Positions 1-64,000 of a stretch of 64,000 bases of DNA are shown in pieces. Positions within the stretch are counted from its first letter, which is position 1. Each line of letters opens with the position of its first letter. The stretch lies in the NCBI RefSeq assembly GCF_006546655.1, contig NZ_VIAQ01000015.1, positions 558,001 through 622,000 of the forward strand, written 5' to 3'. A program made the translations under genes and the position numbers. The DNA comes from Methanolobus vulcani. Its GTDB lineage: Archaea > Halobacteriota > Methanosarcinia > Methanosarcinales > Methanosarcinaceae. The notes under the pieces are model-generated. The model ran no database searches. It worked only from the letters and a program-made list of their open reading frames with translations, and was not told the origin of the DNA.

Positions 1-976
1 CATCGACTAAGTACATGTTGTTGTACTCCTCAAAACAGAGAGGAATATTCACACCTGCAGGACATGGCATACAATACTGGCAGGCAGTACAGCCTACTTT
101 CATCACTTCGCGATATTTGGCAGTTACTCTGTTTACCAGTTGCAATTCCACATCTGTCAGAGAATCAGGATGCGCTTCACCTGCAATCTTAAGATTCTCT
201 TCGATATGTGCTTCCTCATTCATACCGGAAAGTACTACTGTGATCTCCGGGTGGTCCCATATCCAGCGCAGAGCCCATTCTACAGGTGATCTTTTTGTCG
301 GAGCTTCGTCCCATATATCCTGTACAGCCCGAGGCACGTTCTTTACAAGGTTTCCTCCACGCAGAGGTTCCATTATAATGACACCAAGACCTTTGGAAGC
401 AGCATATTCCATGCCAGCAGTACCTGCCTGGTTTGTTTGATCAAGGAAGTTGTACTGAATCTGGCAGAAGTCCCAGTCATAAGCATCCACTATACGGTTG
501 AAATCCTCGCTTGCTCCGTGGAAGGAGAAACCAGCGTTGATGATGCGACCATCAGCTTTGGCCTGTTCAAGAAACTCGATCGCACCAAGCTTCTCAATAT
601 CATCCCACAGGTCACCGACAATATAGTGGAGAAGATAATAATCAATATGATCAGTGTTCAATTTCTCAAGCTGGGCATTGAGGAACTTGTCCATATCTTC
701 CCTTGTTTCTAAAAGGAATGAAGGGAGTTTTGTTGCAAGCTTCACTTTTTCACGGTAGCCGTCAGCAAGGGCACGACCAAGGAAAGGTTCACTCTCACCC
801 ATATGATATGGCCAGGCGGTGTCAATATAGTTCACACCATGATCAATTGAGTCGCGAATTTGCCTGGTGGCTCTTTCTTCATCTATGCTGCCGTTTTCTT
901 TTGAGGCAAGACGCATGCATCCGAATCCAAGGATTGAAAGCTCATCCCCATTTTTTGGCATTTTTCTGTATAACAT
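1..976 (-). CDS. Aldo/keto reductase with C-terminal Fe-S domain, AKR1 (3' end outside window)
   Basis: NAD(P)H-type aldo/keto reductase of the subfamily that carries a C-terminal ferredoxin-like domain. The window edge removes the end, leaving about 325 codons. I translated it from the minus strand. It starts MLYRKMPKNGDELSILGFGC, and AKG at 974-976 is an ATG preceded by an AAGGAG Shine-Dalgarno (SD) site. The AKR tetrad region reads VNYIDTAWPYHMGE (Asp, Tyr), then ATKLPS (Lys) and YYLLH (His), so the fold looks catalytically complete. The first Cys cluster (C-T-A-C-Q-Y-C-M-P-C) begins near residue 302. It is a close paralogue of the gene at 12883-14082. Two palindromic operator-like sites lie just upstream. 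The substrate is unknown. Confidence 0.88.
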   Translation of the reverse strand, partial: MLYRKMPKNGDELSILGFGCMRLASKENGSIDEERATRQIRDSIDHGVNYIDTAWPYHMGESEPFLGRALADGYREKVKLATKLPSFLLETREDMDKFLNAQLEKLNTDHIDYYLLHYIVGDLWDDIEKLGAIEFLEQAKADGRIINAGFSFHGASEDFNRIVDAYDWDFCQIQYNFLDQTNQAGTAGMEYAASKGLGVIIMEPLRGGNLVKNVPRAVQDIWDEAPTKRSPVEWALRWIWDHPEITVVLSGMNEEAHIEENLKIAGEAHPDSLTDVELQLVNRVTAKYREVMKVGCTACQYCMPCPAGVNIPLCFEEYNNMYLVD

Positions 977-1025
977 TTGAGTTCTCCTTTTGTTTTGAAT
1001 TGAATAAGATTAGATCATCGCATAT

Positions 1026-1086
1026 TGACTGAACAGTCAGTCATAGAGGGATTTGTTAATATATATTTGCTTTGATTGACCAATCA
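1026..1086 (-). promoter_or_regulatory. Double TetR-type operator around the AKR1 TATA box
   Basis: Two perfect 6-2-6 inverted repeats occur here: TGACTG-AA-CAGTCA at 1026-1039 and TGATTG-AC-CAATCA at 1073-1086. Between them, on the minus strand, is the TATA-like stretch AAATATATATTAA (about 1055-1068), about 80-90 bases upstream of the AKR1 start. The same operator-TATA-operator layout recurs upstream of the hydrolase at 17830, and single sites precede tetR (18545-18558) and the permease (19963-19980). The repressor is inferred to be the TetR protein at 17953-18528. Confidence 0.7.
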
Positions 1087-1145
1087 CTCCTTAAAAAGTT
1101 GAAAAAAATTAACTTTCAGTTAGATTCATTTGGATATTTGTCAGA

Positions 1146-1460
1146 TCACAGGAATTCCATACTGATACTTCCTGTATCTTTGGCAAGTGTACCCGACATG
1201 AAACCTGATTCTATACAACATACATGCATCACTGCACAGGGCACAAGGCATGTGGAAGTGCATCTTGCCACTTTAGCATTTTCCATTACAAGATTATCTT
1301 TTATATCGAACAGATCCATCATATCGACTTCCAGATGAGACATCTTTTTAATCTTCTCACATGGAGTGTCGATATCAACAATTATCTTTTGACCATCCTT
1401 TCTACCCCTGACAACATGAGTGAACCCACAAATATTGGAATTTACCTTTACTTCTGTCAT
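1146..1460 (-). CDS. Small cysteine-rich protein downstream of RamA
   Basis: A 104-aa soluble protein. The start is set at the ATG 1458-1460, which overlaps the RamA stop as ATGA and has AGGAGG nine bases upstream. An in-frame earlier ATG at 1481 lies within ramA and is less likely. The C-terminal half has a Cys cluster (C-T-S-T-C-L-V-P-C ... C-C), which may bind metal or an Fe-S cluster. I recall such proteins as a methanogen DUF (DUF6951) found near methyltransferase genes, but that name is unverified. Tight coupling with ramA suggests a role in corrinoid-protein activation or methyl transfer. A short hairpin and a T-rich stretch (minus strand, near 1100-1125) may end the transcript. Confidence 0.75.
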   Translation of the reverse strand: MTEVKVNSNICGFTHVVRGRKDGQKIIVDIDTPCEKIKKMSHLEVDMMDLFDIKDNLVMENAKVARCTSTCLVPCAVMHVCCIESGFMSGTLAKDTGSISMEFL

Positions 1461-3127
1461 TGAAATCCTCCTGCAGCCCATGTAGGAAGAACTGAAAGTG
1501 AATAATCATGCATGAGCTTTATTTCCTTGTAGTCAAGGGCATGTATCGGACACACGCTCACACATCTTTTGCATGCCGTCCCCAAACATTTAAGGGTATT
1601 ATACTCTGCAATGAAGCTACCGTCTACATTTTTAATGGATATTGCGTTCTCAGGACATTCATTTTCACATTTGTGGCACATTATGCATCCCACTGCCAGT
1701 TCTTCAAGGGTGATACCGATATCATCTATCACTTCTACACGGCCTGTGCCGGTTTCACTGATATCTTCCGTGGCCCTTTTCTCAAGTACAGGATCGGCAA
1801 TAGGAGCTGGTAGTTCAGGCAATTTAGACATCTTCAAAAGTTTCCGGTACATCTCCATGGACATGCCCTCTGTCCAGTATCCCAATTCACAGGCGTAGAG
1901 CTTCTTGAAGGTTTCACTGGTAGCCATCATAAGATGATCGGCCTTTATGTTTCCTGCCAATTCGATCAGCACATCAAGTTTCACATTTTCAAGAACGATG
2001 TCCCTTGCAAGAGAGAGAGACGTATTTCCAAATTGCACTGTTCTCTTTGTAAAATCCGGGCATGAGCCTATTTTTCTTGCTTTGGCAGGGTTGACATAGG
2101 TTCCGGAAGCACCGCTCATATACATGGTCTCAAGATTCTCATAGGCAATACCGGATTCATGTATCAAGGTCAACTGAGCAGCCCTTATAGCACCTATGGC
2201 CTTACCAGCCTCAATTATATCTTCTTCTGATATCTCTATTCCCTCACCCAATTCGATCCTTCCGTATTTTAGTCTGGGAGGACTTGTAATTAGTCCGGTA
2301 TCTATCGCAAGAGACAATATAGAAATAAGACCAGTTCCCGTAACCCCAACCGGTACTATACCTGATCTTTCAATTATCGTTCCGCTTATCGGGTCTATAA
2401 GATGACCTTTTTCAACGTCCATATTCTCATTCAGTACGTATATTCTCCAGAACTTATCTTCCAGATCAACATCCGTGATAGCTCCAGGAGCTGCAAGCAT
2501 ACCACAACTTATACCCTGTCCTTCTATAGCAGGTCCGGCGGCAGCACTTCCTGTTATTATCCTGTGACCGACTTTTATGGCCATCTCAGCATTCGTTCCG
2601 TAATCCGTCACAAGAGTTGGTTCTTCCTGTTCAAGAAAATCTGTCTCCACCATCATAGCGAGAGCATCTGCCCCGATCTCATGCTCAATGGCAGGTGGAA
2701 TGATAATCAAACAATTCTCAAGGTTCAGGATTCTATGGAATATATCCGTGGCCTTGAAAATCCTGGCATCACGTTGTATGTTGTCTATGCCCAGTCTTTT
2801 TCGCATATTCCTTCCCACATAGGCCAGGTCACGTATCTCCGAATTCTGGAAAAGGGAAAGCTGGATCGGGTTACCACAGACAGCTATCTTTGATATCTGC
2901 AAGGGATCAACATCGAATCCTTCTATCATTTTACCGACAGCATCTATGATTACACCATGTGCCACATCTTCTCCAATAGATATGGCAAAGTCAAGATGAT
3001 CTGTCACGTTCCCACCTGGCAACGGATGCTTCATTGTCATTGAAGTCTTAATTACTTCTTTTGTTTCCAGGTCAATCAACTGAGCCCTAAAGCCACTAGT
3101 TCCCACATCTAATGCAATTCCATACAT
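1457..3127 (-). CDS. ramA: RamA-like corrinoid protein reductive activase (ASKHA ATPase with two 4Fe-4S clusters)
   Basis: Catalyses ATP-dependent reduction of inactive Co(II) corrinoid to Co(I) in methylamine or methyl-sulfide methyltransferase systems (family knowledge). The N-terminus has the actin/Hsp70-type nucleotide loop YGIALDVGTSG. A second glycine-rich segment (VTDYGTNAEM) and a GVTGTGLISIL segment follow. The last ~75 residues carry two ferredoxin clusters, C-I-M-C-H-K-C-E-N-E-C-P and C-L-G-T-A-C-K-R-C-V-S-V-C-P. The start at 3125-3127 (about 556 aa) puts the ATPase loop at the N-terminus and follows a GGGG SD-like stretch. An upstream ATG at 3166 would lie inside the methyltransferase remnant. 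Assignment to RamA rather than another paralogue rests on domain order only. Confidence 0.88.
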   Translation of the reverse strand: MYGIALDVGTSGFRAQLIDLETKEVIKTSMTMKHPLPGGNVTDHLDFAISIGEDVAHGVIIDAVGKMIEGFDVDPLQISKIAVCGNPIQLSLFQNSEIRDLAYVGRNMRKRLGIDNIQRDARIFKATDIFHRILNLENCLIIIPPAIEHEIGADALAMMVETDFLEQEEPTLVTDYGTNAEMAIKVGHRIITGSAAAGPAIEGQGISCGMLAAPGAITDVDLEDKFWRIYVLNENMDVEKGHLIDPISGTIIERSGIVPVGVTGTGLISILSLAIDTGLITSPPRLKYGRIELGEGIEISEEDIIEAGKAIGAIRAAQLTLIHESGIAYENLETMYMSGASGTYVNPAKARKIGSCPDFTKRTVQFGNTSLSLARDIVLENVKLDVLIELAGNIKADHLMMATSETFKKLYACELGYWTEGMSMEMYRKLLKMSKLPELPAPIADPVLEKRATEDISETGTGRVEVIDDIGITLEELAVGCIMCHKCENECPENAISIKNVDGSFIAEYNTLKCLGTACKRCVSVCPIHALDYKEIKLMHDYSLSVLPTWAAGGFQ

Positions 3128-3270
3128 TTTATTACCCCTTTTAAAATATGATGCATTGACTTCCATAGGATTGCCATCTTTTCCAGAGGTGTATTCAGTG
3201 GTACCCTGTCCACTTCTTTTAGTTCAAGAGCGTTGATAAAACGTTCCTTGGAAGTCATTTTATCTTGCAT
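3109..3270 (-). pseudogene. Remnant of an MtaA/MtbA-type (UroD-fold) methyltransferase
   Basis: A 53-codon reading frame with a strong SD site (GGAGGAG) six bases before its ATG. Residues 5-25 read MTSKERFINALELKEVDRVP, the usual N-terminus of methylcobalamin:CoM methyltransferases and other UroD-family proteins. After about 25 residues it jumps to LEKMAILWKS, resembling a motif some 30-40 residues further into MtaA/MtbA, then ends at a TAG. An internal deletion plus loss of everything downstream is the simplest reading. It overlaps the first 19 bases of ramA, so ramA may have been fused up against it by the deletion. It may still be translated as a leader for ramA. Confidence 0.7.
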
Positions 3271-3283
3271 TTAACTCCTCCAA

Positions 3284-4894
3284 TCAGGACTTTTTCAATA
3301 CGATCTTATCAATTCTCAACATATTGCTTACAGCCTCGGTAGCTGCGATAACAGCCATTTGTTTGATGCTGAAAGAATCATATACAGGAGGATTATTGGC
3401 AACGACTTCTCGCGTAAAATCGATTCTGCAGTCAATTCCCTTGTTATACGAATTGAGCATTTTCGTTATCGCATCCACTTCATTGAGACCCACGTTTCGT
3501 GCGAGTGTTCTGGGAATCTCTTCAAGGGCGTTTGCATATTCGACAACAGCGAGTTGCTCTTTTCCTTCAATGGTGGAAGAATACTGCCTGAGCATCTGTG
3601 AGAGCACAAATTCGACATCTCCTCCTCCTCTAAGGACAAGAGGATTCTTCAGTATGAATGCAGCATTATTGACTGCATCATCTACTGCTTCCTCAATCTT
3701 TTCAAGACCATAACTGAAAGGCTCCCATATCATGATCGTGGATATCAGTTGATCACTGACAGAAAGGAAAAGGAAATGCTCATTGTTTCTTTTCTCGACC
3801 TTTGCCTCATCGGCAAAACCCAGATTATGAGGCATTATATCATCCCTGATAGAAAGAATGCTTGCACCTGTTGCCTTTGAGACCATCTCCATGTCCCTTT
3901 TCTTTAGTTTCTGGAAAAGTAGAATACCATGTTTTGCGAGTGATCCCTCAACAGATTCGTCCACATCTCCTTCACAAAAGACCAGGTTAGCCCCTGAATC
4001 AATTATCTTCTGTGACATGGATCTCAGATTTCTTTCCTTTCCATGGAGGATAAGCATTGGATCGGCCAGATCATCTATTCTCAGATTGCGCTGGGAATTT
4101 ATGATCTTGCTCTCAAGTTTCACATTGCCATTAATCATGAGGACGCTTGCATTTTCCAGATGATAAGGCATATCTGACCTTGCAGGTCTTTCGTCCAGCA
4201 CCATTCCTGAAATAGATTCTATTGATGGGGTTCCTATCTTTTTTATAACTTTTACATAATCATTGAGATCTATGTGAGCATCACCATTAATATCCCGGAT
4301 CTTAGAGAGTGTCTTAAGAACGATATCAGCTATTATCCGGGCCTGATGTGCTTCAATTCCTTTACCCAGGCTGGCATTCTCTATGACAGAATGCAGGTCC
4401 CTTTCTGAGCTAATACGAATACTCTCATAATTCAGGATATCATAGGCTTTGTTCAGAGCAAGCTGGTATCCTTTTATGATGGTTGTCGGATGCAGGCCGA
4501 TAGCCATAAGTTTAGCAGCATTTTCGATAAGGGATGCAGCAAGAATGACCGCGGTCTTTGTACCATCACCGCATACCCTGTCCATGGACATCGCAAGCTC
4601 TTTAAGAGAAGTGACCACCGGATGCAATACATCTATCTGTTCAATTATCGTTTTCCCGTCACTCGTAAGATAAACATCGTCTGTTGGACTGATTATTATC
4701 TTGCTCTGACCACGGGGGCCAAAAGATGATACAAGAAGATCCTTGATATCTCTGGAAGCCTGTAGCATCTGATATATTAGCCCGTCTTCTTCAACATCCT
4801 CTTTAATTCCAATACGGTTGCGTACGCTCTGACGCAGGGTATCCATATTGTCCAGTGCATTCGCATTTTGCACATGTTCCAGCGAAGTGCTCAT
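3284..4894 (-). CDS. Divergent group II chaperonin (thermosome/Cpn60-like) protein
   Basis: A 536-aa homologue of TCP-1/thermosome subunits. Recognisable landmarks are SFGPRGQSKI (P-loop-like equatorial motif), TSDGKTII, GDGTKTAV (usual form GDGTTTAV), RGGGDVEF and a C-terminal LRIDKIVL. It departs from standard thermosomes: Lys replaces Thr in the ATP motif, the usual VxDM...GVxEP stretch before the C-terminus is rewritten, and the Gly-rich tail is absent. It starts in an ATGA overlap with the hydantoinase-like gene and sits upstream of ramA. M. acetivorans is known to encode unusual extra Hsp60 forms (Hsp60-4 and Hsp60-5). This may be one, with a dedicated role in methyltransferase or activase folding. 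Whether it hydrolyses ATP is unknown. Confidence 0.88.
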   Translation of the reverse strand: MSTSLEHVQNANALDNMDTLRQSVRNRIGIKEDVEEDGLIYQMLQASRDIKDLLVSSFGPRGQSKIIISPTDDVYLTSDGKTIIEQIDVLHPVVTSLKELAMSMDRVCGDGTKTAVILAASLIENAAKLMAIGLHPTTIIKGYQLALNKAYDILNYESIRISSERDLHSVIENASLGKGIEAHQARIIADIVLKTLSKIRDINGDAHIDLNDYVKVIKKIGTPSIESISGMVLDERPARSDMPYHLENASVLMINGNVKLESKIINSQRNLRIDDLADPMLILHGKERNLRSMSQKIIDSGANLVFCEGDVDESVEGSLAKHGILLFQKLKKRDMEMVSKATGASILSIRDDIMPHNLGFADEAKVEKRNNEHFLFLSVSDQLISTIMIWEPFSYGLEKIEEAVDDAVNNAAFILKNPLVLRGGGDVEFVLSQMLRQYSSTIEGKEQLAVVEYANALEEIPRTLARNVGLNEVDAITKMLNSYNKGIDCRIDFTREVVANNPPVYDSFSIKQMAVIAATEAVSNMLRIDKIVLKKS

Positions 4895-6825
4895 ATTACC
4901 CTCCTTGGAGAACCAACAGCCACTCCAACAATCTTTGTCTCAAGAGGTACCGTTCCGATACTTCCTATGTTATTAGATTCAAGATCAAATCTGACGTTGT
5001 CCATACTTAATCCGTAACCTGCCATATACTCTGAAACTGTTTTATTGACAAGTGAATTAGCCATGTCAAGAGCTTCCTGATAATCATCAAAAGTTTGTCT
5101 TCCATTTTCGGAAAATAGCCTATACTCTGAACTACCAGGAGCTTTTGGCCTTATCAGTACTTCTTCCCTGTAGATCACATTACCGACAAGGGCACCCACT
5201 GCATTACCTACTTCATGGTACTGCGGGACTCTTATATCCGCGTCAATGAGATATTTCATATATTTCACATATGGTGCTACCGGGGCACCCACCATTGCCA
5301 CCGGGGTTTTTATTTTGAATTTCATTAGTTCTGTGCCATTCAATATCTTTTCCAGATCTGCCTTCTTCACATTATCTGCACAGTGTGCAATGAGATTGAG
5401 CACAATACCTCTGGCTACGTCTTCTTTGAGTTTGTCACAGAGGTCGAAGGGTTCCATGGAGAAATATTCTGAAATTATAGAGGCTCCCAACATCGATGCA
5501 CTGGGATTCCATCTTACATAGTCGCCGGTCACATGAAGAACATCTGTCGGGGTGAAACCCACCTGTCTTACATATCTTTTCCGTATGAGTGCTCTCAGGA
5601 TACCTTCGAACATCAGAGGATGCTTATTTGTCCTTGATGCAATATCCGATATTGAGGAAGGTTCTTCTGTGATCGCATCGAATATTTCCATTTCTTCGAT
5701 CTCAAGTTCAGAAGCATGCAGGGAGTGGGATTTTGTCCCAATGGACATGAAGAATGTTGTTGGCTGGATGATATCGTTCATTATGCGCTTAGAGGACTTT
5801 TCAGCGTTCTGCAGTTTACTAATAATAGATGGGAATTCAGCAGCGCAAAGACATAGAGGTATGACCCTGTTAGGTCCGATATACGTTCTTTCCTTCATCC
5901 ATATATGACTGTCTCCTCCAATGGCAGAGGTGTTCATTTTAATAGCTTTTACCATTGTATCCCAGCCACCGACCACAGCGCCGGAACTGCTGATCTCAGG
6001 CATTCCACCCTGGATCATAGAGATGTCTGTACTGGTACCTCCAACATCTACGGTGAGGCAGTCTTTCAGACCCGTTAGATGTGCAGCACCCAGCAGACTC
6101 GCAGCAGGTCCGGAAAAAATGGATTCCACTGGTTTTTTCAAAGCCTCTTCTATCCTTACCAGCGAGCCGTCACATCTCATCATCATCAGGACTGAATTGA
6201 TGTTCTTAGCCTGCATTACGGACCGTACAGACCTTATGAACTGGTCTATTACAGGGATTAGCTGTGCATTGAGGAGTGCTGTCAAAGCTCTTTCGTAGGC
6301 TCCAAGATCCATGGAAAGTTCATGTCCGCAGACCACCGGAAGATCTGTCATCTCCTGTATCATTTCCTTTATCGTGAGTTCATGTTCTGGGTTCCGTACG
6401 CCAAAATATGAAGATATGGCAAACGAAGAGACCTTATGCTGGTTCATTGTTACAAATTCTTTAACGGTGTTCAGGTTACCCAGTGGTTCCACTTCATTTC
6501 CATCGGCATCATGCCTGCCTTCTATGGAAAGTATATGGTCTGTCGGAATTTTCCGGGATATATTATAACCAATAAGTATCAGACCAGCCGGGTATCCCTT
6601 GCCCTCCAGCGTGGTGTTGGTGGCAAGTGTGGTGGATACTGAGGTGAATCTTACATTCGCAAGATATTCGGCTTTGAGGCCATCAATTGAATTTACTATG
6701 CCCTTAATTAGATCAGGGTAAGTAGTAAGCGATTTGTTTGAATCTATTAATGTTCCATCTTCAAGATCCATTATCACGGCATCTGTATATGTGCCGCCAG
6801 TGTCTATGCCAAGTCCGAGATTCAT
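4891..6825 (-). CDS. Hydantoinase A/oxoprolinase-superfamily ASKHA protein
   Basis: A 644-aa ASKHA-fold protein related to HyuA/5-oxoprolinase. The N-terminus has GLGIDTGGTYTDAVI (phosphate 1 loop), and mid-protein has DVGGTSTDISM (phosphate 2 loop). Between them is the family's PVESIFSGPAASLLGAA signature. The start at 6823-6825 is chosen because it follows AAGGTGA at good spacing; an upstream in-frame GTG at 6834 lacks an SD. It overlaps the chaperonin-like gene by four bases, so the two should be translated together. Such proteins occur beside corrinoid methyltransferases in Methanosarcina. RamA is also an ASKHA ATPase, so an accessory activation or ATP-dependent step is inferred, not hydantoin hydrolysis. 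A methylotrophy role is not proven. Confidence 0.85.
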   Translation of the reverse strand: MNLGLGIDTGGTYTDAVIMDLEDGTLIDSNKSLTTYPDLIKGIVNSIDGLKAEYLANVRFTSVSTTLATNTTLEGKGYPAGLILIGYNISRKIPTDHILSIEGRHDADGNEVEPLGNLNTVKEFVTMNQHKVSSFAISSYFGVRNPEHELTIKEMIQEMTDLPVVCGHELSMDLGAYERALTALLNAQLIPVIDQFIRSVRSVMQAKNINSVLMMMRCDGSLVRIEEALKKPVESIFSGPAASLLGAAHLTGLKDCLTVDVGGTSTDISMIQGGMPEISSSGAVVGGWDTMVKAIKMNTSAIGGDSHIWMKERTYIGPNRVIPLCLCAAEFPSIISKLQNAEKSSKRIMNDIIQPTTFFMSIGTKSHSLHASELEIEEMEIFDAITEEPSSISDIASRTNKHPLMFEGILRALIRKRYVRQVGFTPTDVLHVTGDYVRWNPSASMLGASIISEYFSMEPFDLCDKLKEDVARGIVLNLIAHCADNVKKADLEKILNGTELMKFKIKTPVAMVGAPVAPYVKYMKYLIDADIRVPQYHEVGNAVGALVGNVIYREEVLIRPKAPGSSEYRLFSENGRQTFDDYQEALDMANSLVNKTVSEYMAGYGLSMDNVRFDLESNNIGSIGTVPLETKIVGVAVGSPRRVI

Positions 6826-6865
6826 TCTTGTCACCTTTTATGCGGAGGATTTGTGTGGGGATTAA

Positions 6866-6936
6866 TGTGGAGGCAGAGTGGCTTACCCCCTCTGTGTATA
6901 TTGTGGAGCAGAGCGGTTCACCACACTGTGGATATA
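6866..6936. repeat. Imperfect 35-36 bp tandem repeat upstream of the hydantoinase-like gene
   Basis: Two adjacent copies start TGTGGAGGCAGAGTGGCTTA (6866) and TGTGGAGCAGAGCGGTTCAC (6902), each ending near a TATAT or ATATA. They lie 40-110 bases upstream of the start at 6825. A minus-strand TATA-like ATTATATGAG near 6950-6959 would place them in the 5' leader. They could be a duplicated regulator site or RNA element. No function is shown. Confidence 0.6.
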
Positions 6937-6971
6937 GCCCTCATATAATGATCTTCAGATCACGCATGAGT

Positions 6972-7010
6972 AAAAAAAGGAAAAGCAGGGGGAAGTGATA
7001 GTTCCTGCTT
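6972..7010 (-). terminator. Hairpin terminator after the Mts-type methyltransferase gene
   Basis: On the minus strand AAGCAGG and CCTGCTT form a 7-bp stem with a 14-base loop, immediately followed by TTCCTTTTTTT. The stem begins in the stop codon of the methyltransferase gene. This separates that transcript from the downstream hydantoinase-chaperonin-ramA operon. Confidence 0.65.
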
Positions 7011-8913
7011 ATCCGAAAATCTGTTTCTGAAGGTCCGGCCCCAGTTCTTTAACCACGTCTACCATTGCCTTCACAGTTGTAAGAGTTCCTCCGGGTGGGG
7101 TCTCACAACCGGTTGACATGACATATTTGGATTGCAGTCCGTTCTCCTTGAGTACAGGAAGCACACCTTCAAGCAGATCCTTAGTGTCATCCTTTACCTT
7201 CTGAATACCTTCAGAAGTATTATCCATGAACTGTACCGGATTTATCTCTCCCATCATACAGCATACATCACCATACTTTGGAATAAGGTCTGCATAGTTC
7301 TGTGATCCCTTGCTCCTTAGTTTTGGATAGTATGCGTAGCTGTACAATTGAGTTCCGAATTTCTTGATCTGTGTGTCAAAGTGCACTGCATCTGCACAGT
7401 TGTGTATTATGTAGGGCTGGTCGTATTTCTTGAATATTGGAATATGCTGTTCGTATACGAACTTCCCATCAAACTTCCAGTAGTCCTCCTCGCTCATGAT
7501 CACGTTGTTAGACCAGAGGTTGTCGATACACAGTGCATTACAGGCATTTTCTGCAAAGAACAATTCAGATACCTGGCAGATGTAATCCGTACATTTCTGG
7601 ACTGCTTCAAGCACCACATCAGGATGTGTCTTCATATCCATCAGGACACGGTCTGCACCCATTAGTTGGGTAAGGGTAAGCAGTGGACCTTCATGGAATC
7701 CGACAAATGGGGTGTTGAGTTCCTTGTTAAGTTTTTCAGTAGCTGCTTTAGATGCCATTATAAGCTCATAGGCACGAGTACCTTCCTTGACTTCAGGAAC
7801 TTCTATCTGTTCATATGCCTCAAGGTGTCCTTCAGATGAGGGTGTGTCATCTTCAGGGTACTTTATTTTACATCCGAAGTCAGCCGATGTTGCAGAAAGA
7901 TCAATGAGACCTACGAACATGTCCGTATCCAGATATTTGGATCCAAGGTAAGCACTCTCAACAAACGCATTTATGTCAGTGGCATACTCCCTGTAGTTGA
8001 CATCAGCAAATTTCCTCAAAGAACCACAGGCCAGAGGATAAACAGGCAATCTGTCTACCTTTTTGTCAGCCATTGCAGCTAATGTCCTGTCTATATGGGT
8101 CATTTCCTCCTTCGTCTTGACAGCTACACTCTCAAAGTCTGCAATGATCTGCTTTGCAGTTTCCAGACCAATGTCCGTCTTTCCTTTGACCTTCTTTTTA
8201 GACAGAATCTCTCTGTATTTGACCTTGCCAAGTGAGATCTTCTCCTCACTCCACCTCTCTTCAGCAGGGGCAAGTTTGCTTACAGCTTCCTTTGCCCATT
8301 CTGTAGCTACCATTGAATCGGGATGTGTTGAGTCCGCACCGATCTGTTCTGCGAATTCCGGGGAAACAGGTGCTCCTCCTATCATGACTATGAGGGAATC
8401 TCTGGTACCTTCTTCCTGCAGCATCTCAATTACTTTCTCCATGTTGGTCATGGTAGTTGTCATCAAGGCACTCATTGAAACCAGGTCTGCCTTCTTCTCC
8501 TTCGCTACCTCTACAAATTTCTCAACCGGTACATCGTGTCCCAGATCGATCATATCAAAGCCGGATGCAGACATCATTGTCTTGACAAGGTTTTTTCCAA
8601 TATCGTGGACATCTCCTTCGATAGTTCCTATAACGCCTATGGCACGCTTTCCACTGCTCTCTACATTCATATGTGGAGTCAGTATATCCATACCTGCATA
8701 CATGGCACCGGATGCGATGAGCAGGTGTGGTACAAAGGCTTCACCTTTTTCGTATTTGTCACTTACAATTACCATTCCTTTTGCAAGTCCGTCCACAATA
8801 GCCTCATAAGGATCAACGCCTTCATCAAGGGCTTTTTGTGCAAGTTCTTCTGCCAGGTCTTCGTCACCTTCGACCACAGCTTCCGCTAATTGGTTCAGAA
8901 TTGCTGTTTTCAT
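7009..8913 (-). CDS. Mts-type fused corrinoid protein/methyltransferase (methyl-sulfide:CoM methyltransferase)
   Basis: Transfers methyl groups from dimethyl sulfide or methanethiol-type substrates to coenzyme M via a built-in corrinoid, by analogy with MtsD, MtsF and MtsH of Methanosarcina acetivorans. Residues 1-215 are a corrinoid domain with a helical cap and a B12 site: D101-x-H103-x-x-G106, where His103 is the expected cobalt ligand, plus MSALMTTT and IGGAPV segments. Residues from about 270 are a UroD-like barrel with zinc ligands His504-x-Cys506 and Cys603 in an STGCETPPGG motif. The 634-aa length fits the fused Mts proteins, not separate MtaA/MtbA (about 340 aa). The start follows TTTTGGAGGT. 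The adjacent sensor kinase and Msr-type regulator support the assignment. Which Mts isozyme it is cannot be decided. Confidence 0.9.
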   Translation of the reverse strand: MKTAILNQLAEAVVEGDEDLAEELAQKALDEGVDPYEAIVDGLAKGMVIVSDKYEKGEAFVPHLLIASGAMYAGMDILTPHMNVESSGKRAIGVIGTIEGDVHDIGKNLVKTMMSASGFDMIDLGHDVPVEKFVEVAKEKKADLVSMSALMTTTMTNMEKVIEMLQEEGTRDSLIVMIGGAPVSPEFAEQIGADSTHPDSMVATEWAKEAVSKLAPAEERWSEEKISLGKVKYREILSKKKVKGKTDIGLETAKQIIADFESVAVKTKEEMTHIDRTLAAMADKKVDRLPVYPLACGSLRKFADVNYREYATDINAFVESAYLGSKYLDTDMFVGLIDLSATSADFGCKIKYPEDDTPSSEGHLEAYEQIEVPEVKEGTRAYELIMASKAATEKLNKELNTPFVGFHEGPLLTLTQLMGADRVLMDMKTHPDVVLEAVQKCTDYICQVSELFFAENACNALCIDNLWSNNVIMSEEDYWKFDGKFVYEQHIPIFKKYDQPYIIHNCADAVHFDTQIKKFGTQLYSYAYYPKLRSKGSQNYADLIPKYGDVCCMMGEINPVQFMDNTSEGIQKVKDDTKDLLEGVLPVLKENGLQSKYVMSTGCETPPGGTLTTVKAMVDVVKELGPDLQKQIFG

Positions 8914-8967
8914 AGTTTACCTCCAAAATTAAGGTCGTTTACACAGTGAACCTCCATTTGTCACTGT
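8910..8967 (-). promoter_or_regulatory. Leader hairpin and possible 15-codon upstream reading frame of the mts gene
   Basis: ACAGTGA (8943-8949) and TCACTGT (8961-8967) form a 7-bp inverted repeat whose 11-base loop contains GGAGG. An ATG in that loop (8955-8957) opens a 15-codon frame whose TGA overlaps the mts start as ATGA. The real SD of mts (TGGAGG) lies inside this frame. This would allow translational coupling or attenuation, but a 15-codon frame can occur by chance and it has no good SD of its own. Confidence 0.35.
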
Positions 8968-9098
8968 TAACAAATACCAGTATTTCACTTGCGATATATA
9001 TCATAACCGGAGGTAATATATCATAGATTCTAATATTATTAATCGGCTATCTTTTTAAGCAGGGCCATAATCCTATGAATGAAACCCTCGTGATTAAC

Positions 9099-9183
9099 GC
9101 CGTTAACGGCTGAAACGAATAACAATTAGATTAATGGCTTTACTCAAATCAATGGCTTTACTCAAATTAATGGCTTTGATCTG
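9099..9183. repeat. Palindrome and three 18-bp tandem repeats upstream of the mts gene
   Basis: GCCGTTAACGGC at 9099-9110 is a perfect 12-bp palindrome. Directly after it are three contiguous 18-bp units: ATTAATGGCTTTACTCAA (9130-9147), ATCAATGGCTTTACTCAA (9148-9165) and ATTAATGGCTTTGATCTG (9166-9183). The third diverges in its last six bases. They sit 190-270 bases upstream of the methyltransferase start and 100-180 bases beyond the end of the regulator gene. They look like an array of regulator-binding sites, and the neighbouring Msr-type protein is the obvious candidate. Confidence 0.75.
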
Positions 9184-9279
9184 ATGAACGCAAAAATAGA
9201 ATATATTCATTCAAGGACTTCAGGATAAAACAAGTAAAATACTAATCAGGGGAAATATCCTCTACATAAAATACGGACT

Positions 9280-10065
9280 TCAGAGATCAGTCACTTCTTG
9301 TGCTATTTTTCTGTAAAACTGATACATATTTTCTCCCCATTTCAATGCATCCATTTCAAAACTCATCATAGCATGATTGTGGAACATACCGTTCTTATAG
9401 AACAGTGTTAATGAAAGGAATCTGTCTGTTACTACACTTGACGCAAAATCAATATCCTCTTTACACACAAAAAGTTCCGTATTTTCCATCCTGAGATAAT
9501 CCTTCAATTGTTCTAAATACTCTGTTTCAAATCTTTCAAATACAGACTCAGTTATTATTACTGAGATTCGGACACCTTTTCTGGCAAGTTCAATGTATTT
9601 ATAGGGATAAGCAGGGCTGAATGAAGAGGAGATTTCCATGATATATTCTGACTGTACAAGATTGTCGGTGAACTTTTTCGGCAATTCATACATACGATTG
9701 AGTTCCGGCTCAACAAGTTCACAGGAACCTAGCTCTTCTATACTCTCTAGAAGATGTGCCGGAATTCCTTTTACCTTATGATTTTCCCAGTATTGTTTAT
9801 TGTCTTCAAAGACCATTAACGTATTTAACAGAGGCACCATTTTCTTTACAATAACTTCACCGAAACTGGAAAGCTGGTACTGATCATTCTCATAAAGTAT
9901 TATGCCCTGATCAATGAGGATCTTTATTTGCGTCATCATGGCACTGGACGTGACATTAAGTGTACTTTTGATCTCATCGATGTTCATAGGTTTTTCTATC
10001 AGCAGAAGGAGAAGATCTTTTCTTTTGTCTGAGAGAAAAAGAGTACCTAACAAAGCCAATTTCAT
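9280..10065 (-). CDS. Msr-type winged-helix regulator of a methyltransferase gene
   Basis: A 261-aa transcription regulator with an ArsR-like winged helix at residues 1-75 (recognition segment LNVTSSAMMTQIKILIDQGI) and a C-terminal domain of the methanogen-specific DUF1724 type. The same architecture is found in MsrC, MsrE, MsrF and MsrG, which control methyl-sulfide methyltransferase genes in M. acetivorans. It overlaps the sensor kinase gene by four bases, so sensor and regulator are co-translated. It lies directly upstream of the mts gene, whose leader DNA carries tandem repeats. It probably activates that gene. It has no receiver domain, so how the kinase would signal to it is not evident. 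Confidence 0.85.
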   Translation of the reverse strand: MKLALLGTLFLSDKRKDLLLLLIEKPMNIDEIKSTLNVTSSAMMTQIKILIDQGIILYENDQYQLSSFGEVIVKKMVPLLNTLMVFEDNKQYWENHKVKGIPAHLLESIEELGSCELVEPELNRMYELPKKFTDNLVQSEYIMEISSSFSPAYPYKYIELARKGVRISVIITESVFERFETEYLEQLKDYLRMENTELFVCKEDIDFASSVVTDRFLSLTLFYKNGMFHNHAMMSFEMDALKWGENMYQFYRKIAQEVTDL

Positions 10066-12614
10066 GTCATCATCTCACGTTTGATATTTTGTGCGGAATT
10101 GTCTTTCACAACCTCTATTGGAAGCCTTATGTGGAATGTTGTTCCTTTACCCTTTTCACTTTCAATCCATATCTCGCCTTTATGTTCAAGGATTATATCC
10201 TTACAGATGTACAGACCGGATTCAAGTCCCTGGAACATTCGACTCATTGAGTCCTCCATCTGGTAGAATTTCTGGAAGATATGCGGAATAAGATCTTTTT
10301 GTATACCCGGTCCCGTATCAGATATCCTCAAGTGCAGATGGGCACTTTCTTCATTCAGATCTATGTTTATTCTTCCGCATTCAGGAGTGAATTTGATCGC
10401 ATTATCTATGAGAATTATCAATGTTTGAGTCAGTTTATCCTTATCAGAGCTTATTGTCGGTAATCCCTCAGGCACATTAACTTCTAAATTAATTCCTTTC
10501 TCATCTATTAGTAGTATAAGATTCATCAAGGCTTCAGATATTAGTTTATCTACATGTGTCTGGGAAAAAGTATATACAATCTTTCCAGCCTGTTCCTGAC
10601 TCATATACAGAAGTGAATTTACCATACGTTTCAGTCTTTCAGAGTTAAGTAATACGGAATCGATAGCTTTTGCCTGCTGATCATCAATAACCATGACCAT
10701 TTCATCATCAAAGATACCGCACTCTGCGCGCTCAGGACCATATATAGACTCCAGCCGTTCTGCAATGAACTCGGTCTTCATCTTGTTGATGGACCTTAGT
10801 TCCTCATTTGCCATCTTTAGCTCATCAGAATATTGTTTTAAGGCGTCTTCTATTTGTTTTCTTTGAATAAGACTCCACATACCCTGCATTAATAAGGTCA
10901 GCTGGCGTAAATCTGATTCATCATAATCTTCCGTTTTATTGCCAACACCTGCAACGGCAACTATGTGGTCACCATCGAATATCGGGATGTTCATATGCCT
11001 GGTAAGTTCTATGTGGTCCTCAGGGTATCCCTTTTTCATAGGACTTGGATGAGAATAATCGTTTGTGATTATAGGTTTGCGCTGCCTTATTGCTTCACCC
11101 CATAACCCAGTGGTCTTTATGGGATACACAAAACTTTTGTCTTTGATACCACATTCCTTCATAGCACTTTTCGACCAGGAATGCATAATAAGGGCTGTCT
11201 CATCTGCATTCATGAACGCAAGGTATCCAAGCGTACTTTCGGTAAGCCTTACAGCTTCTTCTCTTGCAAAATCGGTGATCTCATTCAATGATGCACCTGT
11301 CATACTATTTAGTTTAACAAGCGCTTCAAGCCTTTCTTCTTCTAGCCGGCGCTTTCTTTCGGCTCTTTTGCGCTCAGTAATGTCTCTGGCAACTGACAGA
11401 ATGGTTTTTTTACCATCATATATTATGAATCGGGCACTGACTTCCAGCGGTATTTTCCTGCCATCCTTACGTATCGCCTCAGTCTCATATATTGCCCTTC
11501 CATCCTTTTCGATTTTCGTCATAAGTTTTGACACTCGACGCACATCTTTTGATGGAATTGTGTCGATAGGGTATGAATTTAACATCTCATTCCTGCTGTA
11601 ACCCAATGTATCTACTACAGCTTGATTAACAGCAAGTGTTTTCCCGTCAAGTTCACTGATATAGATCAGATCGTTCACATTGTTGAGAATGACCTTAAGC
11701 TTTTGTTCAGATTCGACAGCATTATCCAATACTCTCTTTTTGTTTATTGCAATAGCTGCAAGATTGGCGTTTGCTTTTAGGATATCAATCTCTTCTTTTG
11801 TAGGCACGTGGGGTTCACGGAAGTATATTCCAAAAGTTCCAAAGACCTCATTATTCGAACTAATTATAGGTTCGCAACAACTAGCTCTAAGGCCTGCCTG
11901 AACTGCAACTTCCCTAAGATCATCCCAGTATGGATGCTCCATTATGTCTTCTACAACAACCCTTTTCCCGGTGTGAACAGCAGTTGAACAGGATCCAATA
12001 CCTTCGCCTATGGGCAGTCCTTCAATAGCTTTTTTATAGAAATCCGGAAGATGAGTAGAAATAGCATGAACAAGATGTTTCTTTTCCTCGTCCAGTAACA
12101 TGACAATACTGATTGCTTCCGGTATCAGTCTTTTAGTAGATCTCACCAAACGCGTAAGAATCTCATTCAGAGTTTCATCTAAAGCCAGAGCTTCAAGAAC
12201 CTGATTGCGGCAATCAATTATTGATTCAGAGAGTTTTCGCTGGCTTATATCAAGTAGAACACCTTCATAATACTGAATATTACCATTGTCATCCCTTTGG
12301 ATGATTGTCCTGTCGTCAACACAACGTGCTTCGCCAGATGCCGTTAATATTCTATATTCCTGTACAAAATTATCAACATGTTTTTCTGAGTATTCAGTAA
12401 CCTCTTTGTGTACACGCTCAATATCATCCGGATGGATAATATCTTCATACTTTAGTCTGCCTGAAAAAAACTCTTCAGATGAATATCCAAACTGTTTGAC
12501 ATTCTCTGAAACAAATTCTACTGGCCACTCTTCTTCTGGCTTCCATATGAAAATTGTTACAGGACTATCATTGACAACTTTTGCAATTTCCGAATTTACA
12601 TCGAGTTGTGTCAT
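10062..12614 (-). CDS. MsmS/RdmS-like PAS-GAF-PAS-GAF sensor kinase
   Basis: An 850-aa protein without membrane segments. Order: PAS (about 15-135), GAF (150-300), PAS (300-420), GAF (435-590), a HisKA-like region (600-690) and HATPase (725-835). The ATPase has ILIDNAIKFTPE and SDTGPGI boxes and a degenerate second Gly box (GLESGLYI). The architecture matches MsmS (RdmS) of M. acetivorans, a redox sensor that holds heme through a Cys in the second GAF. The only Cys in this protein's second GAF is Cys488, so it is the candidate ligand. No His stands at the usual HisKA phosphoacceptor position, where the sequence is KTEFIAERLESIYG. It is paired with the Msr-type regulator by a four-base overlap. 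Confidence 0.87.
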   Translation of the reverse strand: MTQLDVNSEIAKVVNDSPVTIFIWKPEEEWPVEFVSENVKQFGYSSEEFFSGRLKYEDIIHPDDIERVHKEVTEYSEKHVDNFVQEYRILTASGEARCVDDRTIIQRDDNGNIQYYEGVLLDISQRKLSESIIDCRNQVLEALALDETLNEILTRLVRSTKRLIPEAISIVMLLDEEKKHLVHAISTHLPDFYKKAIEGLPIGEGIGSCSTAVHTGKRVVVEDIMEHPYWDDLREVAVQAGLRASCCEPIISSNNEVFGTFGIYFREPHVPTKEEIDILKANANLAAIAINKKRVLDNAVESEQKLKVILNNVNDLIYISELDGKTLAVNQAVVDTLGYSRNEMLNSYPIDTIPSKDVRRVSKLMTKIEKDGRAIYETEAIRKDGRKIPLEVSARFIIYDGKKTILSVARDITERKRAERKRRLEEERLEALVKLNSMTGASLNEITDFAREEAVRLTESTLGYLAFMNADETALIMHSWSKSAMKECGIKDKSFVYPIKTTGLWGEAIRQRKPIITNDYSHPSPMKKGYPEDHIELTRHMNIPIFDGDHIVAVAGVGNKTEDYDESDLRQLTLLMQGMWSLIQRKQIEDALKQYSDELKMANEELRSINKMKTEFIAERLESIYGPERAECGIFDDEMVMVIDDQQAKAIDSVLLNSERLKRMVNSLLYMSQEQAGKIVYTFSQTHVDKLISEALMNLILLIDEKGINLEVNVPEGLPTISSDKDKLTQTLIILIDNAIKFTPECGRINIDLNEESAHLHLRISDTGPGIQKDLIPHIFQKFYQMEDSMSRMFQGLESGLYICKDIILEHKGEIWIESEKGKGTTFHIRLPIEVVKDNSAQNIKREMMT

Positions 12615-12882
12615 TTATTATCATCATGTAATTGAATCAACTAGTGCTTAGGCACATCTTAGAAAAGTATCAATACTTAACATATAATATATTAATGGTC
12701 AATGTAACCCTTTCTATTCAATTGTGAGCAGACCTTCCTGCCAAATTAATTCATTAAATTATTAGTATCTACTACATAGATATGGCAGATATGAATACAC
12801 TTATTCCATTCGGGTAAGCTTCCTGTATGTCCATGATGAAATCTTTCTTGTTGTCTTTTTGCACGACAGAGAATTTCTTCAA
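12615..12882. other. Intergenic region between AKR2 and the sensor kinase
   Basis: Holds the promoter of the sensor kinase, with AT-rich TATA-like stretches around 12675-12700. Directly after the AKR2 stop, in the same frame, is a 36-codon open frame (12772-12882, TTG start, no SD site) whose product would end DIQEAYPNGISVFISAISM. It may be a leftover extension or chance. I do not call it as a gene. Confidence 0.4.
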
Positions 12883-14082
12883 TTAGACCTGCTTGAACAT
12901 TTCCTTTGCCTTTGCAACTCTCTGTTCAAGATCGTCTCTTTCCATTTCTTCTACAACAGTTGCAAGGACTGCTGGAATGTCAATGTGCTGGGGACATTTT
13001 TTAAGGCATTTTCCACATTGAATGCACTGTGATGCAAATCCCGTTTCTCCGCCGTATATGATGCCACTCAGTTGTACCACATAGTGAAGATCTGCTTCTT
13101 CTGGTTTTCCGGACAAATACTTGTCATTGTACACTTCAAAGCAGTTAGGGATGTTCACCCCTGCCGTGCAGGGCATACAATACAGGCAACCGGTGCAGCT
13201 GACCTTCATCAGTTCACGGTACTTTTTCTCCGCTTGTGCAACTAACTGCAATTCCTGCTCGGTCAGAGAGTTCGGATACGCTTCGTCTGCAACCCGGAGA
13301 TTCTCCTCAATATGTGCTTCCTCATTCATCCCGGAGAGGACTACAGTAACCTCGGGATGATTCCAGACCCACCGAAGACCCCATTCAGCTGGAGTTTTTC
13401 TGGTTGGGGCACGATCCCAGATATCTTTCACCTCGGGAGGTACCGGATGTGTCAGTTTTCCTCCCCTAAGGGGTTCCATAATCATAACCGCAAGGCCTTT
13501 GGATGCCGCATATTCAAGACCAGCAGTTCCTGCCTGTTTCTCTTCATCAAGATAGTTGTACTGGATCTGGCAGAAATCCCATTCATAGCTATCAACGATG
13601 TGATTAAAATCGCTCCCTTTACCATGGAATGAGAAACCTGCATATTTTATCCGGCCATCTGCCTTTGCCTCATCAAAGAATTCATGAATTCCCAGTTTTT
13701 CAAGCCTGTCCCATTCATCTCCAACCAGAGAATGGGCGAGATAATACTCGATCCGATCGGTCTGGAGTTTCTCCAGCTGTGCATTCAGGAACTTGTCCAT
13801 ATCCTCCCGGGTTTCGACAAGCCATGAAGGAAGTTTTGTTGCGATGTTTACCTTCTCGCGATAGCCGCCCATCAGGGCGCGACCCAGGAATGGTTCACTC
13901 TCCCCCATGTGATATGGCCAGGCTGTATCAACATAGTTAACTCCCTGGTCAATTGCATCGCGTACCTGTCTGGTGGCTCTTTCTTCATCTATACTACTGT
14001 CTTCTTTTGAGGGAAGGCGCATGCATCCAAATCCAAGTATCGAAAGTTCATCTCCGCTTTTTGGCATTTTTCTGTATAACAT
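12883..14082 (-). CDS. Aldo/keto reductase with C-terminal 4Fe-4S domain, AKR2
   Basis: A 399-aa cytosolic oxidoreductase. The AKR barrel (1-285) contains VNYVDTAWPYHMGE, IATKLPS and IEYYLAH, so Asp, Tyr, Lys and His of the tetrad are present. The C-terminal domain has two Cys clusters, C-T-G-C-L-Y-C-M-P-C and C-I-Q-C-G-K-C-L-K-K-C-P, fitting two 4Fe-4S centres. It may couple ferredoxin and NAD(P)H redox chemistry; the substrate is unknown. It is very similar to the partial gene at 1-976. It starts 15 bases after the MFS gene with an AGGGGAA SD, so it is the last gene of the operon AKR3-small peptide-MFS-AKR2. Confidence 0.9.
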   Translation of the reverse strand: MLYRKMPKSGDELSILGFGCMRLPSKEDSSIDEERATRQVRDAIDQGVNYVDTAWPYHMGESEPFLGRALMGGYREKVNIATKLPSWLVETREDMDKFLNAQLEKLQTDRIEYYLAHSLVGDEWDRLEKLGIHEFFDEAKADGRIKYAGFSFHGKGSDFNHIVDSYEWDFCQIQYNYLDEEKQAGTAGLEYAASKGLAVMIMEPLRGGKLTHPVPPEVKDIWDRAPTRKTPAEWGLRWVWNHPEVTVVLSGMNEEAHIEENLRVADEAYPNSLTEQELQLVAQAEKKYRELMKVSCTGCLYCMPCTAGVNIPNCFEVYNDKYLSGKPEEADLHYVVQLSGIIYGGETGFASQCIQCGKCLKKCPQHIDIPAVLATVVEEMERDDLEQRVAKAKEMFKQV

Positions 14083-14097
14083 TTTAGTTCCCCTTTC

Positions 14098-15306
14098 CTA
14101 ATTTACTGTTAAACCTTGCTGTCTCTTGTTTCTGCTTAAAGCGATGAGTGCAATTATGCAAACTAATGCTACTAACAGGCCATATCCAACTGCAATTCCA
14201 AATAACGTGAAACCACTGGCTAAGCGTGCTACGATTAGATTTGGGATAGCTGCACCACTATAAGATATCAGATAAATGCTTGAAAGCAGACCTGCCCTGT
14301 CTTTCTGGCTGGTCTTATCCAGCAAGCTGCGCATACTTCCAGTAAATGCTAAACCCTGTGATATTCCTGCAAGCACGGTTGATATTAAGAAAGGAATCAT
14401 GATGCTGACATCCAGTGAATAAATGATAGCCATAATACACAGGAAAAAAGCTACTATTCCAATACGTTGAGCTTCGTCAGGTTCAAAACGACCACTCAGC
14501 CAACCACCTATGGCATAGGGCGTCATCAAACAGGCAAACACCGCTGCAGCTACTATAATACTATTTGTGTTAAGCAGGTCTGCTGCCATGGTAGAACTGA
14601 AAGCCTGATAAAATCCACCGATAGCCCAGGTTCCAACAAATATACTAATTGCAGCCGGAAGAAGATAGTAAATATTCCGGGGTATAGATATTCGTGGAAC
14701 CATGGAAATAATAACTCCCCTGGTACGTGTTACTGTCTCCGGGCCTACTGCGATTAGCATTGCACAAAGGGCAAGCAGAACAATAAATATCTCATATGTG
14801 AATGACATGGAGCCTAAACTGTACTCTTTAATAACACCGGCACCAAACGCACCTGCTGAAAGTCCAACCACAGGCGCTCCACTGATAACTGCCGCACTTA
14901 GCCATTTTGGAGAAGTTGGTGCGTTATCCACAGTATATGCTGTAATAGTACTGGATGCCAGACCTGAAGCAATTCCCTGTACAAATCTTCCAATCAAAAG
15001 CATTTGTGCATTCTGAACGTAAATAAATATGATACATGCAATTGCAGACAGTGCCAATGTAGCAAGTGATACTGGACGCCTTCCTAAATGATTTGACACC
15101 CTGGCAAACGTCAGCAGTGCTATTACACACCCAACAAAGTATGCAACTGCTGTCATGGAAAGATCGCCACTTGTAAGATCAAGGGTCTGAAGATACGTGT
15201 TTAAAAGAGGAATAGGAGCAGATGAGGCAGCATATACAACAACTAAAGAAAAAGTTCCTGCTATGAAGCCTGTCCATCTCTCGTTTAAGTTTAATTTATT
15301 TGTCAT
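14098..15306 (-). CDS. MFS transporter
   Basis: A major facilitator of about 402 aa with twelve hydrophobic segments. The conserved loop 2-3 motif appears as RVSNHLGRRPVSLATL, and a second basic loop (GRFVQGIASG) follows. The ATG at 15304-15306 is preferred because it places TM1 (WTGFIAGTFSLVVVYAASS) about 12 residues in; the alternative GTG at 15360 adds a basic tail and lacks an SD. It looks like a small-molecule exporter or sugar-efflux-type protein. Neighbours are two Fe-S AKRs and a 48-aa Cys-tailed peptide, so it may export their product or a toxic aldehyde or sulfur compound. The substrate cannot be read from sequence. Confidence 0.85.
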   Translation of the reverse strand: MTNKLNLNERWTGFIAGTFSLVVVYAASSAPIPLLNTYLQTLDLTSGDLSMTAVAYFVGCVIALLTFARVSNHLGRRPVSLATLALSAIACIIFIYVQNAQMLLIGRFVQGIASGLASSTITAYTVDNAPTSPKWLSAAVISGAPVVGLSAGAFGAGVIKEYSLGSMSFTYEIFIVLLALCAMLIAVGPETVTRTRGVIISMVPRISIPRNIYYLLPAAISIFVGTWAIGGFYQAFSSTMAADLLNTNSIIVAAAVFACLMTPYAIGGWLSGRFEPDEAQRIGIVAFFLCIMAIIYSLDVSIMIPFLISTVLAGISQGLAFTGSMRSLLDKTSQKDRAGLLSSIYLISYSGAAIPNLIVARLASGFTLFGIAVGYGLLVALVCIIALIALSRNKRQQGLTVN

Positions 15307-15369
15307 TAATTTAATCCGATGGTATTGTTTTTGGTTACGGAGTCTAACGTTTTTTAGCACAGGTCTGAA

Positions 15370-15516
15370 TCAACAGCTGCAATCACAATGAGATGGCTGG
15401 AAAACCTTTTGATCTATCATACTGGCAATCTCATACACGTTGCTGGAATGCGAAAAAGTGCCTATACTAATTTTCTTTGCACCTTCATCGAAATTTGTAC
15501 ATTCTTTTGTAGTCAC
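15370..15516 (-). CDS. 48-aa peptide with C-terminal Cys cluster
   Basis: A short frame opening with GTG (15514-15516), preceded by AAGAGG at usual SD spacing, and starting 14 bases after the stop of the AKR-like gene. The product begins TTKECTNFDEGAKK and ends PSHCDCSC at the TGA, giving one Cys near the N-terminus and three of the last five residues Cys. There is no signal peptide or membrane segment. It lies between a degenerate AKR-ferredoxin protein and an MFS exporter, so it may be a metal or redox carrier, or a modified peptide substrate of that operon. I know no family for it. Confidence 0.6.
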   Translation of the reverse strand: MTTKECTNFDEGAKKISIGTFSHSSNVYEIASMIDQKVFQPSHCDCSC

Positions 15517-15530
15517 TGAATTTTTCCTCT

Positions 15531-16634
15531 TTACTTACTTTTATTTTCAAAATAATTCCTGGCTTCTTTCATCCTGCTGCGGACATTCACATGGAAAGGA
15601 CAGTTCTCTTCGCAAACACCACATTCTGTGCAGTCATTTGCATTTTTGCTTAATTTCATGTAATGGTCTTTTGCGAGTTCATCACCTGCTTTTGCCAGAT
15701 CCAGGTATTTGTTCACAGAACCTATATCGATGCCAGATGGACACGGTTGACAGTGATTGCAGTAAATACAGGTGTCCTGCATGTTTTTATGCGGAAGATT
15801 ACCGATGAACGAATAGTTGCGCTGCTCTCCGGAAGCGGAGAAATAATTGAGTGCTTCCTCCAGATCGGTTCTGGAACGTACTCCTGCCAGACATGAAAGA
15901 ACAGCAGGTCGGTCCAGCGCATATTGTATGCATTGATTGATGCTCATTTCAGCGTTTAAGGGAGATGTTTTTGCATTCAGCAGTTTTCCACCATCATAAG
16001 GCTTCATTACTGTAATGCCGACTCCATCTTTTTCGCATTCCCGATAGAGTTCCATGCGTTTGTGGGACAAAACCAGCTTGCCTTCTGCCGGTTCAAAATC
16101 ATAGGCTGCATTAAGACTAAACATAAAAATATCAATCTCTCCCGTATCGAGAAAGAGTCTGCATATATCCGGGGAATGTGAAGAAAAACCGAGATAGCGA
16201 ATTGTTCCTTCCCGCTTTAGCTTTCGTGCATAGTCAAAAATACCATCCGACATGATCTTTTCAAAATCACCAACTTCGTCAACACAATGAAGTATACCAA
16301 TATCAGCATAGTCCGTACCGTATTTTTTGAGTTCTTGCTCAAAACCTCTCTTTACTTTTGAAAGGTCTCTTGTCCTGGAATATGTTCCTTTATGATAGAC
16401 GGCACCCAGATGCATCTGCATGTTCATCTCGTCCCGCCGTCCTTTAAGTGCCTGTGCTATAGGTTCAGCTGCTCTGGAATCAGGCATTACCGCATCAATA
16501 AGATTTATGCCATTTTCCATACCATAATCGATGATGTTTACGATTTCCTGCGGTGTAGATTCATGCAGGTTCCCTGCCCCAATGCCAATTGTGCTTATTT
16601 TGTCATTGCTACTTGGCAAACTTCTGTATTCCAT
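15531..16634 (-). CDS. Degenerate aldo/keto reductase-ferredoxin protein, AKR3
   Basis: A 367-aa AKR-fold protein with two C-terminal 4Fe-4S motifs, C-I-Y-C-N-H-C-Q-P-C and C-T-E-C-G-V-C-E-E-N-C-P. The barrel keeps the Asp (INLIDAVMPDS) and a late His (IGILH), but the usual catalytic Tyr is absent and the Lys position reads MNMQMHLGA with no Lys. It may have lost classical AKR catalysis while keeping electron-carrier clusters. It heads an operon with the Cys-tailed peptide, an MFS exporter and AKR2. It is only distantly related to AKR1 and AKR2. The protein family is clear; the reaction is not. Confidence 0.85.
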   Translation of the reverse strand: MEYRSLPSSNDKISTIGIGAGNLHESTPQEIVNIIDYGMENGINLIDAVMPDSRAAEPIAQALKGRRDEMNMQMHLGAVYHKGTYSRTRDLSKVKRGFEQELKKYGTDYADIGILHCVDEVGDFEKIMSDGIFDYARKLKREGTIRYLGFSSHSPDICRLFLDTGEIDIFMFSLNAAYDFEPAEGKLVLSHKRMELYRECEKDGVGITVMKPYDGGKLLNAKTSPLNAEMSINQCIQYALDRPAVLSCLAGVRSRTDLEEALNYFSASGEQRNYSFIGNLPHKNMQDTCIYCNHCQPCPSGIDIGSVNKYLDLAKAGDELAKDHYMKLSKNANDCTECGVCEENCPFHVNVRSRMKEARNYFENKSK

Positions 16635-16697
16635 AATTTTTCGCTCACTTGCCAGGAAAATATAATTATTCTGATTGCGGGCTTTCCTGAAGAAAAA

Positions 16698-16724
16698 GAG
16701 ACCTGTATCTTTTTAACAGGTCTC
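16698..16724. terminator. 9-bp hairpin terminator after the hydrolase gene
   Basis: GAGACCTGT (16698-16706) and ACAGGTCTC (16716-16724) pair perfectly around a 9-base loop. On the minus strand the hairpin is followed by TTTTTCTTC, fitting termination of the hydrolase transcript before AKR3. A T run also follows on the plus strand. Confidence 0.7.
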
Positions 16725-16838
16725 TGGTTTTTCTTCGAAATAGATATCGTTTTTAAGTACCCGTTTTCCGGCAATTACTGTCGTCACCTCATTAGAACAG
16801 CAACCTGCCACGACCGTAAACGCCGGATAGATAGGGTT
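16713..16838 (-). pseudogene. C-terminal remnant of an amidohydrolase-type gene
   Basis: An open minus-strand frame immediately after the hydrolase stop, in a different frame, reads NPIYPAFTVVAGCCSNEVTT, then VIAGKRVLKNDIYFEE, ending in TAA inside the terminator. The V-x-T-V-I-x-x-G-K-x-V-L-x-x pattern is typical of the last beta strands of amidohydrolases such as MtaD/5-deoxyadenosine deaminase. No barrel or metal site remains upstream, where the hydrolase now lies. I read it as the stump left by a replacement or deletion. The similarity is short, so the family call is tentative. Confidence 0.45.
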
Positions 16839-16840
16839 AT

Positions 16841-17830
16841 TTAAGCCAGGTTTTCTTTGAAGAATGATTCCAGTTTGTCAAATGGGATCATGTCTGTCCT
16901 GTCGTACAGATCGATATGCCTTGCACCGGGAACAATGTAGAGTTCTTTTGGTTCAGCAGCCATTTCATAGGCATCTTCACTGAAATATCTGGAGTGAGCA
17001 TTCTCGCCGATGATGAACAGAATTGGCCTTGGTGAGATTGTGTCAATGTAGTTCAGCAAAGGGAAGTTCATGAATGACATGGTACTTGTCACAGTGAATG
17101 CTGCTGCTGCATTAATATGGAATCCTCTTTTCATAGCATAATATTCAAAGAATTCACTTGTAATTGGGTCAAGTTCTTCCGGAACTGAATCAGCAGGTTC
17201 ACGAGGGAATCCTTCAGGCAATAATGGTGTGCCGTTTTCAAAATCTGTCCAGCGCTGCTCGCCCAGTTGAACCAGAGTTTCAGCACGCTGCTCGTCAGTC
17301 ATGGAGTCCATCCATCCTTTACGTAGCATTCTGCTCATATCATACATGCTTGCAGTAGCAACTGCTTTGATACGTGGGTCAACCTGAGCTGCAGTAACTG
17401 AAAATGCTCCACTTCCGCAAATACCGATTGCTCCGATTTTCTCCCTGTCCACAAAGTCCCTTGTTCCAATAAAGTCAACTGCTGCACTAAAGTCTTCAAC
17501 AAACAGATCAGGAGATGAGATATGTCTTGGTTCTCCACCGCTTTCTCCGTTATATGATTCGTCGAATGCCATGGCAACAAAACCTCTCTGTGCCAGGTTC
17601 TGTGCATATATACCTGCGCCCTGCTCCTTTACTCCACCGTAAGGTGTTCCAATAATAATTGCAGGGTATTTTTTGGATGTATCAATGTCTTTTGATATGT
17701 ACAGGTGTGCTGCAACTGTAATTCCGTATTTGTTCTTAAATCTGACTTCTTCTGCAGTTACATTTTCACTCAGTGTGAAAGTAAGACCACTAGGGTCTAC
17801 AGCATTTGTGTTGTTATTTTCTGATTTCAT
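16841..17830 (-). CDS. Alpha/beta hydrolase, dienelactone-hydrolase-like
   Basis: A 329-aa soluble alpha/beta hydrolase. The nucleophile elbow is GAIGICGSGAFS, so the nucleophile may be Cys, as in dienelactone hydrolase, or the nearby Ser. A late acid (FIIGENAHSRYF) and a final His (VPGARHIDLYD) complete a plausible triad. It resembles YcjY/DLH-like stress hydrolases in length and motifs. It is divergent from no neighbour but shares the upstream operator pattern with AKR1, and tetR lies 120 bases upstream on the same strand. SD GAGGTAT precedes the ATG. Regulation by TetR is inferred. The substrate is unknown. Confidence 0.85.
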   Translation of the reverse strand: MKSENNNTNAVDPSGLTFTLSENVTAEEVRFKNKYGITVAAHLYISKDIDTSKKYPAIIIGTPYGGVKEQGAGIYAQNLAQRGFVAMAFDESYNGESGGEPRHISSPDLFVEDFSAAVDFIGTRDFVDREKIGAIGICGSGAFSVTAAQVDPRIKAVATASMYDMSRMLRKGWMDSMTDEQRAETLVQLGEQRWTDFENGTPLLPEGFPREPADSVPEELDPITSEFFEYYAMKRGFHINAAAAFTVTSTMSFMNFPLLNYIDTISPRPILFIIGENAHSRYFSEDAYEMAAEPKELYIVPGARHIDLYDRTDMIPFDKLESFFKENLA

Positions 17831-17866
17831 CTTTTATACCTCTGATTGATAAATTATTAGCTACTA

Positions 17867-17928
17867 TGACTGAATAGTCAGTCACAATAACGGATCAATA
17901 GTACATATAAGTTTTGATTGACTACTCA
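17867..17928 (-). promoter_or_regulatory. Double TetR-type operator around the hydrolase TATA box
   Basis: TGACTG-AA-TAGTCA at 17867-17880 (one mismatch in the palindrome) and TGATTG-AC-TACTCA at 17915-17928 flank a minus-strand CTTATATG TATA-like element (about 17904-17911). The spacing between operator starts is 48 bases, compared with 47 at AKR1, so the two promoters look built alike. Confidence 0.7.
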
Positions 17929-17952
17929 CTCACCGGCGTGGCGAAAAAAATA

Positions 17953-18528
17953 TTATTTTTCCGTCAGTCCTTTCCATATGATTGCAAATCCATCCTCTAT
18001 AGCTTTGTTTTTATCCTGTGGTTCTGAATAAAGAATAAGGTCTACTATTGTCCGGCTGGACTGATAGAATATTGAAGCGACCATTCCTTCCGAATAGTCT
18101 CCGAACTCACCAGTTGCAATTCCATCTTTTACAAGGTCGTGATAGAAACTATATTCACCCATGACCACTTCACGCGTATAGTCCGAAATGTAAGGTGAAG
18201 AACAGAACTGATCGACGAAATGGAAATCCTCCTGATTGTTGAGTCCCCATTCAATAAGATCATACCATATTTTCCAGAATTTATCGTGAAGTGTACTCTG
18301 GTTCTGGATATCTTTCGCCAGACTTCGGCTCAATTTCCCCTTTATATCAAAATAGAGAGCGTTGATAAGATCTTCTTTAGTAGGGAAGTAGTTGAATAAG
18401 GTTCCTGTGGCGACGCCTGCCTCTTTTGATATATGGGCAGTGGATGTGCCATGGAATCCATTTTCTGTAAAAAGCTTCAGAGACGCTTGCAGAAGGGCTG
18501 CTTTCTTGTCTTCAACTTGTTTTTTCAT
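17953..18528 (-). CDS. TetR-family transcriptional repressor
   Basis: A 191-aa TetR regulator. Residues 8-55 hold the helix-turn-helix (AALLQASLKLFTENGFHGTS, then THIS-like helix and GVATGTLFNYFPTKEDLI). The C-terminal domain should bind a ligand and dimerise. Operator-like palindromes precede this gene and three neighbouring transcription units (AKR1, the hydrolase and the permease), so it is the likely local regulator and autoregulator. The inducer cannot be predicted; the regulon's AKR, hydrolase and permease suggest a toxic organic or carbonyl compound. The stop-to-start distance to the permease is about 100 bases. Confidence 0.92.
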   Translation of the reverse strand: MKKQVEDKKAALLQASLKLFTENGFHGTSTAHISKEAGVATGTLFNYFPTKEDLINALYFDIKGKLSRSLAKDIQNQSTLHDKFWKIWYDLIEWGLNNQEDFHFVDQFCSSPYISDYTREVVMGEYSFYHDLVKDGIATGEFGDYSEGMVASIFYQSSRTIVDLILYSEPQDKNKAIEDGFAIIWKGLTEK

Positions 18529-18544
18529 GAATTATCCCATTTAT

Positions 18545-18558
18545 TGACTGATTAGTCA
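18545..18558 (-). promoter_or_regulatory. TetR-type operator upstream of tetR
   Basis: TGACTG-AT-TAGTCA, a 6-2-6 palindrome with one mismatch, lies 17-30 bases upstream of the tetR start, consistent with autorepression. Confidence 0.65.
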
Positions 18559-18629
18559 TTTCGATCTATACAACTGATTTGTTCTATAAAATCTTTTTGT
18601 ATCACATTTTATGAAGAATTGAACCAAAT

Positions 18630-19865
18630 TCATTCATATCTCAATGCATCCACTGGCTTCATTTTTGATGCATTGTACGCAGGTATCAGACCTGAAATTA
18701 CTCCTATAAACATTGCGATACCGATACCCAGCAGCATCAAATCAGGAGCAACTGCCAGTCCTGAGGATGAACGTGTCATGGGAAGTCCAAGGTAGGGGAA
18801 CAGGGATGTCAACATCAGACTTAGCACGATACCAAGTACCCCGCCAACAAAACCCACAAGTGCTGAGTTGAAAAGGAATATCATGAGAATATCACTATTC
18901 TTTGCTCCAATGGCTTTCATAGTACCAATCTCCTTGGTCTTTTCCAATACAGAGGTGAACATTGTATTTGCAATGCCTACAGAACCTACAACAAGTGAGA
19001 CACCTGCTATTGCACCCAAAAATATTGTAAAGGAAGCCATCATCTCACTGAAAGATTCTGCCATTGATAATGAATCTGAAACACTGAAATCGCGGTCATC
19101 ATCATTCATTACATGCCTGGATATCATGAGTTTCTCTTCGATGTCATCAACAACCGTTTCTACGTTGTCCACATCATCTGCTTTTACGACTATACTGTCA
19201 AATACATCTGGCTCAGCGTCATCAATGATATTTACTGCCGAATCGATCGGCATGATGATAGCACTGTCACTTTCACCTTCTGCGAGTATGCCTACAACTC
19301 TATAGGATTTTCCTTCAATGGCAAGTATACGGTTAAGACCGATTTCCTGATCGTACATCTCATGAGCTATCCTGTAACCAATGACCACAACATTATTGTC
19401 AGTAGCTTCAAGAAATCTGCCGGATTCCAGTTCATAAGTCACTGTATACTGCCATACCTGAGGATCAACTCCGGTCACCGAAAGACCTGCAGTCTCACCC
19501 ATAAAGTAGACATCCAGATTACGACCTGATATCTGACCATAGATGTAATCGATGTTATCTACCAGTTTTATTGCCATTATGTCCTTATCTGTCAATTCTG
19601 CATCAGAGGATGAGGTCTCGCTACCAAAGCCCCCTCCTCCCCTAAAGCCTGACATTGCCTGTGTGTAACCAGGAGTTACTGTGATGAGGGTAAGATCCAG
19701 ATCAGCTAATCTTTCTTCCATATCTGCTTCCATGCTGTCACTTAATGCCATAATGGTAACAACCGATCCCACACCTATGACAATGCCTATAATGGTGAGC
19801 CAGCTTCTGATCTTACTATGAATCAGGATATTCATAGCAAGTTTAAAATAGGTACTTTTCCTCAT
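18630..19865 (-). CDS. MacB/FtsX-type ABC permease without an adjacent ATPase
   Basis: A 411-aa membrane protein with MacB topology. TM1 is near residues 20-45 (WLTIIGIVIGVGSVVTIMALS), followed by a large extracytoplasmic domain (about 45-270) and three C-terminal TM segments. The FtsX signature KTKEIGTMKAIGAKNSDILM sits between TM2 and TM3. Such permeases work with an ABC ATPase in export or envelope mechanotransmission. No ATPase gene lies on either side: tetR follows, and an unrelated plus-strand gene precedes. A TetR-type operator sits between its TATA-like element and start. It may borrow an ATPase from another locus. Confidence 0.88.
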   Translation of the reverse strand: MRKSTYFKLAMNILIHSKIRSWLTIIGIVIGVGSVVTIMALSDSMEADMEERLADLDLTLITVTPGYTQAMSGFRGGGGFGSETSSSDAELTDKDIMAIKLVDNIDYIYGQISGRNLDVYFMGETAGLSVTGVDPQVWQYTVTYELESGRFLEATDNNVVVIGYRIAHEMYDQEIGLNRILAIEGKSYRVVGILAEGESDSAIIMPIDSAVNIIDDAEPDVFDSIVVKADDVDNVETVVDDIEEKLMISRHVMNDDDRDFSVSDSLSMAESFSEMMASFTIFLGAIAGVSLVVGSVGIANTMFTSVLEKTKEIGTMKAIGAKNSDILMIFLFNSALVGFVGGVLGIVLSLMLTSLFPYLGLPMTRSSSGLAVAPDLMLLGIGIAMFIGVISGLIPAYNASKMKPVDALRYE

Positions 19866-19962
19866 CGCTTTTTCTTCCCTATTACATTCCTTTCTGCTTT
19901 TTTAATCTTCTGCAAATCCGGTAATGATCATGATGTTGAAATAATGACAATACAGACAAGCT

Positions 19963-19994
19963 AGTGAGTGACTGCTCACTCATTTATATTTTAA
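19963..19994 (-). promoter_or_regulatory. Operator and TATA region of the ABC permease
   Basis: AGTGAG-TGACTG-CTCACT (19963-19980) is a perfect 6-6-6 inverted repeat that also contains the looser TGAGTG-AC-TGCTCA form of the local TetR site. On the minus strand it directly follows the TATA-like TTAAAATATAAAT (about 19982-19994), so binding would block initiation. It lies about 100 bases upstream of the coding start. Confidence 0.6.
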
Positions 19995-20115
19995 TTGTAT
20001 TATTGATATAAAAACCTTGTTTAAGAATGCCAATTTATTGAAAAGTATATGTTCCGGATATATTAAACTTGAAATGGATAGAAAACTATAATATGGATAA
20101 AAGGTTGTTCAAACT

Positions 20116-20325
20116 ATGGAAGGGCCACTTGGTAAGTTATATAGTATGCCAGCTGCTGTGTTGCTGGTTATTGGTATGATTTTGAGTGTGTTCCTTTTCT
20201 ACAGTCTGATGAAGGCAGCAGAAAACGGGAACGTACTGATGGTTGTGTTACTCGCAATAGCGATCTCTATCGTAGCTTTTGTAATAAGCAGGGCACTAAA
20301 AAACCAGACACTCAAAAAGTTTTGA
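20116..20325 (+). CDS. Small two-TM membrane protein
   Basis: A 69-aa protein with two hydrophobic helices (about 12-32 and 40-60), separated by a short KAAENGN loop, and a basic tail (RALKNQTLKKF). The codon pattern and clean hydrophobic segments support a real gene. It is transcribed divergently from the permease, with a weak AAGG SD. I recognise no family. The function is unknown. Confidence 0.6.
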   Translation: MEGPLGKLYSMPAAVLLVIGMILSVFLFYSLMKAAENGNVLMVVLLAIAISIVAFVISRALKNQTLKKF

Positions 20326-20461
20326 ATCGTTGCAGGCAATTGTAAAACCATTCCTGTCTATTTTTGGGTAGTACACATGCTGCTCTATATTCGGATAAAA
20401 AGAGTAATCTGTTTTTTAAAAAAGGTAAAAATGATTTGAGTGCTACACGGTTATGTATTAC

Positions 20462-20881
20462 TCACTGAATTCTTTTTCTTGATTCTTCCACTTCATCAAT
20501 TATACCTGGATATTCTCTGAACATTACAAGGATATCAAGGGCTGCAACAAGATCTACAACACCTATCGCTCCAATAGCTTCTCCGCTGAGCGTTCTTATA
20601 GGAGCGACCATGACTGACTTGCCCCTGTAAACACCTTCCTTTGGTACCGTCCTGATACTCTGGTTCGTCCTCATGACCTCTTCAAGGACCGGACCAGTGT
20701 AGTCCCTATCAATGATCATACCTCTTTCCATACGGATGCCCTTGCAATTGAGACTGCGAATAGTTGTTGGGATACCTATCAGGGCGTGTACAGCAGTTGC
20801 TATGGGCTCCAGATCATCGGCCGTGGAATCCGGGCATATGTTCAGGCAAATCGAACCATTTAATTCTTCATCGCATGTCAT
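20462..20881 (-). CDS. DUF2111-family methanogen protein
   Basis: A 139-aa cytosolic protein of the archaeal DUF2111 type, found mainly in methanogens. It has alternating alpha and beta segments with VMVAPIRTLSGEAIGAIGVVD, resembling a small-molecule-sensing PAS/GAF-like fold, but no output domain. The SD AAGGTGAG precedes the ATG. It follows trxB by about 30 bases on the same strand and is likely co-transcribed with trxB and the redoxin. The function is unknown. The family call is from memory of the sequence pattern. Confidence 0.75.
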   Translation of the reverse strand: MTCDEELNGSICLNICPDSTADDLEPIATAVHALIGIPTTIRSLNCKGIRMERGMIIDRDYTGPVLEEVMRTNQSIRTVPKEGVYRGKSVMVAPIRTLSGEAIGAIGVVDLVAALDILVMFREYPGIIDEVEESRKRIQ

Positions 20882-20911
20882 TTTAACTCACCTTCTATTT
20901 TGTGGAAAGGA

Positions 20912-21835
20912 TTAATTTTCATATTTAGCAGATGTAATGTATTCATGAGCTGATATGGCTGCTACGGCCCCGTCTGAAACCGCTGTGACCACCTGCCACA
21001 TGGAAGTCCTGCGACAGTCACCGGCTGCAAATATGCCGGGAACAGAGCACTTCATTTTGTCATCGGTCACAATGAAACCTGCACCCTGCTTTTCAACATC
21101 CACCATTGAAGTATTGGGGTTGATACCAACATAGATGAAAATGCCATCAATGTCCATCTCAGTCAGTTCATTGGTTTTTGTGTTCTTTAGGATTACTTTT
21201 TCAACAAGGTCGCTACCTTTTATTTCCTGGACAACTGTGTCCCAGATAAATGTGATATTCTCTTTATCAAAAGCTCTTTTCTGAAGTAATGAACAGGCTC
21301 TCAGTTCATCACGTCTGTGTACTACGTAGACCTTTTCGGCAATATCGGAAAGTATGAGTGCATCGGTAACTGCAGATTCTCCTCCGCCTACCACGATGAC
21401 ATTAAGTCCTGAGTAGAAAGGACCGTCACATGTGGCACAATAGGATACACCTTTTGTCAGGAATTCATCCTCGCCGGGAACACCAAGTCTTCTTGGATTT
21501 GCTCCTGTAGCTACGATCACTGCAAGAGCTTCAAAATCGCCGTTGTCAGTAACAACAACTTTTTTGTTACCTTCATCTTTGATGTTTTCAACATCAGCAG
21601 TCTGGGTTTTGACGCCGGTGTGTTCTGCATGCTCTTTGAACTTGTTCATGAGTTCCATTCCTGATATGGAAGGAAAACCGGGGTAATTCTCTACCCTGTC
21701 AGCAGTTGCTATCTGGCCGGGAACCACGTTCTTTTCAAGCACAAGAGTATCTAATCCGTAACGCACAGCATAGATGCCTGCTGTCATTCCTGCAGGTCCA
21801 CCGCCAATAATTATCAGGTCATACATGTTTATCAT
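20912..21835 (-). CDS. trxB: Thioredoxin reductase
   Basis: A 307-aa flavoprotein that reduces thioredoxin-like partners. FAD-binding GGGPAGM lies at the N-terminus, NAD(P)H-type GGGESAV near residue 150, the redox-active C-A-T-C in SYCATCDGPF near 135, and a C-terminal FAD motif GIFAAGDCR. Its start overlaps the stop of the redoxin gene upstream as ATGA, so enzyme and substrate are likely co-translated. An alternative ATG three codons downstream exists without an SD. The second Gly motif is GGG rather than GxGxxA, so cofactor preference is unclear. Confidence 0.93.
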   Translation of the reverse strand: MINMYDLIIIGGGPAGMTAGIYAVRYGLDTLVLEKNVVPGQIATADRVENYPGFPSISGMELMNKFKEHAEHTGVKTQTADVENIKDEGNKKVVVTDNGDFEALAVIVATGANPRRLGVPGEDEFLTKGVSYCATCDGPFYSGLNVIVVGGGESAVTDALILSDIAEKVYVVHRRDELRACSLLQKRAFDKENITFIWDTVVQEIKGSDLVEKVILKNTKTNELTEMDIDGIFIYVGINPNTSMVDVEKQGAGFIVTDDKMKCSVPGIFAAGDCRRTSMWQVVTAVSDGAVAAISAHEYITSAKYEN

Positions 21836-22080
21836 TTTGCGTCGCAGACATTGCTTGCCTGGGCTTTGTCAGGAACTCCTACAAATGCAACCTTATCGTC
21901 AATGATAGTTGTAGGAATTGAGCGAATCTTGAACTTCTTTGCAAGTTCTTTTCCCTCAGGAGTGTCCAGTTCTACTTCCTCGTACTCAAAATCGCACTGT
22001 TCTTTCAGTTCGCGCCATATTTTCTTTGCAGTAGGACAAAAATGACACCATTCAGAATGGACTAAAGTAACCTTTACCAT
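21832..22080 (-). CDS. Thioredoxin/glutaredoxin-like redoxin
   Basis: An 82-aa single-domain redoxin with the active site WCHFC at residues 11-15 and a cis-Pro segment RSIPTTII. The start is set at 22078-22080, preceded by AAGGAG; the longer open frame upstream is hydrophobic intergenic translation. It ends in a four-base overlap with trxB. The pair should form a reductase and carrier system for cytosolic disulfide reduction. It resembles the MJ0307/glutaredoxin-like class of archaeal thioredoxins. Confidence 0.9.
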   Translation of the reverse strand: MVKVTLVHSEWCHFCPTAKKIWRELKEQCDFEYEEVELDTPEGKELAKKFKIRSIPTTIIDDKVAFVGVPDKAQASNVCDAK

Positions 22081-22285
22081 AATTTCCACACTCCTTGTAT
22101 TGGTTATTAATCTATTAGTTAGGAGAGTAAATAAAAGTATCCTGTAAGTTACGTTATACTTAACAAATAATTTACTAATTATTGTTAGTGTACCTACATA
22201 CAATAATAGTATGTTTTACCATAAAAAAGCACTTGTCTGCTGAAAATAGTACTACTGTTAGTACTTAATAATTGAAGGTAAAAAT

Positions 22286-22442
22286 ATGCCAGTAATATTT
22301 TTACTAAAGTTTTGTTTGCGATGGTCCTGATACTCTCTTCTACCTATTTGATGATTACGCAGAAGGTACTACATATCAAATAGGAATTGAAGGTTTTGTA
22401 GCTGGAACCATAACAGGAATCTATTTCATTCTATGTTTGTAG
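22286..22442 (+). pseudogene. Frameshifted remnant of a small membrane protein gene
   Basis: Three successive plus-strand frames join into one protein-like sequence: MPVIFL from the ATG at 22286, TKVLFAMVLILSSTYLM in the next frame (from 22303), then DYAEGTTYQIGIEGFVAG and TITGIYFILCL in the third (from 22353) to a TAG. Each frame alone stops early. The composite has two membrane helices and a conserved-looking Gly-rich end. Two single-base indels are the simplest explanation. Sequencing error is possible. Confidence 0.5.
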
Positions 22443-22499
22443 TGTGGCAAAACAATAACTACAACAAATATCCCTTGTCAGATGTTGGATCATGTTAGA

Positions 22500-22865
22500 C
22501 TAGTGACCAACTGATTTAGCAACTATAAATAAAAAGAACGCTACCAAACAAATCAGTATATAAGTGACACCAACTATCTTTCTTTTTTGAGGATTAGTAA
22601 TAAATTTGCTATACATAGACTGAATAGCACTAAAGTGAAGGTAAATATGAATTACAATAAGTATTACCAGCGTCAGACCTACATATAAATGAATTGTACC
22701 CCATACGCTATCACCGAACCCAAGTACGAGTTCTTCACCAGCAGAATGGGATTCAGTGCCATGTTCGCCAAAAGAGAATCTCATCAAAAGGCCAATTCCC
22801 GCAAGTATTGAGAGAAATAAGAACATTAAAGCTTCATTCAAAAATTTAATGTCAGACTTTTTCAT
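22500..22865 (-). CDS. DUF4405-like small cytochrome-b-type membrane protein
   Basis: A 121-aa membrane protein with helices at about 9-28, 52-80 and 95-117. His residues lie within or at the ends of helix 2 (GTIHLYVG and VIHIYLHF), and a His-containing loop (EHGTESHS) follows helix 1. This is the DUF4405/cytochrome b561-like pattern, in which His pairs may bind heme, though heme binding is not shown. SD GGGAG precedes the ATG. It is divergent from copB and near a cytochrome c gene, so a role in membrane redox is possible. Confidence 0.7.
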   Translation of the reverse strand: MKKSDIKFLNEALMFLFLSILAGIGLLMRFSFGEHGTESHSAGEELVLGFGDSVWGTIHLYVGLTLVILIVIHIYLHFSAIQSMYSKFITNPQKRKIVGVTYILICLVAFFLFIVAKSVGH

Positions 22866-23202
22866 GAAAACTCCCTGCTACTACCCAATAAACTTAAAAC
22901 GGCAATGTATAAAAAGATTTTTCACTTTTGTATTCTGGATTAGCTCCTTTTTTATATTCATTAACAACTTCGCTATTTACCAATAGTTATAAATCAAATC
23001 TTCTCTCACATTAAATAGTGGAGTGAATTGTTTTTGCTATGCCGTGTTTGAAAGATGCTGGCAAAAATATTGTTATGGACGGGTTATGTAAGATATCTCC
23101 ATAACTTCGAATATATTCACTGGTGTACATTGATAATTGTACTTGCAAATGGGATTGCTTAATCAAGCAGAAATAGGATTTTGAAAAGGGGGAGATCAAG
23201 GG
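22866..23202. promoter_or_regulatory. Divergent promoter region of the DUF4405 gene and copB
   Basis: An AT-rich region with no gene; the antisense frame overlapping copB is not credible. GTACA (23125-23129) and TGTAC (23138-23142) form an inverted repeat about 60 bases upstream of copB, and TGCTT-AATC-AAGCA lies near 23155-23167. Either could be a metal-regulator site. This is not proven. Confidence 0.35.
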
Positions 23203-25266
23203 ATGGACGCATCTGGTCACAATCATGATAGCATGGAGCATGAGCATATGCATATGCATGAGGATCATACAGGAAAAACAACTCCAAATGAGCAAAAGGC
23301 TCCTATGAAGCATGCTAACCATAGGGGACATCATGAAATGATGATGGAAGATTTCAAAAAAAGGTTCGTCGTTTCATTGATACTTACCATTCCTGTCCTT
23401 ATTCTGTCTCCTGCAATTCAGGGATTCCTAAGCTTTAAGTTTCAATTTAGCGGTTCAATCATTATTTTCTTTTTGTTGTCTTCTATCGTTTACTTTTATG
23501 GTGGTTATCCTTTCCTAAAAGGCATTGTCGATGAGTTGAAAGTAAAAACGCCAGGCATGATGACCTTGATCGCTGTTGCAATAAGTGTAGCATATTTTTA
23601 CAGTGCTGCTGTGATCTTCGGGCTTCCAGGCAAAGTGTTCTTCTGGGAACTTGTAACTCTTATCGATATCATGCTGCTGGGTCACTGGCTTGAAATGCGC
23701 TCTGTCCTTGGTGCCTCAAGAGCTTTGGAGGAACTAGTCAAAATAATGCCATCAGAAGCTCACTTATTAAAAAACGGGGGAACTGTGGATGTGCGTGTAG
23801 ATGAACTAAAGGTTGGGGATACCGTACTCGTCAAACCAGGGGAAAAAATTCCTATAGATGGTATTGTGGTAAAAGGGGAAACCAGTGTAAACGAATCGAT
23901 GCTTACAGGAGAATCAAGACCTATCGGCAAAAAAACAGCTGATGAAATAATTGGTGGTTCTATCAATGGAGAAGGTTCTGTTCAGGTAGAGGTTAATAAA
24001 ACTGGCAAAGATACCTATTTGAATCAGGTCATCGAACTCGTCCAAAATGCACAGGAAAGCAGGTCAAAAACACAGGACTTGGCAAATAGGGCCGCATTGA
24101 TCCTGACAATAGTTGCCTTAACTGTCGGTACAATAACACTTGTTGCCTGGATGCTTTATGTACAGGATTTTAATTTTGCTCTTGAGAGAGCTGTTACTGT
24201 CATGGTAATTACCTGCCCACATGCACTTGGCCTGGCCATTCCTCTTGTAGTAGCGGTATCAACATCATTAGCTGCAAATTCTGGTCTGCTGATCAGAGAC
24301 AGACAGGCTTTTGAAAGAGCCAGAGACATTCAGGCTATTGTTTTTGATAAGACAGGAACTCTTACCCAGGGTAAATTCGGGGTCACAGATATCATACCTC
24401 TTACAAATATGGATGAAAACGATATTCTTAGATTTGCCGCCAGTCTGGAATCAAACTCTGAGCATCCAATAGCCCTTGGTATTGTCAATAGTGCAAAGGA
24501 ACGTGACCTTAAACTGGAAAGCCTGGAAGAATTCAATTCTATCCCTGGTAAAGGTGTCGAGGGTTTGGTCAATGGTAAGAAATTGAAAGTTGTTAGTCCA
24601 GGATATCTTAAAGAAAAAGGAATTGAAGTGACAAATGATCTGATAGAGAAAGCAGAACAGCAAGGTAAGACAGTTGTTTTCCTGCTCGAAGAAGATAGAC
24701 CCTTGGCGGCTATGGGTCTTGCAGACATTATCAGAAAGGAGTCAAAGGAAGCTATTGAAAAACTCAAATCAATGGGCATCAAATGCATGATGCTTACAGG
24801 TGATAACAGGTTCGTTGCCAAGTGGGTGGCTGAAGAACTTGAATTGGATGACTATTTTGCCGAAGTATTACCTCATGAAAAAGCGGAAATCATCAAGGAA
24901 GTGCAGAAAGAATACATCGTGGCAATGGTTGGTGATGGAGTAAACGATGCACCTGCTCTTGTTCAGGCAAATGTTGGAATTGCTATCGGTGCAGGGACGG
25001 ATGTTGCAGTTGAGAGTGCCGACATAGTACTTGTAAAGAACGATCCCAGAAATGTAGTTGATATCACAGTCCTTTCGAAGAAAACATATGCAAAAATGTT
25101 CCAGAACCTTATCTGGGCTACAGGTTACAATACTTTTGCCATTCCTTTAGCGGCAGGTGTTCTTTTCAGCTACGGTATTTTGCTATCACCAGCTGCTGGG
25201 GCAATTCTAATGAGCCTGAGTACAATAATTGTTTCTATTAATGCAAAAACGTTGAAAATGGCGTAA
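23203..25266 (+). CDS. copB: CopB-type copper-exporting P1B ATPase
   Basis: A 687-aa P-type ATPase. The N-terminal 50 residues are rich in His and Met (HEHMHMHEDH), a soft-metal-binding tail. The membrane metal motif is C338-P339-H340, typical of the CopB (P1B-3) group. The phosphorylation motif is D382-K-T-G-T-L-T, with TGES in the actuator domain and GDGVNDAPAL in the hinge. SEHP-type nucleotide-binding His also occurs (NSEHPIA). It should export copper, possibly Cu(II), from the cytoplasm. SD GGGGGAGA precedes the ATG. It is convergent with a Met-rich cytochrome c gene across a shared hairpin. Confidence 0.93.
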   Translation: MDASGHNHDSMEHEHMHMHEDHTGKTTPNEQKAPMKHANHRGHHEMMMEDFKKRFVVSLILTIPVLILSPAIQGFLSFKFQFSGSIIIFFLLSSIVYFYGGYPFLKGIVDELKVKTPGMMTLIAVAISVAYFYSAAVIFGLPGKVFFWELVTLIDIMLLGHWLEMRSVLGASRALEELVKIMPSEAHLLKNGGTVDVRVDELKVGDTVLVKPGEKIPIDGIVVKGETSVNESMLTGESRPIGKKTADEIIGGSINGEGSVQVEVNKTGKDTYLNQVIELVQNAQESRSKTQDLANRAALILTIVALTVGTITLVAWMLYVQDFNFALERAVTVMVITCPHALGLAIPLVVAVSTSLAANSGLLIRDRQAFERARDIQAIVFDKTGTLTQGKFGVTDIIPLTNMDENDILRFAASLESNSEHPIALGIVNSAKERDLKLESLEEFNSIPGKGVEGLVNGKKLKVVSPGYLKEKGIEVTNDLIEKAEQQGKTVVFLLEEDRPLAAMGLADIIRKESKEAIEKLKSMGIKCMMLTGDNRFVAKWVAEELELDDYFAEVLPHEKAEIIKEVQKEYIVAMVGDGVNDAPALVQANVGIAIGAGTDVAVESADIVLVKNDPRNVVDITVLSKKTYAKMFQNLIWATGYNTFAIPLAAGVLFSYGILLSPAAGAILMSLSTIIVSINAKTLKMA

Positions 25267-25317
25267 TGTTGTTAATTCAACCGCTGAAATGAATAGCTTG
25301 ATTGGCCTGTAAAAGCC

Positions 25318-25339
25318 TGAGTGAGATATTTCTCACTCA
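25318..25339. terminator. Bidirectional hairpin terminator between copB and the cytochrome c gene
   Basis: TGAGTGAGA and TCTCACTCA pair perfectly around TATT. An A/T-rich tract follows on either side, and the hairpin lies between two convergent stops (25266 and 25353). Confidence 0.75.
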
Positions 25340-25352
25340 ACAAAAAAGGCTA

Positions 25353-25982
25353 TCAAAGCATTTTCAAATATTCTACCAGATCATCTATGTCTGCATCTGA
25401 CATATCCCACCTTGGCATTACATAATCTAAATCTTCACCTGATGGTTCTTTTCCTTCTCTTATTGCAATCTTGATGGTTTCGTCTGTGTAAGGTGGATGT
25501 TCTTCATGTTCATCAGCATGCTCATCCCCAGATGTTAAAGCTTCATAGGTAATATCAGCTGGAATCGTATAGGCCATCATTATCGGGACACCACCTTTGC
25601 CATCCACTCCATGGCAATTAACGCAACTTCCACCATGAACGTACAGCCAGTTAGGACCGTAGGAAAAATCAATCTTCTTCCCGCTCTCATTGTATCCTGT
25701 ATAATAAATCACTTCGCCATTCGATGAGAAATTAGTTTTTATATCCACTCCATAAGGATATACATAGCCCGAGTCCATCATACCATCCTCAGAATAGTAA
25801 CCAGAACCCATCATTCCGCCTTCACCATAATATCCCTGTCCCATCATACCTCCTGGCTGATTGTAACCTGGCATATATGCATAATCTGATTGCTGATTAT
25901 TCATCATGCTAATTACTACTACAAGAAGGACAATAATGATTAGCCCTATTAATGCAAAGAAGTATTTTTCTGCTTTTTCCAT
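25353..25982 (-). CDS. Membrane-anchored monoheme cytochrome c with Met/Gly/Tyr-rich segment
   Basis: A 209-aa protein with an uncleaved N-terminal anchor (about 9-30) and the bulk outside. Residues about 40-75 contain tandem GGMMGQGYY, GGMMGSGYY and DGMMDSGYV units, a possible copper-binding array. The heme site is C120-V-N-C123-H124 in SCVNCHGVDGKGG. The C-terminus (MPRWDMSDADIDDLVEYLKML) is the classical cytochrome c helix, with a Met available as sixth ligand. Proteins of this form are more familiar from bacteria; transfer is inferred. It faces copB and may be tied to copper redox handling or extracytoplasmic electron transfer. Confidence 0.85.
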   Translation of the reverse strand: MEKAEKYFFALIGLIIIVLLVVVISMMNNQQSDYAYMPGYNQPGGMMGQGYYGEGGMMGSGYYSEDGMMDSGYVYPYGVDIKTNFSSNGEVIYYTGYNESGKKIDFSYGPNWLYVHGGSCVNCHGVDGKGGVPIMMAYTIPADITYEALTSGDEHADEHEEHPPYTDETIKIAIREGKEPSGEDLDYVMPRWDMSDADIDDLVEYLKML

Positions 25983-26345
25983 TTCTAAACCCCGTATATT
26001 AATGGAACTAAAAACAATATAATACTTAGCTTTATAGAACTCTCATTAAAATCAATATAATTGGCTGAAATATCTGTTGTTAAACGATAGATGTAGATGC
26101 ATTTCTCGGAAATCTCAATTCGATTATTTCCTCGGAAAAAAAGGATTTCCACAGAGCTGTGAACCTTATTATTTAAATCTCGACAGAAACCAAAAAAGAA
26201 CATTAGTTGTTATCCCGGAGAGTATATCAGATTAATGACTGTACAAAGTTAATTATCACTGTTAACTTTCTGTCAGCATTCAAATCTATGTATTTCCTTT
26301 TGAAAAAGTATATTACAAATAAACAATATTTTTAATGGTGGAGGG
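25983..26345. other. Intergenic region between cytochrome c and AIM24 genes
   Basis: Holds divergent promoters with AT-rich stretches near 26010-26070 and 26300-26335. A 72-codon minus frame (25985-26203) stops next to the cytochrome start, but its composition is low-complexity intergenic translation and it has no SD site. No RNA gene was seen. Confidence 0.4.
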
Positions 26346-26351
26346 ATTGAT

Positions 26352-27047
26352 ATTTCAAGATATTCTTTAGATGAGTTTGTACAAAATACAGGTCAGAAAG
26401 ATCTTGGGCAGGGCAAGTTTGAACTTGAACGTGACAGGATGCTTGAAGTAAACCTGAATGGTCGTGTTTGGACCAAGAGAGGTTCAATGGTGGCATACCT
26501 TGGTGATGTAAAATTCACCAGAGAAGGTGTGCTGGAACATGGTCTTGGGAAAATGATGAAAAAAGCAGTTACCGGTGAAGGAGTTACTCTTACAAAGGCC
26601 GAGGGTACAGGGAAAGTTTACCTTGCAGACGGAGGTAAGAAGATTTCCATACTCAACCTCAAGGATGAGGCAATTTATGTAAATGGAAACGACCTTCTGG
26701 CTTTTGAGGAAAGCATCAGCTGGGATATCAAAATGATGAAAAAAGTAGCTGGCATGATGGCTGGCGGACTTTTCAATGTAAAACTTGAAGGCACTGGCAT
26801 GGTTGCTATTACTACTCATTATGACCCGCTTACACTAATGGTGACTCCTGACAGGCCGGTATTCACTGATCCCAATGCAACGGTTGCATGGTCTGGAAAC
26901 TTAGCACCTGATATTAAAACAGATATTTCCCTGAAGACATTGGTAGGAAGATCAAGCGGAGAAAGCATACAGATGGCTTTCAAGGGACAGGGATTCGTAG
27001 TAATCCAGCCTTATGAGGAAATCCCTTACGTAGTTTCCACTGCCTGA
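26352..27047 (+). CDS. AIM24-family protein, probable AUU start
   Basis: A beta-rich protein of about 231 aa of the AIM24/TIGR00266 type. The reading frame extends upstream of the first ATG (26439) with family-like sequence ([20 protein letters not shown]), so that ATG is too late. No ATG, GTG or TTG occurs in this frame at the right place. ATT at 26352 lies six bases after GGAGGG and would give (M)SRYSLDEF. An out-of-frame ATG at 26335 stops after 11 codons. I therefore set the start at the ATT. Its function in archaea is unknown; the mitochondrial relative affects inner-membrane organisation. Confidence 0.75.
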
Positions 27048-27132
27048 ACGTAAGAATGCAGGTTAGAATATAGTTGCATCAAGCGCTAAGTTGCTTGATG
27101 TATCCATTTTTGCCTTATGGTGTCATGATTTA

Positions 27133-27240
27133 TCAGATGTTGACAAGGCCTGCTATTAGGACCACTGCCATCAGCATAAGAGCATACAGAAAGAACATCA
27201 TTCCTACTTTCTTGGCACTGATGATTGCATCGTTATCCAT
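27133..27240 (-). CDS. 35-aa single-TM small protein
   Basis: A short frame with a strong SD (GGAGGT five bases before ATG). The product starts MDNDAIISAKKVGMMFFLYA and continues as one hydrophobic helix to LVNI. The charged N-terminus plus a single membrane helix and excellent ribosome-binding site support a real small membrane protein. The function is unknown. Confidence 0.6.
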   Translation of the reverse strand: MDNDAIISAKKVGMMFFLYALMLMAVVLIAGLVNI

Positions 27241-27408
27241 TGTTGACCTCCACTTATATAATTATAGGTGCCACAAGTATATAATGATTATTAGTTATGA
27301 AAAATCTATAATGAAATGAATAAATCTCGACTAATTAATGAATTAAGCCGTTAACTTCCTGATGCACTTGTAAAGAGTTATATCTTTTAAATACCATTAC
27401 GAGGGCAG

Positions 27409-27654
27409 ATGAATTTAAAAACGCCAATGTATATGGTAACAGCCGGACTTATTATTATCTTTCTTGTGGCAAGTGTTCTGTCAATATGCAACATAGCCGG
27501 AATTGACCTTACAGAAAGTGCATGTGATGCAGCAGGAAATCCGACTGGAAATCCTCATACACTGCCATCTATGTTTTTTAACGTGGGACTAACCGGGATA
27601 TTCATGGTACTAATTGGAGTTATGTGGACGATCAAGTCCTATTTCTTCGCGTAA
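27409..27654 (+). CDS. Small two-TM membrane protein
   Basis: An 81-aa protein with TM helices at about 7-28 and 56-77 and a Cys-containing loop (C at about 27 and 39, followed by NPTGNPHTLPS). SD GAGGG precedes the ATG. It is convergent with the next gene. No family is recognised. Confidence 0.6.
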   Translation: MNLKTPMYMVTAGLIIIFLVASVLSICNIAGIDLTESACDAAGNPTGNPHTLPSMFFNVGLTGIFMVLIGVMWTIKSYFFA

Positions 27655-27676
27655 TTTCATTCCTGTTTTTGCTGGC

Positions 27677-27982
27677 CTAAAGGTCAGTAACTTCATTATA
27701 TTTTGTGAATACAAGCACAAAATAAAGAAATGCTCCCACTATGTTAAGAAAGATCAGGACTATTGACCAGATAAGTTTTTCATTTTTTCCTTTTGCAGGA
27801 AAGTCAGTTTCATTTTTCTGCAGGCAATCTACAAGCATAGTTATCCAGAAGCTAAAGAACAGAAGTGCTATTCCCCAGAGCAATTGGCCAATGTGAAATG
27901 TAACAGGGATTATTATCAGTACAACCAGTGTCAGAATTACCCATTTCATTATTGAATTGATAGCTTTTTCATTGAATTTCAT
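27677..27982 (-). CDS. Small multi-TM membrane protein
   Basis: A 101-aa protein with three hydrophobic helices (about 12-32, 33-52 and 70-93) and a hydrophilic segment QKNETDFPAKGKNEK between helices 2 and 3. A GGGAG SD lies upstream. It resembles short PLDc_N/DUF-type membrane proteins only in topology. The function is unknown. Confidence 0.6.
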   Translation of the reverse strand: MKFNEKAINSIMKWVILTLVVLIIIPVTFHIGQLLWGIALLFFSFWITMLVDCLQKNETDFPAKGKNEKLIWSIVLIFLNIVGAFLYFVLVFTKYNEVTDL

Positions 27983-28245
27983 ATTGTAGCTCCCATACTT
28001 TAGGTTTAAATGGCAGGCAATTGATATAACACTTTGTATATTTAATAATAAGCAGTTAAATTTAATTTATAATATGTATGTGATAATTTTAGTGTCAACG
28101 CAATACTGAAAATATTAATGCTCTTAGCATACATATATTTATATTTTTAATAAGTAATCCATGCTCGGATTTGTGATAAGACGATTGCCAATCATGGTAG
28201 TCATTTGGCTATTCTATCCACAAATTCAAAGAACGGGTGTTAAAA

Positions 28246-29184
28246 ATGATTTCTATAAGAAAAATAATGTTTGCGATTTCTTTATCTCTCCTTTTACTCA
28301 TGGTCGCTGGCTGTGTACAATCTGATAATTCATGCACAAGCGACCAGAATGAGAGTGTTGTATCAGTAGGAGAACATGGAACGAATATTACCACTTCAGA
28401 GGAGGACAGTCTTCAGTTAGCAATAGCCAGCACAGAGTCACTTGTCAATGATGCGATTGCCCTTATGGATGAACAGGGTACAGACGCCTTTGATGAGTTC
28501 AGGCAGACAGGCAGCAAATGGTTCCATAATGATTCATATCTCAGTATTTGGACCATAGATGGTATCCGAATGGTCTATGCTCCAAATGTAAGCAGTGAAG
28601 GAGCGGATGCTTCAGGTCTAACAGATTACAACGGCGAGCCTCTCGGTCAGTATTTCATAGGTACTGCTACAAGTGAGGAGGGAGAGGGTTGGGTTACTTA
28701 CCATTGGCCAAGACCGGGTGCAACATCTCCTTCAATGAAATATACATTTGTAAAGAAAGCTACAATAGGTGAGCAGGAATATCTGGTTACATCAGGATTC
28801 TATGTTGATGACTATGTTTATACCAACAGTCTTGATGATATAGAATATTTCACACGCTTTGATACTATTTCTCTTGGAAATCTGCTTCATCCTTCTAAAG
28901 TTGACCGTGACCTTGGGATTGATTACAGCATTGCACATGTGATAATTAAAGCCGGAGCTTCCATTGAAGCACATTGTATGAAGAACCCGGAAAGTTATTA
29001 TGTGCTTTCAGGAGAAGGAGTGCTTTACATTGATAATGTTCCATTTGATGTAAAAGCAGGTGACCTTGTTGTTATACCTGTCAATGCATTGCAAAGTATT
29101 GAAAATACAGGGGATGCAGATCTTGAGTTTTTTGCTATAGATCAGCCTGCATGGGCAGAGGAAAATGAGGTCATTGTGGAGTAA
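28246..29184 (+). CDS. Lipoprotein with single Cache domain fused to a cupin domain
   Basis: A 312-aa secreted lipoprotein. The N-terminal helix ends in MVAGC, a lipobox-like site for lipid attachment. Residues about 45-195 are an extracytoplasmic Cache domain (FDEFRQTGSKWFHNDSYLS, SIWTIDGIRMVYAPN, FVKKATIGEQEYLVTSGFYV). Residues about 205-305 are a cupin (HVIIKAGASIEAHCMKNPES, YYVLSGEGVLYIDNVPFDVK, GDLVVIP). The first His of the usual cupin metal motif is not clearly paired, so metal binding is unsure. The ATG at 28246 is preferred over an in-frame GTG at 28237. The combination suggests ligand sensing and binding outside the cell; no transmembrane partner is next to it. Confidence 0.82.
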   Translation: MISIRKIMFAISLSLLLLMVAGCVQSDNSCTSDQNESVVSVGEHGTNITTSEEDSLQLAIASTESLVNDAIALMDEQGTDAFDEFRQTGSKWFHNDSYLSIWTIDGIRMVYAPNVSSEGADASGLTDYNGEPLGQYFIGTATSEEGEGWVTYHWPRPGATSPSMKYTFVKKATIGEQEYLVTSGFYVDDYVYTNSLDDIEYFTRFDTISLGNLLHPSKVDRDLGIDYSIAHVIIKAGASIEAHCMKNPESYYVLSGEGVLYIDNVPFDVKAGDLVVIPVNALQSIENTGDADLEFFAIDQPAWAEENEVIVE

Positions 29185-29287
29185 TATTTCACTCCATTCT
29201 ATTTTTTTAATAATTACAATTTTCACAGCGTTAATCTGATATATGCAGGAACACGTAATCAGGCAGAAAACATTAAAGGAGATAATA

Positions 29288-29779
29288 ATGAGTTCCAAAG
29301 ATAACTTAAAAGCAGCATTTACTGGCGAGTCAATGGCAAACAGAACATATCTGGCTTTTGCAAAAAAGGCAGATGCAGAAGGATATACTCAGGTAGCTAA
29401 ACTTTTCAGAGCCGCAGCTGCTGCTGAAACTATCCATGCATTAAATCACCTTAAACGTATGGGTGGCATTGGTTCAACCGAGGATAACCTGAAAGAAGCT
29501 ATCAATGGTGAAACTTATGAGTTTGAGAGCATGTATCCTGCTTTTATTGAAGAAGCAGAAAAAGAAGGCGATGATAAAGCTCTCTGGAGTTTCAAAGTTG
29601 CAAACGAAGTAGAAAAAACCCATGCAGCTCTCTATGAAAAAGCGCTTAAAGAACTTGGCAGCAACAAAGAAACAGATTACTATGTATGCAGTGTCTGTGG
29701 ACACACTCATGAAGGCAAACCTGAAGATAAATGTCCTGTCTGCGGAGCACCTGCATCCAAATTTGATAAGATAGATTAA
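29288..29779 (+). CDS. Rubrerythrin
   Basis: A 163-aa peroxide-reducing non-heme iron protein. The N-terminal four-helix domain carries diiron ligands in FTGESMANRTY, AAAETIHALNH and ANEVEKTHAALYE. The C-terminal rubredoxin domain has C-S-V-C-G and C-P-V-C-G. The start follows AAAGGAG at ideal spacing; the upstream ATG at 29243 would add an unrelated tail. It detoxifies hydrogen peroxide in this anaerobe, with electrons from rubredoxin or ferredoxin. It is transcribed alone after the Cache-cupin gene. Confidence 0.93.
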   Translation: MSSKDNLKAAFTGESMANRTYLAFAKKADAEGYTQVAKLFRAAAAAETIHALNHLKRMGGIGSTEDNLKEAINGETYEFESMYPAFIEEAEKEGDDKALWSFKVANEVEKTHAALYEKALKELGSNKETDYYVCSVCGHTHEGKPEDKCPVCGAPASKFDKID

Positions 29780-29854
29780 ACTTAAAAGAAACGTTTCAAA
29801 GAAAATAACGAGAGTATAAGCACTAAGCTTATCTCTTGAACTAATTTTTAAATC

Positions 29855-30073
29855 CTAGTTCTCATTGTTTGTCTTTTTATTTTCGTTCAGGAAAGATGAA
29901 ACAGCTTTCTGAATGAATGCCATTTCGTCAAGTGAGAAATACATGAAGACATCCTCACCAGTGTGACGATTGCATTTCCTGATACGTAACCACCTGTCAG
30001 AATAAGAGTTTATACGTGTGTAATTTTCACTATTGCAGTGCACAAACTCCTTTCCGTTATTACATATCTCCAT
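29855..30073 (-). CDS. Small hypothetical protein, 72 aa
   Basis: A hydrophilic protein with three Cys (NNGKEFVHCNSENYTRINS, RKCNRHTGEDVFMYFSLDE) and a helical C-terminus. There is no SD, and the frame is uninterrupted between rubrerythrin and the giant kinase. The amino-acid composition looks coding. No family is recognised. Confidence 0.5.
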   Translation of the reverse strand: MEICNNGKEFVHCNSENYTRINSYSDRWLRIRKCNRHTGEDVFMYFSLDEMAFIQKAVSSFLNENKKTNNEN

Positions 30074-30194
30074 GTTTAATTAGAGTTTCAGATATAACTT
30101 ATACTTATGTTGCATATTTTCTATAGAAGTAAGTGTACTATAGGGGAATATATAGTATTATTACTGAAAACAAAGCTTGTAATAGCAATAAATG

Positions 30195-33100
30195 TCAGCT
30201 TTGCCATTTCTCTAATTCCTGCATCAGGAGTTCATAATTCTTATCCAGGTCGGGCAGCATTTCTATGATTTCCTCTATTTGTCCGGAACCTGCCTGCACC
30301 TCGATTCTGGCAGAGATATCACACAATGCCATTCCACCTACACTTGCAGAAGCACCTTTTAGTGAATGTGCGCTATTTACAATCGTCTCTATTTGCTTTT
30401 TCTCAATAGCGTCCTTCAACTCCTCAAGCTGATGAGGTGCATTTCTATTAAATATCTCAATGACCTCCTTGGCCAGTACAATATCATCCATGATATTTTC
30501 CATAAATAATTTGGAGTCAAATATCATTGGTTCTTTGTCTTTATTATCTTTGGTAATTGTCGCATAATCCTTTTCAGGGTCATGAGCCAGCCATTTGTCT
30601 ATCTTTTTGGAGAGCAAATCCAGATTAATGGGTTTTGACATATAGTCATTCATACCTGTTTCCATACATTTTTCCTCGTCTCCTTTCATTGCGTGTGCGG
30701 TCATGGCAATAATAGGAATATCATGGTTTATGACCGAGGATTGCTTATTACGGATGTGCTTACATGCTTCCATTCCATCCATTTCAGGCATCTGTATGTC
30801 CATAAATACAAGATCATAAGGTATTGTTTCAAGAGCTTCGATGGCTTCCAGTCCGTTGTTTGCAACATCCGCAGTAATGCCGAGTTTCTGGAGCATACTC
30901 TGGGCAACATGCTGGTTAACCATATTATCCTCCACAAGCAGGATTCTTGCTTTGCTGTAATCTATACCGGATGTTTCAATTTCTTTTTCTGAACCCTCTT
31001 TTCTTTCAGCTTTTTGGGCATCGGAAAACAGAGATGATAATTTACTGAATAGTTCTGAGGTTTTAATGGGTTTTGAAAGGCAAGCAGCAAAGTTCTTTTT
31101 ATTCGCATTCCAGCTTCCAGGCACATTTCCTGCAGAACCAAGCATTATCAACGAAATATCATTCAGATCCTTATCTGATTTAATTATGCGTCCAAGCAGA
31201 CCCCCATCCATTCCCGGTATTTGCATATCCAGAACAGCTACCTGGAACGGTTCACCTTCTTCATGTGCTTTGAAAAGCTTCTGAATTGCTGAAGGTCCGT
31301 CATTTACTTCCTCTACTTTCATCTTCCATGAATTAAGCAGATTCACCAGTACTTCACGGTTAGTTTCGTTATCATCAACGACAAGTACGTGAATGCCTTC
31401 CATCTCTGAGCACTGTTTTTCTGTCACTTCACTTTCAGGACGCTTTTCAAAACTTAGTTTGAACCAGAACTCTGAACCTTTACCTTCCTCACTTTCAAAA
31501 CCAATTTCACCGCCCATCAGTTCCACAAGTTCCTTTGAAATTGCAAGTCCAAGTCCTGTGCCTCCGTAATAACGTGTAGTTGAAGCATCAACCTGGGTGA
31601 ATTTCTGGAAAAGCAAGTCCTTTTTCTCAGCAGGAATTCCTATACCAGTATCTTTTATAGAGAAACGTAGCTTTTCTTCAGAGTCACTTTCAGATTCAAG
31701 TTTTACCCTGATGACAACTTCTCCTTCTGTTGTGAATTTGATAGCATTACCACCAAGGTTAATCAATATCTGTCTCAGTCTTGCAGGGTCTGCTTTGATA
31801 TTTACCGGTACTTCAGGATCAGCTATACATATAAATTCAAGTCCCTTTTCATTTGCTCTTATAGACAAAAGGGATGCTACTTCTTCCAGTATTTCCTGGA
31901 GGTTTATGTCCACTTCGTCAATGTCCAGCTTTCCAGCTTCTATCTTGGAGATATCAAGAATATCATTAATAAGTTCAAGCAGGTTTTCTCCGCTTTTCTG
32001 TACAATATCAACATAGTGCTTCTGCTTGTCATTTAGTTTTGTAGTGAGAAGCAGATGTGTCATACCTATCACACCATTCATTGGTGTGCGTATCTCATGG
32101 GACATATTGGCAAGGAACTCGCTTTTTGCCCTTGTGGCCTCTTCTGCTTTTATCAGTGCCTGGTCAAGTTCGAAATTCTTGTCTTCCAGTTCTTCGGCAT
32201 ATTCCAGCAGTTTTTCCTCTGCACTCTTACGTTCTGTAATGTCCTGCAGTGTGCCGGTTATTTTCACGACCTTTCCATTTACGATCTTAGGATAACCACT
32301 TGATCTGACCCACTTATGGTTTCCTTTAGCTGTTATAAATTCAAGTTCGAGTTCGTATGGCTTGCCTTTTTCGATAAGCTCATTAATTGCTTTTTCAAGT
32401 ATTTTCCTTGATGCAGGAAGGTAGTATGATAGTCCAATCTCAATATTTACTGCTTCATCTATATCCAGCTCATGGATGGCGTAAACTTCAGGCGTCCAGG
32501 TAGGTTTGTTGGATATCAGGTCAAGCTCCCATCCACCGATCTTTGCCATATTTCCCATCTCATTGAGAAGTGACTGGCTCTCAAGCAGTTTTTCTTCGTA
32601 TTCCTTACGTTCTGTGATATCTTCTGCAAAGATTATAATGCCGCCAATAGCACCATTAGCCGTTTTCCAGGGTCGCACTTCCCAGCGAAGCCAATGTACA
32701 CTACCATCATCACTAATATAAGAATCTTCATTACTGCTTATCACTTCTCCTTTCATGGCTCTTTGATGTGCTTCTTTCCATTCTTCCTTGACCTCTGGCA
32801 TTACAACATAATGGTTTTTTCCTATAATGTCCATATCAAGAGAGTAATCCTCTAGCCATCGTTTGCTTACGGCTATGTGCCGCATATCACGGTCAAGCAT
32901 TGTCAAAGCTGCCGGTGCATGTTCAATGAATAGTCTAAGTTTTTCCTCGTTCTCAAACAGTTTCTCTTCTGCTTCTTTGCGCTGGGTAATGTCCCTTGCG
33001 ACTCCATAGATAAGTTCTCCTATCCGGGTCGAACGCCACTCTATCCAGCGGTAGGTCCCATCTCTGGCACGATAACGATTTACAATGCTCCGTACTGTAT

Positions 33101-36100
33101 TTGCTTCTGTAGACTGTCTGGTAAGGGTTTCAATGGTAGTCTCTTTGTCATCAGGATGTACAAAATCTATGAAGGGACGACCTTCCAGCTCGCTGACAGG
33201 GTATCCAAGGACGTTCTCCCATTCCGGGTTCAAGCGAACGAACTGTCCATTTATGTTGGCGATGCAGAGAAGGTCAAGACTGGATGTGAAATAACGCTCA
33301 AGCTCTTCGGTCTTCTCAAGTAAGGCCTTTTCAGCCAGTTTCTGCTCGGTTATATCCCTGAATTCAACAACTCTGACTTGCTTCCCTTTGTATGGGATAG
33401 TTTTTCCATGGACACGTACTGGATACTCAGTTCCATCCTTTCGGCGTCCAATGGATTCATATGGTTCACCATAACTTTTAGCAATGTTACTAATTACTTC
33501 TTCTCTGTAACTTTCAGCAGTTAGCAAAAGCCCATTCATTCCTATTAACTCTTCTAACGAGTAACCAGTTATATCTGCAAGACCCTGATTGCAGTCAATA
33601 ATAATATTGTCCTGGTGTATGAAGATACCACCAAAAGATGCATCATGCAAGGCTTTGAACCTTTCTTCACTTTCTTTTAGTTCCTGCTCAGCTTTTTTGC
33701 GCTCTGTGATATCCCTTAATTCAACCACTCTTATTTTTTTACCTTTATAGGGCATATTCCTCGCTTCGACCTGAAGTGGATATTCAGTCCCATCTTTGCG
33801 AAGGCCTAGAACCTCATATTGTCCTTCATAGCCTCGCTTAACATTTTCTCTTACTGTATCGCGGGAAGATTCAGCAAATAGGAACTTTCCATCCATTCCT
33901 ATCAGCTCTTTATAGGAATAGCCGGTTATTTCAGACAGGCCAAAATTGCAGTCACGTATCACATTATTTTCATGAATAAGAATACCACCAAAAGAAGCAT
34001 TATGCAGGATCTTGAATCTTTCTTCGCTTTCTTTCAGCTCGTTCTCTGCGTTCTTACGCTCCGTTATATCCTGCATCACACCTGTTATTTTGCGAATCTC
34101 ATTGTTTTCTATGATCGGGTTTCCAATTGTTCTTACCCACTTGTGTTTTCCTTTTTCTGATATGAATTCAAGTTCCAGATCATAGGGTTTCCCTTCTTTA
34201 ATGGCAGCATAGAATGCTTTTTCAATTATTTGCCTTGATCCCGCAGGGAAATTATTTATTGCATCCTCTGGATCATCATAAGGCTCATTTCTTTCAAATA
34301 TGGCCTTAACTTCAGGTGTCCAGGTAGATTCACCGGATACAGTATCAAATTCCCATCCGCCTATCTGACTTAATCTGCTTACGTCTTTGAGGAGTGCTTC
34401 ACTTTTCCTTAACTTCTCTTCGGCTTCTTTACGCTCAGTTATATCCCTTATTGCTGCAACACGGGCTGCTTTTCCTTTGTAGGTCAAATTATATGCTTCG
34501 ATCTCTATCGGGAATACAGTACCATCTTTTCTGATACTTCGGATTTCATAGGGTTTTCCATCATCTTCTTTCATATGCTGAAGGACGATGTCCATATCAT
34601 CAGGGTGAATGGTCATTTTTAGGATATTCTTTCCTACGATTTCCTCTTTTGAATATCCAGAAGCACGGGTAACAGCTTTATTTACATCAAGAACGATACC
34701 ATTCTCATGGAAGATGATTCCTTCTATGGTGGCATCGGAGAGCATCTGGTATTTTTGTTGGCTTTCCCTGAGTTCCTGCTCCATCTCTTTCCTTAGTGTG
34801 ATGTCCTGCATCGAACCGATTATTTTTTCAACCTTTCCATCAACCATTTTTGGACGGGCACTTAATCTAACCCATCTATGATTATTTTTGTGTGTTATGA
34901 TGTCCAGCTCAAGATCGAAACCCTCACCTTTTTCTATTGCATTGATTCTTGCTTTTTCCAGTGTAGTTCTTGATTCAGGACTAAAGTATTTCATTACCTT
35001 CTCAACAGTATCGATTTCTTTTGTCTCGAGGATACTTGCAAGTTCAGGTGTAAATTTGATCTCACTGGATTCTCTATAATATTCCCATCCCCCTATCTTG
35101 CCGATCCTTCCGACTTCATTAAGAAGTGCCTCACTCTCACGTATTTTATCCTGTGCCTCTTTTCTTTCAGTGATATCTTCTGTAAAGATCACAATACCGC
35201 CAATTGTACCATCAGATGCTTTCCAGGGTCTGGCTTCCCAGTGTAACCAGTGCAATTTTCCTTCTATCTGCATAAAAGGAACCTCTTTCATGGTGACAAC
35301 TTCTCCTTCCATAGCACGCTGATGCGCCACTTTCCATGCATGTGGAATTTCTGGGAAAAGTTTATAATGTGGCATTCCAATGATATTCTTATCATCAAGG
35401 GCAAGGTCCGTTAGCCAGCGGTGACTGACAGCGATGAATCTCATATCCCTGTCGAACATTGCAAGGGATGCGGGTGCATGTTCTATAAAAAGCTTCAACT
35501 TTTCTTCACTCTCATGCAGCGAGTCGAGTAGTTCATCTCGCTCATTCAGTGCTCTTGCAAGTTTGATATTACTATAGCTCTGAGATGAGAGGACAGAAGT
35601 TAATTGTGTATAGAATCTCATTACGGTATTGACCGTATCTCTACTCCAGCGCGGCACTCTCTCAAGTGCTTCTATGTATTCCTTTTCATCAAATCCATAT
35701 TTTTTTGCCTGAAGCCTGAAAGTATCGTAGGGTATATCTTCATCATCATAGAAGAACTGGCCATAATAAAGGTTACCTAAATGTGACCCTGCCACCATTA
35801 TGGGTGCTGCAACATCCCACATGTTATTCTTGCATTTGTAAAGCTTGAATGTTCCCGGAGCTATATCTCTTGATAATTGTGAATCACTCTCAATGCAATG
35901 CTTACATGTCTCAGGGTGTACTCGATGGAAATTCATACAGATGTCCTGCCATCCGCTAGCAACCAGAACCTCGCCTTTGTTATCAATTACAGCACTCCCT
36001 ATATTGGTCAACTGGTAAAAATCATCCATAAGGGATTGCAAAGTTTGGGTGTCAATGATATCAGCAAGTTCCAGTTCTCCGATATCTCCTTCCGGCTCCA

Positions 36101-38414
36101 TAATAGCATTCAACTTACGTCTTACACGACTTTCACTTTCAAGTAGTTTTAACTCTGTTTCTTTTATTGTGGTTATGTCCTGGAATGATCCGATTATCTG
36201 TACTACTTTTCCATTTTCCATTGTTGGGCGACCGCTTGTCCGTACCCATTTATGATTGCCTTTTGGAGTAATCAATTCCAGTTCCAGGTCATATGGTTCA
36301 CCCTTTTCGATGGCATCATTAAACGCTTTTTTAACAGTATTTCTTGAAGCGGGGAGATAGAAACCAAGAGTAGATTCAACGCTTGTAGGGGAGTAAGGTT
36401 CAAGATCATATATCCTGTAAACTTCAGGCGTCAATTTACCGGTTCCAGTTGCTACATCATACTCCCATCCTCCGATCTTAGCGATAGTTCCTACTTCATT
36501 CAGGAGGGCTTCACTATCTTTTAGTGCAGCTTCAGCTTCTTTTCTTGCAGTAATATTCCTTCCAACACTCAATATTCCTATAAGATCCCCATTAGAATCA
36601 TACATTGGAGTTTTGATTGTTTCTATGTGTTCAGGATAACCATCAACAACACGGGCAATGATCTCTTCATTGGTCAAAGGCTTACCAGCTTCTAATGCTT
36701 CTAGATCTTTTTGTGTAAAGAAATCTGCAAGTTCCCTGTCATGGAAATCATAGTCTGTCTTTCCAATAATTTCTTCTTCACTAACATTATAAAAAGATTC
36801 ATATTCAAAATTGCATGCTATGAATTTCCCATTAATATCTTTAAGCCATACAAGATCAGGAATAGTATTTATCAATGTGCGCAGTTGTTTTTCACTGTTC
36901 TTTAATGCTGTTTCTGTATTTTTGCGCTCAGTGATGTCCTGGAATGATCCGGTTATCTTAACCACTTTTTCATTTTCTATTGTTGGGTTTCCAATAGTTC
37001 TGACCCATTTATGATTGCCTTTTGGAGTAGTTAATTCAATCTCAAGGTCATATGTTTCAGCTTTTTCTATCGCATCGTTGAAGGCTTTTTCCACACTTTT
37101 CCTTGAATCAGAAGAATAGTATTTCAGTGTATTTCCATAAGCAAGTTCGAAATCGGGCTCGATGTCAAATATTTTATAAACTTCAGGTGTCCATTTAACA
37201 GCTGCACTTGCCACATCATACTCCCATCCTCCGATCTTAGCAATAGTTCCTACTTCATTCAGGAGAGCTTCACTTTCCCTCAGTTTATCTTCATTATGTT
37301 TACGTTCTGTGATATCTCTACTAACACCCACAGTTCCAATAGGTTTTCCATCTGGATCATACATGGGGCATTTTCTTACTTCCAGCAATTCCTGGTGTCC
37401 ATCACTTGCATAGGTAACGACTTCCTCATTAATTAAAAACCTGCCAGCTTCGAATGCCTCCATATCTTTTTGTCTAAAGAAATCTGCAAGTTCCTTATCA
37501 ACAAAATCATAGTCTGTCTTTCCAATTATCTCCTCTTCCTTTGCACCAAAGAAACTCTCGAATTTGGTATTACATGAAAGATATACTCCGTTGACATCTT
37601 TTTGCCATACAAGGTCAGGAATAGTATTTATCAATGTACGCAGTTGGTTTTCGCTATTCTTTAGTGCAATTTCAGCTTCTTTACGTTCTGTGATATGCTC
37701 CATGAAAATTATGATGCCGCCAATGGAATTATCAGCCGCTTTCCATGGTCTGACTTCCCCACGTAACCAATGCACTTTGCCATCTTCATCCTCAAAACGA
37801 TTTTCTTCGATTGTAATAACTTCTCCTTGCAGAGCGCGTCGGTGCATTTCTTTATATTTTTCATCAAGTGGAATTATGTCATAATGATTCAGTCCTATTA
37901 TATCTCTGTCACCAAGGGAAAAGTCATTAAGAAACTGACGGCTTACGGCTACGTGTCGCATGTTACGATCTAACATCACCAACGATACTGGTGCGTGTTC
38001 TATAAACAGTCTCAGTTTTTCCTCATCTTCAACCAGTTTCTTTTCAGATCTTTTGTATTCTGTGATTAGGGTTGTGTCATAAATGCTGAAGCAAAGGATG
38101 TTTTCATTTTCGATCTGGATTGGTATTGTGGAAATTTCAATATCATGTTCCTCTTTGTCTGGAAAACGGGATGTGCAGATGAAGTGATCTTGTTCTTCAT
38201 TGAGTGCCTTTTTTACACATCGCCTCAATTCTTCTTCTGGATGTGTGATTATTTCAAATATTTTCATCCGGGTTAATTCTTCATGGGATGATTCGTAATA
38301 TTGGCAGGCAGCACAATTTGCATCAACGATTTCAAGACTATCAGAATTAACCAGCAACATAGGGGTGTGGTTTTTTTCAAACAGTATTCTATATTCCCCT
38401 GAATCTTTTTTCAT
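30195..38414 (-). CDS. Giant soluble hybrid sensor kinase: 15 PAS-like units, PocR, HisKA, HATPase, two REC and Hpt
   Basis: A 2739-aa phosphorelay protein without membrane segments. About 15 PAS/PAC-like units run from residue 1 to about 2080, joined by DITERK-type linkers. They fall into four sequence types: FIEHAP/HYDI, TLINTIPDLVW, GGWEYD and HENN/GITGYS. A PocR ligand-binding domain with a Cys cluster (C-M-N-F-H ... C-K-H-C) lies at about 790-965 between units 6 and 7. HisKA follows with phosphoacceptor H2106 (NMSHEIRTPMNG), then HATPase. Receivers carry phospho-Asp D2396 and D2539. The C-terminal Hpt has H2683 (AHSLKGA). The chain His-Asp-Asp-His is complete but no output domain is attached. 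It is divergent from the double-Cache protein across a 625-bp AT-rich gap. Stimuli are unknown; PocR domains often bind small carbon compounds. Confidence 0.92.
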   Translation of the reverse strand: MKKDSGEYRILFEKNHTPMLLVNSDSLEIVDANCAACQYYESSHEELTRMKIFEIITHPEEELRRCVKKALNEEQDHFICTSRFPDKEEHDIEISTIPIQIENENILCFSIYDTTLITEYKRSEKKLVEDEEKLRLFIEHAPVSLVMLDRNMRHVAVSRQFLNDFSLGDRDIIGLNHYDIIPLDEKYKEMHRRALQGEVITIEENRFEDEDGKVHWLRGEVRPWKAADNSIGGIIIFMEHITERKEAEIALKNSENQLRTLINTIPDLVWQKDVNGVYLSCNTKFESFFGAKEEEIIGKTDYDFVDKELADFFRQKDMEAFEAGRFLINEEVVTYASDGHQELLEVRKCPMYDPDGKPIGTVGVSRDITERKHNEDKLRESEALLNEVGTIAKIGGWEYDVASAAVKWTPEVYKIFDIEPDFELAYGNTLKYYSSDSRKSVEKAFNDAIEKAETYDLEIELTTPKGNHKWVRTIGNPTIENEKVVKITGSFQDITERKNTETALKNSEKQLRTLINTIPDLVWLKDINGKFIACNFEYESFYNVSEEEIIGKTDYDFHDRELADFFTQKDLEALEAGKPLTNEEIIARVVDGYPEHIETIKTPMYDSNGDLIGILSVGRNITARKEAEAALKDSEALLNEVGTIAKIGGWEYDVATGTGKLTPEVYRIYDLEPYSPTSVESTLGFYLPASRNTVKKAFNDAIEKGEPYDLELELITPKGNHKWVRTSGRPTMENGKVVQIIGSFQDITTIKETELKLLESESRVRRKLNAIMEPEGDIGELELADIIDTQTLQSLMDDFYQLTNIGSAVIDNKGEVLVASGWQDICMNFHRVHPETCKHCIESDSQLSRDIAPGTFKLYKCKNNMWDVAAPIMVAGSHLGNLYYGQFFYDDEDIPYDTFRLQAKKYGFDEKEYIEALERVPRWSRDTVNTVMRFYTQLTSVLSSQSYSNIKLARALNERDELLDSLHESEEKLKLFIEHAPASLAMFDRDMRFIAVSHRWLTDLALDDKNIIGMPHYKLFPEIPHAWKVAHQRAMEGEVVTMKEVPFMQIEGKLHWLHWEARPWKASDGTIGGIVIFTEDITERKEAQDKIRESEALLNEVGRIGKIGGWEYYRESSEIKFTPELASILETKEIDTVEKVMKYFSPESRTTLEKARINAIEKGEGFDLELDIITHKNNHRWVRLSARPKMVDGKVEKIIGSMQDITLRKEMEQELRESQQKYQMLSDATIEGIIFHENGIVLDVNKAVTRASGYSKEEIVGKNILKMTIHPDDMDIVLQHMKEDDGKPYEIRSIRKDGTVFPIEIEAYNLTYKGKAARVAAIRDITERKEAEEKLRKSEALLKDVSRLSQIGGWEFDTVSGESTWTPEVKAIFERNEPYDDPEDAINNFPAGSRQIIEKAFYAAIKEGKPYDLELEFISEKGKHKWVRTIGNPIIENNEIRKITGVMQDITERKNAENELKESEERFKILHNASFGGILIHENNVIRDCNFGLSEITGYSYKELIGMDGKFLFAESSRDTVRENVKRGYEGQYEVLGLRKDGTEYPLQVEARNMPYKGKKIRVVELRDITERKKAEQELKESEERFKALHDASFGGIFIHQDNIIIDCNQGLADITGYSLEELIGMNGLLLTAESYREEVISNIAKSYGEPYESIGRRKDGTEYPVRVHGKTIPYKGKQVRVVEFRDITEQKLAEKALLEKTEELERYFTSSLDLLCIANINGQFVRLNPEWENVLGYPVSELEGRPFIDFVHPDDKETTIETLTRQSTEANTVRSIVNRYRARDGTYRWIEWRSTRIGELIYGVARDITQRKEAEEKLFENEEKLRLFIEHAPAALTMLDRDMRHIAVSKRWLEDYSLDMDIIGKNHYVVMPEVKEEWKEAHQRAMKGEVISSNEDSYISDDGSVHWLRWEVRPWKTANGAIGGIIIFAEDITERKEYEEKLLESQSLLNEMGNMAKIGGWELDLISNKPTWTPEVYAIHELDIDEAVNIEIGLSYYLPASRKILEKAINELIEKGKPYELELEFITAKGNHKWVRSSGYPKIVNGKVVKITGTLQDITERKSAEEKLLEYAEELEDKNFELDQALIKAEEATRAKSEFLANMSHEIRTPMNGVIGMTHLLLTTKLNDKQKHYVDIVQKSGENLLELINDILDISKIEAGKLDIDEVDINLQEILEEVASLLSIRANEKGLEFICIADPEVPVNIKADPARLRQILINLGGNAIKFTTEGEVVIRVKLESESDSEEKLRFSIKDTGIGIPAEKKDLLFQKFTQVDASTTRYYGGTGLGLAISKELVELMGGEIGFESEEGKGSEFWFKLSFEKRPESEVTEKQCSEMEGIHVLVVDDNETNREVLVNLLNSWKMKVEEVNDGPSAIQKLFKAHEEGEPFQVAVLDMQIPGMDGGLLGRIIKSDKDLNDISLIMLGSAGNVPGSWNANKKNFAACLSKPIKTSELFSKLSSLFSDAQKAERKEGSEKEIETSGIDYSKARILLVEDNMVNQHVAQSMLQKLGITADVANNGLEAIEALETIPYDLVFMDIQMPEMDGMEACKHIRNKQSSVINHDIPIIAMTAHAMKGDEEKCMETGMNDYMSKPINLDLLSKKIDKWLAHDPEKDYATITKDNKDKEPMIFDSKLFMENIMDDIVLAKEVIEIFNRNAPHQLEELKDAIEKKQIETIVNSAHSLKGASASVGGMALCDISARIEVQAGSGQIEEIIEMLPDLDKNYELLMQELEKWQS

Positions 38415-39039
38415 GATATTACCTGCAGTTTACCCTTACCAGCGTTCAAAACTATTCAATTCTTATGTGTCTGAAAATCAGTTTCAGGTTCTTAAGGAAT
38501 GGCATATACTCTTTCTGATTTCGATCTGTTTATACAGATTCCAAACCCCAAATCAATAAACTGATTTAATGTTACACAATTATATGTGTATTTACACTTT
38601 CACCTTGAATGGTATATGTCCATAAGAATATAGTATGTATTCATTATATTAATTTACTGATTTAATTTTCATGGTATTGATTTTCTTAATTTTATCCTGT
38701 ATTTTTTTTATTAAACCAGTATTCTCTGGTACCATATTGTAAAAATGGTGTTGTGTATTTATTCAATTTATCAATTGTACGTATAAAGTGCAATTTATTT
38801 CATTCCCTACTATTTATATATATGTGAGCACCATCACTTTCTCCTAAAGTTCATGTCTTCTAAAAAATTTAATGCGATGTGTGTATACAAATAAGTGCAA
38901 TTGTTGCTATTATAGTTAAACTTATATATTATACATGGGAATATTATTTCCTAGTATAAATTACAGCAGGGGAATTCAGATTTCCCGCGTGATGTCAAAT
39001 AAAACCAAAATAGCAAAATAAGACATTAGGGGAATTGAG
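38415..39039. other. 625-bp AT-rich divergent promoter region
   Basis: No gene is supported. It should hold the promoter of the giant kinase (TATA-like stretches near 38575-38660) and that of the double-Cache gene (CTTATATATTATAC about 38930-38943). The leader of the latter carries the inverted repeat GGGAA-TTCAGA-TTCCC (38970-38985). A small hairpin with ATCTG/CAGAT arms lies near 38523-38538. The region is unusually long and AT-rich relative to the rest. Confidence 0.5.
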
Positions 39040-41448
39040 ATGGGCGAGGAAAAAAGTTTTAGTGTATTTGATCCCTCAATACGCTTCGAACATAGGGAAT
39101 TCTATGAAGAGATTGTCAGTGAATTAAATGTTATTATTCCGGTATGTGTTCAGGGAAAAACCATAGCTGTTGCAATCAGTGAAAATACAATGGAAAGGGA
39201 GCAGATCACTGAATTGATGAAACGTGTGGAAGATTTCTCACGGCAGTTATTGCAGATCACAAAGAAGCTATTTGACCAATATTACATTGCCAAAGAAGAA
39301 CAACACGAATCGATTCTTCTCACTACCGCTTATAACAAGATCAACACTATTGACAGGAATCTTCTTGAGAGGACATGCGACGTAAGATGGTGGGCACTGG
39401 AAACCGCATTTAGCGATTGTATTTCTTTTTATGAAAAAACTAAACAAAAATCAGTATCAATCTTGCGAGTTTTGGATGAAATTGAGATCAGATCTCAGTC
39501 GATGGAGCAGGCAATTACCGATGGATCTGATGCTTCTGGCACTTCTATTTCTACAGCAGAATCATATCTCGATTTTCAAATTGCTGACGACCTTAAAAAA
39601 TTCCCCAAATTATTGAAAGATGGGGCATTAAAGGAATTTATTGGAAGATTCAAGCATCTTTGTTACAAGTATCAGGGTGAGGAAAAAGATAGAAAGGTTC
39701 TGGAGGGCTTTTTGCAGGACCTGATGGATCTGAGTACAAAGATATCTTTTGCTTGCGACAGGCTGGAAGATATCAAGACTTCCTATACGCTTTATCGTGA
39801 TTTGGTCATTACCGATTCAGAAGGATACATCCTCGCAAGTTCGAACAGTCTTAGAAGATCGGAAGTTTTGGGTATAAGGGTAAACGATGAAGATTGGTTT
39901 ACTAAAGCTTTGAAAACTCAGAACGGAACAGAATATGTTGCCCAGGATATTTGTCCGTCAAAAGTAGAAGAGCAGCTCTCTCTTGTATATTCGACTGCTG
40001 TTCGTGAAAATAGTGATGAGCGTGGCAACGTGCTTGGAGCTATGGGAATCTTTTTTGATTTCCAGGGAGAATCCGGAATAATTCTGGATGAATATATGCC
40101 TTTAACTGAGAATGGTCTCATACAGGATGGCTGTTATTCTATGTTTACCAGCAGCGATGGAAACATTATAGCATCCACAGATGAGGATATACTTGAAGTC
40201 GGGAAAAAAGCACATATTCCAAGGAATAACCGTGCTCTTTCTGATGGTGAGCAGGTCAATACCTATATGGCTTTTGAAGGAGTCGATTCCGCAATTTTCT
40301 CATCCCGAACGGATGGTTATCTGGAATATCGCGGGCTTGGCTGGAGTGCTCATGTAATTCTCCCGAAATCACATATTTTTGCGGACACAATTCAGGCTGA
40401 TGGGTATGATATTGAGTCAAAGGAGTTAATGAATTCCAATATCAATCCGGATATCAACAAACAGACCTACGCAAAAATACAAAATGACAAAAATGATATT
40501 CAATTAATATCACTTAACGGGACCATATACGCCTCAAAAATGGGAAGCAGGGGCGATCAGCTGGGGCCTATTTTCAGCCAAGTCACTCTATCCAGCAATT
40601 TCATTACTTCTAAAATGGAAGAACTGCTTGAGGAGATGGCAGCCGTTGAACTGCAGTTGAATTTAAAGACATTGGAAAACTTTGCTAAACAGGCAATTGA
40701 TCTGGTTGACAGGAATCTCTTTGAAAGGTCTGCTGATATTCGCTGGTGGTCAACTGATGAATATTTCTGGAAAGCACTTTCGAACCCTTCTGAAGAGGAA
40801 TTCATGAAGGCCAGCGACCGACTTAAAGTTATTAATGGCAGTTACACCATGTACAGGAACCTGGTTTTAGCAGATGCAAGTGGAACTATCAGGGCATGTT
40901 CAAATACAGAGTTAATGGGTGCACTTGGTGTACTTGATGTGTCTGATCATATCTGGTTCCAGGAGGGAGGCAATACTTCACGTTCAAGTCAGTATGCTGT
41001 TCAGGACGTTATGGATTCCCCTCTGGAAAGTGATAAACCGCGGTCTCTGGTATATGCCGGTGGTGTTCGTGAAAACGGAGCACGTGAAGGAAAGGCTATT
41101 GGAGTTCTTGGGGTGCTGTTCGATTGGGATACTGAAGCTAAAACAATATTGGAAACATGTCTTCCTAAAGACAGAAAAGGAGATGTTATCCCCGGCAGTG
41201 TTGCTGTGTACGTTAACCAGGACTTTGAAGTTATTGAGACTACAGGTGAGGATGATTTTTCCGTAGGTTCTGCCCTTACTCTTCCTAAAGAGGTCTCTGC
41301 TTTGCAGTCAGGAGGGAAAGTTTCCGGTCTTTTTGAGTTCAATGGCCAGAAATACATCTATGGTGCATGCAAAACCAAAGGATACCGTGAATATCCGGGT
41401 TTGAACTGGATTGCCTGTGTCCTAAGGCCGATTTCTACAAGTGCCTGA
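39040..41448 (+). CDS. Soluble protein with two duplicated Cache-like sensor halves
   Basis: An 802-aa protein without signal peptide or membrane helix. Two homologous halves each begin with a conserved motif: IDRNLLERTCDVRWWALE (residues 104-121) and VDRNLFERSADIRWWSTDE (about 556-574). Each is followed by a Cache-like segment: YTLYRDLVITDSEGYILASS with DEDWFTKAL, and YTMYRNLVLADASGTIRACS. LVYS/LVYAG and VRENxxxxGxxxGxLGxxFD then align in both halves. The RWW motif is known from bacterial Cache proteins linked to chemotaxis (recalled, unverified). Cache domains are normally outside the cell, so an all-cytosolic form is unusual. No output domain is visible. SD GGGGAATTGAG precedes the ATG. 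It probably senses a cytosolic ligand and partners with the neighbouring kinase, by position only. Confidence 0.8.
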   Translation: MGEEKSFSVFDPSIRFEHREFYEEIVSELNVIIPVCVQGKTIAVAISENTMEREQITELMKRVEDFSRQLLQITKKLFDQYYIAKEEQHESILLTTAYNKINTIDRNLLERTCDVRWWALETAFSDCISFYEKTKQKSVSILRVLDEIEIRSQSMEQAITDGSDASGTSISTAESYLDFQIADDLKKFPKLLKDGALKEFIGRFKHLCYKYQGEEKDRKVLEGFLQDLMDLSTKISFACDRLEDIKTSYTLYRDLVITDSEGYILASSNSLRRSEVLGIRVNDEDWFTKALKTQNGTEYVAQDICPSKVEEQLSLVYSTAVRENSDERGNVLGAMGIFFDFQGESGIILDEYMPLTENGLIQDGCYSMFTSSDGNIIASTDEDILEVGKKAHIPRNNRALSDGEQVNTYMAFEGVDSAIFSSRTDGYLEYRGLGWSAHVILPKSHIFADTIQADGYDIESKELMNSNINPDINKQTYAKIQNDKNDIQLISLNGTIYASKMGSRGDQLGPIFSQVTLSSNFITSKMEELLEEMAAVELQLNLKTLENFAKQAIDLVDRNLFERSADIRWWSTDEYFWKALSNPSEEEFMKASDRLKVINGSYTMYRNLVLADASGTIRACSNTELMGALGVLDVSDHIWFQEGGNTSRSSQYAVQDVMDSPLESDKPRSLVYAGGVRENGAREGKAIGVLGVLFDWDTEAKTILETCLPKDRKGDVIPGSVAVYVNQDFEVIETTGEDDFSVGSALTLPKEVSALQSGGKVSGLFEFNGQKYIYGACKTKGYREYPGLNWIACVLRPISTSA

Positions 41449-41568
41449 AAATATGAATAAACTCTGATGAATCTTCACATGATTCTTCAGATAGCGTCTT
41501 TTATCATCTTTTAAAAAGAATAGCGAATAGTATTTGGATATGAAGAATGATTTAGTAATAGGAGAATC

Positions 41569-41988
41569 ATGCTATCATTCGTTCTGACATTCTTTGTATT
41601 CATCCGCTCGCTCTTTAATATGTTCAAGGAGCCAGAATTTCGAAGCATTTTTACGCTTGTTATATTTACTCTCGCTCTTGGTACTGTAACCTACCATTCA
41701 ATAGAAGGATGGACCTGGATTGATTCTTTATATTTCTCTGTGATAACCCTGACAACAATAGGATACGGTGATCTAGCCCCGGTTACTGATGCGGGGAAGA
41801 TCTTTACCATCATCTACGTTTTCATAGGTATCGGAATATTGTTGGGCTTTGTTAATGCAAGCGGTGAACATTTCAGAAAACAGCATGTAGAGAGAATGTC
41901 TCAGGGTGCTCCGAATTTCCTGTGGGATTCAGGCAATACGCTTGAAGAGATGGAAAAGGATATTCTGGAGAATATTAAGGATGAGTAA
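41569..41988 (+). CDS. Two-TM potassium channel
   Basis: A 139-aa pore protein of the KcsA/Ion_trans_2 type. It has two membrane helices (about 27-45 and 85-105) around the selectivity filter TLTTIGYGDLAP, and a short acidic C-terminal tail (LEEMEKDILENIKDE). There is no RCK regulatory domain, so it is likely a simple K+ channel forming a tetramer. SD AGGAG precedes the ATG. It is transcribed in the same direction as the double-Cache gene, 120 bases downstream, possibly on its own promoter. Confidence 0.88.
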   Translation: MLSFVLTFFVFIRSLFNMFKEPEFRSIFTLVIFTLALGTVTYHSIEGWTWIDSLYFSVITLTTIGYGDLAPVTDAGKIFTIIYVFIGIGILLGFVNASGEHFRKQHVERMSQGAPNFLWDSGNTLEEMEKDILENIKDE

Positions 41989-42350
41989 GAGGATAATGGT
42001 AGGTAGGGTTTAGTTTATGGAGTAATTCACGACACCCGCGAGAGCTGCACTTAAGTATTCTTCAGAACCAAAAAAGTATGGGAATATGCGAAAAATCCTC
42101 TCGTCAATTTCTGCACCATCTTTAACATAGGCTTCATAAATATATTCATTCACGTTTTTCTAGATTGTGGAGTGATCCAGCATATAAAAAAGCCCGAAAC
42201 CGGTAAAAGTAAGAATTCACAAGACATAGAACTTATTGTAGTTGAAACTTATAAACAATCATAATAATTTAAAAAAGGGTTCAGTATTGCGAAAGGTCAA
42301 CTCATTATACAATGAGATATAGTCATGTTATTTAAAGAGTCTAGGAGTTT
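41989..42350. other. Intergenic region with an uncertain 47-codon frame (42010-42153, minus)
   Basis: A minus-strand frame opens with GTG at 42151-42153 and encodes NEYIYEAYVKDGAEIDERIF, then a short region ending VVNYSIN. It has protein-like composition but no SD and a stop just upstream, so it may be a gene remnant or chance. The rest of the stretch holds AT-rich DNA upstream of no clear feature. Confidence 0.3.
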
Positions 42351-44156
42351 TTAGTTAAATTTTTTCCTAATAGGATGTTTCTGTACTTGTTTGAGTATGT
42401 TTTCAATTTTACCAGCAGATAATTCCAAACTTGGTGGAGTCTGCATTTCGATTTCAACATCACTACCTTTAATTTTGATAATAGAAGGAGAAATCATTAT
42501 CATTATTAAAAACAAATCCAATAATAGATAAAGATTCCAATTGATACTGAAAAAAGTAAAGGCAGGATGAATAATAATTGATAACAAAAAAAAGCCAAAT
42601 AATGTCACAAAAGTAATCTCTCTAATTTCGCAGTATACAGGTGAATCCATCCACCAATTCCACCAATGAGGTTTGACATGATAGTCCCAGATATTAGATA
42701 ACAATTCATCTGCAGATTTACATAGTTTTTCAAAGTCTTCATTTAAAACATAATCTTTTCTTTTTTTCATCTTCTTCATGAGATCTCTACAACTCTTTAA
42801 TTTGTCTAATGCAGTAAGAGAATCATTGATTTTATAATAAAAATACCCAATAAAATAGAGTGTATATGGTTCAATTATATCGTCATCAGTATCCATCATT
42901 TTCTCCAAATCCCGAATAATTGAAAGAATCCGGTCTTGATATTTTGCTTTATTTGAAGAAAGAGATAGTTCTGCATCCAAATATCTAGCATAAACATCCC
43001 ACAAAAATGACATTTTATCATCTAAGTTAAAAGACATTGCTGTTTTAAAACAAGAACTTGATTCATGGTAATCTTGTAGCTCCATTGCAATTTTACCTTT
43101 TAAGAACCATAAATTCGAATTATAAGGCTCAATCTTAAGTGCTTTCTCTAGTTCATTCGAAGCATTGTCTATAACGCTTCTATCCAAAAAAAGACGTACT
43201 ATCTTAATATATGGAAAAATGAATTTTTCATTGCATTCTATTGATTTTTCAAAGGCTTGTCGTGCTTTTTCATATTTACCAAGCTTATCTAGAGAAATAC
43301 CTTTCATGAACCAGGCAAATTCCCCATCCGATTTAAGTTCTATAGATTTATCATAAGCTTCTAAGGCTTCTTCATAGTTATCAAGCTTAGCTAGAGTAAA
43401 ACCTTTCATGTACCAAGTAGATGCATCATCCGGTTCAAGCTCTATAGATTTATTAAAAGCTTCTAAGGCATCTTCATAGTTACCAAGGGAATTTAGAGTA
43501 GAACCTTTCATGTACCAAGCAAATGCAGCAGCATCCGATTCAAGTTCTATAGATTTATCATAAATTTCTAAGGCTTCTTCATAGTTACCAAGGCTAGCCA
43601 GAGTAGAACCTTTCATGCACCAAGTAAATGCATTATCTGGTTCAAGTTCTATAGATTTATCATAAGCTTCTAAGGCTTCTTCATAGTTACCAAGGGAATC
43701 CAGAGTAGAACCTTTCACGCCCCAAGTAAATGCATCATCTGGTTCAAGTTCTATAGATTTATCATAAGCTTCTAAGGCTTCTTCATAGTTACCAATGGAA
43801 TCTAGAGTGGAACCTTTCATGTACCAAGTAGATGCATTATCTGGTTCGAGCTCTATAGATTTATTAAAAGCTTCTAAGGCTTCTTCATATTTACCAAGCT
43901 TAGCTAGAGTAGGACCTTTCATGTACCAAATAGATGCATTATCTGGTTCAAGCTCTAAAGATTTATTAAAAGCTTCTAAGGCTTCTTCATAGTTACCAAT
44001 GGAATCTAGAGTAGAACCTTTCATGAACCAAGTAAATGCATTATCTGGCTCAAGTTCTATAGATTTATCATAAGCTTCTAAGGCTTCTTCATTGTTATTA
44101 AGTCCTGAAAGTTCAAGTCCCTTTTTAAACCACTTATTACTACTATCAGAATTCAT
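42351..44156 (-). CDS. TPR-repeat protein with C-terminal membrane anchor
   Basis: A 601-aa protein. Nine TPR units of 34 residues (about 8-320) follow the pattern WYMKGSTLDSLGNYEEALEA, then a YDKSIELEPDN-like helix B. Seven or so are almost identical at DNA level. One unit has two extra residues (AA at the junction). The rest of the repeat domain is degenerate TPR. Two hydrophobic helices near 505-560 precede a basic or mixed C-terminal tail, so the protein should be anchored with its TPR array in the cytoplasm. It is a protein-protein scaffold. The ATG at 44154-44156 is preferred over GTG at 44162. No operon partners. Confidence 0.85.
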   Translation of the reverse strand: MNSDSSNKWFKKGLELSGLNNNEEALEAYDKSIELEPDNAFTWFMKGSTLDSIGNYEEALEAFNKSLELEPDNASIWYMKGPTLAKLGKYEEALEAFNKSIELEPDNASTWYMKGSTLDSIGNYEEALEAYDKSIELEPDDAFTWGVKGSTLDSLGNYEEALEAYDKSIELEPDNAFTWCMKGSTLASLGNYEEALEIYDKSIELESDAAAFAWYMKGSTLNSLGNYEDALEAFNKSIELEPDDASTWYMKGFTLAKLDNYEEALEAYDKSIELKSDGEFAWFMKGISLDKLGKYEKARQAFEKSIECNEKFIFPYIKIVRLFLDRSVIDNASNELEKALKIEPYNSNLWFLKGKIAMELQDYHESSSCFKTAMSFNLDDKMSFLWDVYARYLDAELSLSSNKAKYQDRILSIIRDLEKMMDTDDDIIEPYTLYFIGYFYYKINDSLTALDKLKSCRDLMKKMKKRKDYVLNEDFEKLCKSADELLSNIWDYHVKPHWWNWWMDSPVYCEIREITFVTLFGFFLLSIIIHPAFTFFSINWNLYLLLDLFLIMIMISPSIIKIKGSDVEIEMQTPPSLELSAGKIENILKQVQKHPIRKKFN

Positions 44157-44516
44157 GTTCACTCAAATTAGATATTTTTAATTGAATATTTCATAACTTC
44201 AAAGAATTTAATGTTTTGCAAATGATTTTTCAAGAAAAGATACCTGACTTTTTTCCATTGGAACTTTTTTCTTTATAGGACTGTTATTTCCTTTTAGCTA
44301 AATACCGTTACTAAGCGCACAAGATAGCGTTTTCGCAAAACGGATACATATAACAAATACATCTCTCTACCCAGCATTTGCGCCGCTTCACGAAGCATTT
44401 AGCTTTTCAGAAGTATCTAATGATCATACATAATTTATTTATTCCTTTTTTAGAGCCACTAAGCTAACAAAGTAAAAGTAATAATTCATCTTTAGGCTTA
44501 AGATTTAGAAAAAAAG
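44157..44516. other. Intergenic region between the TPR gene and tRNA-Thr
   Basis: Contains the TPR gene promoter and the 3' flank of the tRNA. A locally GC-rich patch (GCGCCGCTTCACGAAGC near 44380-44396) stands out from AT-rich surroundings. No RNA or protein gene is supported. Confidence 0.35.
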
Positions 44517-44588
44517 AGCCCCTGGAGAGATTCGAACCCTCGGCCTGCTGATTACGAATCAGCCGCTATACCGCTAAGCCACAGAGGC
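44517..44588 (-). tRNA. tRNA-Thr (anticodon CGT)
   Basis: The cloverleaf folds cleanly: acceptor GCCTCTG with CAGGGGC (one G-U pair), anticodon stem GCTGA/TCAGC, loop TTCGTAA, and T-loop GGTTCGAATC. The anticodon CGT reads the Thr codon ACG. There is no intron. It lies on the same strand as trm5 but 60 bases downstream of its stop. Confidence 0.93.
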
Positions 44589-44652
44589 AAAACTGAACGA
44601 CAGTATAATCCTATATAACGATTTAATAATTGCGCTCAGCTATTAATATCGG

Positions 44653-45654
44653 CTAGAGCACTCTCACTTCAATGCAGACATTGAACTGGTGCGGTGCATA
44701 GGAACGAACAACTCGTGACTCTACAAGTTCTGTAGTTCTTCCTGCTCTTTTTGCAGCCTCATCGATAAGTTTCAGGGAACTCTCAAAAAGGTCGTCCTCA
44801 GGAGTAATATCGTAATAGTGAATTATGCCATTTGGTGCACAAATTTTCACAGCAGCGTCAAGGAAATCATTTGCATTGTGGGGCAGGTTCATAATCACAT
44901 GATCTGCGATACCGGCATATTTTTCAGCTTCAAGGTTAGCATCGCCTTCTATAGCTTCCACGTTTGGAACTGAATTGAGCTCAACATTGCGGCGCAGGAA
45001 CTCAACAGCATCCGGGTTCTTGTCGATGGCGATTACACGGATGTCAGGACTCTTCCTGGCAAACATTATGCTGTACGGGCCGACACCTGCAAACATATCC
45101 ACAACCGTTTCGCCCTTTTTAATCTGCTCAAGGATGCGTGAACGCTCGGTTGCAAGGCGTGGTGTGAAATAAGCTCTTTCAAGGTCGATGTAGAATCTTG
45201 AACCATATTCCCGATGGATTGTAGATGTCCGGTCCTCTCCTGCAACAGTCCTGAACCTGCGGGTTCTGAACTCTCCCTCAACAGGACTCTGGGCTGCAAG
45301 TACAGTCTTAACGTTCTTCTTCACTTTCATGATGGCATCTGCCACCTTCTCAGGTTTAGCAACGTCATCCTCGATGAGTGCGATATCTCCGACTATCTCA
45401 AAATGAGGTACAACATCCAGCAGGTCTTCAAGTTTAAGCTGACCTTTCTGCTCCTCAAACTCATACTCGGTAAGTTCAAACTCTCCGGGAAGTTCCTTAA
45501 GTTCTACTTCCTCTGGTTTACGTGTGAGTGGAAGTAAAAGGAAATCTCCATCTGAGCTAATGCGTGCAGAATTATCCAGCAGGTCCATTTCCAGCAGTAA
45601 CCTGCGTATTGGCTCACCTTTTTTCTTCAGGACTTTGATGCAACTTTTATTCAT
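44653..45654 (-). CDS. trm5: tRNA (guanine37-N1)-methyltransferase Trm5
   Basis: A class I SAM methyltransferase making m1G37 in tRNAs such as tRNA-Pro and preventing frameshifting. It has a SAM loop DMFAGVGPYSI (near residue 185), IDKNPDAVE and the NPPY-like NLPHNA motif. The N-terminal D1 region (LLEMDLLDNSARISSDGDFL) fits archaeal Trm5b. Start set at 45652-45654, just two bases after the lysE stop, giving about 333 aa; an upstream in-frame start would overlap lysE. The tRNA-Pro in this window has G37, a natural substrate. Confidence 0.9.
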   Translation of the reverse strand: MNKSCIKVLKKKGEPIRRLLLEMDLLDNSARISSDGDFLLLPLTRKPEEVELKELPGEFELTEYEFEEQKGQLKLEDLLDVVPHFEIVGDIALIEDDVAKPEKVADAIMKVKKNVKTVLAAQSPVEGEFRTRRFRTVAGEDRTSTIHREYGSRFYIDLERAYFTPRLATERSRILEQIKKGETVVDMFAGVGPYSIMFARKSPDIRVIAIDKNPDAVEFLRRNVELNSVPNVEAIEGDANLEAEKYAGIADHVIMNLPHNANDFLDAAVKICAPNGIIHYYDITPEDDLFESSLKLIDEAAKRAGRTTELVESRVVRSYAPHQFNVCIEVRVL

Positions 45655-45656
45655 TT

Positions 45657-46268
45657 CTACATACCTATAATGAACCATGATCCAAAAAGGACAAGGAACA
45701 GTCCGCAAGAAAGCAACACTCTTTCATAAACCTTTGGGGACATGAGTTTCTTTCCCTTGCTGAAAGATGTGGAAACAACTGTAAAATATCCAAGGTCAGC
45801 AAGCCAGTGTCCAACCATAAACATCACGGCTGCAATTATGCCTATCTCAAGTCCTTGAAGTATAAGAGCACTTCCGGCTGCAAGCCACCAAAGCCAGAAA
45901 TAAGGGTTTGATGCCGAGGTTACTATTCCTGCTAACACAGGTTTTGATGTGGCTTTATCGTGTTCGTGCATCGAACTTGCAGCACCTTTTGCATTCTTCA
46001 TTGTCAGGAGTCCAAACACAACAAGTGTGGCTCCTCCAAGAATTGATATTGCCATAACCGTGTTGTCACTGACTGCTGTAATACCATAGATTATCAATAC
46101 GCAAACAAGGAATTCCAGGATTGCATGACCTACAAAGACCTCAGGTCCTGCTTTCCATCCTCTTTTCAGGGATGTGTCTATTGTCACAAAAAGCATTGGT
46201 CCTGGCACAAGTGCTCCGGTCATTCCCATGGCAAATCCAATTGCCAGCATCTCCAGTAGTTCGAACAT
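45657..46268 (-). CDS. LysE-family transporter
   Basis: A 203-aa membrane protein with about six helices. The N-terminal signature GFAMGMTGALVPGPMLFVTI matches LysE/RhtB amino-acid exporters, and a conserved NPYFWLWW-like segment (ASNPYFWLWW) supports it. It should export an amino acid or derivative; the substrate is unknown. It is the first gene of a two-gene unit with trm5 (two-base spacing). Confidence 0.85.
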   Translation of the reverse strand: MFELLEMLAIGFAMGMTGALVPGPMLFVTIDTSLKRGWKAGPEVFVGHAILEFLVCVLIIYGITAVSDNTVMAISILGGATLVVFGLLTMKNAKGAASSMHEHDKATSKPVLAGIVTSASNPYFWLWWLAAGSALILQGLEIGIIAAVMFMVGHWLADLGYFTVVSTSFSKGKKLMSPKVYERVLLSCGLFLVLFGSWFIIGM

Positions 46269-46327
46269 AGTCTACACTGCTAAATCAGGCTGAATATTAA
46301 AAAAGATTTGTAAAAAAAGTATATGTA

Positions 46328-46359
46328 ACAAAGGAAGTGGTGGTACAGTCTTCCTTTGT
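46328..46359 (-). terminator. 10-bp hairpin after tfb
   Basis: ACAAAGGAAG and CTTCCTTTGT pair over a 12-base loop. On the minus strand it lies just past the tfb stop at 46385 and before the lysE promoter, and is followed by a T-rich stretch. Confidence 0.65.
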
Positions 46360-46384
46360 CAGATTAAATTTTCTTGTTTATTAC

Positions 46385-47398
46385 TTAGAGAATAATCTCA
46401 ATGTCAAGCTCTTCTGCAAGCTCTTTGTACCTGTTACGGATGGTAACTTCAGTTACACCTGCAACATCAGCGACCTCACGCTGTGTACGGCGCTCGCCAC
46501 AAAGGATTGAAGCAATGTAAATTGCTGCTGCTGCTACACCAGTTGGACCACGGCCACTGGTAAGCTCCTTCTCGGAAGCCTGCCTGAGAATCTCCACACC
46601 TCTGGACTGTACTTCACCTTTAAGGTTAAGTCCCGAACAGAACCTTGGTACGTAGTCTATTGGTGAGGTTGGCATGAGTTTCAGTGAAAGCTCTCTTGAG
46701 ATGAAACGGTATGTTCTTCCAATCTCTTTCCTGCTTACCCTTGATACTTCTCCGATCTCGTCAAGTGTTCTTGGAACACTGCACTGACGGCATGCTGCAT
46801 AAAGTGCTGCTGCTGCAACACCTTCAATACTTCTTCCACGGATGAGGTTCTTGTCAACTGCCTTCCTGTAAACTACAGCGGCAGTTTCACGTACAGTTCT
46901 TGGCAGACCAAGAGCTGATGCCATACGGTCAAGTTCAGACAGAGCGAACGCAAGGTTCCTTTCCGTAGCGTTACTTACTCTTATCCTACGTTGCCATTTT
47001 CTCAACCTGTAAAGCTGTGCCCTGTTCTTTGATGAAATGGATTTACCGTATGAGTCACGGTTTCTCCAGTCGATCATTGTGGACAGACCTTTGTCGTGGA
47101 TGGTGTAGGTCATTGGTGCACCTACACGGGAACGCTTCATCCTCTGGTCATGATCGAAAGCACGCCATTCTGGTCCTTCGTCAACAAATTCTGCGTCAAC
47201 TACAAGTCCACAGTCAGAACATACGAGTTCAGCTCTCTCGTAGTCCTGTACAAGGTTGCGGCTGCCACACTCAGGACACTGAACTTTTGCTTTTTCTACT
47301 TCAGCGCTCTTATCTTTTTCTTTACGTGCTTTGATCATTGCACGTATCTTCTCCCTTTCGGAAGTATCGGAATATCGTACCCTTTCTACTTCGACCAT
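46385..47398 (-). CDS. tfb: Transcription initiation factor TFB
   Basis: A 337-aa TFIIB homologue that bridges TBP-TATA and RNA polymerase. The N-terminal zinc ribbon is C-P-E-C ... C-S-D-C (about 40-64), with the B-finger region following. Two cyclin repeats (about 130-215 and 225-310) contain FALSELDRM and [23 protein letters not shown] precedes the ATG. An N-terminal charged extension ([15 protein letters not shown]) is present, as in Methanosarcina. It lies next to gar1, a common archaeal order. Confidence 0.96.
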
Positions 47399-47503
47399 TC
47401 ATATCACCTTTAAAGAATCTCTCATGAAAATATATTTGATATGTTCATCCTCAATCATTCACAGCTCACAACATAAGTAATATATCATATAACCTGCAAT
47501 CTC

Positions 47504-47764
47504 TTATTGAACGTAAACCCGTTCGTTCACAAGTCGTTCCAGTCCGGGAGCTACAACTCTCCTGTCAGGCTTCAGAGTAAAATAAGGCTGATCAACAGGA
47601 CCAAATATGCCGGAAACCTTTCCGATGGGTTTTATGGATTTGTCAAGAACAAAAGAGTTTATTCGGGGCAAGTCCCTCATAGACCCGGAAAACTGTTTTT
47701 CATCGCCTCTTACGACGATTTCGTTTTGCTTAGAAATGTGCAGGATTTGACCTAATCGTTTCAT
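47504..47764 (-). CDS. gar1: H/ACA RNP protein Gar1
   Basis: An 86-aa core protein of H/ACA ribonucleoproteins, which make pseudouridine with Cbf5, Nop10 and L7Ae. The beta-barrel motif (LDKSIKPIGKVSGIFGPVDQ, PYFTLKP) is diagnostic. It lies upstream of tfb on the same strand with about 100 bases between. There is no clear SD, so it may be a leaderless transcript. Confidence 0.9.
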   Translation of the reverse strand: MKRLGQILHISKQNEIVVRGDEKQFSGSMRDLPRINSFVLDKSIKPIGKVSGIFGPVDQPYFTLKPDRRVVAPGLERLVNERVYVQ

Positions 47765-48181
47765 GTGTCTTCGTTTATTTTATTTAGGTTTTTGTACTAT
47801 ATGTTCCGCTTATGTTATATAAATGTATCGTAAGCATTTTAATATTAGTTTTTTTCAGTACAAAAACATATCTATGATCTTCAAGACTATGGCTTAATTG
47901 AATCATAATGCTATTTCATTATGTATAGCCACAGATTTATGCTTTATTACTAATAATTGTGACAAATTTTCATAAGACCACATTTGTTTACAATATATTT
48001 TTATAATTTTGGTGGAATTTAATGAATTTTATCATCATGTGTATTTTTTAAATCCATGTAAATATATGCATACCATGTTATATTTTCACAGACCACAACC
48101 TTAAAGTTATAAAAGAACAATTGTGGCACGACTTAATACTAATTGAATGTCCATCATATTTTTATGCATGGAGGAAATTCG
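47765..48181. other. AT-rich divergent promoter region of gar1 and ppdK
   Basis: About 400 bases with no credible gene. TATA-like elements for gar1 (minus) lie near 47800-47825, and for ppdK (plus) near 48105-48120 (GTTATAAAAG). The long untranslated leader of ppdK cannot be delimited. Confidence 0.5.
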
Positions 48182-50839
48182 GTGGCAGATAACAAATTCG
48201 TATATTTTTTCGGAAACGAAGAAACTGAAGGTAAAAATAGTATGAAAGATCTGCTGGGTGGCAAAGGAGCCAACCTGGCAGAGATGGCCAATCTGGGAAT
48301 CCCTGTTCCACCAGGATTTACTATAACAACGGAAGTTTGTTTACTTTATCTTGAAAAAGGGGTTTATCCTGAAGAGGTTATAGACCAGATAAATAACGCA
48401 GTAATAAAGCTCGAAAAGGTAACTGGCAAGAAGTTTGGAGATACTGAAAATCCTTTACTTATTTCTGTCAGGTCCGGTGCAAGAGTATCCATGCCAGGAA
48501 TGATGGACACTGTTCTGAATCTTGGTCTTAATGATGATACGGTCATAGGTCTGTCTAAGAAGACAGGCAATGACAGATTTGCCTATGACAGTTACCGCAG
48601 GTTCCTCACCATGTTTGGTGATGTCGTACTTGACATTGAACATGAGAAGTTCGAATCTGCTCTTAGTGCTAAGAAAAAGACTCTTGGTGTTATACAGGAT
48701 ACAGAGCTTGATGCATCTGCCCTAAAGGAACTTGCAGAGCAGTTCAAGGAAATCATAAGGAAAGAAACCGGCACTGATTTCCCTCAGGAGCCACGCAAGC
48801 AGCTCCAGATGGCAATAGATGCAGTTTTCAACTCATGGAACAACCAGCGTGCTATCACTTACAGGCGTCTTAACAATATTCCTGGTAAGTGGGGTACAGC
48901 CGTTAATGTGCAGTCCATGGTTTATGGTAACATGGGTGAGACATCAGGAACTGGTGTGGCATTTACAAGAGACCCTGCAACAGGAGATAAACGCTTCTTC
49001 GGTGAATATCTCATGAATGCACAGGGTGAGGATGTCGTAGCAGGTATAAGGACACCTGAGCCAATATCCACTCTCAAGGATAACCTGCCTGAAGCATATG
49101 CAAGGCTTGAAGCTATCTATCATAAACTGGAGGATCACTTCAGGGATATGCAGGATATTGAGTTCACCATTGAGGAAGGTAAACTGTTCATGCTGCAGAC
49201 TCGTACTGGTAAACGAACTGCGGCGGCGGCGTTAAAAATTGCTGTTGATATGGTCAATGAAGGTCTCATTGACAAACGAACAGCAGTCACAAGAGTTTCC
49301 CCTGAACAGATCGATCGTCTTTTACATCCTACCCTTGATTCACAGGCCGAATTTGAAGTTCTTGCTACCGGCCTTCCAGCATCCCCCGGCGCGGCCGTGG
49401 GTAAAGTTGTTTTCACTGCAGAGCATGCTGAAGAGATGGCAAAAGCCAATGAAAAGGTAATTCTGGTACGTACTGAAACTTCACCGGAAGATATTGGCGG
49501 CATGGATGCAGCACAGGGAATCCTTACCGTAAGAGGTGGAATGACCTCACACGCAGCAGTAGTTGCAAGAGGTATGGGTAAGCCATGTGTTGCAGGATGT
49601 GGTTCAGTAACTATTGATATGGCAAGTTGCGCATTCTCTGTTTCTGATGTTACCATCAACGAAGGAGATTATGTGACCATTGACGGAAGCACAGGTAGTC
49701 TCATTCTTGGCGAAGTTGAACTTGTAACACCAGGTGTAAGCGGAGAACTTGATACTCTTCTTTCCTGGGCGGACGAGATAAGGGAAATGGGTGTCAGGAC
49801 AAATGCAGACACACCTCACGATGCTCAGGTTGCAAGGGACTTCGGTGCTGAAGGTATCGGACTTTGCAGAACAGAACACATGTTCTTTGGAGAAGATCGT
49901 ATTCCTGCAGTAAGGGAAATGATTCTGGCAGAAGATACGGAAGTCAGGAAAGCAGCTCTTGACAAGCTCCTTCCAATGCAGAAGGAAGATTTCATCGGTC
50001 TTTTCAAAGTCATGGATGGTCTCCCTGTAACAATTCGTCTCCTTGACCCACCACTGCATGAATTCCTTCCTAAACATGAAGAACTTGCAGACAAACTCAG
50101 ATCACTGGAAGCTGAAAAAGGAAGTGACAGTGAGATTGAGCGCATTAAGAAGATCATGGAACGTGTTGATTCAATGGTAGAGGTAAACCCGATGCTTGGA
50201 CATCGCGGATGCCGTCTTGGAATCACCTATCCTGAGATCTATGAGATGCAGGTTCGTGCTATAATCGAAGCAGCATGTGAGCTTAAAGCAGGTGGAATGG
50301 ATATTGTTCCTGAAATCATGATTCCTCTTGTATCACACGTAAACGAACTCCGGTCCACAAAGGAAGATCTTGTAGAAGTTGCTGAATCTGTCATGGCTGA
50401 GAAAAACTGTAAATTTGATTATCTTGTAGGTACAATGATCGAACTTCCAAGAGCAGCTCTTACAGCAGATAAGATCGCTGAAGAGGCTGAGTTCTTCTCA
50501 TTCGGAACCAATGACCTTACACAGACAACATTTGGTTTCAGCAGGGATGATGCAGGTAAGTTCCTTCCAGTTTACATTGAGAATTCCATTCTGCCAAGCG
50601 ACCCATTCGCAGTCCTTGATCAGGAAGGCGTAGGTGAACTTGTCAAGATAGGTATTGAGAAGGGACGTTCCACAAGACCTGATATTAAGATAGGAATTTG
50701 TGGTGAACATGGTGGAGAACCAAGCTCTGTTAAGTTCGGATACAACATCGGACTTAATTATGTAAGTTGTTCTCCTTTCCGTGTGCCAATTGCAAGACTT
50801 GCAGCAGCACAGGCAGTAATTGAAAAGCAGGATAACTAA
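48182..50839 (+). CDS. ppdK: Pyruvate, phosphate dikinase
   Basis: An 885-aa enzyme that interconverts pyruvate + ATP + Pi and PEP + AMP + PPi, mainly for gluconeogenesis from pyruvate here. The N-terminal ATP-grasp region has LLGGKGANLAEM. The phosphohistidine domain has GGMTSHAAVVARGMG (His). The C-terminal barrel has GTNDLTQTTFGFSRDD and GICGEHGGEP. I set the start at GTG 48182, because GGAGG lies seven bases upstream and the product then begins ADNKFVYFFGNEE; the upstream ATG at 48143 adds an unrelated tail. Length is as usual for PPDK. A T-rich stretch after the stop (50855-50880) may end the transcript. Confidence 0.96.
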   Translation: MADNKFVYFFGNEETEGKNSMKDLLGGKGANLAEMANLGIPVPPGFTITTEVCLLYLEKGVYPEEVIDQINNAVIKLEKVTGKKFGDTENPLLISVRSGARVSMPGMMDTVLNLGLNDDTVIGLSKKTGNDRFAYDSYRRFLTMFGDVVLDIEHEKFESALSAKKKTLGVIQDTELDASALKELAEQFKEIIRKETGTDFPQEPRKQLQMAIDAVFNSWNNQRAITYRRLNNIPGKWGTAVNVQSMVYGNMGETSGTGVAFTRDPATGDKRFFGEYLMNAQGEDVVAGIRTPEPISTLKDNLPEAYARLEAIYHKLEDHFRDMQDIEFTIEEGKLFMLQTRTGKRTAAAALKIAVDMVNEGLIDKRTAVTRVSPEQIDRLLHPTLDSQAEFEVLATGLPASPGAAVGKVVFTAEHAEEMAKANEKVILVRTETSPEDIGGMDAAQGILTVRGGMTSHAAVVARGMGKPCVAGCGSVTIDMASCAFSVSDVTINEGDYVTIDGSTGSLILGEVELVTPGVSGELDTLLSWADEIREMGVRTNADTPHDAQVARDFGAEGIGLCRTEHMFFGEDRIPAVREMILAEDTEVRKAALDKLLPMQKEDFIGLFKVMDGLPVTIRLLDPPLHEFLPKHEELADKLRSLEAEKGSDSEIERIKKIMERVDSMVEVNPMLGHRGCRLGITYPEIYEMQVRAIIEAACELKAGGMDIVPEIMIPLVSHVNELRSTKEDLVEVAESVMAEKNCKFDYLVGTMIELPRAALTADKIAEEAEFFSFGTNDLTQTTFGFSRDDAGKFLPVYIENSILPSDPFAVLDQEGVGELVKIGIEKGRSTRPDIKIGICGEHGGEPSSVKFGYNIGLNYVSCSPFRVPIARLAAAQAVIEKQDN

Positions 50840-50997
50840 GTCCTGATTTCAATTTATTTTCTTTTTTTGTTTTGTCCTTAAATTTGATTCATTTTCAACT
50901 TAAGCAGTAGCTTTGAATTTTTTCAAAAGCACAGCTCAGTGGCAAAAATAGTCTAAACTAAATATGTGATTAAATTAAAAGAAAAAAGAAGGACAGA

Positions 50998-51966
50998 TCA
51001 GTATGATCTTGTGATCATATAATCTGCAATTGCTTTGAGTATTGTTTTAGCTTCAGAATCTTCAACAACGTCAAGAAGCTCCTTGCCCTTTGCAATGTAG
51101 TCAAGTGCAAGATCCCTTACGTAATCAATGGAACCCGCATCTTCAAGCTGTTTCACAGCTTCATTGATCTCTTCGGTTGTTGCTTCTCCTTTTCCAAAAA
51201 TCTTGATATTAACACCTTTGTTAAGTGCATGTATGGCAATGAGGGTTTTCTTACCTTCCATGAGGTCACTTCCTCTTACCTTACCAAGAATCTCTTCAGG
51301 AGTTGTCATGTCGATGACATCATCATAGATCTGGAATGCAATGCCAATGAGTCTTCCACATTCATAGAACGCATCTGATACTTCCTCGGATGCTCCTCCA
51401 AGAATTGCACCGATCTGCATTGAAGCTGCATAGAGTACACCGGTTTTCTTCTCGATCATCTCAAGGTATTCTTCCTTTGTGACATCGTCGCGGTCTTCAA
51501 ATTCAACATCCATCCACTGGCCTTCACAGATATCCCTGCAGGCCTTGGAAAGAATATCGATACATTTAAGATTGCGTTCAGGTGCTCCTACTTTTGTACG
51601 TGTAAGTATTTCGAAAGCCTTTGAATAAAGGGTATCTCCTGCAAGGATAGCTCCTGCTTCTCCCCATTTTACATGGACTGCAGGCATTCCTCGGCGAATA
51701 TCGTCCCTGTCCATTATATCATCATGGACAAGTGTGAAATTGTGGACAAGTTCAACTGCTACTGCTGCAGGAAGAACGGTTTCAAGATCAGAGCCAACAG
51801 CTTCTGCTGCGAGTATCACTGTTGCCGGTCGAAGTCTTTTTCCACCAGCATCAGGAAGATATCTTGCTGCCTTGTAAAGTTCATACGGCTTGTCAATTGG
51901 TAAGTATTCCTCTATTCCTTTATCGACGTGTGATGAACGTTTTTTAATCTCTTCAATAAGATCCAT
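50998..51966 (-). CDS. idsA: Geranylgeranyl-type polyprenyl diphosphate synthase
   Basis: A 322-aa prenyl chain elongating enzyme for archaeal lipid side chains. Both Asp-rich motifs are present: VHDDIMDRDD (first) and FQIYDDVIDM (second). The start at 51964-51966 is chosen because the longer frame would run into rnj. It is the last gene of the mevalonate-pathway operon that starts further upstream. A second synthase elsewhere cannot be excluded. Chain length is inferred, not shown. Confidence 0.93.
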   Translation of the reverse strand: MDLIEEIKKRSSHVDKGIEEYLPIDKPYELYKAARYLPDAGGKRLRPATVILAAEAVGSDLETVLPAAVAVELVHNFTLVHDDIMDRDDIRRGMPAVHVKWGEAGAILAGDTLYSKAFEILTRTKVGAPERNLKCIDILSKACRDICEGQWMDVEFEDRDDVTKEEYLEMIEKKTGVLYAASMQIGAILGGASEEVSDAFYECGRLIGIAFQIYDDVIDMTTPEEILGKVRGSDLMEGKKTLIAIHALNKGVNIKIFGKGEATTEEINEAVKQLEDAGSIDYVRDLALDYIAKGKELLDVVEDSEAKTILKAIADYMITRSY

Positions 51967-51985
51967 AAACATCCCTTTTTTAATT

Positions 51986-53332
51986 TTACTCTTCATCTAT
52001 GTAGAGCTCTTCTCCATTCCTCAGAAGGTGAAGAGTGTCACCAAGTACGTATCCGGCATCTTCTGCCATCTGGATGTATTCACTGTGCATCTGTATGGTT
52101 CCGTGTGCAGGAATTACGTGTTCCGGTTTGAGCATTCTGAGAAGTTCCCAGTGATCCTCACGGTATGCGTGTCCTGAAACATGGACGTTATCATAAATCC
52201 TGGCTCCGCGCATCTTCAACTTAGTCTCAAGAGCATAGCGGTTTGCTTGTGTCATTGGGTTTGGAATGATATTTGCAGAGAATATTATGCGGTCTCCTCT
52301 GTCAATCTTGAAAGGTGTTTCACCGTTTGCAATCCTTCCAAGTACAGCACCGGGCTCACCCTGATGTCCTGTGACCACTGGCAGGTATTTGTTTTTACCC
52401 TTTTCCATGATCTTTGCAAGAGCTTTGTCGATCTCTCTGCGGTTTCCGTATATCTCAACCTCTTCCGGAAGCTCGATGTATTCCATCTGGTGAGCAGTTG
52501 CAATGTATCTCTCCATGGAACTTCCCATAAGGACTGGAATTCTTCCCATTTCCTGAGCAAACTTGACAATGGAGTTTACACGGGCAACGTGTGATGCAAA
52601 AGTGGTAACGATCATACCAACATCAGATTCTTCAGTTTCAAGAAGGACATCCCTTAGCATTGAATGTGCGATCATTTCTGAAGGTGCTTTTCCATTTCGT
52701 CCTGCATTGGTACTTTCTGTAATGAGGGCGATGACGCCTTCTTCTCCAAGTTCCTTAAGCCTGGCAAAGTCAGGAGCTTCACCAAGTGTTGGTGTCCTGT
52801 CAAGCTTAAAGTCACATGCGTAGACAATAGAACCGCTGGTTGTGTGGATTACAAGGAAAATAGTATCGATAATGCTGTGCTGGGTGTTAACAAATTCAAT
52901 GGAAATTTCCTTTGTAATCTCCAGTGAATCACCAGCGTTTAAGGATACAATGTTGTTCTTTACCCCGAATTTTCTCTCAGAATCTATCTGATGTTTGATA
53001 AGGGTTGTTGTATATGGGGTTCCGATAATTGGTGCGGTATATCTGTGTGCCAGTTTTGAGATCGCTCCGATGTGATCAAGGTGGCCGTGTGTACAAACAA
53101 TTGCACGTACATTTCCGTTCACTTCCTTCATGATGGTGTCATCGGGGATGGCTCCCATCTCGATAAGCTCAAGTGAATGCATCTTATCAATTTCTACATC
53201 TTCATGGATCTGAACCCTGTCCAGGCGAAGACCCATATCGACGATGATGATATCCTCATCGATCCGGATGGCAGTCATATTGCGGCCCATTTCGTTATAT
53301 CCGCCGACTGCAATAATTCCTATTTCTGTCAT
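51986..53332 (-). CDS. rnj: Ribonuclease J (beta-CASP metallo-hydrolase)
   Basis: A 448-aa mRNA-degrading 5'-3' exonuclease. The metallo-beta-lactamase core has THGHLDHIG (zinc ligands), and YACDFKLD follows. The beta-CASP domain has ALITESTNAGRNG and the C-terminal motif SGHAYREDHWELLRMLKPEH with IPAHGT. It is a standard member of the archaeal isoprenoid operon; it lies between fni and idsA with short gaps. Confidence 0.94.
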   Translation of the reverse strand: MTEIGIIAVGGYNEMGRNMTAIRIDEDIIIVDMGLRLDRVQIHEDVEIDKMHSLELIEMGAIPDDTIMKEVNGNVRAIVCTHGHLDHIGAISKLAHRYTAPIIGTPYTTTLIKHQIDSERKFGVKNNIVSLNAGDSLEITKEISIEFVNTQHSIIDTIFLVIHTTSGSIVYACDFKLDRTPTLGEAPDFARLKELGEEGVIALITESTNAGRNGKAPSEMIAHSMLRDVLLETEESDVGMIVTTFASHVARVNSIVKFAQEMGRIPVLMGSSMERYIATAHQMEYIELPEEVEIYGNRREIDKALAKIMEKGKNKYLPVVTGHQGEPGAVLGRIANGETPFKIDRGDRIIFSANIIPNPMTQANRYALETKLKMRGARIYDNVHVSGHAYREDHWELLRMLKPEHVIPAHGTIQMHSEYIQMAEDAGYVLGDTLHLLRNGEELYIDEE

Positions 53333-53392
53333 GTATATTAACCTCTATTTATTAAAAATGTTTTATTCAAATATCCCTTTCATAGATGAATG

Positions 53393-54496
53393 TTATACTC
53401 TCTGGAAGTCCTTGTTCTTAGAACGCAGAGCAAAGTCCTTTACGTTAAAACCGCGTAGTTCCAGATACTCGCGTGTCCAGCCACTGATGACTGCCGGTGC
53501 AAGATGCAGGTCCTTAAGATCCTCGCATCCGCAAAGGAACATTGCAACTTCCATTTCTTTCAGCATGTGTTCTATGCTTTTGACTACTGCATCCTTTCCC
53601 TGAAGAGCTGGTCCAACAAAAGGAAGGGCTGCGCTCGCAACAGAAGCTCCAAGGGCAATTGATTTTGCAATATCAAGTCCGGTCCTTAGACCGCCGGTAG
53701 CAATTACCGGGAGTGATACGCTGCATTCTACTATGCTTGGCACAGTTGGTATTCCGAAGTCCCAGAATAATTCTCCAAGCATTTCAGATTCTGTGTCATT
53801 TCTTTCTCTGGCACGGTAAACTTCTACTCCTGACCAGCTAGTGCCTCCGACACCACCTACATCAATGGCAGAAGCTCCTGCTTCTTTAAGTATGAAAGCG
53901 TCTTCGTGTGATATGCCTGCACCGGTTTCTTTAATGATGACCGGCACTGGCAGTGAACAAATATCTTTTATAGCTTCAAGAGCACCTGATGCTTCCCTGT
54001 CTCCCTCTGGCTGGATTGCTTCCTGAAGGAAGTTCAGGTGAACTGCAATGGCATCTGCATCGATCATCTCAATAATCTTTTCAACGCCTTCAACACCGTA
54101 TTCTCTTATCTGGGCTGCACCGATATTCCCATAAACAAATGCACTGGGTGCTTTATCCCTTACAACACGAAATGAATCTTCCTGGGATGGATCCTCAATG
54201 GCAGCACGCTGACTGCCAACGCCGATTCCCAGTCCCAGTTCCTCAACTGCTTCAGCAAGGGCTGCATTAACTGCAGTTGTTTCCGGGTGTCCTCCTGTGA
54301 TGGATGCTATCATGAAAGGTGCATTCATTTCATTTTCCAGAAAACGGACCGATGTATCGATCTCATCCATGTTCATCTCAGGTAATGCCCTGTGAACGAG
54401 CATCACATCATCAAACCCTGCTCCTGTTTTCCTTGATTCCACCGGACTTGCAGCGCATAGTTCTAGATGTTCTATCTTTCTTCTGGAAGTGCTCAT
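53393..54496 (-). CDS. fni: Type 2 isopentenyl-diphosphate isomerase
   Basis: A 367-aa FMN enzyme that interconverts IPP and DMAPP. Conserved segments: TGAGFDDVMLVHRALPE, ASITGGHPETT, IGVGSQRAAIEDP, GGVGGTSWSG and ATGGLRTGLDIAKSIALGA (phosphate and flavin binding). It is downstream of ipk and mvk, completing the archaeal mevalonate route to DMAPP. Confidence 0.95.
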   Translation of the reverse strand: MSTSRRKIEHLELCAASPVESRKTGAGFDDVMLVHRALPEMNMDEIDTSVRFLENEMNAPFMIASITGGHPETTAVNAALAEAVEELGLGIGVGSQRAAIEDPSQEDSFRVVRDKAPSAFVYGNIGAAQIREYGVEGVEKIIEMIDADAIAVHLNFLQEAIQPEGDREASGALEAIKDICSLPVPVIIKETGAGISHEDAFILKEAGASAIDVGGVGGTSWSGVEVYRARERNDTESEMLGELFWDFGIPTVPSIVECSVSLPVIATGGLRTGLDIAKSIALGASVASAALPFVGPALQGKDAVVKSIEHMLKEMEVAMFLCGCEDLKDLHLAPAVISGWTREYLELRGFNVKDFALRSKNKDFQRV

Positions 54497-54543
54497 GATT
54501 AATACCTTTATTAATATCTTTGTAATATCGTTAGAAAACGCAT

Positions 54544-55323
54544 TTATTGTATTGTCCCGGTACCAATTGCGGTACCAATATTCTTACCCTTCAGGAAATC
54601 AGATATATTATCGGTATTGCCTGCATTAAATATATATGAAGTGCTGTTTGACTGCTCACTTAGTTCTAAAAGCTCAAGTACTTTTCCCAGCATGCCACCT
54701 GTAACATCAGTGTTAGCAGAACCGCCAAGGTATGCTCTTATTTCATCGAAATTTCCATTGTTGATGATGGGTATAACATTTCCTTTATCATCAAGCACGC
54801 CTTCTTCCGCACTTCCAATACCTATTCTTGAAGTTTTCATCTGTATTGCAAGATACGGGACTATCTGGTCGCCTGAAAGGACCGAGGTTCCAATCTCAGT
54901 ATCCATTACCATATCGCCATGAAGGACAGGTACGAATCCGTTTGCAAGCATTTCTTTAATTTGCTCAAGGAACATGCTTTTTATGCGACTGTTGCTTGAT
55001 ACTGTGCATGCCATTGGATGTACTGGCAATGCGTAAACTCCTGCGGAGTTTAAGGCTTCAACAACCATGGTGTTGAGTTTCCTTACTGACATGTGTGTGA
55101 TTACGGATCCTTCATGGTCGAATTTCCCGGTAAGTCCGAAACGCTTTACCTGTGGGTGTCCGAATGATCCTGCACCATGTACGATAATAAGTTTTCCTTC
55201 AAACCCTGCGATCTCAGATGCTATTCTTTCAATCTCGCTTATTCTTGCAGCACCGTCATCAGCACTTTTGTCTGTGATGACACTACCGCCAATCTTCAGG
55301 ATAGTAATATTAGTGTTATCCAT
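54544..55323 (-). CDS. ipk: Isopentenyl phosphate kinase
   Basis: A 259-aa amino-acid-kinase-fold enzyme making IPP from isopentenyl phosphate, the archaeal variant of the mevalonate pathway. It has an N-terminal TILKIGGSVIT, the HGAGSFGHPQVKRFGL segment with the catalytic His, and LSGDQIVPYLA. Its start overlaps the mvk stop by eight bases, indicating translational coupling. Confidence 0.94.
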   Translation of the reverse strand: MDNTNITILKIGGSVITDKSADDGAARISEIERIASEIAGFEGKLIIVHGAGSFGHPQVKRFGLTGKFDHEGSVITHMSVRKLNTMVVEALNSAGVYALPVHPMACTVSSNSRIKSMFLEQIKEMLANGFVPVLHGDMVMDTEIGTSVLSGDQIVPYLAIQMKTSRIGIGSAEEGVLDDKGNVIPIINNGNFDEIRAYLGGSANTDVTGGMLGKVLELLELSEQSNSTSYIFNAGNTDNISDFLKGKNIGTAIGTGTIQ

Positions 55324-56233
55324 GCAATGACTCCAGTCGCACGCCTTCTGCTGTATTTTTTGTAATTATTGCTTCTCCGCCAGCATTCTCAATTGCTTTT
55401 GCGATAGCTTCTGCATTGTCTTCCCTGGTAAGTGCGACCATGCACCCTCCACCACCTGCACCAGTGATTTTGGCGCTAATGGCACCATTGTCACGAGCGG
55501 CATACACCAGTGAAGATAGTTCTGCACAGCCAACTCCAATGGCATCCAGAAGCCCCTGATTTATATTCATGAGTTTTCCAATGGTTTCGTAGTCGCCTTC
55601 TGCAACCAGTTTTTCTGCCAGTATGGATATTTGCCCTATGTTGGAAAGTATAGGCTCTACTACAGAAGGAAAATCGCTTCGTAGTTTTGAGACATTGCCT
55701 ACAAGTTGCTTTGTTGAAGAGAATTTATGTGTGTTGCCGACTACAATTGGACAATTGATAAGTTCAAGTTTCTTTCTCTGCGGAATCATAACAACACCAC
55801 CCATGGTGCTGACATATGTATCCGTTGGGCTTGCATTGCCCTGAACCATTTTTTCGATCTCATGTCCGGTCTTTGCTATATCTTCCAGGGAAAGTCCACA
55901 TTCATAAAGATGATTTAATGCCTGGATGCTTGCAACTGTGACTGCTGCCGATGATCCAAGTCCTGAACCAACCGGAAGTTCGGATTCTATGACTATCCGC
56001 ACCCCCGGAATATCTACAAACTGTCGCATCTTTTCGATTACATAAGATACATAAGGATGAGTATCATGGTCCAGTCTGGTACGTCCCAGAATAGATTCAA
56101 TGATTATTTCATCGGATTTTTCCACACTTACTTTTGTTCGAAGTTCAACAGCACAGCAGATTGCATTTTCTCCATATACTACTGCGTGTTCACCAAAAAG
56201 ATAAACTTTACCGGGTGCGGAGCATGTGATCAT
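55316..56233 (-). CDS. mvk: Mevalonate kinase
   Basis: A 305-aa GHMP kinase. The ATP motif is PVGSGLGSSAAVTVAS, the N-terminal SAPGKVYLFGEHAVVYG is typical, and the C-terminal GAGGGGCMVAL is motif 3. It phosphorylates mevalonate for lipid biosynthesis. It is first of the isoprenoid block, followed by ipk (eight-base overlap), fni, rnj and idsA. Confidence 0.95.
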   Translation of the reverse strand: MITCSAPGKVYLFGEHAVVYGENAICCAVELRTKVSVEKSDEIIIESILGRTRLDHDTHPYVSYVIEKMRQFVDIPGVRIVIESELPVGSGLGSSAAVTVASIQALNHLYECGLSLEDIAKTGHEIEKMVQGNASPTDTYVSTMGGVVMIPQRKKLELINCPIVVGNTHKFSSTKQLVGNVSKLRSDFPSVVEPILSNIGQISILAEKLVAEGDYETIGKLMNINQGLLDAIGVGCAELSSLVYAARDNGAISAKITGAGGGGCMVALTREDNAEAIAKAIENAGGEAIITKNTAEGVRLESLHG

Positions 56234-56293
56234 AGTTTTCCTTATCCTTATCTGATATTATGATCTGGTTTGTGAATATGGTTCTTCCAATCT

Positions 56294-57091
56294 TTATTCA
56301 ATTGTGATTGCTGCGTATCCGACAACTCCTGAAGTATCTTCGCTCACATCACCGCTGGTTGCATATTTTATCAATGAGGCTTTGCTTGCTCCCAATTCTT
56401 TAGAAGCTGCAAGCATGGCTGCTATGGGTCCAAATCCGCATGCAGAAATATTCCTTTCCTCCTTGCGTCTGTAAAACTCAGGAATGTCCATATCCAATAT
56501 GGCTTCTATAAGGTAACTGTCCTGATCTCTTGCAACAGAATCCGGCTGATAATGTGTAAAGTCACTGGATGCGATAAAAACCACTTTCTTTCCTGTAGCT
56601 TTTACTGCTCTGGCGACTTCTGTTCCTACTTCCATGGAGGTTTCTTCATCCTGAAGTCCCATGCATATTGGAAGTATTGAAAAATCACTGCCAAATCTAT
56701 GCTGCAAAAATGGTATCTGCACTTCTATGGAATGCTCAAAATGATGTGCAAGCTCATCAAAGTCTATAATGGTTCCGGCAAGATGCTTTCCAATTTCCCT
56801 GTCAGCTTCAACAACTCCTAGTGGAGTTACCCAACTATCCTGGGAAAGAGCTACGGGAGAACCGTATCCTGTGTGGTTTGGGCCAAACAGGATATAAGTG
56901 TCTGCTTTCGGGAGCTTAGCATATGCATGTGCTGCCACTTCTCCGGAATAAACATATCCTGCGTGAGGTACGACAGCACCAAGGATAGGCTCCTCTGAGA
57001 TAGCCACATCCTTAAAGCACCTGTTAAGTTCCTTTTTCAGACTTTTCGGATTTTGCGGGTAGAATTGACCGGCAACGGTTGTTTGTCTCAT
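56294..57091 (-). CDS. MEMO1-family protein
   Basis: A 265-aa protein related to human MEMO1 and class III extradiol dioxygenases. It begins MRQTTVAGQFYPQNP, and has GAVVPHAGYVYSGEVAA (His), FGPNHTG (His), EHSIEVQIPFL and SDFTHYQ (His), the metal-site positions of the family. Start at 57089-57091; the upstream GTG at 57103 is less likely because GGTGAT serves as the SD. Its biochemical role in archaea is unknown, although it is always found in this operon. It lies between uS2 and mvk. Confidence 0.92.
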   Translation of the reverse strand: MRQTTVAGQFYPQNPKSLKKELNRCFKDVAISEEPILGAVVPHAGYVYSGEVAAHAYAKLPKADTYILFGPNHTGYGSPVALSQDSWVTPLGVVEADREIGKHLAGTIIDFDELAHHFEHSIEVQIPFLQHRFGSDFSILPICMGLQDEETSMEVGTEVARAVKATGKKVVFIASSDFTHYQPDSVARDQDSYLIEAILDMDIPEFYRRKEERNISACGFGPIAAMLAASKELGASKASLIKYATSGDVSEDTSGVVGYAAITIE

Positions 57092-57163
57092 ACTACTGAT
57101 CACCCTATATTATTCTATAAGGGTTTTTGATTATATGTAGTATGCTTTTAACAGGTTGTCAGC

Positions 57164-57820
57164 TCAGACTCCGGCTTCAAAGTCTTCAAGTTCGTAAGTG
57201 AACATTGAGTCATTGGCCTTTGCAATCTCTTTTGCCAGCAGCCAGTAAACAAGGGAAAGTGCCTTTCTACCTTTGTTGTTGGTTGGGATTACGAGGTCAA
57301 CGTTTGAGGTCATGTTGTTGGTATCACAAAGTGCAACAACAGGAACACCTACGTTTACAGATTCCTTAATAACCTGTGCGTCACCTGTAGGGTCAGTTAC
57401 AATTACTACATCAGGTTCGTAGAAGTACTCAACCTTTGGGTTTGTGAGGGTTCCAGGAATGAATCTTCCTACCATTGATTTTGCACCGATTGCCTTTGCG
57501 AACATTTTTGCAGGGAACTGGCCGTACTGCCTTGCGGAAACAACAAGAATTCTCTGTGGATCATAGTTTGCAAGGAATGCAGCTGCGAGCTTGATTCTCT
57601 CATCGGTTGCCTGGATATCAAGAACGTAAAGGCCGTCTGTCCTGACACGGTACACGAATTTCATCATGTTTTCGGTCTTCTGCTGTGTACCGATGTGTAC
57701 TCCTGCTGCAAGGTATTCGTCTATAGGTACAAGTGAAGTTGTTTTTACTTCTTCTCCTGCCTCGGTTGTTGTTGCTTCAGTAGTAACTTCATTAGTTGTA
57801 GTTTCTTCAATTGAATCCAT
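57164..57820 (-). CDS. rpsB: Ribosomal protein uS2
   Basis: A 218-aa small-subunit protein. The core starts [26 protein letters not shown]-like [16 protein letters not shown] and [20 protein letters not shown] are diagnostic. An N-terminal Thr/Glu-rich tail (residues 1-28) is unusual compared with bacterial S2 but common in haloarchaeal or methanogen forms. AGGTGAT precedes the ATG. Confidence 0.96.
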
Positions 57821-57845
57821 TAAATCACCTTAAAAATTTGAATAA

Positions 57846-58022
57846 TTAATTCTCTCTTTTAACAGTAATTGGGGTAACCCCAAGTTCATATTCTCTCTTG
57901 GCAAGGAATAATGAGTTCATGCTTGGATCATCAATGAGCACTGGAGCTCCCATTGAAATCTGAAGTGCTCTCGCACCAATGATTCTTGCCTTTTCATACC
58001 TGGTGTAGTTTTCAGTAGTCAA
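57846..58022 (-). CDS. rpoK: RNA polymerase subunit K (Rpb6 homologue)
   Basis: A 58-aa subunit beginning at TTG (58020-58022), preceded by GGTGAT; the product reads [20 protein letters not shown], then [11 protein letters not shown] ending ITVKREN. This is the diagnostic RpoK/Rpb6 core. The TTG start explains why simple ATG-based calling misses it. It lies between the tRNA-Pro and uS2; the enolase gene often found between rpoK and uS2 is absent here. Confidence 0.93.
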
Positions 58023-58227
58023 TAAATCACCTGATTAAAATATACATATGGAAATATCAACAGCCCATTTATAGATAGCTACTCCTATTGCTTCCAAAAA
58101 GTGTTCCTGTATGAATAGCCATTAATGCGGTCAATGATAACCCTGATAAATATTAATTTATTCGGAATCCCTCCGAATGTGGTCATGTAACATTTAACTC
58201 CAAACCAGCATGGTTTTTTGAAGGGTA

Positions 58228-58324
58228 TGGGACCGCTGAGATTTGAACTCAGGTTCCGGCGTGTTTCGCATATAATACATATGTCCCGAACGCCGAAGGA
58301 TGGTCCAGGCTACCCTACGGTCCC
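58228..58324 (-). tRNA. tRNA-Pro (anticodon CGG) with 22-nt archaeal intron
   Basis: Acceptor GGGACCG pairs with CGGTCCC. The anticodon stem is CGGCG/CGCCG, with loop TTCGGG then A after splicing, so the anticodon is CGG. The intron begins after position 37 (G) and reads ACATATGTATTATATGCGAAAC. It forms a textbook bulge-helix-bulge: central helix TTCG/CGAA, bulges GGA and ACA, and an intron hairpin CATAT/ATATG. It ends one base from the rpoN stop. The discriminator is A. Confidence 0.94.
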
Positions 58325-58325
58325 C

Positions 58326-58514
58326 TTACTGGTATGGGGCAAGTGTGTCTACTAGCTCGACGTGTGAAAGGATCATCCTTCTGCAGCAGTAGCGGACAAC
58401 TCCAAGGTCATCCAGTACAGCAGCCGGGTCTTCACCTTCAGCAACACGCTGTTTGTATTCTTCCCAAACGTTTGAGACAACTTTTCCACAGCTGAAACAT
58501 CGAACTGGTAACAT
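58326..58514 (-). CDS. rpoN: RNA polymerase subunit N (Rpb10 homologue)
   Basis: A 62-aa zinc-binding subunit. It has C-F-S-C-G-K at the N-terminus and C-C-R-R-M at residues 44-48 as the zinc site. It lies between uS9 and the tRNA-Pro gene with minimal spacing, so it must be co-transcribed with the tRNA. Confidence 0.96.
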
Positions 58515-58522
58515 CCTTTCGC

Positions 58523-58927
58523 CTACCTGTATGATTTCTGATATTTGGCACGTGCACCTGGTCCACCAAATTTCTTGGTTTCTTTCTGCCTGGAGTCGTT
58601 AACCAGGAGATTACGGTCGTATGCCATGTAAGTATCTCTGAGGGCTGTATCGTTGGTCCAGTCTACAATGCCTCTTGCAATTGCAGTCCTTGCAGCATTT
58701 GCCTGACCAATGATTCCGCCGCCACTAACTGTGACATCTATGTCTACGCTTTCAGCAGTCTCTCCAGCGAGCATAACTGCCTCTGTGATCTTGAGCTTTG
58801 CAAATTCCGGGTCAAAGATCTCCAGTGGCTTCTTGTTGATGCGCACCTTTCCGGTTCCCTTCTTTACTGTTGCGCGTGCAATAGCTGTCTTCTTTTTACC
58901 TGATGAGGTTATAACTTTAGTAGTCAT
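58523..58927 (-). CDS. rpsI: Ribosomal protein uS9
   Basis: A 134-aa small-subunit protein. It has [20 protein letters not shown] at the N-terminus and the basic tail [15 protein letters not shown] that reaches the P-site tRNA. It is between uL13 and rpoN in the standard archaeal r-protein cluster. Confidence 0.97.
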
Positions 58928-58944
58928 TATGATCTTCCTCCTTC

Positions 58945-59364
58945 TTAGAACTTAGCACCGAGTTTTATACTGAGGTCGCCGAGTTTGAGGTATTTGTTTG
59001 AACTGAGGCGGTCCATGTTTGCCTCTTCGATCTTTATACATTCCTTGTTTTCAAGTTCCGCAGGGATGCCTACGTATACTTTAAGGTTATTCATTGCTAC
59101 TTTTCCCCTTGCGCGTTTGTAAGGGAGCATACCTCTAACTGTTCTCTTAAGAATGCGGTCTGGTCTCTTTGGGAAATAAGGACCGAATTCAGGCTTTCCT
59201 CTTTTCAGGGTCTCATCGTACTCTCTCATTGTGGTGTACTTTGAACCGGAGATTACTGCCTTCTCAGCATTGACGATCTCTACCTTCTCGCCTGCAAGCA
59301 GCTTTTTTGCAACAGTACTTGCAAGTCTGCCCAGAATAAGTCCTTCTGCATCGATAATTGTCAT
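58945..59364 (-). CDS. rplM: Ribosomal protein uL13
   Basis: A 139-aa large-subunit protein. It begins [40 protein letters not shown] is diagnostic. Start at 59362-59364, with AGGTGA upstream; a GTG three codons earlier would be buried in this SD. Follows eL18 closely. Confidence 0.96.
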
Positions 59365-59373
59365 CTTCTTCAC

Positions 59374-59754
59374 CTACTGCAAGATCTTGATACCTGATCC
59401 TTTTGGATTCTCTTCCATTATCTGTTCAATGGTCAGGCATTTGCCGCCAACCTCTTCGATCTTTTCCATAGCAGTTACACTGAAGTTGTATGCTGCAACG
59501 GTGACTGCCTTCTCGAGGAGTCCTGCACCAAGTACTTTTCCTGCAATGAGGACAGTTTCTCCGTCATTTGCGTACCTGTTGATCTTACTGAGGTTTACCT
59601 GTGCATAGTTCTTGCCAGGTTTTTCCAGCTTCTTAGCCACATCTCTCCAGATAGCGACTTCGTTCTGGCGTGCCCCGTCCTTCAATGCTGCAATGAGCAC
59701 AGGGGTGCGAGGGTTTGTCTTTCTTTGGATTTTTACGTTTGTATTCTTGCTCAT
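59374..59754 (-). CDS. rpl18e: Ribosomal protein eL18
   Basis: A 126-aa archaeal/eukaryotic large-subunit protein. It has KTNPRTPVLIAALKDGARQN and GKVLGAGLLEKAVTVAAYNF. Start set at 59752-59754 because GGAGG lies seven bases upstream; an earlier frame start at 59769 is less likely. It is the first gene of the r-protein/RNA-polymerase operon. Confidence 0.95.
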   Translation of the reverse strand: MSKNTNVKIQRKTNPRTPVLIAALKDGARQNEVAIWRDVAKKLEKPGKNYAQVNLSKINRYANDGETVLIAGKVLGAGLLEKAVTVAAYNFSVTAMEKIEEVGGKCLTIEQIMEENPKGSGIKILQ

Positions 59755-59784
59755 AATGTTCCTCCGCAAGAGTTAGTCTCACTC

Positions 59785-59799
59785 ACGCACAATGTGCGT
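59785..59799 (-). promoter_or_regulatory. Leader hairpin of the eL18 operon
   Basis: ACGCAC-AAT-GTGCGT is a 6-bp hairpin about 30 bases upstream of the eL18 start. Promoter AT-rich sequence precedes it (59855-59885). It may mark an autoregulatory leader as in other r-protein operons; no known motif was matched. Confidence 0.35.
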
Positions 59800-59887
59800 T
59801 CGAACATCCGTTAGGTGTCAGTTAAGTAAGAACATAGAGTCTGTAAACTCAGACTGGTGTTTGAATAACATTAATAGTACATAAAGA

Positions 59888-60364
59888 TTATGTGGATTTT
59901 TCTCCGGTTCCAAAGACCTTACTGCAAACACGGTCATAGATCGAATCAATGTTGCATCCCATTTCCCTTGCAACCAAAAGTCCCGCGATCTCGATATCAA
60001 TAAGATCTCCAAGCTCTTCCTGCTTATTATTTATCATCACTATGGTTTCTTTAGTGTTCTTTCCACATCCGGCAACGATCATGGCAATGATATCTTCTAT
60101 AATTGATCTTTCCTGAAACAATGACCCCGAAGGTTTGAAACCATGCGGTATCTCTATTTTAGAAATATCAAATGCAGGAGTAAGGTCAGCTCCTTCAAAC
60201 CTGAGCAACTGCGCCCCTATGGCCTTGTCCCTTATCCTGGATGCAGCATCTGGTGCCATCCATTTAAGATCAAAGGACAAGACAAATTCAAAATCCTTAA
60301 TTGACAGGGATTTTTTGTTATTTCTTTTGAAAGGGGTCGCTGCAACAAGCATCAGCTCGTCCAT
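59888..60364 (-). CDS. DUF2240-family archaeal protein
   Basis: A 158-aa cytosolic protein resembling archaeal DUF2240. It has mixed helical segments: KKSLSIKDFEFVLSFDLKW (helix-strand, resembling winged helix), then SRIRDKAIGAQLLRFEGADL. It overlaps the upstream gene by one base. Co-transcription with the next ORF and proximity to the ribosomal operon suggest an RNA- or translation-linked job, but nothing direct shows it. Confidence 0.7.
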   Translation of the reverse strand: MDELMLVAATPFKRNNKKSLSIKDFEFVLSFDLKWMAPDAASRIRDKAIGAQLLRFEGADLTPAFDISKIEIPHGFKPSGSLFQERSIIEDIIAMIVAGCGKNTKETIVMINNKQEELGDLIDIEIAGLLVAREMGCNIDSIYDRVCSKVFGTGEKST

Positions 60365-60846
60365 CAGGAACCTCTGCGAAGTTCATCTATAATAGTATCG
60401 GCAAGTCTGCCGCATTCGGTTCTCTTCGGGCCGTCGATGTGATTGATCTGGAGAACCAGCAACTCGTGCTCAAGGATGGCCCTGACAAGATATATATCTC
60501 CCCTGAATGGTACACGGTTATATTTTCCGTCAAGGTAGCTGTATCTCAGGTGTATCCTGAAATCCACGATCCCTTCAGGTTCAAGTGTGTCAAGCACACC
60601 TTCAACACTATCATAATTCAGAGGTGAGAAATCAATACCGTTGGCAACGATCTCAACACCTATCTCTCTTTTAGCCTGAATGCGGTGTCCTCTCTTGGTT
60701 ACAGATTCGGTAACAAACATGCCGAACTTGCCATCCATGTTCGCCATTACTTTCACAAAAAAAGGTAGGTCCGAATGGTAGCGGTATTTCTGTTCAAACT
60801 CCACAGTCCTGTGCGGAAATCGATGATAAATTCGCTTTCGCATCAT
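60364..60846 (-). CDS. Conserved archaeal hypothetical protein
   Basis: A 160-aa soluble, Arg-rich protein with a strand-rich pattern (FEQKYRYHSDLPFFVKVMAN, DFRIHLRYSYLDGKYNRVPF). There is a possible OB- or RNA-binding-like feel, but I recognise no family. It is followed by the DUF2240 gene with a one-base overlap. Confidence 0.65.
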   Translation of the reverse strand: MMRKRIYHRFPHRTVEFEQKYRYHSDLPFFVKVMANMDGKFGMFVTESVTKRGHRIQAKREIGVEIVANGIDFSPLNYDSVEGVLDTLEPEGIVDFRIHLRYSYLDGKYNRVPFRGDIYLVRAILEHELLVLQINHIDGPKRTECGRLADTIIDELRRGS

Positions 60847-60898
60847 TTTTAGCTGCTACCACCCTTTTAATTTATAATTTCAGATTCTAAGTCTATAT

Positions 60899-62470
60899 TT
60901 ATAATTTGATGAGCTTGGCGTCAATTATTCCTTCGACTGCTCTCATCTCTTTCAATATGCCCTCAGGCACTTCAGAATCAACATTAAGTACCATTATGGT
61001 AGTTCCACCTATTTCAGCTCTTCCTACCTGCATACCGGAAATATTGATGTCATTCTTTCCAAGCACAAGACAGCATGGTCCGATGACATTTGGTTTGTTG
61101 ATGTGTTTTGCAACGATCATGTATCCTGCTGGCACAATATCAACATGTTCTTCATTGACACTGATGATCTTTCCTTTTCCTGCGATAACAGTACCACCAA
61201 CAGATACCTTCTCATCACCCATGGTAACTTCTATCTTTATGGTGGAGCTGAATTCTTCTGTTGTCTCGGACTTGCTTTCGATAACTTCAACTTTCCTTGA
61301 CTTTGCAAGTGCACCTGCGTTCACATAGTTTACTGCAGAACCAAGAGCAACCTGAAGCATACCCTTTATTGCAGCCACAGTTACAGGTCTTGTGTCCTTC
61401 TCAGCAATATCGCCGTTGTATGATATTGAGATTTTCTCATAGTTTTTACCAAGGAGTTGCGCACATGCATTGCTCATAGTTTCAGCAAGCTGGATGTAAG
61501 GAGCAAGCATTGTCATAAGTTCTGGTTTAACGGAAGGAATGTTAATTGCATTCTTTGCAGTTCCACCGTTAAGAACAGCAACAACTTCTTCTGCAACTGA
61601 AACAGCCACATTGATCTGTGCTTCCTTAGTTGAAGCACCCAGGTGCGGAGTAACTATAATATTCTTACAGTCAATAAGTGGTCCGTCAAACGGTGGTTCA
61701 CTGGTGAAAACATCTATTGCTGCACCTGCAATTTTCTCACTGTTCAGGGCTTCTGCAAGAGCTTCTTCATTAATGATGCCACCACGTGCACAATTGATGA
61801 TTCTTGCGTTGGTCTTCATCATGCCAAACTCTTCAGCATCGATGATATTTCTGGTATCCTTTGTGAGTGGTGTGTGAACTGTAATGAAATCAGCTTCCTT
61901 TGCGATCTCCTGAACGGACATCATCTTCACACCCATCTCCTTTGCTCTTTCTTCTGAGACAAATGGATCGTAAGCAAGAATGTTCATGTTCATGCCCTGT
62001 GCCCTCTTGGCAACCTCAGCACCGATACGTCCAAGTCCGATTACACCAAGGGTCTTTCCGTTAACTTCTACACCCATAAACTTGCCACGTTCCCATTTTT
62101 TAGCTTTAAGGGATGCATCAGCCTGTGGTACGTTCCTTGCAAGTGCCATCATCATAGCAATGGTGTGTTCTGCGGCAGAAAGCATGTTACCTTCAGGTGC
62201 ATTGACAACAATAATTCCTTTTTCGGTTGCTGCTTCTACATCTACGTTGTCTACACCGACACCGGCTCTGCCTACGATCTTCATCTTATCGGCAGCTTCG
62301 ATGACCTTTCTTGTAACCTGTGTTCCGCTTCTTATGACAAGCGCGTCATATTCCGGTATTTTCTCAACAAGTTCCTCTTCGGAAAGTTTTGTAATGACAT
62401 CAACTGTGAAATGCTGCTGAAGTATTGTTAATCCCTGTTCTGATAATGGATCACTGACTAGTACTTTCAT
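60899..62470 (-). CDS. serA: D-3-phosphoglycerate dehydrogenase
   Basis: A 523-aa enzyme making 3-phosphohydroxypyruvate, the first step of serine synthesis. The NAD-binding motif is GVIGLGRIGAEVAKR. Catalytic Arg (NCARGGIINEEAL), Glu and His (TPHLGAST) are present. It has the extra allosteric-substrate-binding domain (about 310-445) and a C-terminal ACT domain (about 450-523) for serine feedback. Start at 62468-62470 gives the standard length and a GGAG SD nine bases upstream. Confidence 0.96.
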   Translation of the reverse strand: MKVLVSDPLSEQGLTILQQHFTVDVITKLSEEELVEKIPEYDALVIRSGTQVTRKVIEAADKMKIVGRAGVGVDNVDVEAATEKGIIVVNAPEGNMLSAAEHTIAMMMALARNVPQADASLKAKKWERGKFMGVEVNGKTLGVIGLGRIGAEVAKRAQGMNMNILAYDPFVSEERAKEMGVKMMSVQEIAKEADFITVHTPLTKDTRNIIDAEEFGMMKTNARIINCARGGIINEEALAEALNSEKIAGAAIDVFTSEPPFDGPLIDCKNIIVTPHLGASTKEAQINVAVSVAEEVVAVLNGGTAKNAINIPSVKPELMTMLAPYIQLAETMSNACAQLLGKNYEKISISYNGDIAEKDTRPVTVAAIKGMLQVALGSAVNYVNAGALAKSRKVEVIESKSETTEEFSSTIKIEVTMGDEKVSVGGTVIAGKGKIISVNEEHVDIVPAGYMIVAKHINKPNVIGPCCLVLGKNDINISGMQVGRAEIGGTTIMVLNVDSEVPEGILKEMRAVEGIIDAKLIKL

Positions 62471-62918
62471 TTTGTCTATCTCCGCAGATAAGTGCAATAA
62501 TTATTGCGCATTTTGCTTTTAAGGTTTAAAGGACAAATGCTATTATATCTTTTTCTACATAATGTCCGTAAGGTTTTGATTTCATTCAAGTAACCTCAAC
62601 CTATTTTAACCTACTTTGTAAATGCGGCATTTTACATATACTTGTCTCTTTAAGAATTTAAGTGCTTAATAATATAAAGAAGAATTGTAAAGAAATGGAT
62701 ATCTTCGGAATAAAATTTATCAGGCTTACCAGACACATCTTTCAAATTTACCTTTGCTTGCTTGATAAGTTTAGTCCATAATTTTTAATCACGATAAAAT
62801 AGGAAGTTATATATAAAATCCTTAATATTTGCTTAATGTAAGCCTGAATGCCATTGAAAATGAATTAAAGCATTAATAACTGCTGAAATGAAATTTTCGT
62901 TTTGTAGTGGGAACGTAT
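62471..62918. other. Divergent intergenic region between serA and the sensor gene
   Basis: AT-rich, about 450 bases, with no convincing gene. Holds the serA promoter (minus, TATA-like TTTAAA near 62520) and the promoter of the sensor gene (plus). A short repeat of AACCT(A/N)TTT... (CAACCTATTTTAACCTACTT, 62597-62616) precedes a Leu/Phe-rich stretch of noncoding sequence. No RNA was recognised. Confidence 0.4.
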
Positions 62919-64000
62919 ATGGGAAAAGATGTAAGAATAATATTGATTTCAGTATGTTTAGGTCTGGCATTTCTAATTGCAGATTCTTATATAGCTCACC
63001 TGCTCTTTTCTGTGAATATACTGCCTTTTTTAATTGAAGACAAAGAGGCATTCTATGACATTTACATCAGGTCTTTTGTATTCATTGGCTTCCTTCTTTT
63101 CGGTCTGACTGTTTCAAAAACGTCTCAGAAATGCCATAATGCTGAAAATGAATTACTATCCCAGTTAAGGTTGGAGAACCTTGTTGCAGAGATTTCTTCC
63201 AATTTCATTGGTCAGAAATCAGAACATATTGACAATGCAATTGAACACTCACTTAAAAAAATGGCTGATTTTGCAGATGCTGACCGCAGCTACCTAATAT
63301 TACTGTCCTCTGAACCGGATGAGAATGATATAGTATACCAGTGGTACACCAAGGATGAGGGTCTCGGGAAAATTTACAATTACCCTGGCCGTGATTTTCC
63401 GTGGTGGATGGAAAAGATGGCCAGTCCCGAGATTGTCCACATTCCTGACACATCAAAACTACCACCTTCTGCAAGCAGGGAAAAAAGCGTATTACAAGAG
63501 GAAGACATTGAATCAGTGCTTTCTATACCTTTGCAGTCCGGCGGAAAAATGATAGGTTTTCTTGGATTCGATACCATCGGGCGTAAAAAACAATGGTCTC
63601 AGAACTATGTCAAACTCATGAGAGTTGTCGGGGATATTTTTATTGATAGTATCGAGCGAAAAAATGCAGAAGAATCTATCCTGAAGCATCGTGAAAGACT
63701 AGCCAGGGCCCAGGAAATATCACATGTAGGAAGCTGGGAAGTGGATCTGCGTACAAAGAAACATTTCTGGTCAGATGAAATGTACCAGTTAATGGGTTAT
63801 TCTCCTGATGAATTAAACATTAGCAAGAATTACTATTATGAAAGAATGCATCCGGAGGACAGGGAAGCTTTTGCTTCATGCATAGAACTGGCACTTTCCA
63901 TACCAGGGTACAAATTTGACGTTAAAACCAGATTTATCAAAAAGAATGGAAACATCTGTATCCTGCATTCCCTTGGTGAAGTCACATGGGACAGCCAGGG
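62919..64000 (+). CDS. Membrane GAF-PAS sensor protein (3' end outside window)
   Basis: At least 360 aa, cut by the window edge. Two N-terminal TM helices (about 8-36 and 50-72) flank a short extracytoplasmic loop (SVNILPFLIEDKEAFYDIY). A GAF domain follows at about 90-250 (FADADRSYLILLSSEPDEND, ESVLSIPLQSGGKMIGFLGF). Then a PAS domain starts near 265 (AQEISHVGSWEVDLRTKKHF, YSPDELNIS) of the same GSWE type as in the giant kinase. It probably continues to a histidine kinase. The ATG at 62919 lacks a strong SD. Confidence 0.85.
   Translation, partial: MGKDVRIILISVCLGLAFLIADSYIAHLLFSVNILPFLIEDKEAFYDIYIRSFVFIGFLLFGLTVSKTSQKCHNAENELLSQLRLENLVAEISSNFIGQKSEHIDNAIEHSLKKMADFADADRSYLILLSSEPDENDIVYQWYTKDEGLGKIYNYPGRDFPWWMEKMASPEIVHIPDTSKLPPSASREKSVLQEEDIESVLSIPLQSGGKMIGFLGFDTIGRKKQWSQNYVKLMRVVGDIFIDSIERKNAEESILKHRERLARAQEISHVGSWEVDLRTKKHFWSDEMYQLMGYSPDELNISKNYYYERMHPEDREAFASCIELALSIPGYKFDVKTRFIKKNGNICILHSLGEVTWDSQ

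Follow-up and report, generated by a model that had tools for sequence, protein, structure and literature searches.

Profile-based annotation of the window, a stretch of 64,000 nucleotides from Methanolobus vulcani, places the genes of a putative corrinoid-related operon and the adjacent methyltransferase gene Mts on the same (minus) strand. The features of the locus are listed here by their position in the window:

1146..1460, minus strand: DUF6951 Cys-rich protein (PF22263)
1457..3127, minus strand: RamA, corrinoid reductive activase (TIGR04270, 740 bits; RACo domains; Fer4 motifs)
3109..3270, minus strand: remnant of an MtbA/MtaA-like URO-D methyltransferase, 53 codons (from the alignment with the relative L066)
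3284..4894, minus strand: CPN, the Mts-associated divergent group II chaperonin (Cpn60_TCP1, 387 bits)
4556..4570, minus strand: P-loop segment GDGTK of CPN, residues 109-113, with Lys113 in place of the Thr of GDGTTT
4891..6834, minus strand: hydantoinase/oxoprolinase-type ASKHA protein (PF01968, Hydantoinase_A; PF05378, Hydant_A_N)
7009..8913, minus strand: Mts, fused corrinoid/methyl-transfer protein of the MtsD type (PF02607, PF02310, PF01208)
9280..10065, minus strand: FilR1/Msr-type regulator of the Mts unit (PF08350)
10062..12614, minus strand: PAS/GAF histidine kinase (Pfam), with an ATGA overlap with the regulator gene

The hydantoinase-like, chaperonin, RamA and Cys-rich proteins named by the first-pass annotation are all real genes with Pfam/NCBIfam matches, and both of the ATGA overlaps that it described are present, at 4891-4894 (hydantoinase-like gene and CPN) and at 1457-1460 (RamA and DUF6951). 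The RamA gene probably starts at 3127 (MYGIALDVG), rather than at 3166, as called. The CPN/RamA junction has no overlap, and the two genes lie approximately 150 bp apart, in an interval that holds the truncated methyltransferase gene. This gene is intact in relatives (approximately 370 codons in L066), and its alignment indicates loss through a deletion of approximately 970 bp between two TACCACTG repeats.

The Mts family is responsible for the formation of methane from dimethyl sulfide and methanethiol. The Mts of the window (634 aa, 70 kDa) combines an N-terminal B12-binding portion with a C-terminal URO-D TIM barrel, and is 80% identical to the copy in the mtsD locus of a Methanosarcina acetivorans-like genome. 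The hydantoinase-like protein (647 aa, GTG start) is encoded between Mts and CPN, which has 536 aa and 59 kDa. The span originally annotated as the operon omits Mts, the key neighbor of CPN.

A divergent clade of group II chaperonins

The archaeal chaperonins are usually treated as general folding machines. The CPN of the window passes the curated cut-off of the Cpn60_TCP1 family by a wide margin (387 vs. 34.3 bits), covering positions 1-489 of the 490 in the profile, while falling below all the equivalog cut-offs of the thermosomes (342.5 of 450 bits for NF041082, 335 of 400 for NF041083, and 341.1 of 671.1 for TIGR02339). The GroEL models give no more than a weak match to CPN (at most 76 bits), confined to the N-terminal part of the protein, so that it does not qualify as a GroEL-type chaperonin of group I. 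Like the thermosome subunits, CPN can be aligned at full length over three domains, and has the catalytic Asp pair, the sensor Lys, and, as far as the alignment shows, the region of the built-in lid. It differs from the thermosomes in its low identity (approximately 32-35%, and at most approximately 35%), its sub-cut-off scores, its dedicated locus, the P-loop Lys, an N-terminal segment and C-terminal tail of a different kind, and the lack of the Gly-Met tail. The members of the CPN clade are 42-93% identical to the window copy, and the tree separates them from the thermosomes with 100% branch support.

The GDGTKT motif and the missing Gly-Met tail were correctly described in the first-pass annotation, and both hold throughout the clade, with the P-loop Lys being invariant in 57 of 57 proteins (the 55 from the Methanosarcinaceae and two remote cousins from Archaeoglobi-like genomes). 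The catalytic Asp pair, the P-loop Asp, and the sensor Lys are conserved in all 55 full-length proteins of the Methanosarcinaceae, including the catalytic Asp within the TxDG motif. These residues are the equivalents of Asp60, Asp91, Asp386, and Lys161 in the numbering of the M. maripaludis chaperonin, with Asp406 of the window CPN corresponding to Asp386. The roles of the catalytic residues of the group II chaperonins have been described previously (PMC5635000). The suggestion that the Lys of the P-loop and the loss of the tail denote a protein that is not an active folding machine is thus unsupported in the Methanosarcinaceae, but fits the Archaeoglobi-like cousins, which have lost the sensor Lys along with the two catalytic Asp residues, with the P-loop Lys retained.

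An AlphaFold2 model of CPN, built from an alignment of 13 sequences, reached a pLDDT of 55 and a pTM of 0.36, a quality too low for structural conclusions. A second candidate for a divergent group II chaperonin in the genome (C14:161475) was rejected, being a group I GroEL.

Association with the fused methyltransferases

Among 186 genomes of the Methanosarcinales, CPN and Mts occur together in 47, Mts alone in six, and neither in 133, with no genome having CPN alone. In the six genomes with only Mts, the copies of this gene are no more than 3 kb away from a contig end, or else the genome is 60% complete. The distribution of the two genes is patchy, yet concordant within six genera. In a phylum-wide sample of 393 genomes, Mts was found in 35, of which 32 also have the chaperonin, and the remaining three have contig breaks. 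A search of plasmids for the fused Mts recovered only matches to the corrinoid domain.

The occurrence of the homologue away from methyltransferase loci had been named at the outset as evidence against a dedicated function. Of the 61 copies mapped, 60 are on the same strand as a fused Mts and within 3.1 kb of it, in several different arrangements, and the single exception sits at the start of a contig. This bears directly on the reading of CPN as a general stress chaperonin hitchhiking in a methyl-sulfide gene cluster, for which its full length and intact ATPase residues would speak. The lack of any genome with CPN but without Mts, and a linkage that outlasts several arrangements and extends to the Archaeoglobi-like genomes, make this reading highly improbable. 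None of the Mts, RamA, and hydantoinase-like neighbors was found beside the three ordinary thermosome genes of the genome.

Within 5 kb of CPN, the fused Mts is present at 48 of 48 loci, the hydantoinase-like gene at 32, and RamA at only 20, which identifies Mts, rather than RamA, as the partner of CPN. There is strong support for the initial proposal that a divergent chaperonin is devoted to a system of corrinoid methyltransfer, while its emphasis on corrinoid activation is weakened by the counts for RamA and the hydantoinase-like gene. An operon reading centered on RamA was rejected, given that CPN is not constantly linked with this gene. It is also rather unlikely that CPN is a machine for corrinoid loading or activation, acting on RamA, the hydantoinase-like protein, or the corrinoid step instead of the folding of Mts. 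The genes for RamA, DUF6951, the hydantoinase-like protein, and a CobW-type GTPase do recur around CPN, and RamA also adjoins the chaperonin pair of the Archaeoglobi-like genomes, but the frequencies given above, and the numerous paralogues of the hydantoinase-like family in genomes without CPN, argue against this alternative. CPN and Mts have the hydantoinase-like gene between them at 37 of 60 loci, and a FilR1/Msr-type regulator is encoded within 8 kb of CPN at 35 of 36. The MtsH copies (in genomes G148 and G080) are adjoined by a CobW-type GTPase gene in place of CPN, so that Mts may not be strictly dependent on a local CPN.

In two Archaeoglobi-like genomes, the remote cousin of CPN lies only 8-13 bp behind its own Mts, which is 55% identical to that of the window. 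The loss of the catalytic residues in this pair shows that not all members of the family depend on ATP-driven folding. It is conceivable, though doubtful, that the conserved job of the branch is not such folding, but to provide a cage or scaffold that holds the fused Mts while it is loaded with cobamide or reductively reactivated. The Archaeoglobi-like lineage, which retained the gene directly behind Mts, would in that case show that the holding of the client can outlive the ATPase. For CPN itself, a non-catalytic scaffold or sequestering cage, with ATP turnover being secondary, would fit these Archaeoglobi-like members, but appears improbable in view of the 55 full-length proteins of the Methanosarcinaceae, which keep every catalytic residue checked.

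Candidate role in the maturation of Mts

As its gene lies beside Mts and is confined to genomes with Mts, CPN most likely matures this one enzyme. It is proposed here, with a probability of roughly 0.65, to be a group II chaperonin dedicated to the maturation of the fused Mts methyltransferases of the MtsD/MtsF type. In the proposed sequence of events, CPN would be co-induced with Mts, and its subunits would then assemble into a chaperonin ring, which would capture new or damaged Mts, a two-domain protein with one half formed by a TIM barrel. The ATP-driven closure of the ring may then fold Mts or keep it competent for the uptake of the corrinoid, following which RamA and the hydantoinase-like protein would convert the bound cobalt to active Co(I). 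Counting against this proposal, besides the MtsH copies without an adjacent CPN and the catalytic residues lost in the Archaeoglobi-like pair, the URO-D barrel relatives MtaA and MtbA need no such partner, to our knowledge.

The GroEL-like chaperonins of the MmoG/MimG type are encoded in the gene clusters of soluble methane and propane monooxygenases, and are required for the functional expression of the enzyme (PMC7994243). Like them, CPN is a chaperonin paralogue within a catabolic gene cluster, encoded with, and occurring only with, a single enzyme, and it may best be explained as their group II analogue. MmoG and MimG are bacterial proteins of group I with a di-iron monooxygenase as the client, whereas CPN is an archaeal protein of group II found beside a corrinoid methyltransferase. 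The vertebrate BBS proteins MKKS, BBS10, and BBS12 are group II relatives that specialize in one client, some of them with degenerate ATP sites. They may be compared with the Archaeoglobi-like pair in this respect, although their client and cell biology are unrelated to those of CPN.

If the proposed role is correct, CPN would be a group II chaperonin that naturally serves only one client, and does so in organisms open to genetic manipulation, which would help in the study of the origin of client specificity, and the heterologous production of MtsD or MtsF may need the co-expression of CPN. The CPN clade also provides a marker for methyl-sulfide methanogenesis.

Copies in Methanosarcina acetivorans and concerted evolution

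Six chaperonin matches were obtained in the M. acetivorans-like genome G148, in line with the five of group II and one of group I that are expected, and two of them are CPNs of the clade, in the mtsD and mtsF loci. These are almost certainly subunits 4 and 5 of the group II chaperonins of M. acetivorans, which are known to cluster together, and which are described as further thermosome subunits in passages that do not mention mts (PMC6420498). In the same species, the block MA4384-MA4394, from mtsF through mtaCB2, responds as one to the depletion of HdrED (PMC11619418). A search of the accessible literature found no paper linking CPN with mts. A chaperonin dedicated to Mts would account for these two additional "thermosome subunits", which were once thought to be unique to the species, and are now tied to the enzyme family that forms methane from methyl sulfides.

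The treatment of subunits 4 and 5 as parts of the thermosome is also a point in favor of a further alternative, that CPN co-assembles with the thermosome subunits into a mixed ring, to which it would lend a face specific for Mts, in the way that the subunits of CCT divide labor among themselves. This alternative shares its client with the proposed dedicated chaperonin, and differs in the ring. The Archaeoglobi-like cousins, without catalytic residues, are what a passive subunit could resemble, although the divergent termini of CPN argue for separate rings, without settling the matter, and co-assembly is considered a lesser but not negligible possibility.

The CPN copies of a single genome are mostly 88-99.6% identical, while their Mts neighbors differ by approximately 45%. 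The D and F types of Mts form deep, separate clades, unlike the CPN copies of one genome, and a tree that forces the CPNs of the D loci into a single clade is rejected (p-AU 1.7e-60), which reflects the concerted evolution of the CPN copies.

Association of the chaperonin with the fused methyltransferase

The genomic partner of CPN, the divergent group II chaperonin of the window, is Mts, the fused corrinoid/URO-D methyltransferase. Chaperonins of the CPN clade are present in 47 of the 186 Methanosarcinales genomes, together with a fused Mts in 47/47 of these, and 133 genomes have neither gene, while none has CPN without Mts (Fisher p 7e-38, uncorrected for kinship among the genomes). This presence is patchy within six genera, and concordant in each. 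Mts was found without CPN in six genomes (G122, G123, G161, G166, G170, and G175), in five of which a contig ends less than 3 kb downstream of every Mts copy; in G166, the first CPN codons are visible before the contig end, and G175 is a 60%-complete genome. The contigs of several Methanosarcina genomes (G161, G166, G170; L123, L124, L125) break at or near CPN, where near-identical copies have probably confused the assembly.

Mts lies no more than 3.1 kb away, on the same strand, for 60 of the 61 mapped CPN copies, the remaining copy being at a contig start. The arrangement varies (Mts-hydantoinase-CPN, Mts-CPN, or CPN upstream of Mts), and in two Archaeoglobi-like genomes, a label based on gene content and the place of the family in the phylum sample, Mts is followed by CPN with 8–13 bp between them. 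Within 5 kb of CPN, Mts occurs at 48/48 loci, the hydantoinase-like protein at 32/48, the activase RamA at 20/48, and the Cys-rich DUF6951 protein and CobW-type GTPases at 19/48 each. The same genome also has three ordinary thermosome genes, and none of the five is found next to any of them.

Gene order and multiple copies

The minus strand of the window carries, in order, a histidine kinase, a FilR1/Msr regulator, the fused Mts, the hydantoinase-like ASKHA protein, CPN, RamA, and DUF6951, and the sequence bears out the two ATGA overlaps claimed in the first-pass annotation. The order in full relatives is Mts, hydantoinase-like, CPN, methyltransferase, RamA, and DUF6951, the URO-D methyltransferase gene being present in most Methanolobus-like loci, whereas the window has lost approximately 970 bp between two TACCACTG copies, which leaves a remnant:

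3109-3270, minus strand: URO-D methyltransferase gene remnant between CPN and RamA, intact in the aligned close relative L066

The hydantoinase-like family (window 4891-6834, minus strand) has many paralogues per Methanosarcinaceae genome, approximately 50% identical, several of them near corrinoid methyltransferases.

Of the 64 Mts copies for which 4.5 kb or more of sequence is available downstream, 57 have CPN within 3.5 kb. The exceptions are two copies of the MtsH type, the second Mts copies of G084 and G090, and a further three divided between G158 and G173. The genomes of all seven hold an intact CPN elsewhere, as do those with broken CPN copies (G157, G168), which fits a CPN product acting in trans. 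The MtsH loci (L126:6284-10909, L127:11119-15659) have, in place of CPN, a downstream gene for a CobW-type GTPase, perhaps an alternative maturation partner.

In seven multi-copy genomes, the CPN copies within one genome are mostly 88–99.6% identical, except for a divergent third copy in G160 (55% identity), and they pair in trees by genome rather than by locus type; a tree constrained to unite the CPNs of the D loci is rejected (p-AU 1.7e-60). This pattern is what either gene conversion or repeated re-duplication would produce. MtsD and MtsF, by contrast, form deep, separate clades, approximately 55% identical. Whichever process is involved, one chaperonin type would serve different Mts paralogues. 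MtsD prefers dimethyl sulfide and MtsF methanethiol (PMC7374477).

A separate chaperonin clade

Clade members are approximately 43–93% identical to the window CPN in the Methanosarcinales genomes, followed by a gap to the ordinary thermosomes, at approximately 35% or less. In 393 genomes of the phylum Halobacteriota, full-length members score at least 835 bits against the clade profile, and every other chaperonin no more than 416. A fully supported branch sets 55 Methanosarcinaceae and two Archaeoglobi-like proteins together on one side, although the Archaeoglobi-like join, which involves long branches, is less certain than the Methanosarcinaceae clade itself. Features common to both lineages, unlike the thermosomes, include P-loop Cys108 and Lys113, Lys81, Glu235, Arg239, Gly309, and Glu402. 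The CPN of G139 (L081:9293-10897), only 54% identical to that of the window, with Mts, hydantoinase-like, and RamA neighbors at 76–85%, appears to be an accelerated chaperonin branch.

Alignment with solved thermosomes and across the clade shows that 55/55 proteins retain the residues corresponding to the catalytic Asp pair, the P-loop Asp, and the sensor Lys without variation. The Lys-for-Thr replacement first read in the window P-loop is equally invariant, and extends to the Archaeoglobi-like pair, and the Gly-Met tail is absent throughout the clade, as the first-pass annotation had noted for the window. The Archaeoglobi-like pair has lost both catalytic Asp and the sensor Lys, which predicts an absence of ATP hydrolysis. 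At these loci (L169:6141-11811, L170:102-5888), the apparently ATPase-dead chaperonin stands directly behind the fused Mts, with a convergent RamA and a protein of 180–188 aa that has no Pfam match.

Proposed role

The fused Mts (70 kDa) joins a B12-binding half to a URO-D TIM barrel, and barrel folding is a known task of chaperonins (PMC9720267). The simplest account, and the most likely on these comparisons, is that CPN would be a dedicated chaperonin which folds the Mts fusion or holds it for cofactor uptake, after which RamA and the hydantoinase-like protein would activate its corrinoid. The rival mixed-ring and scaffold readings share one client, so that the confidences placed in them overlap.

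Two reviews (PMC5220055, PMC6420498) give M. acetivorans five group II subunits, then the known maximum, and cluster subunits 4 and 5 together, assigning them no role. Our literature search found no paper linking CPN with mts, and subscription papers on mts loci may mention it in passing. In its proposed role, CPN resembles MmoG and its mycobacterial counterparts, which are also client-dedicated chaperonins (PMC7994243), although these belong to group I and CPN to group II. Co-expression of CPN with Mts is supported only indirectly. The M. acetivorans block MA4384-MA4394, with mtsF first, responds as one unit (PMC11619418), and the arrangement of locus L110 in G148, a genome that we infer to be M. 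acetivorans from how many chaperonin and Mts genes it carries, among other grounds, places CPN inside this block.
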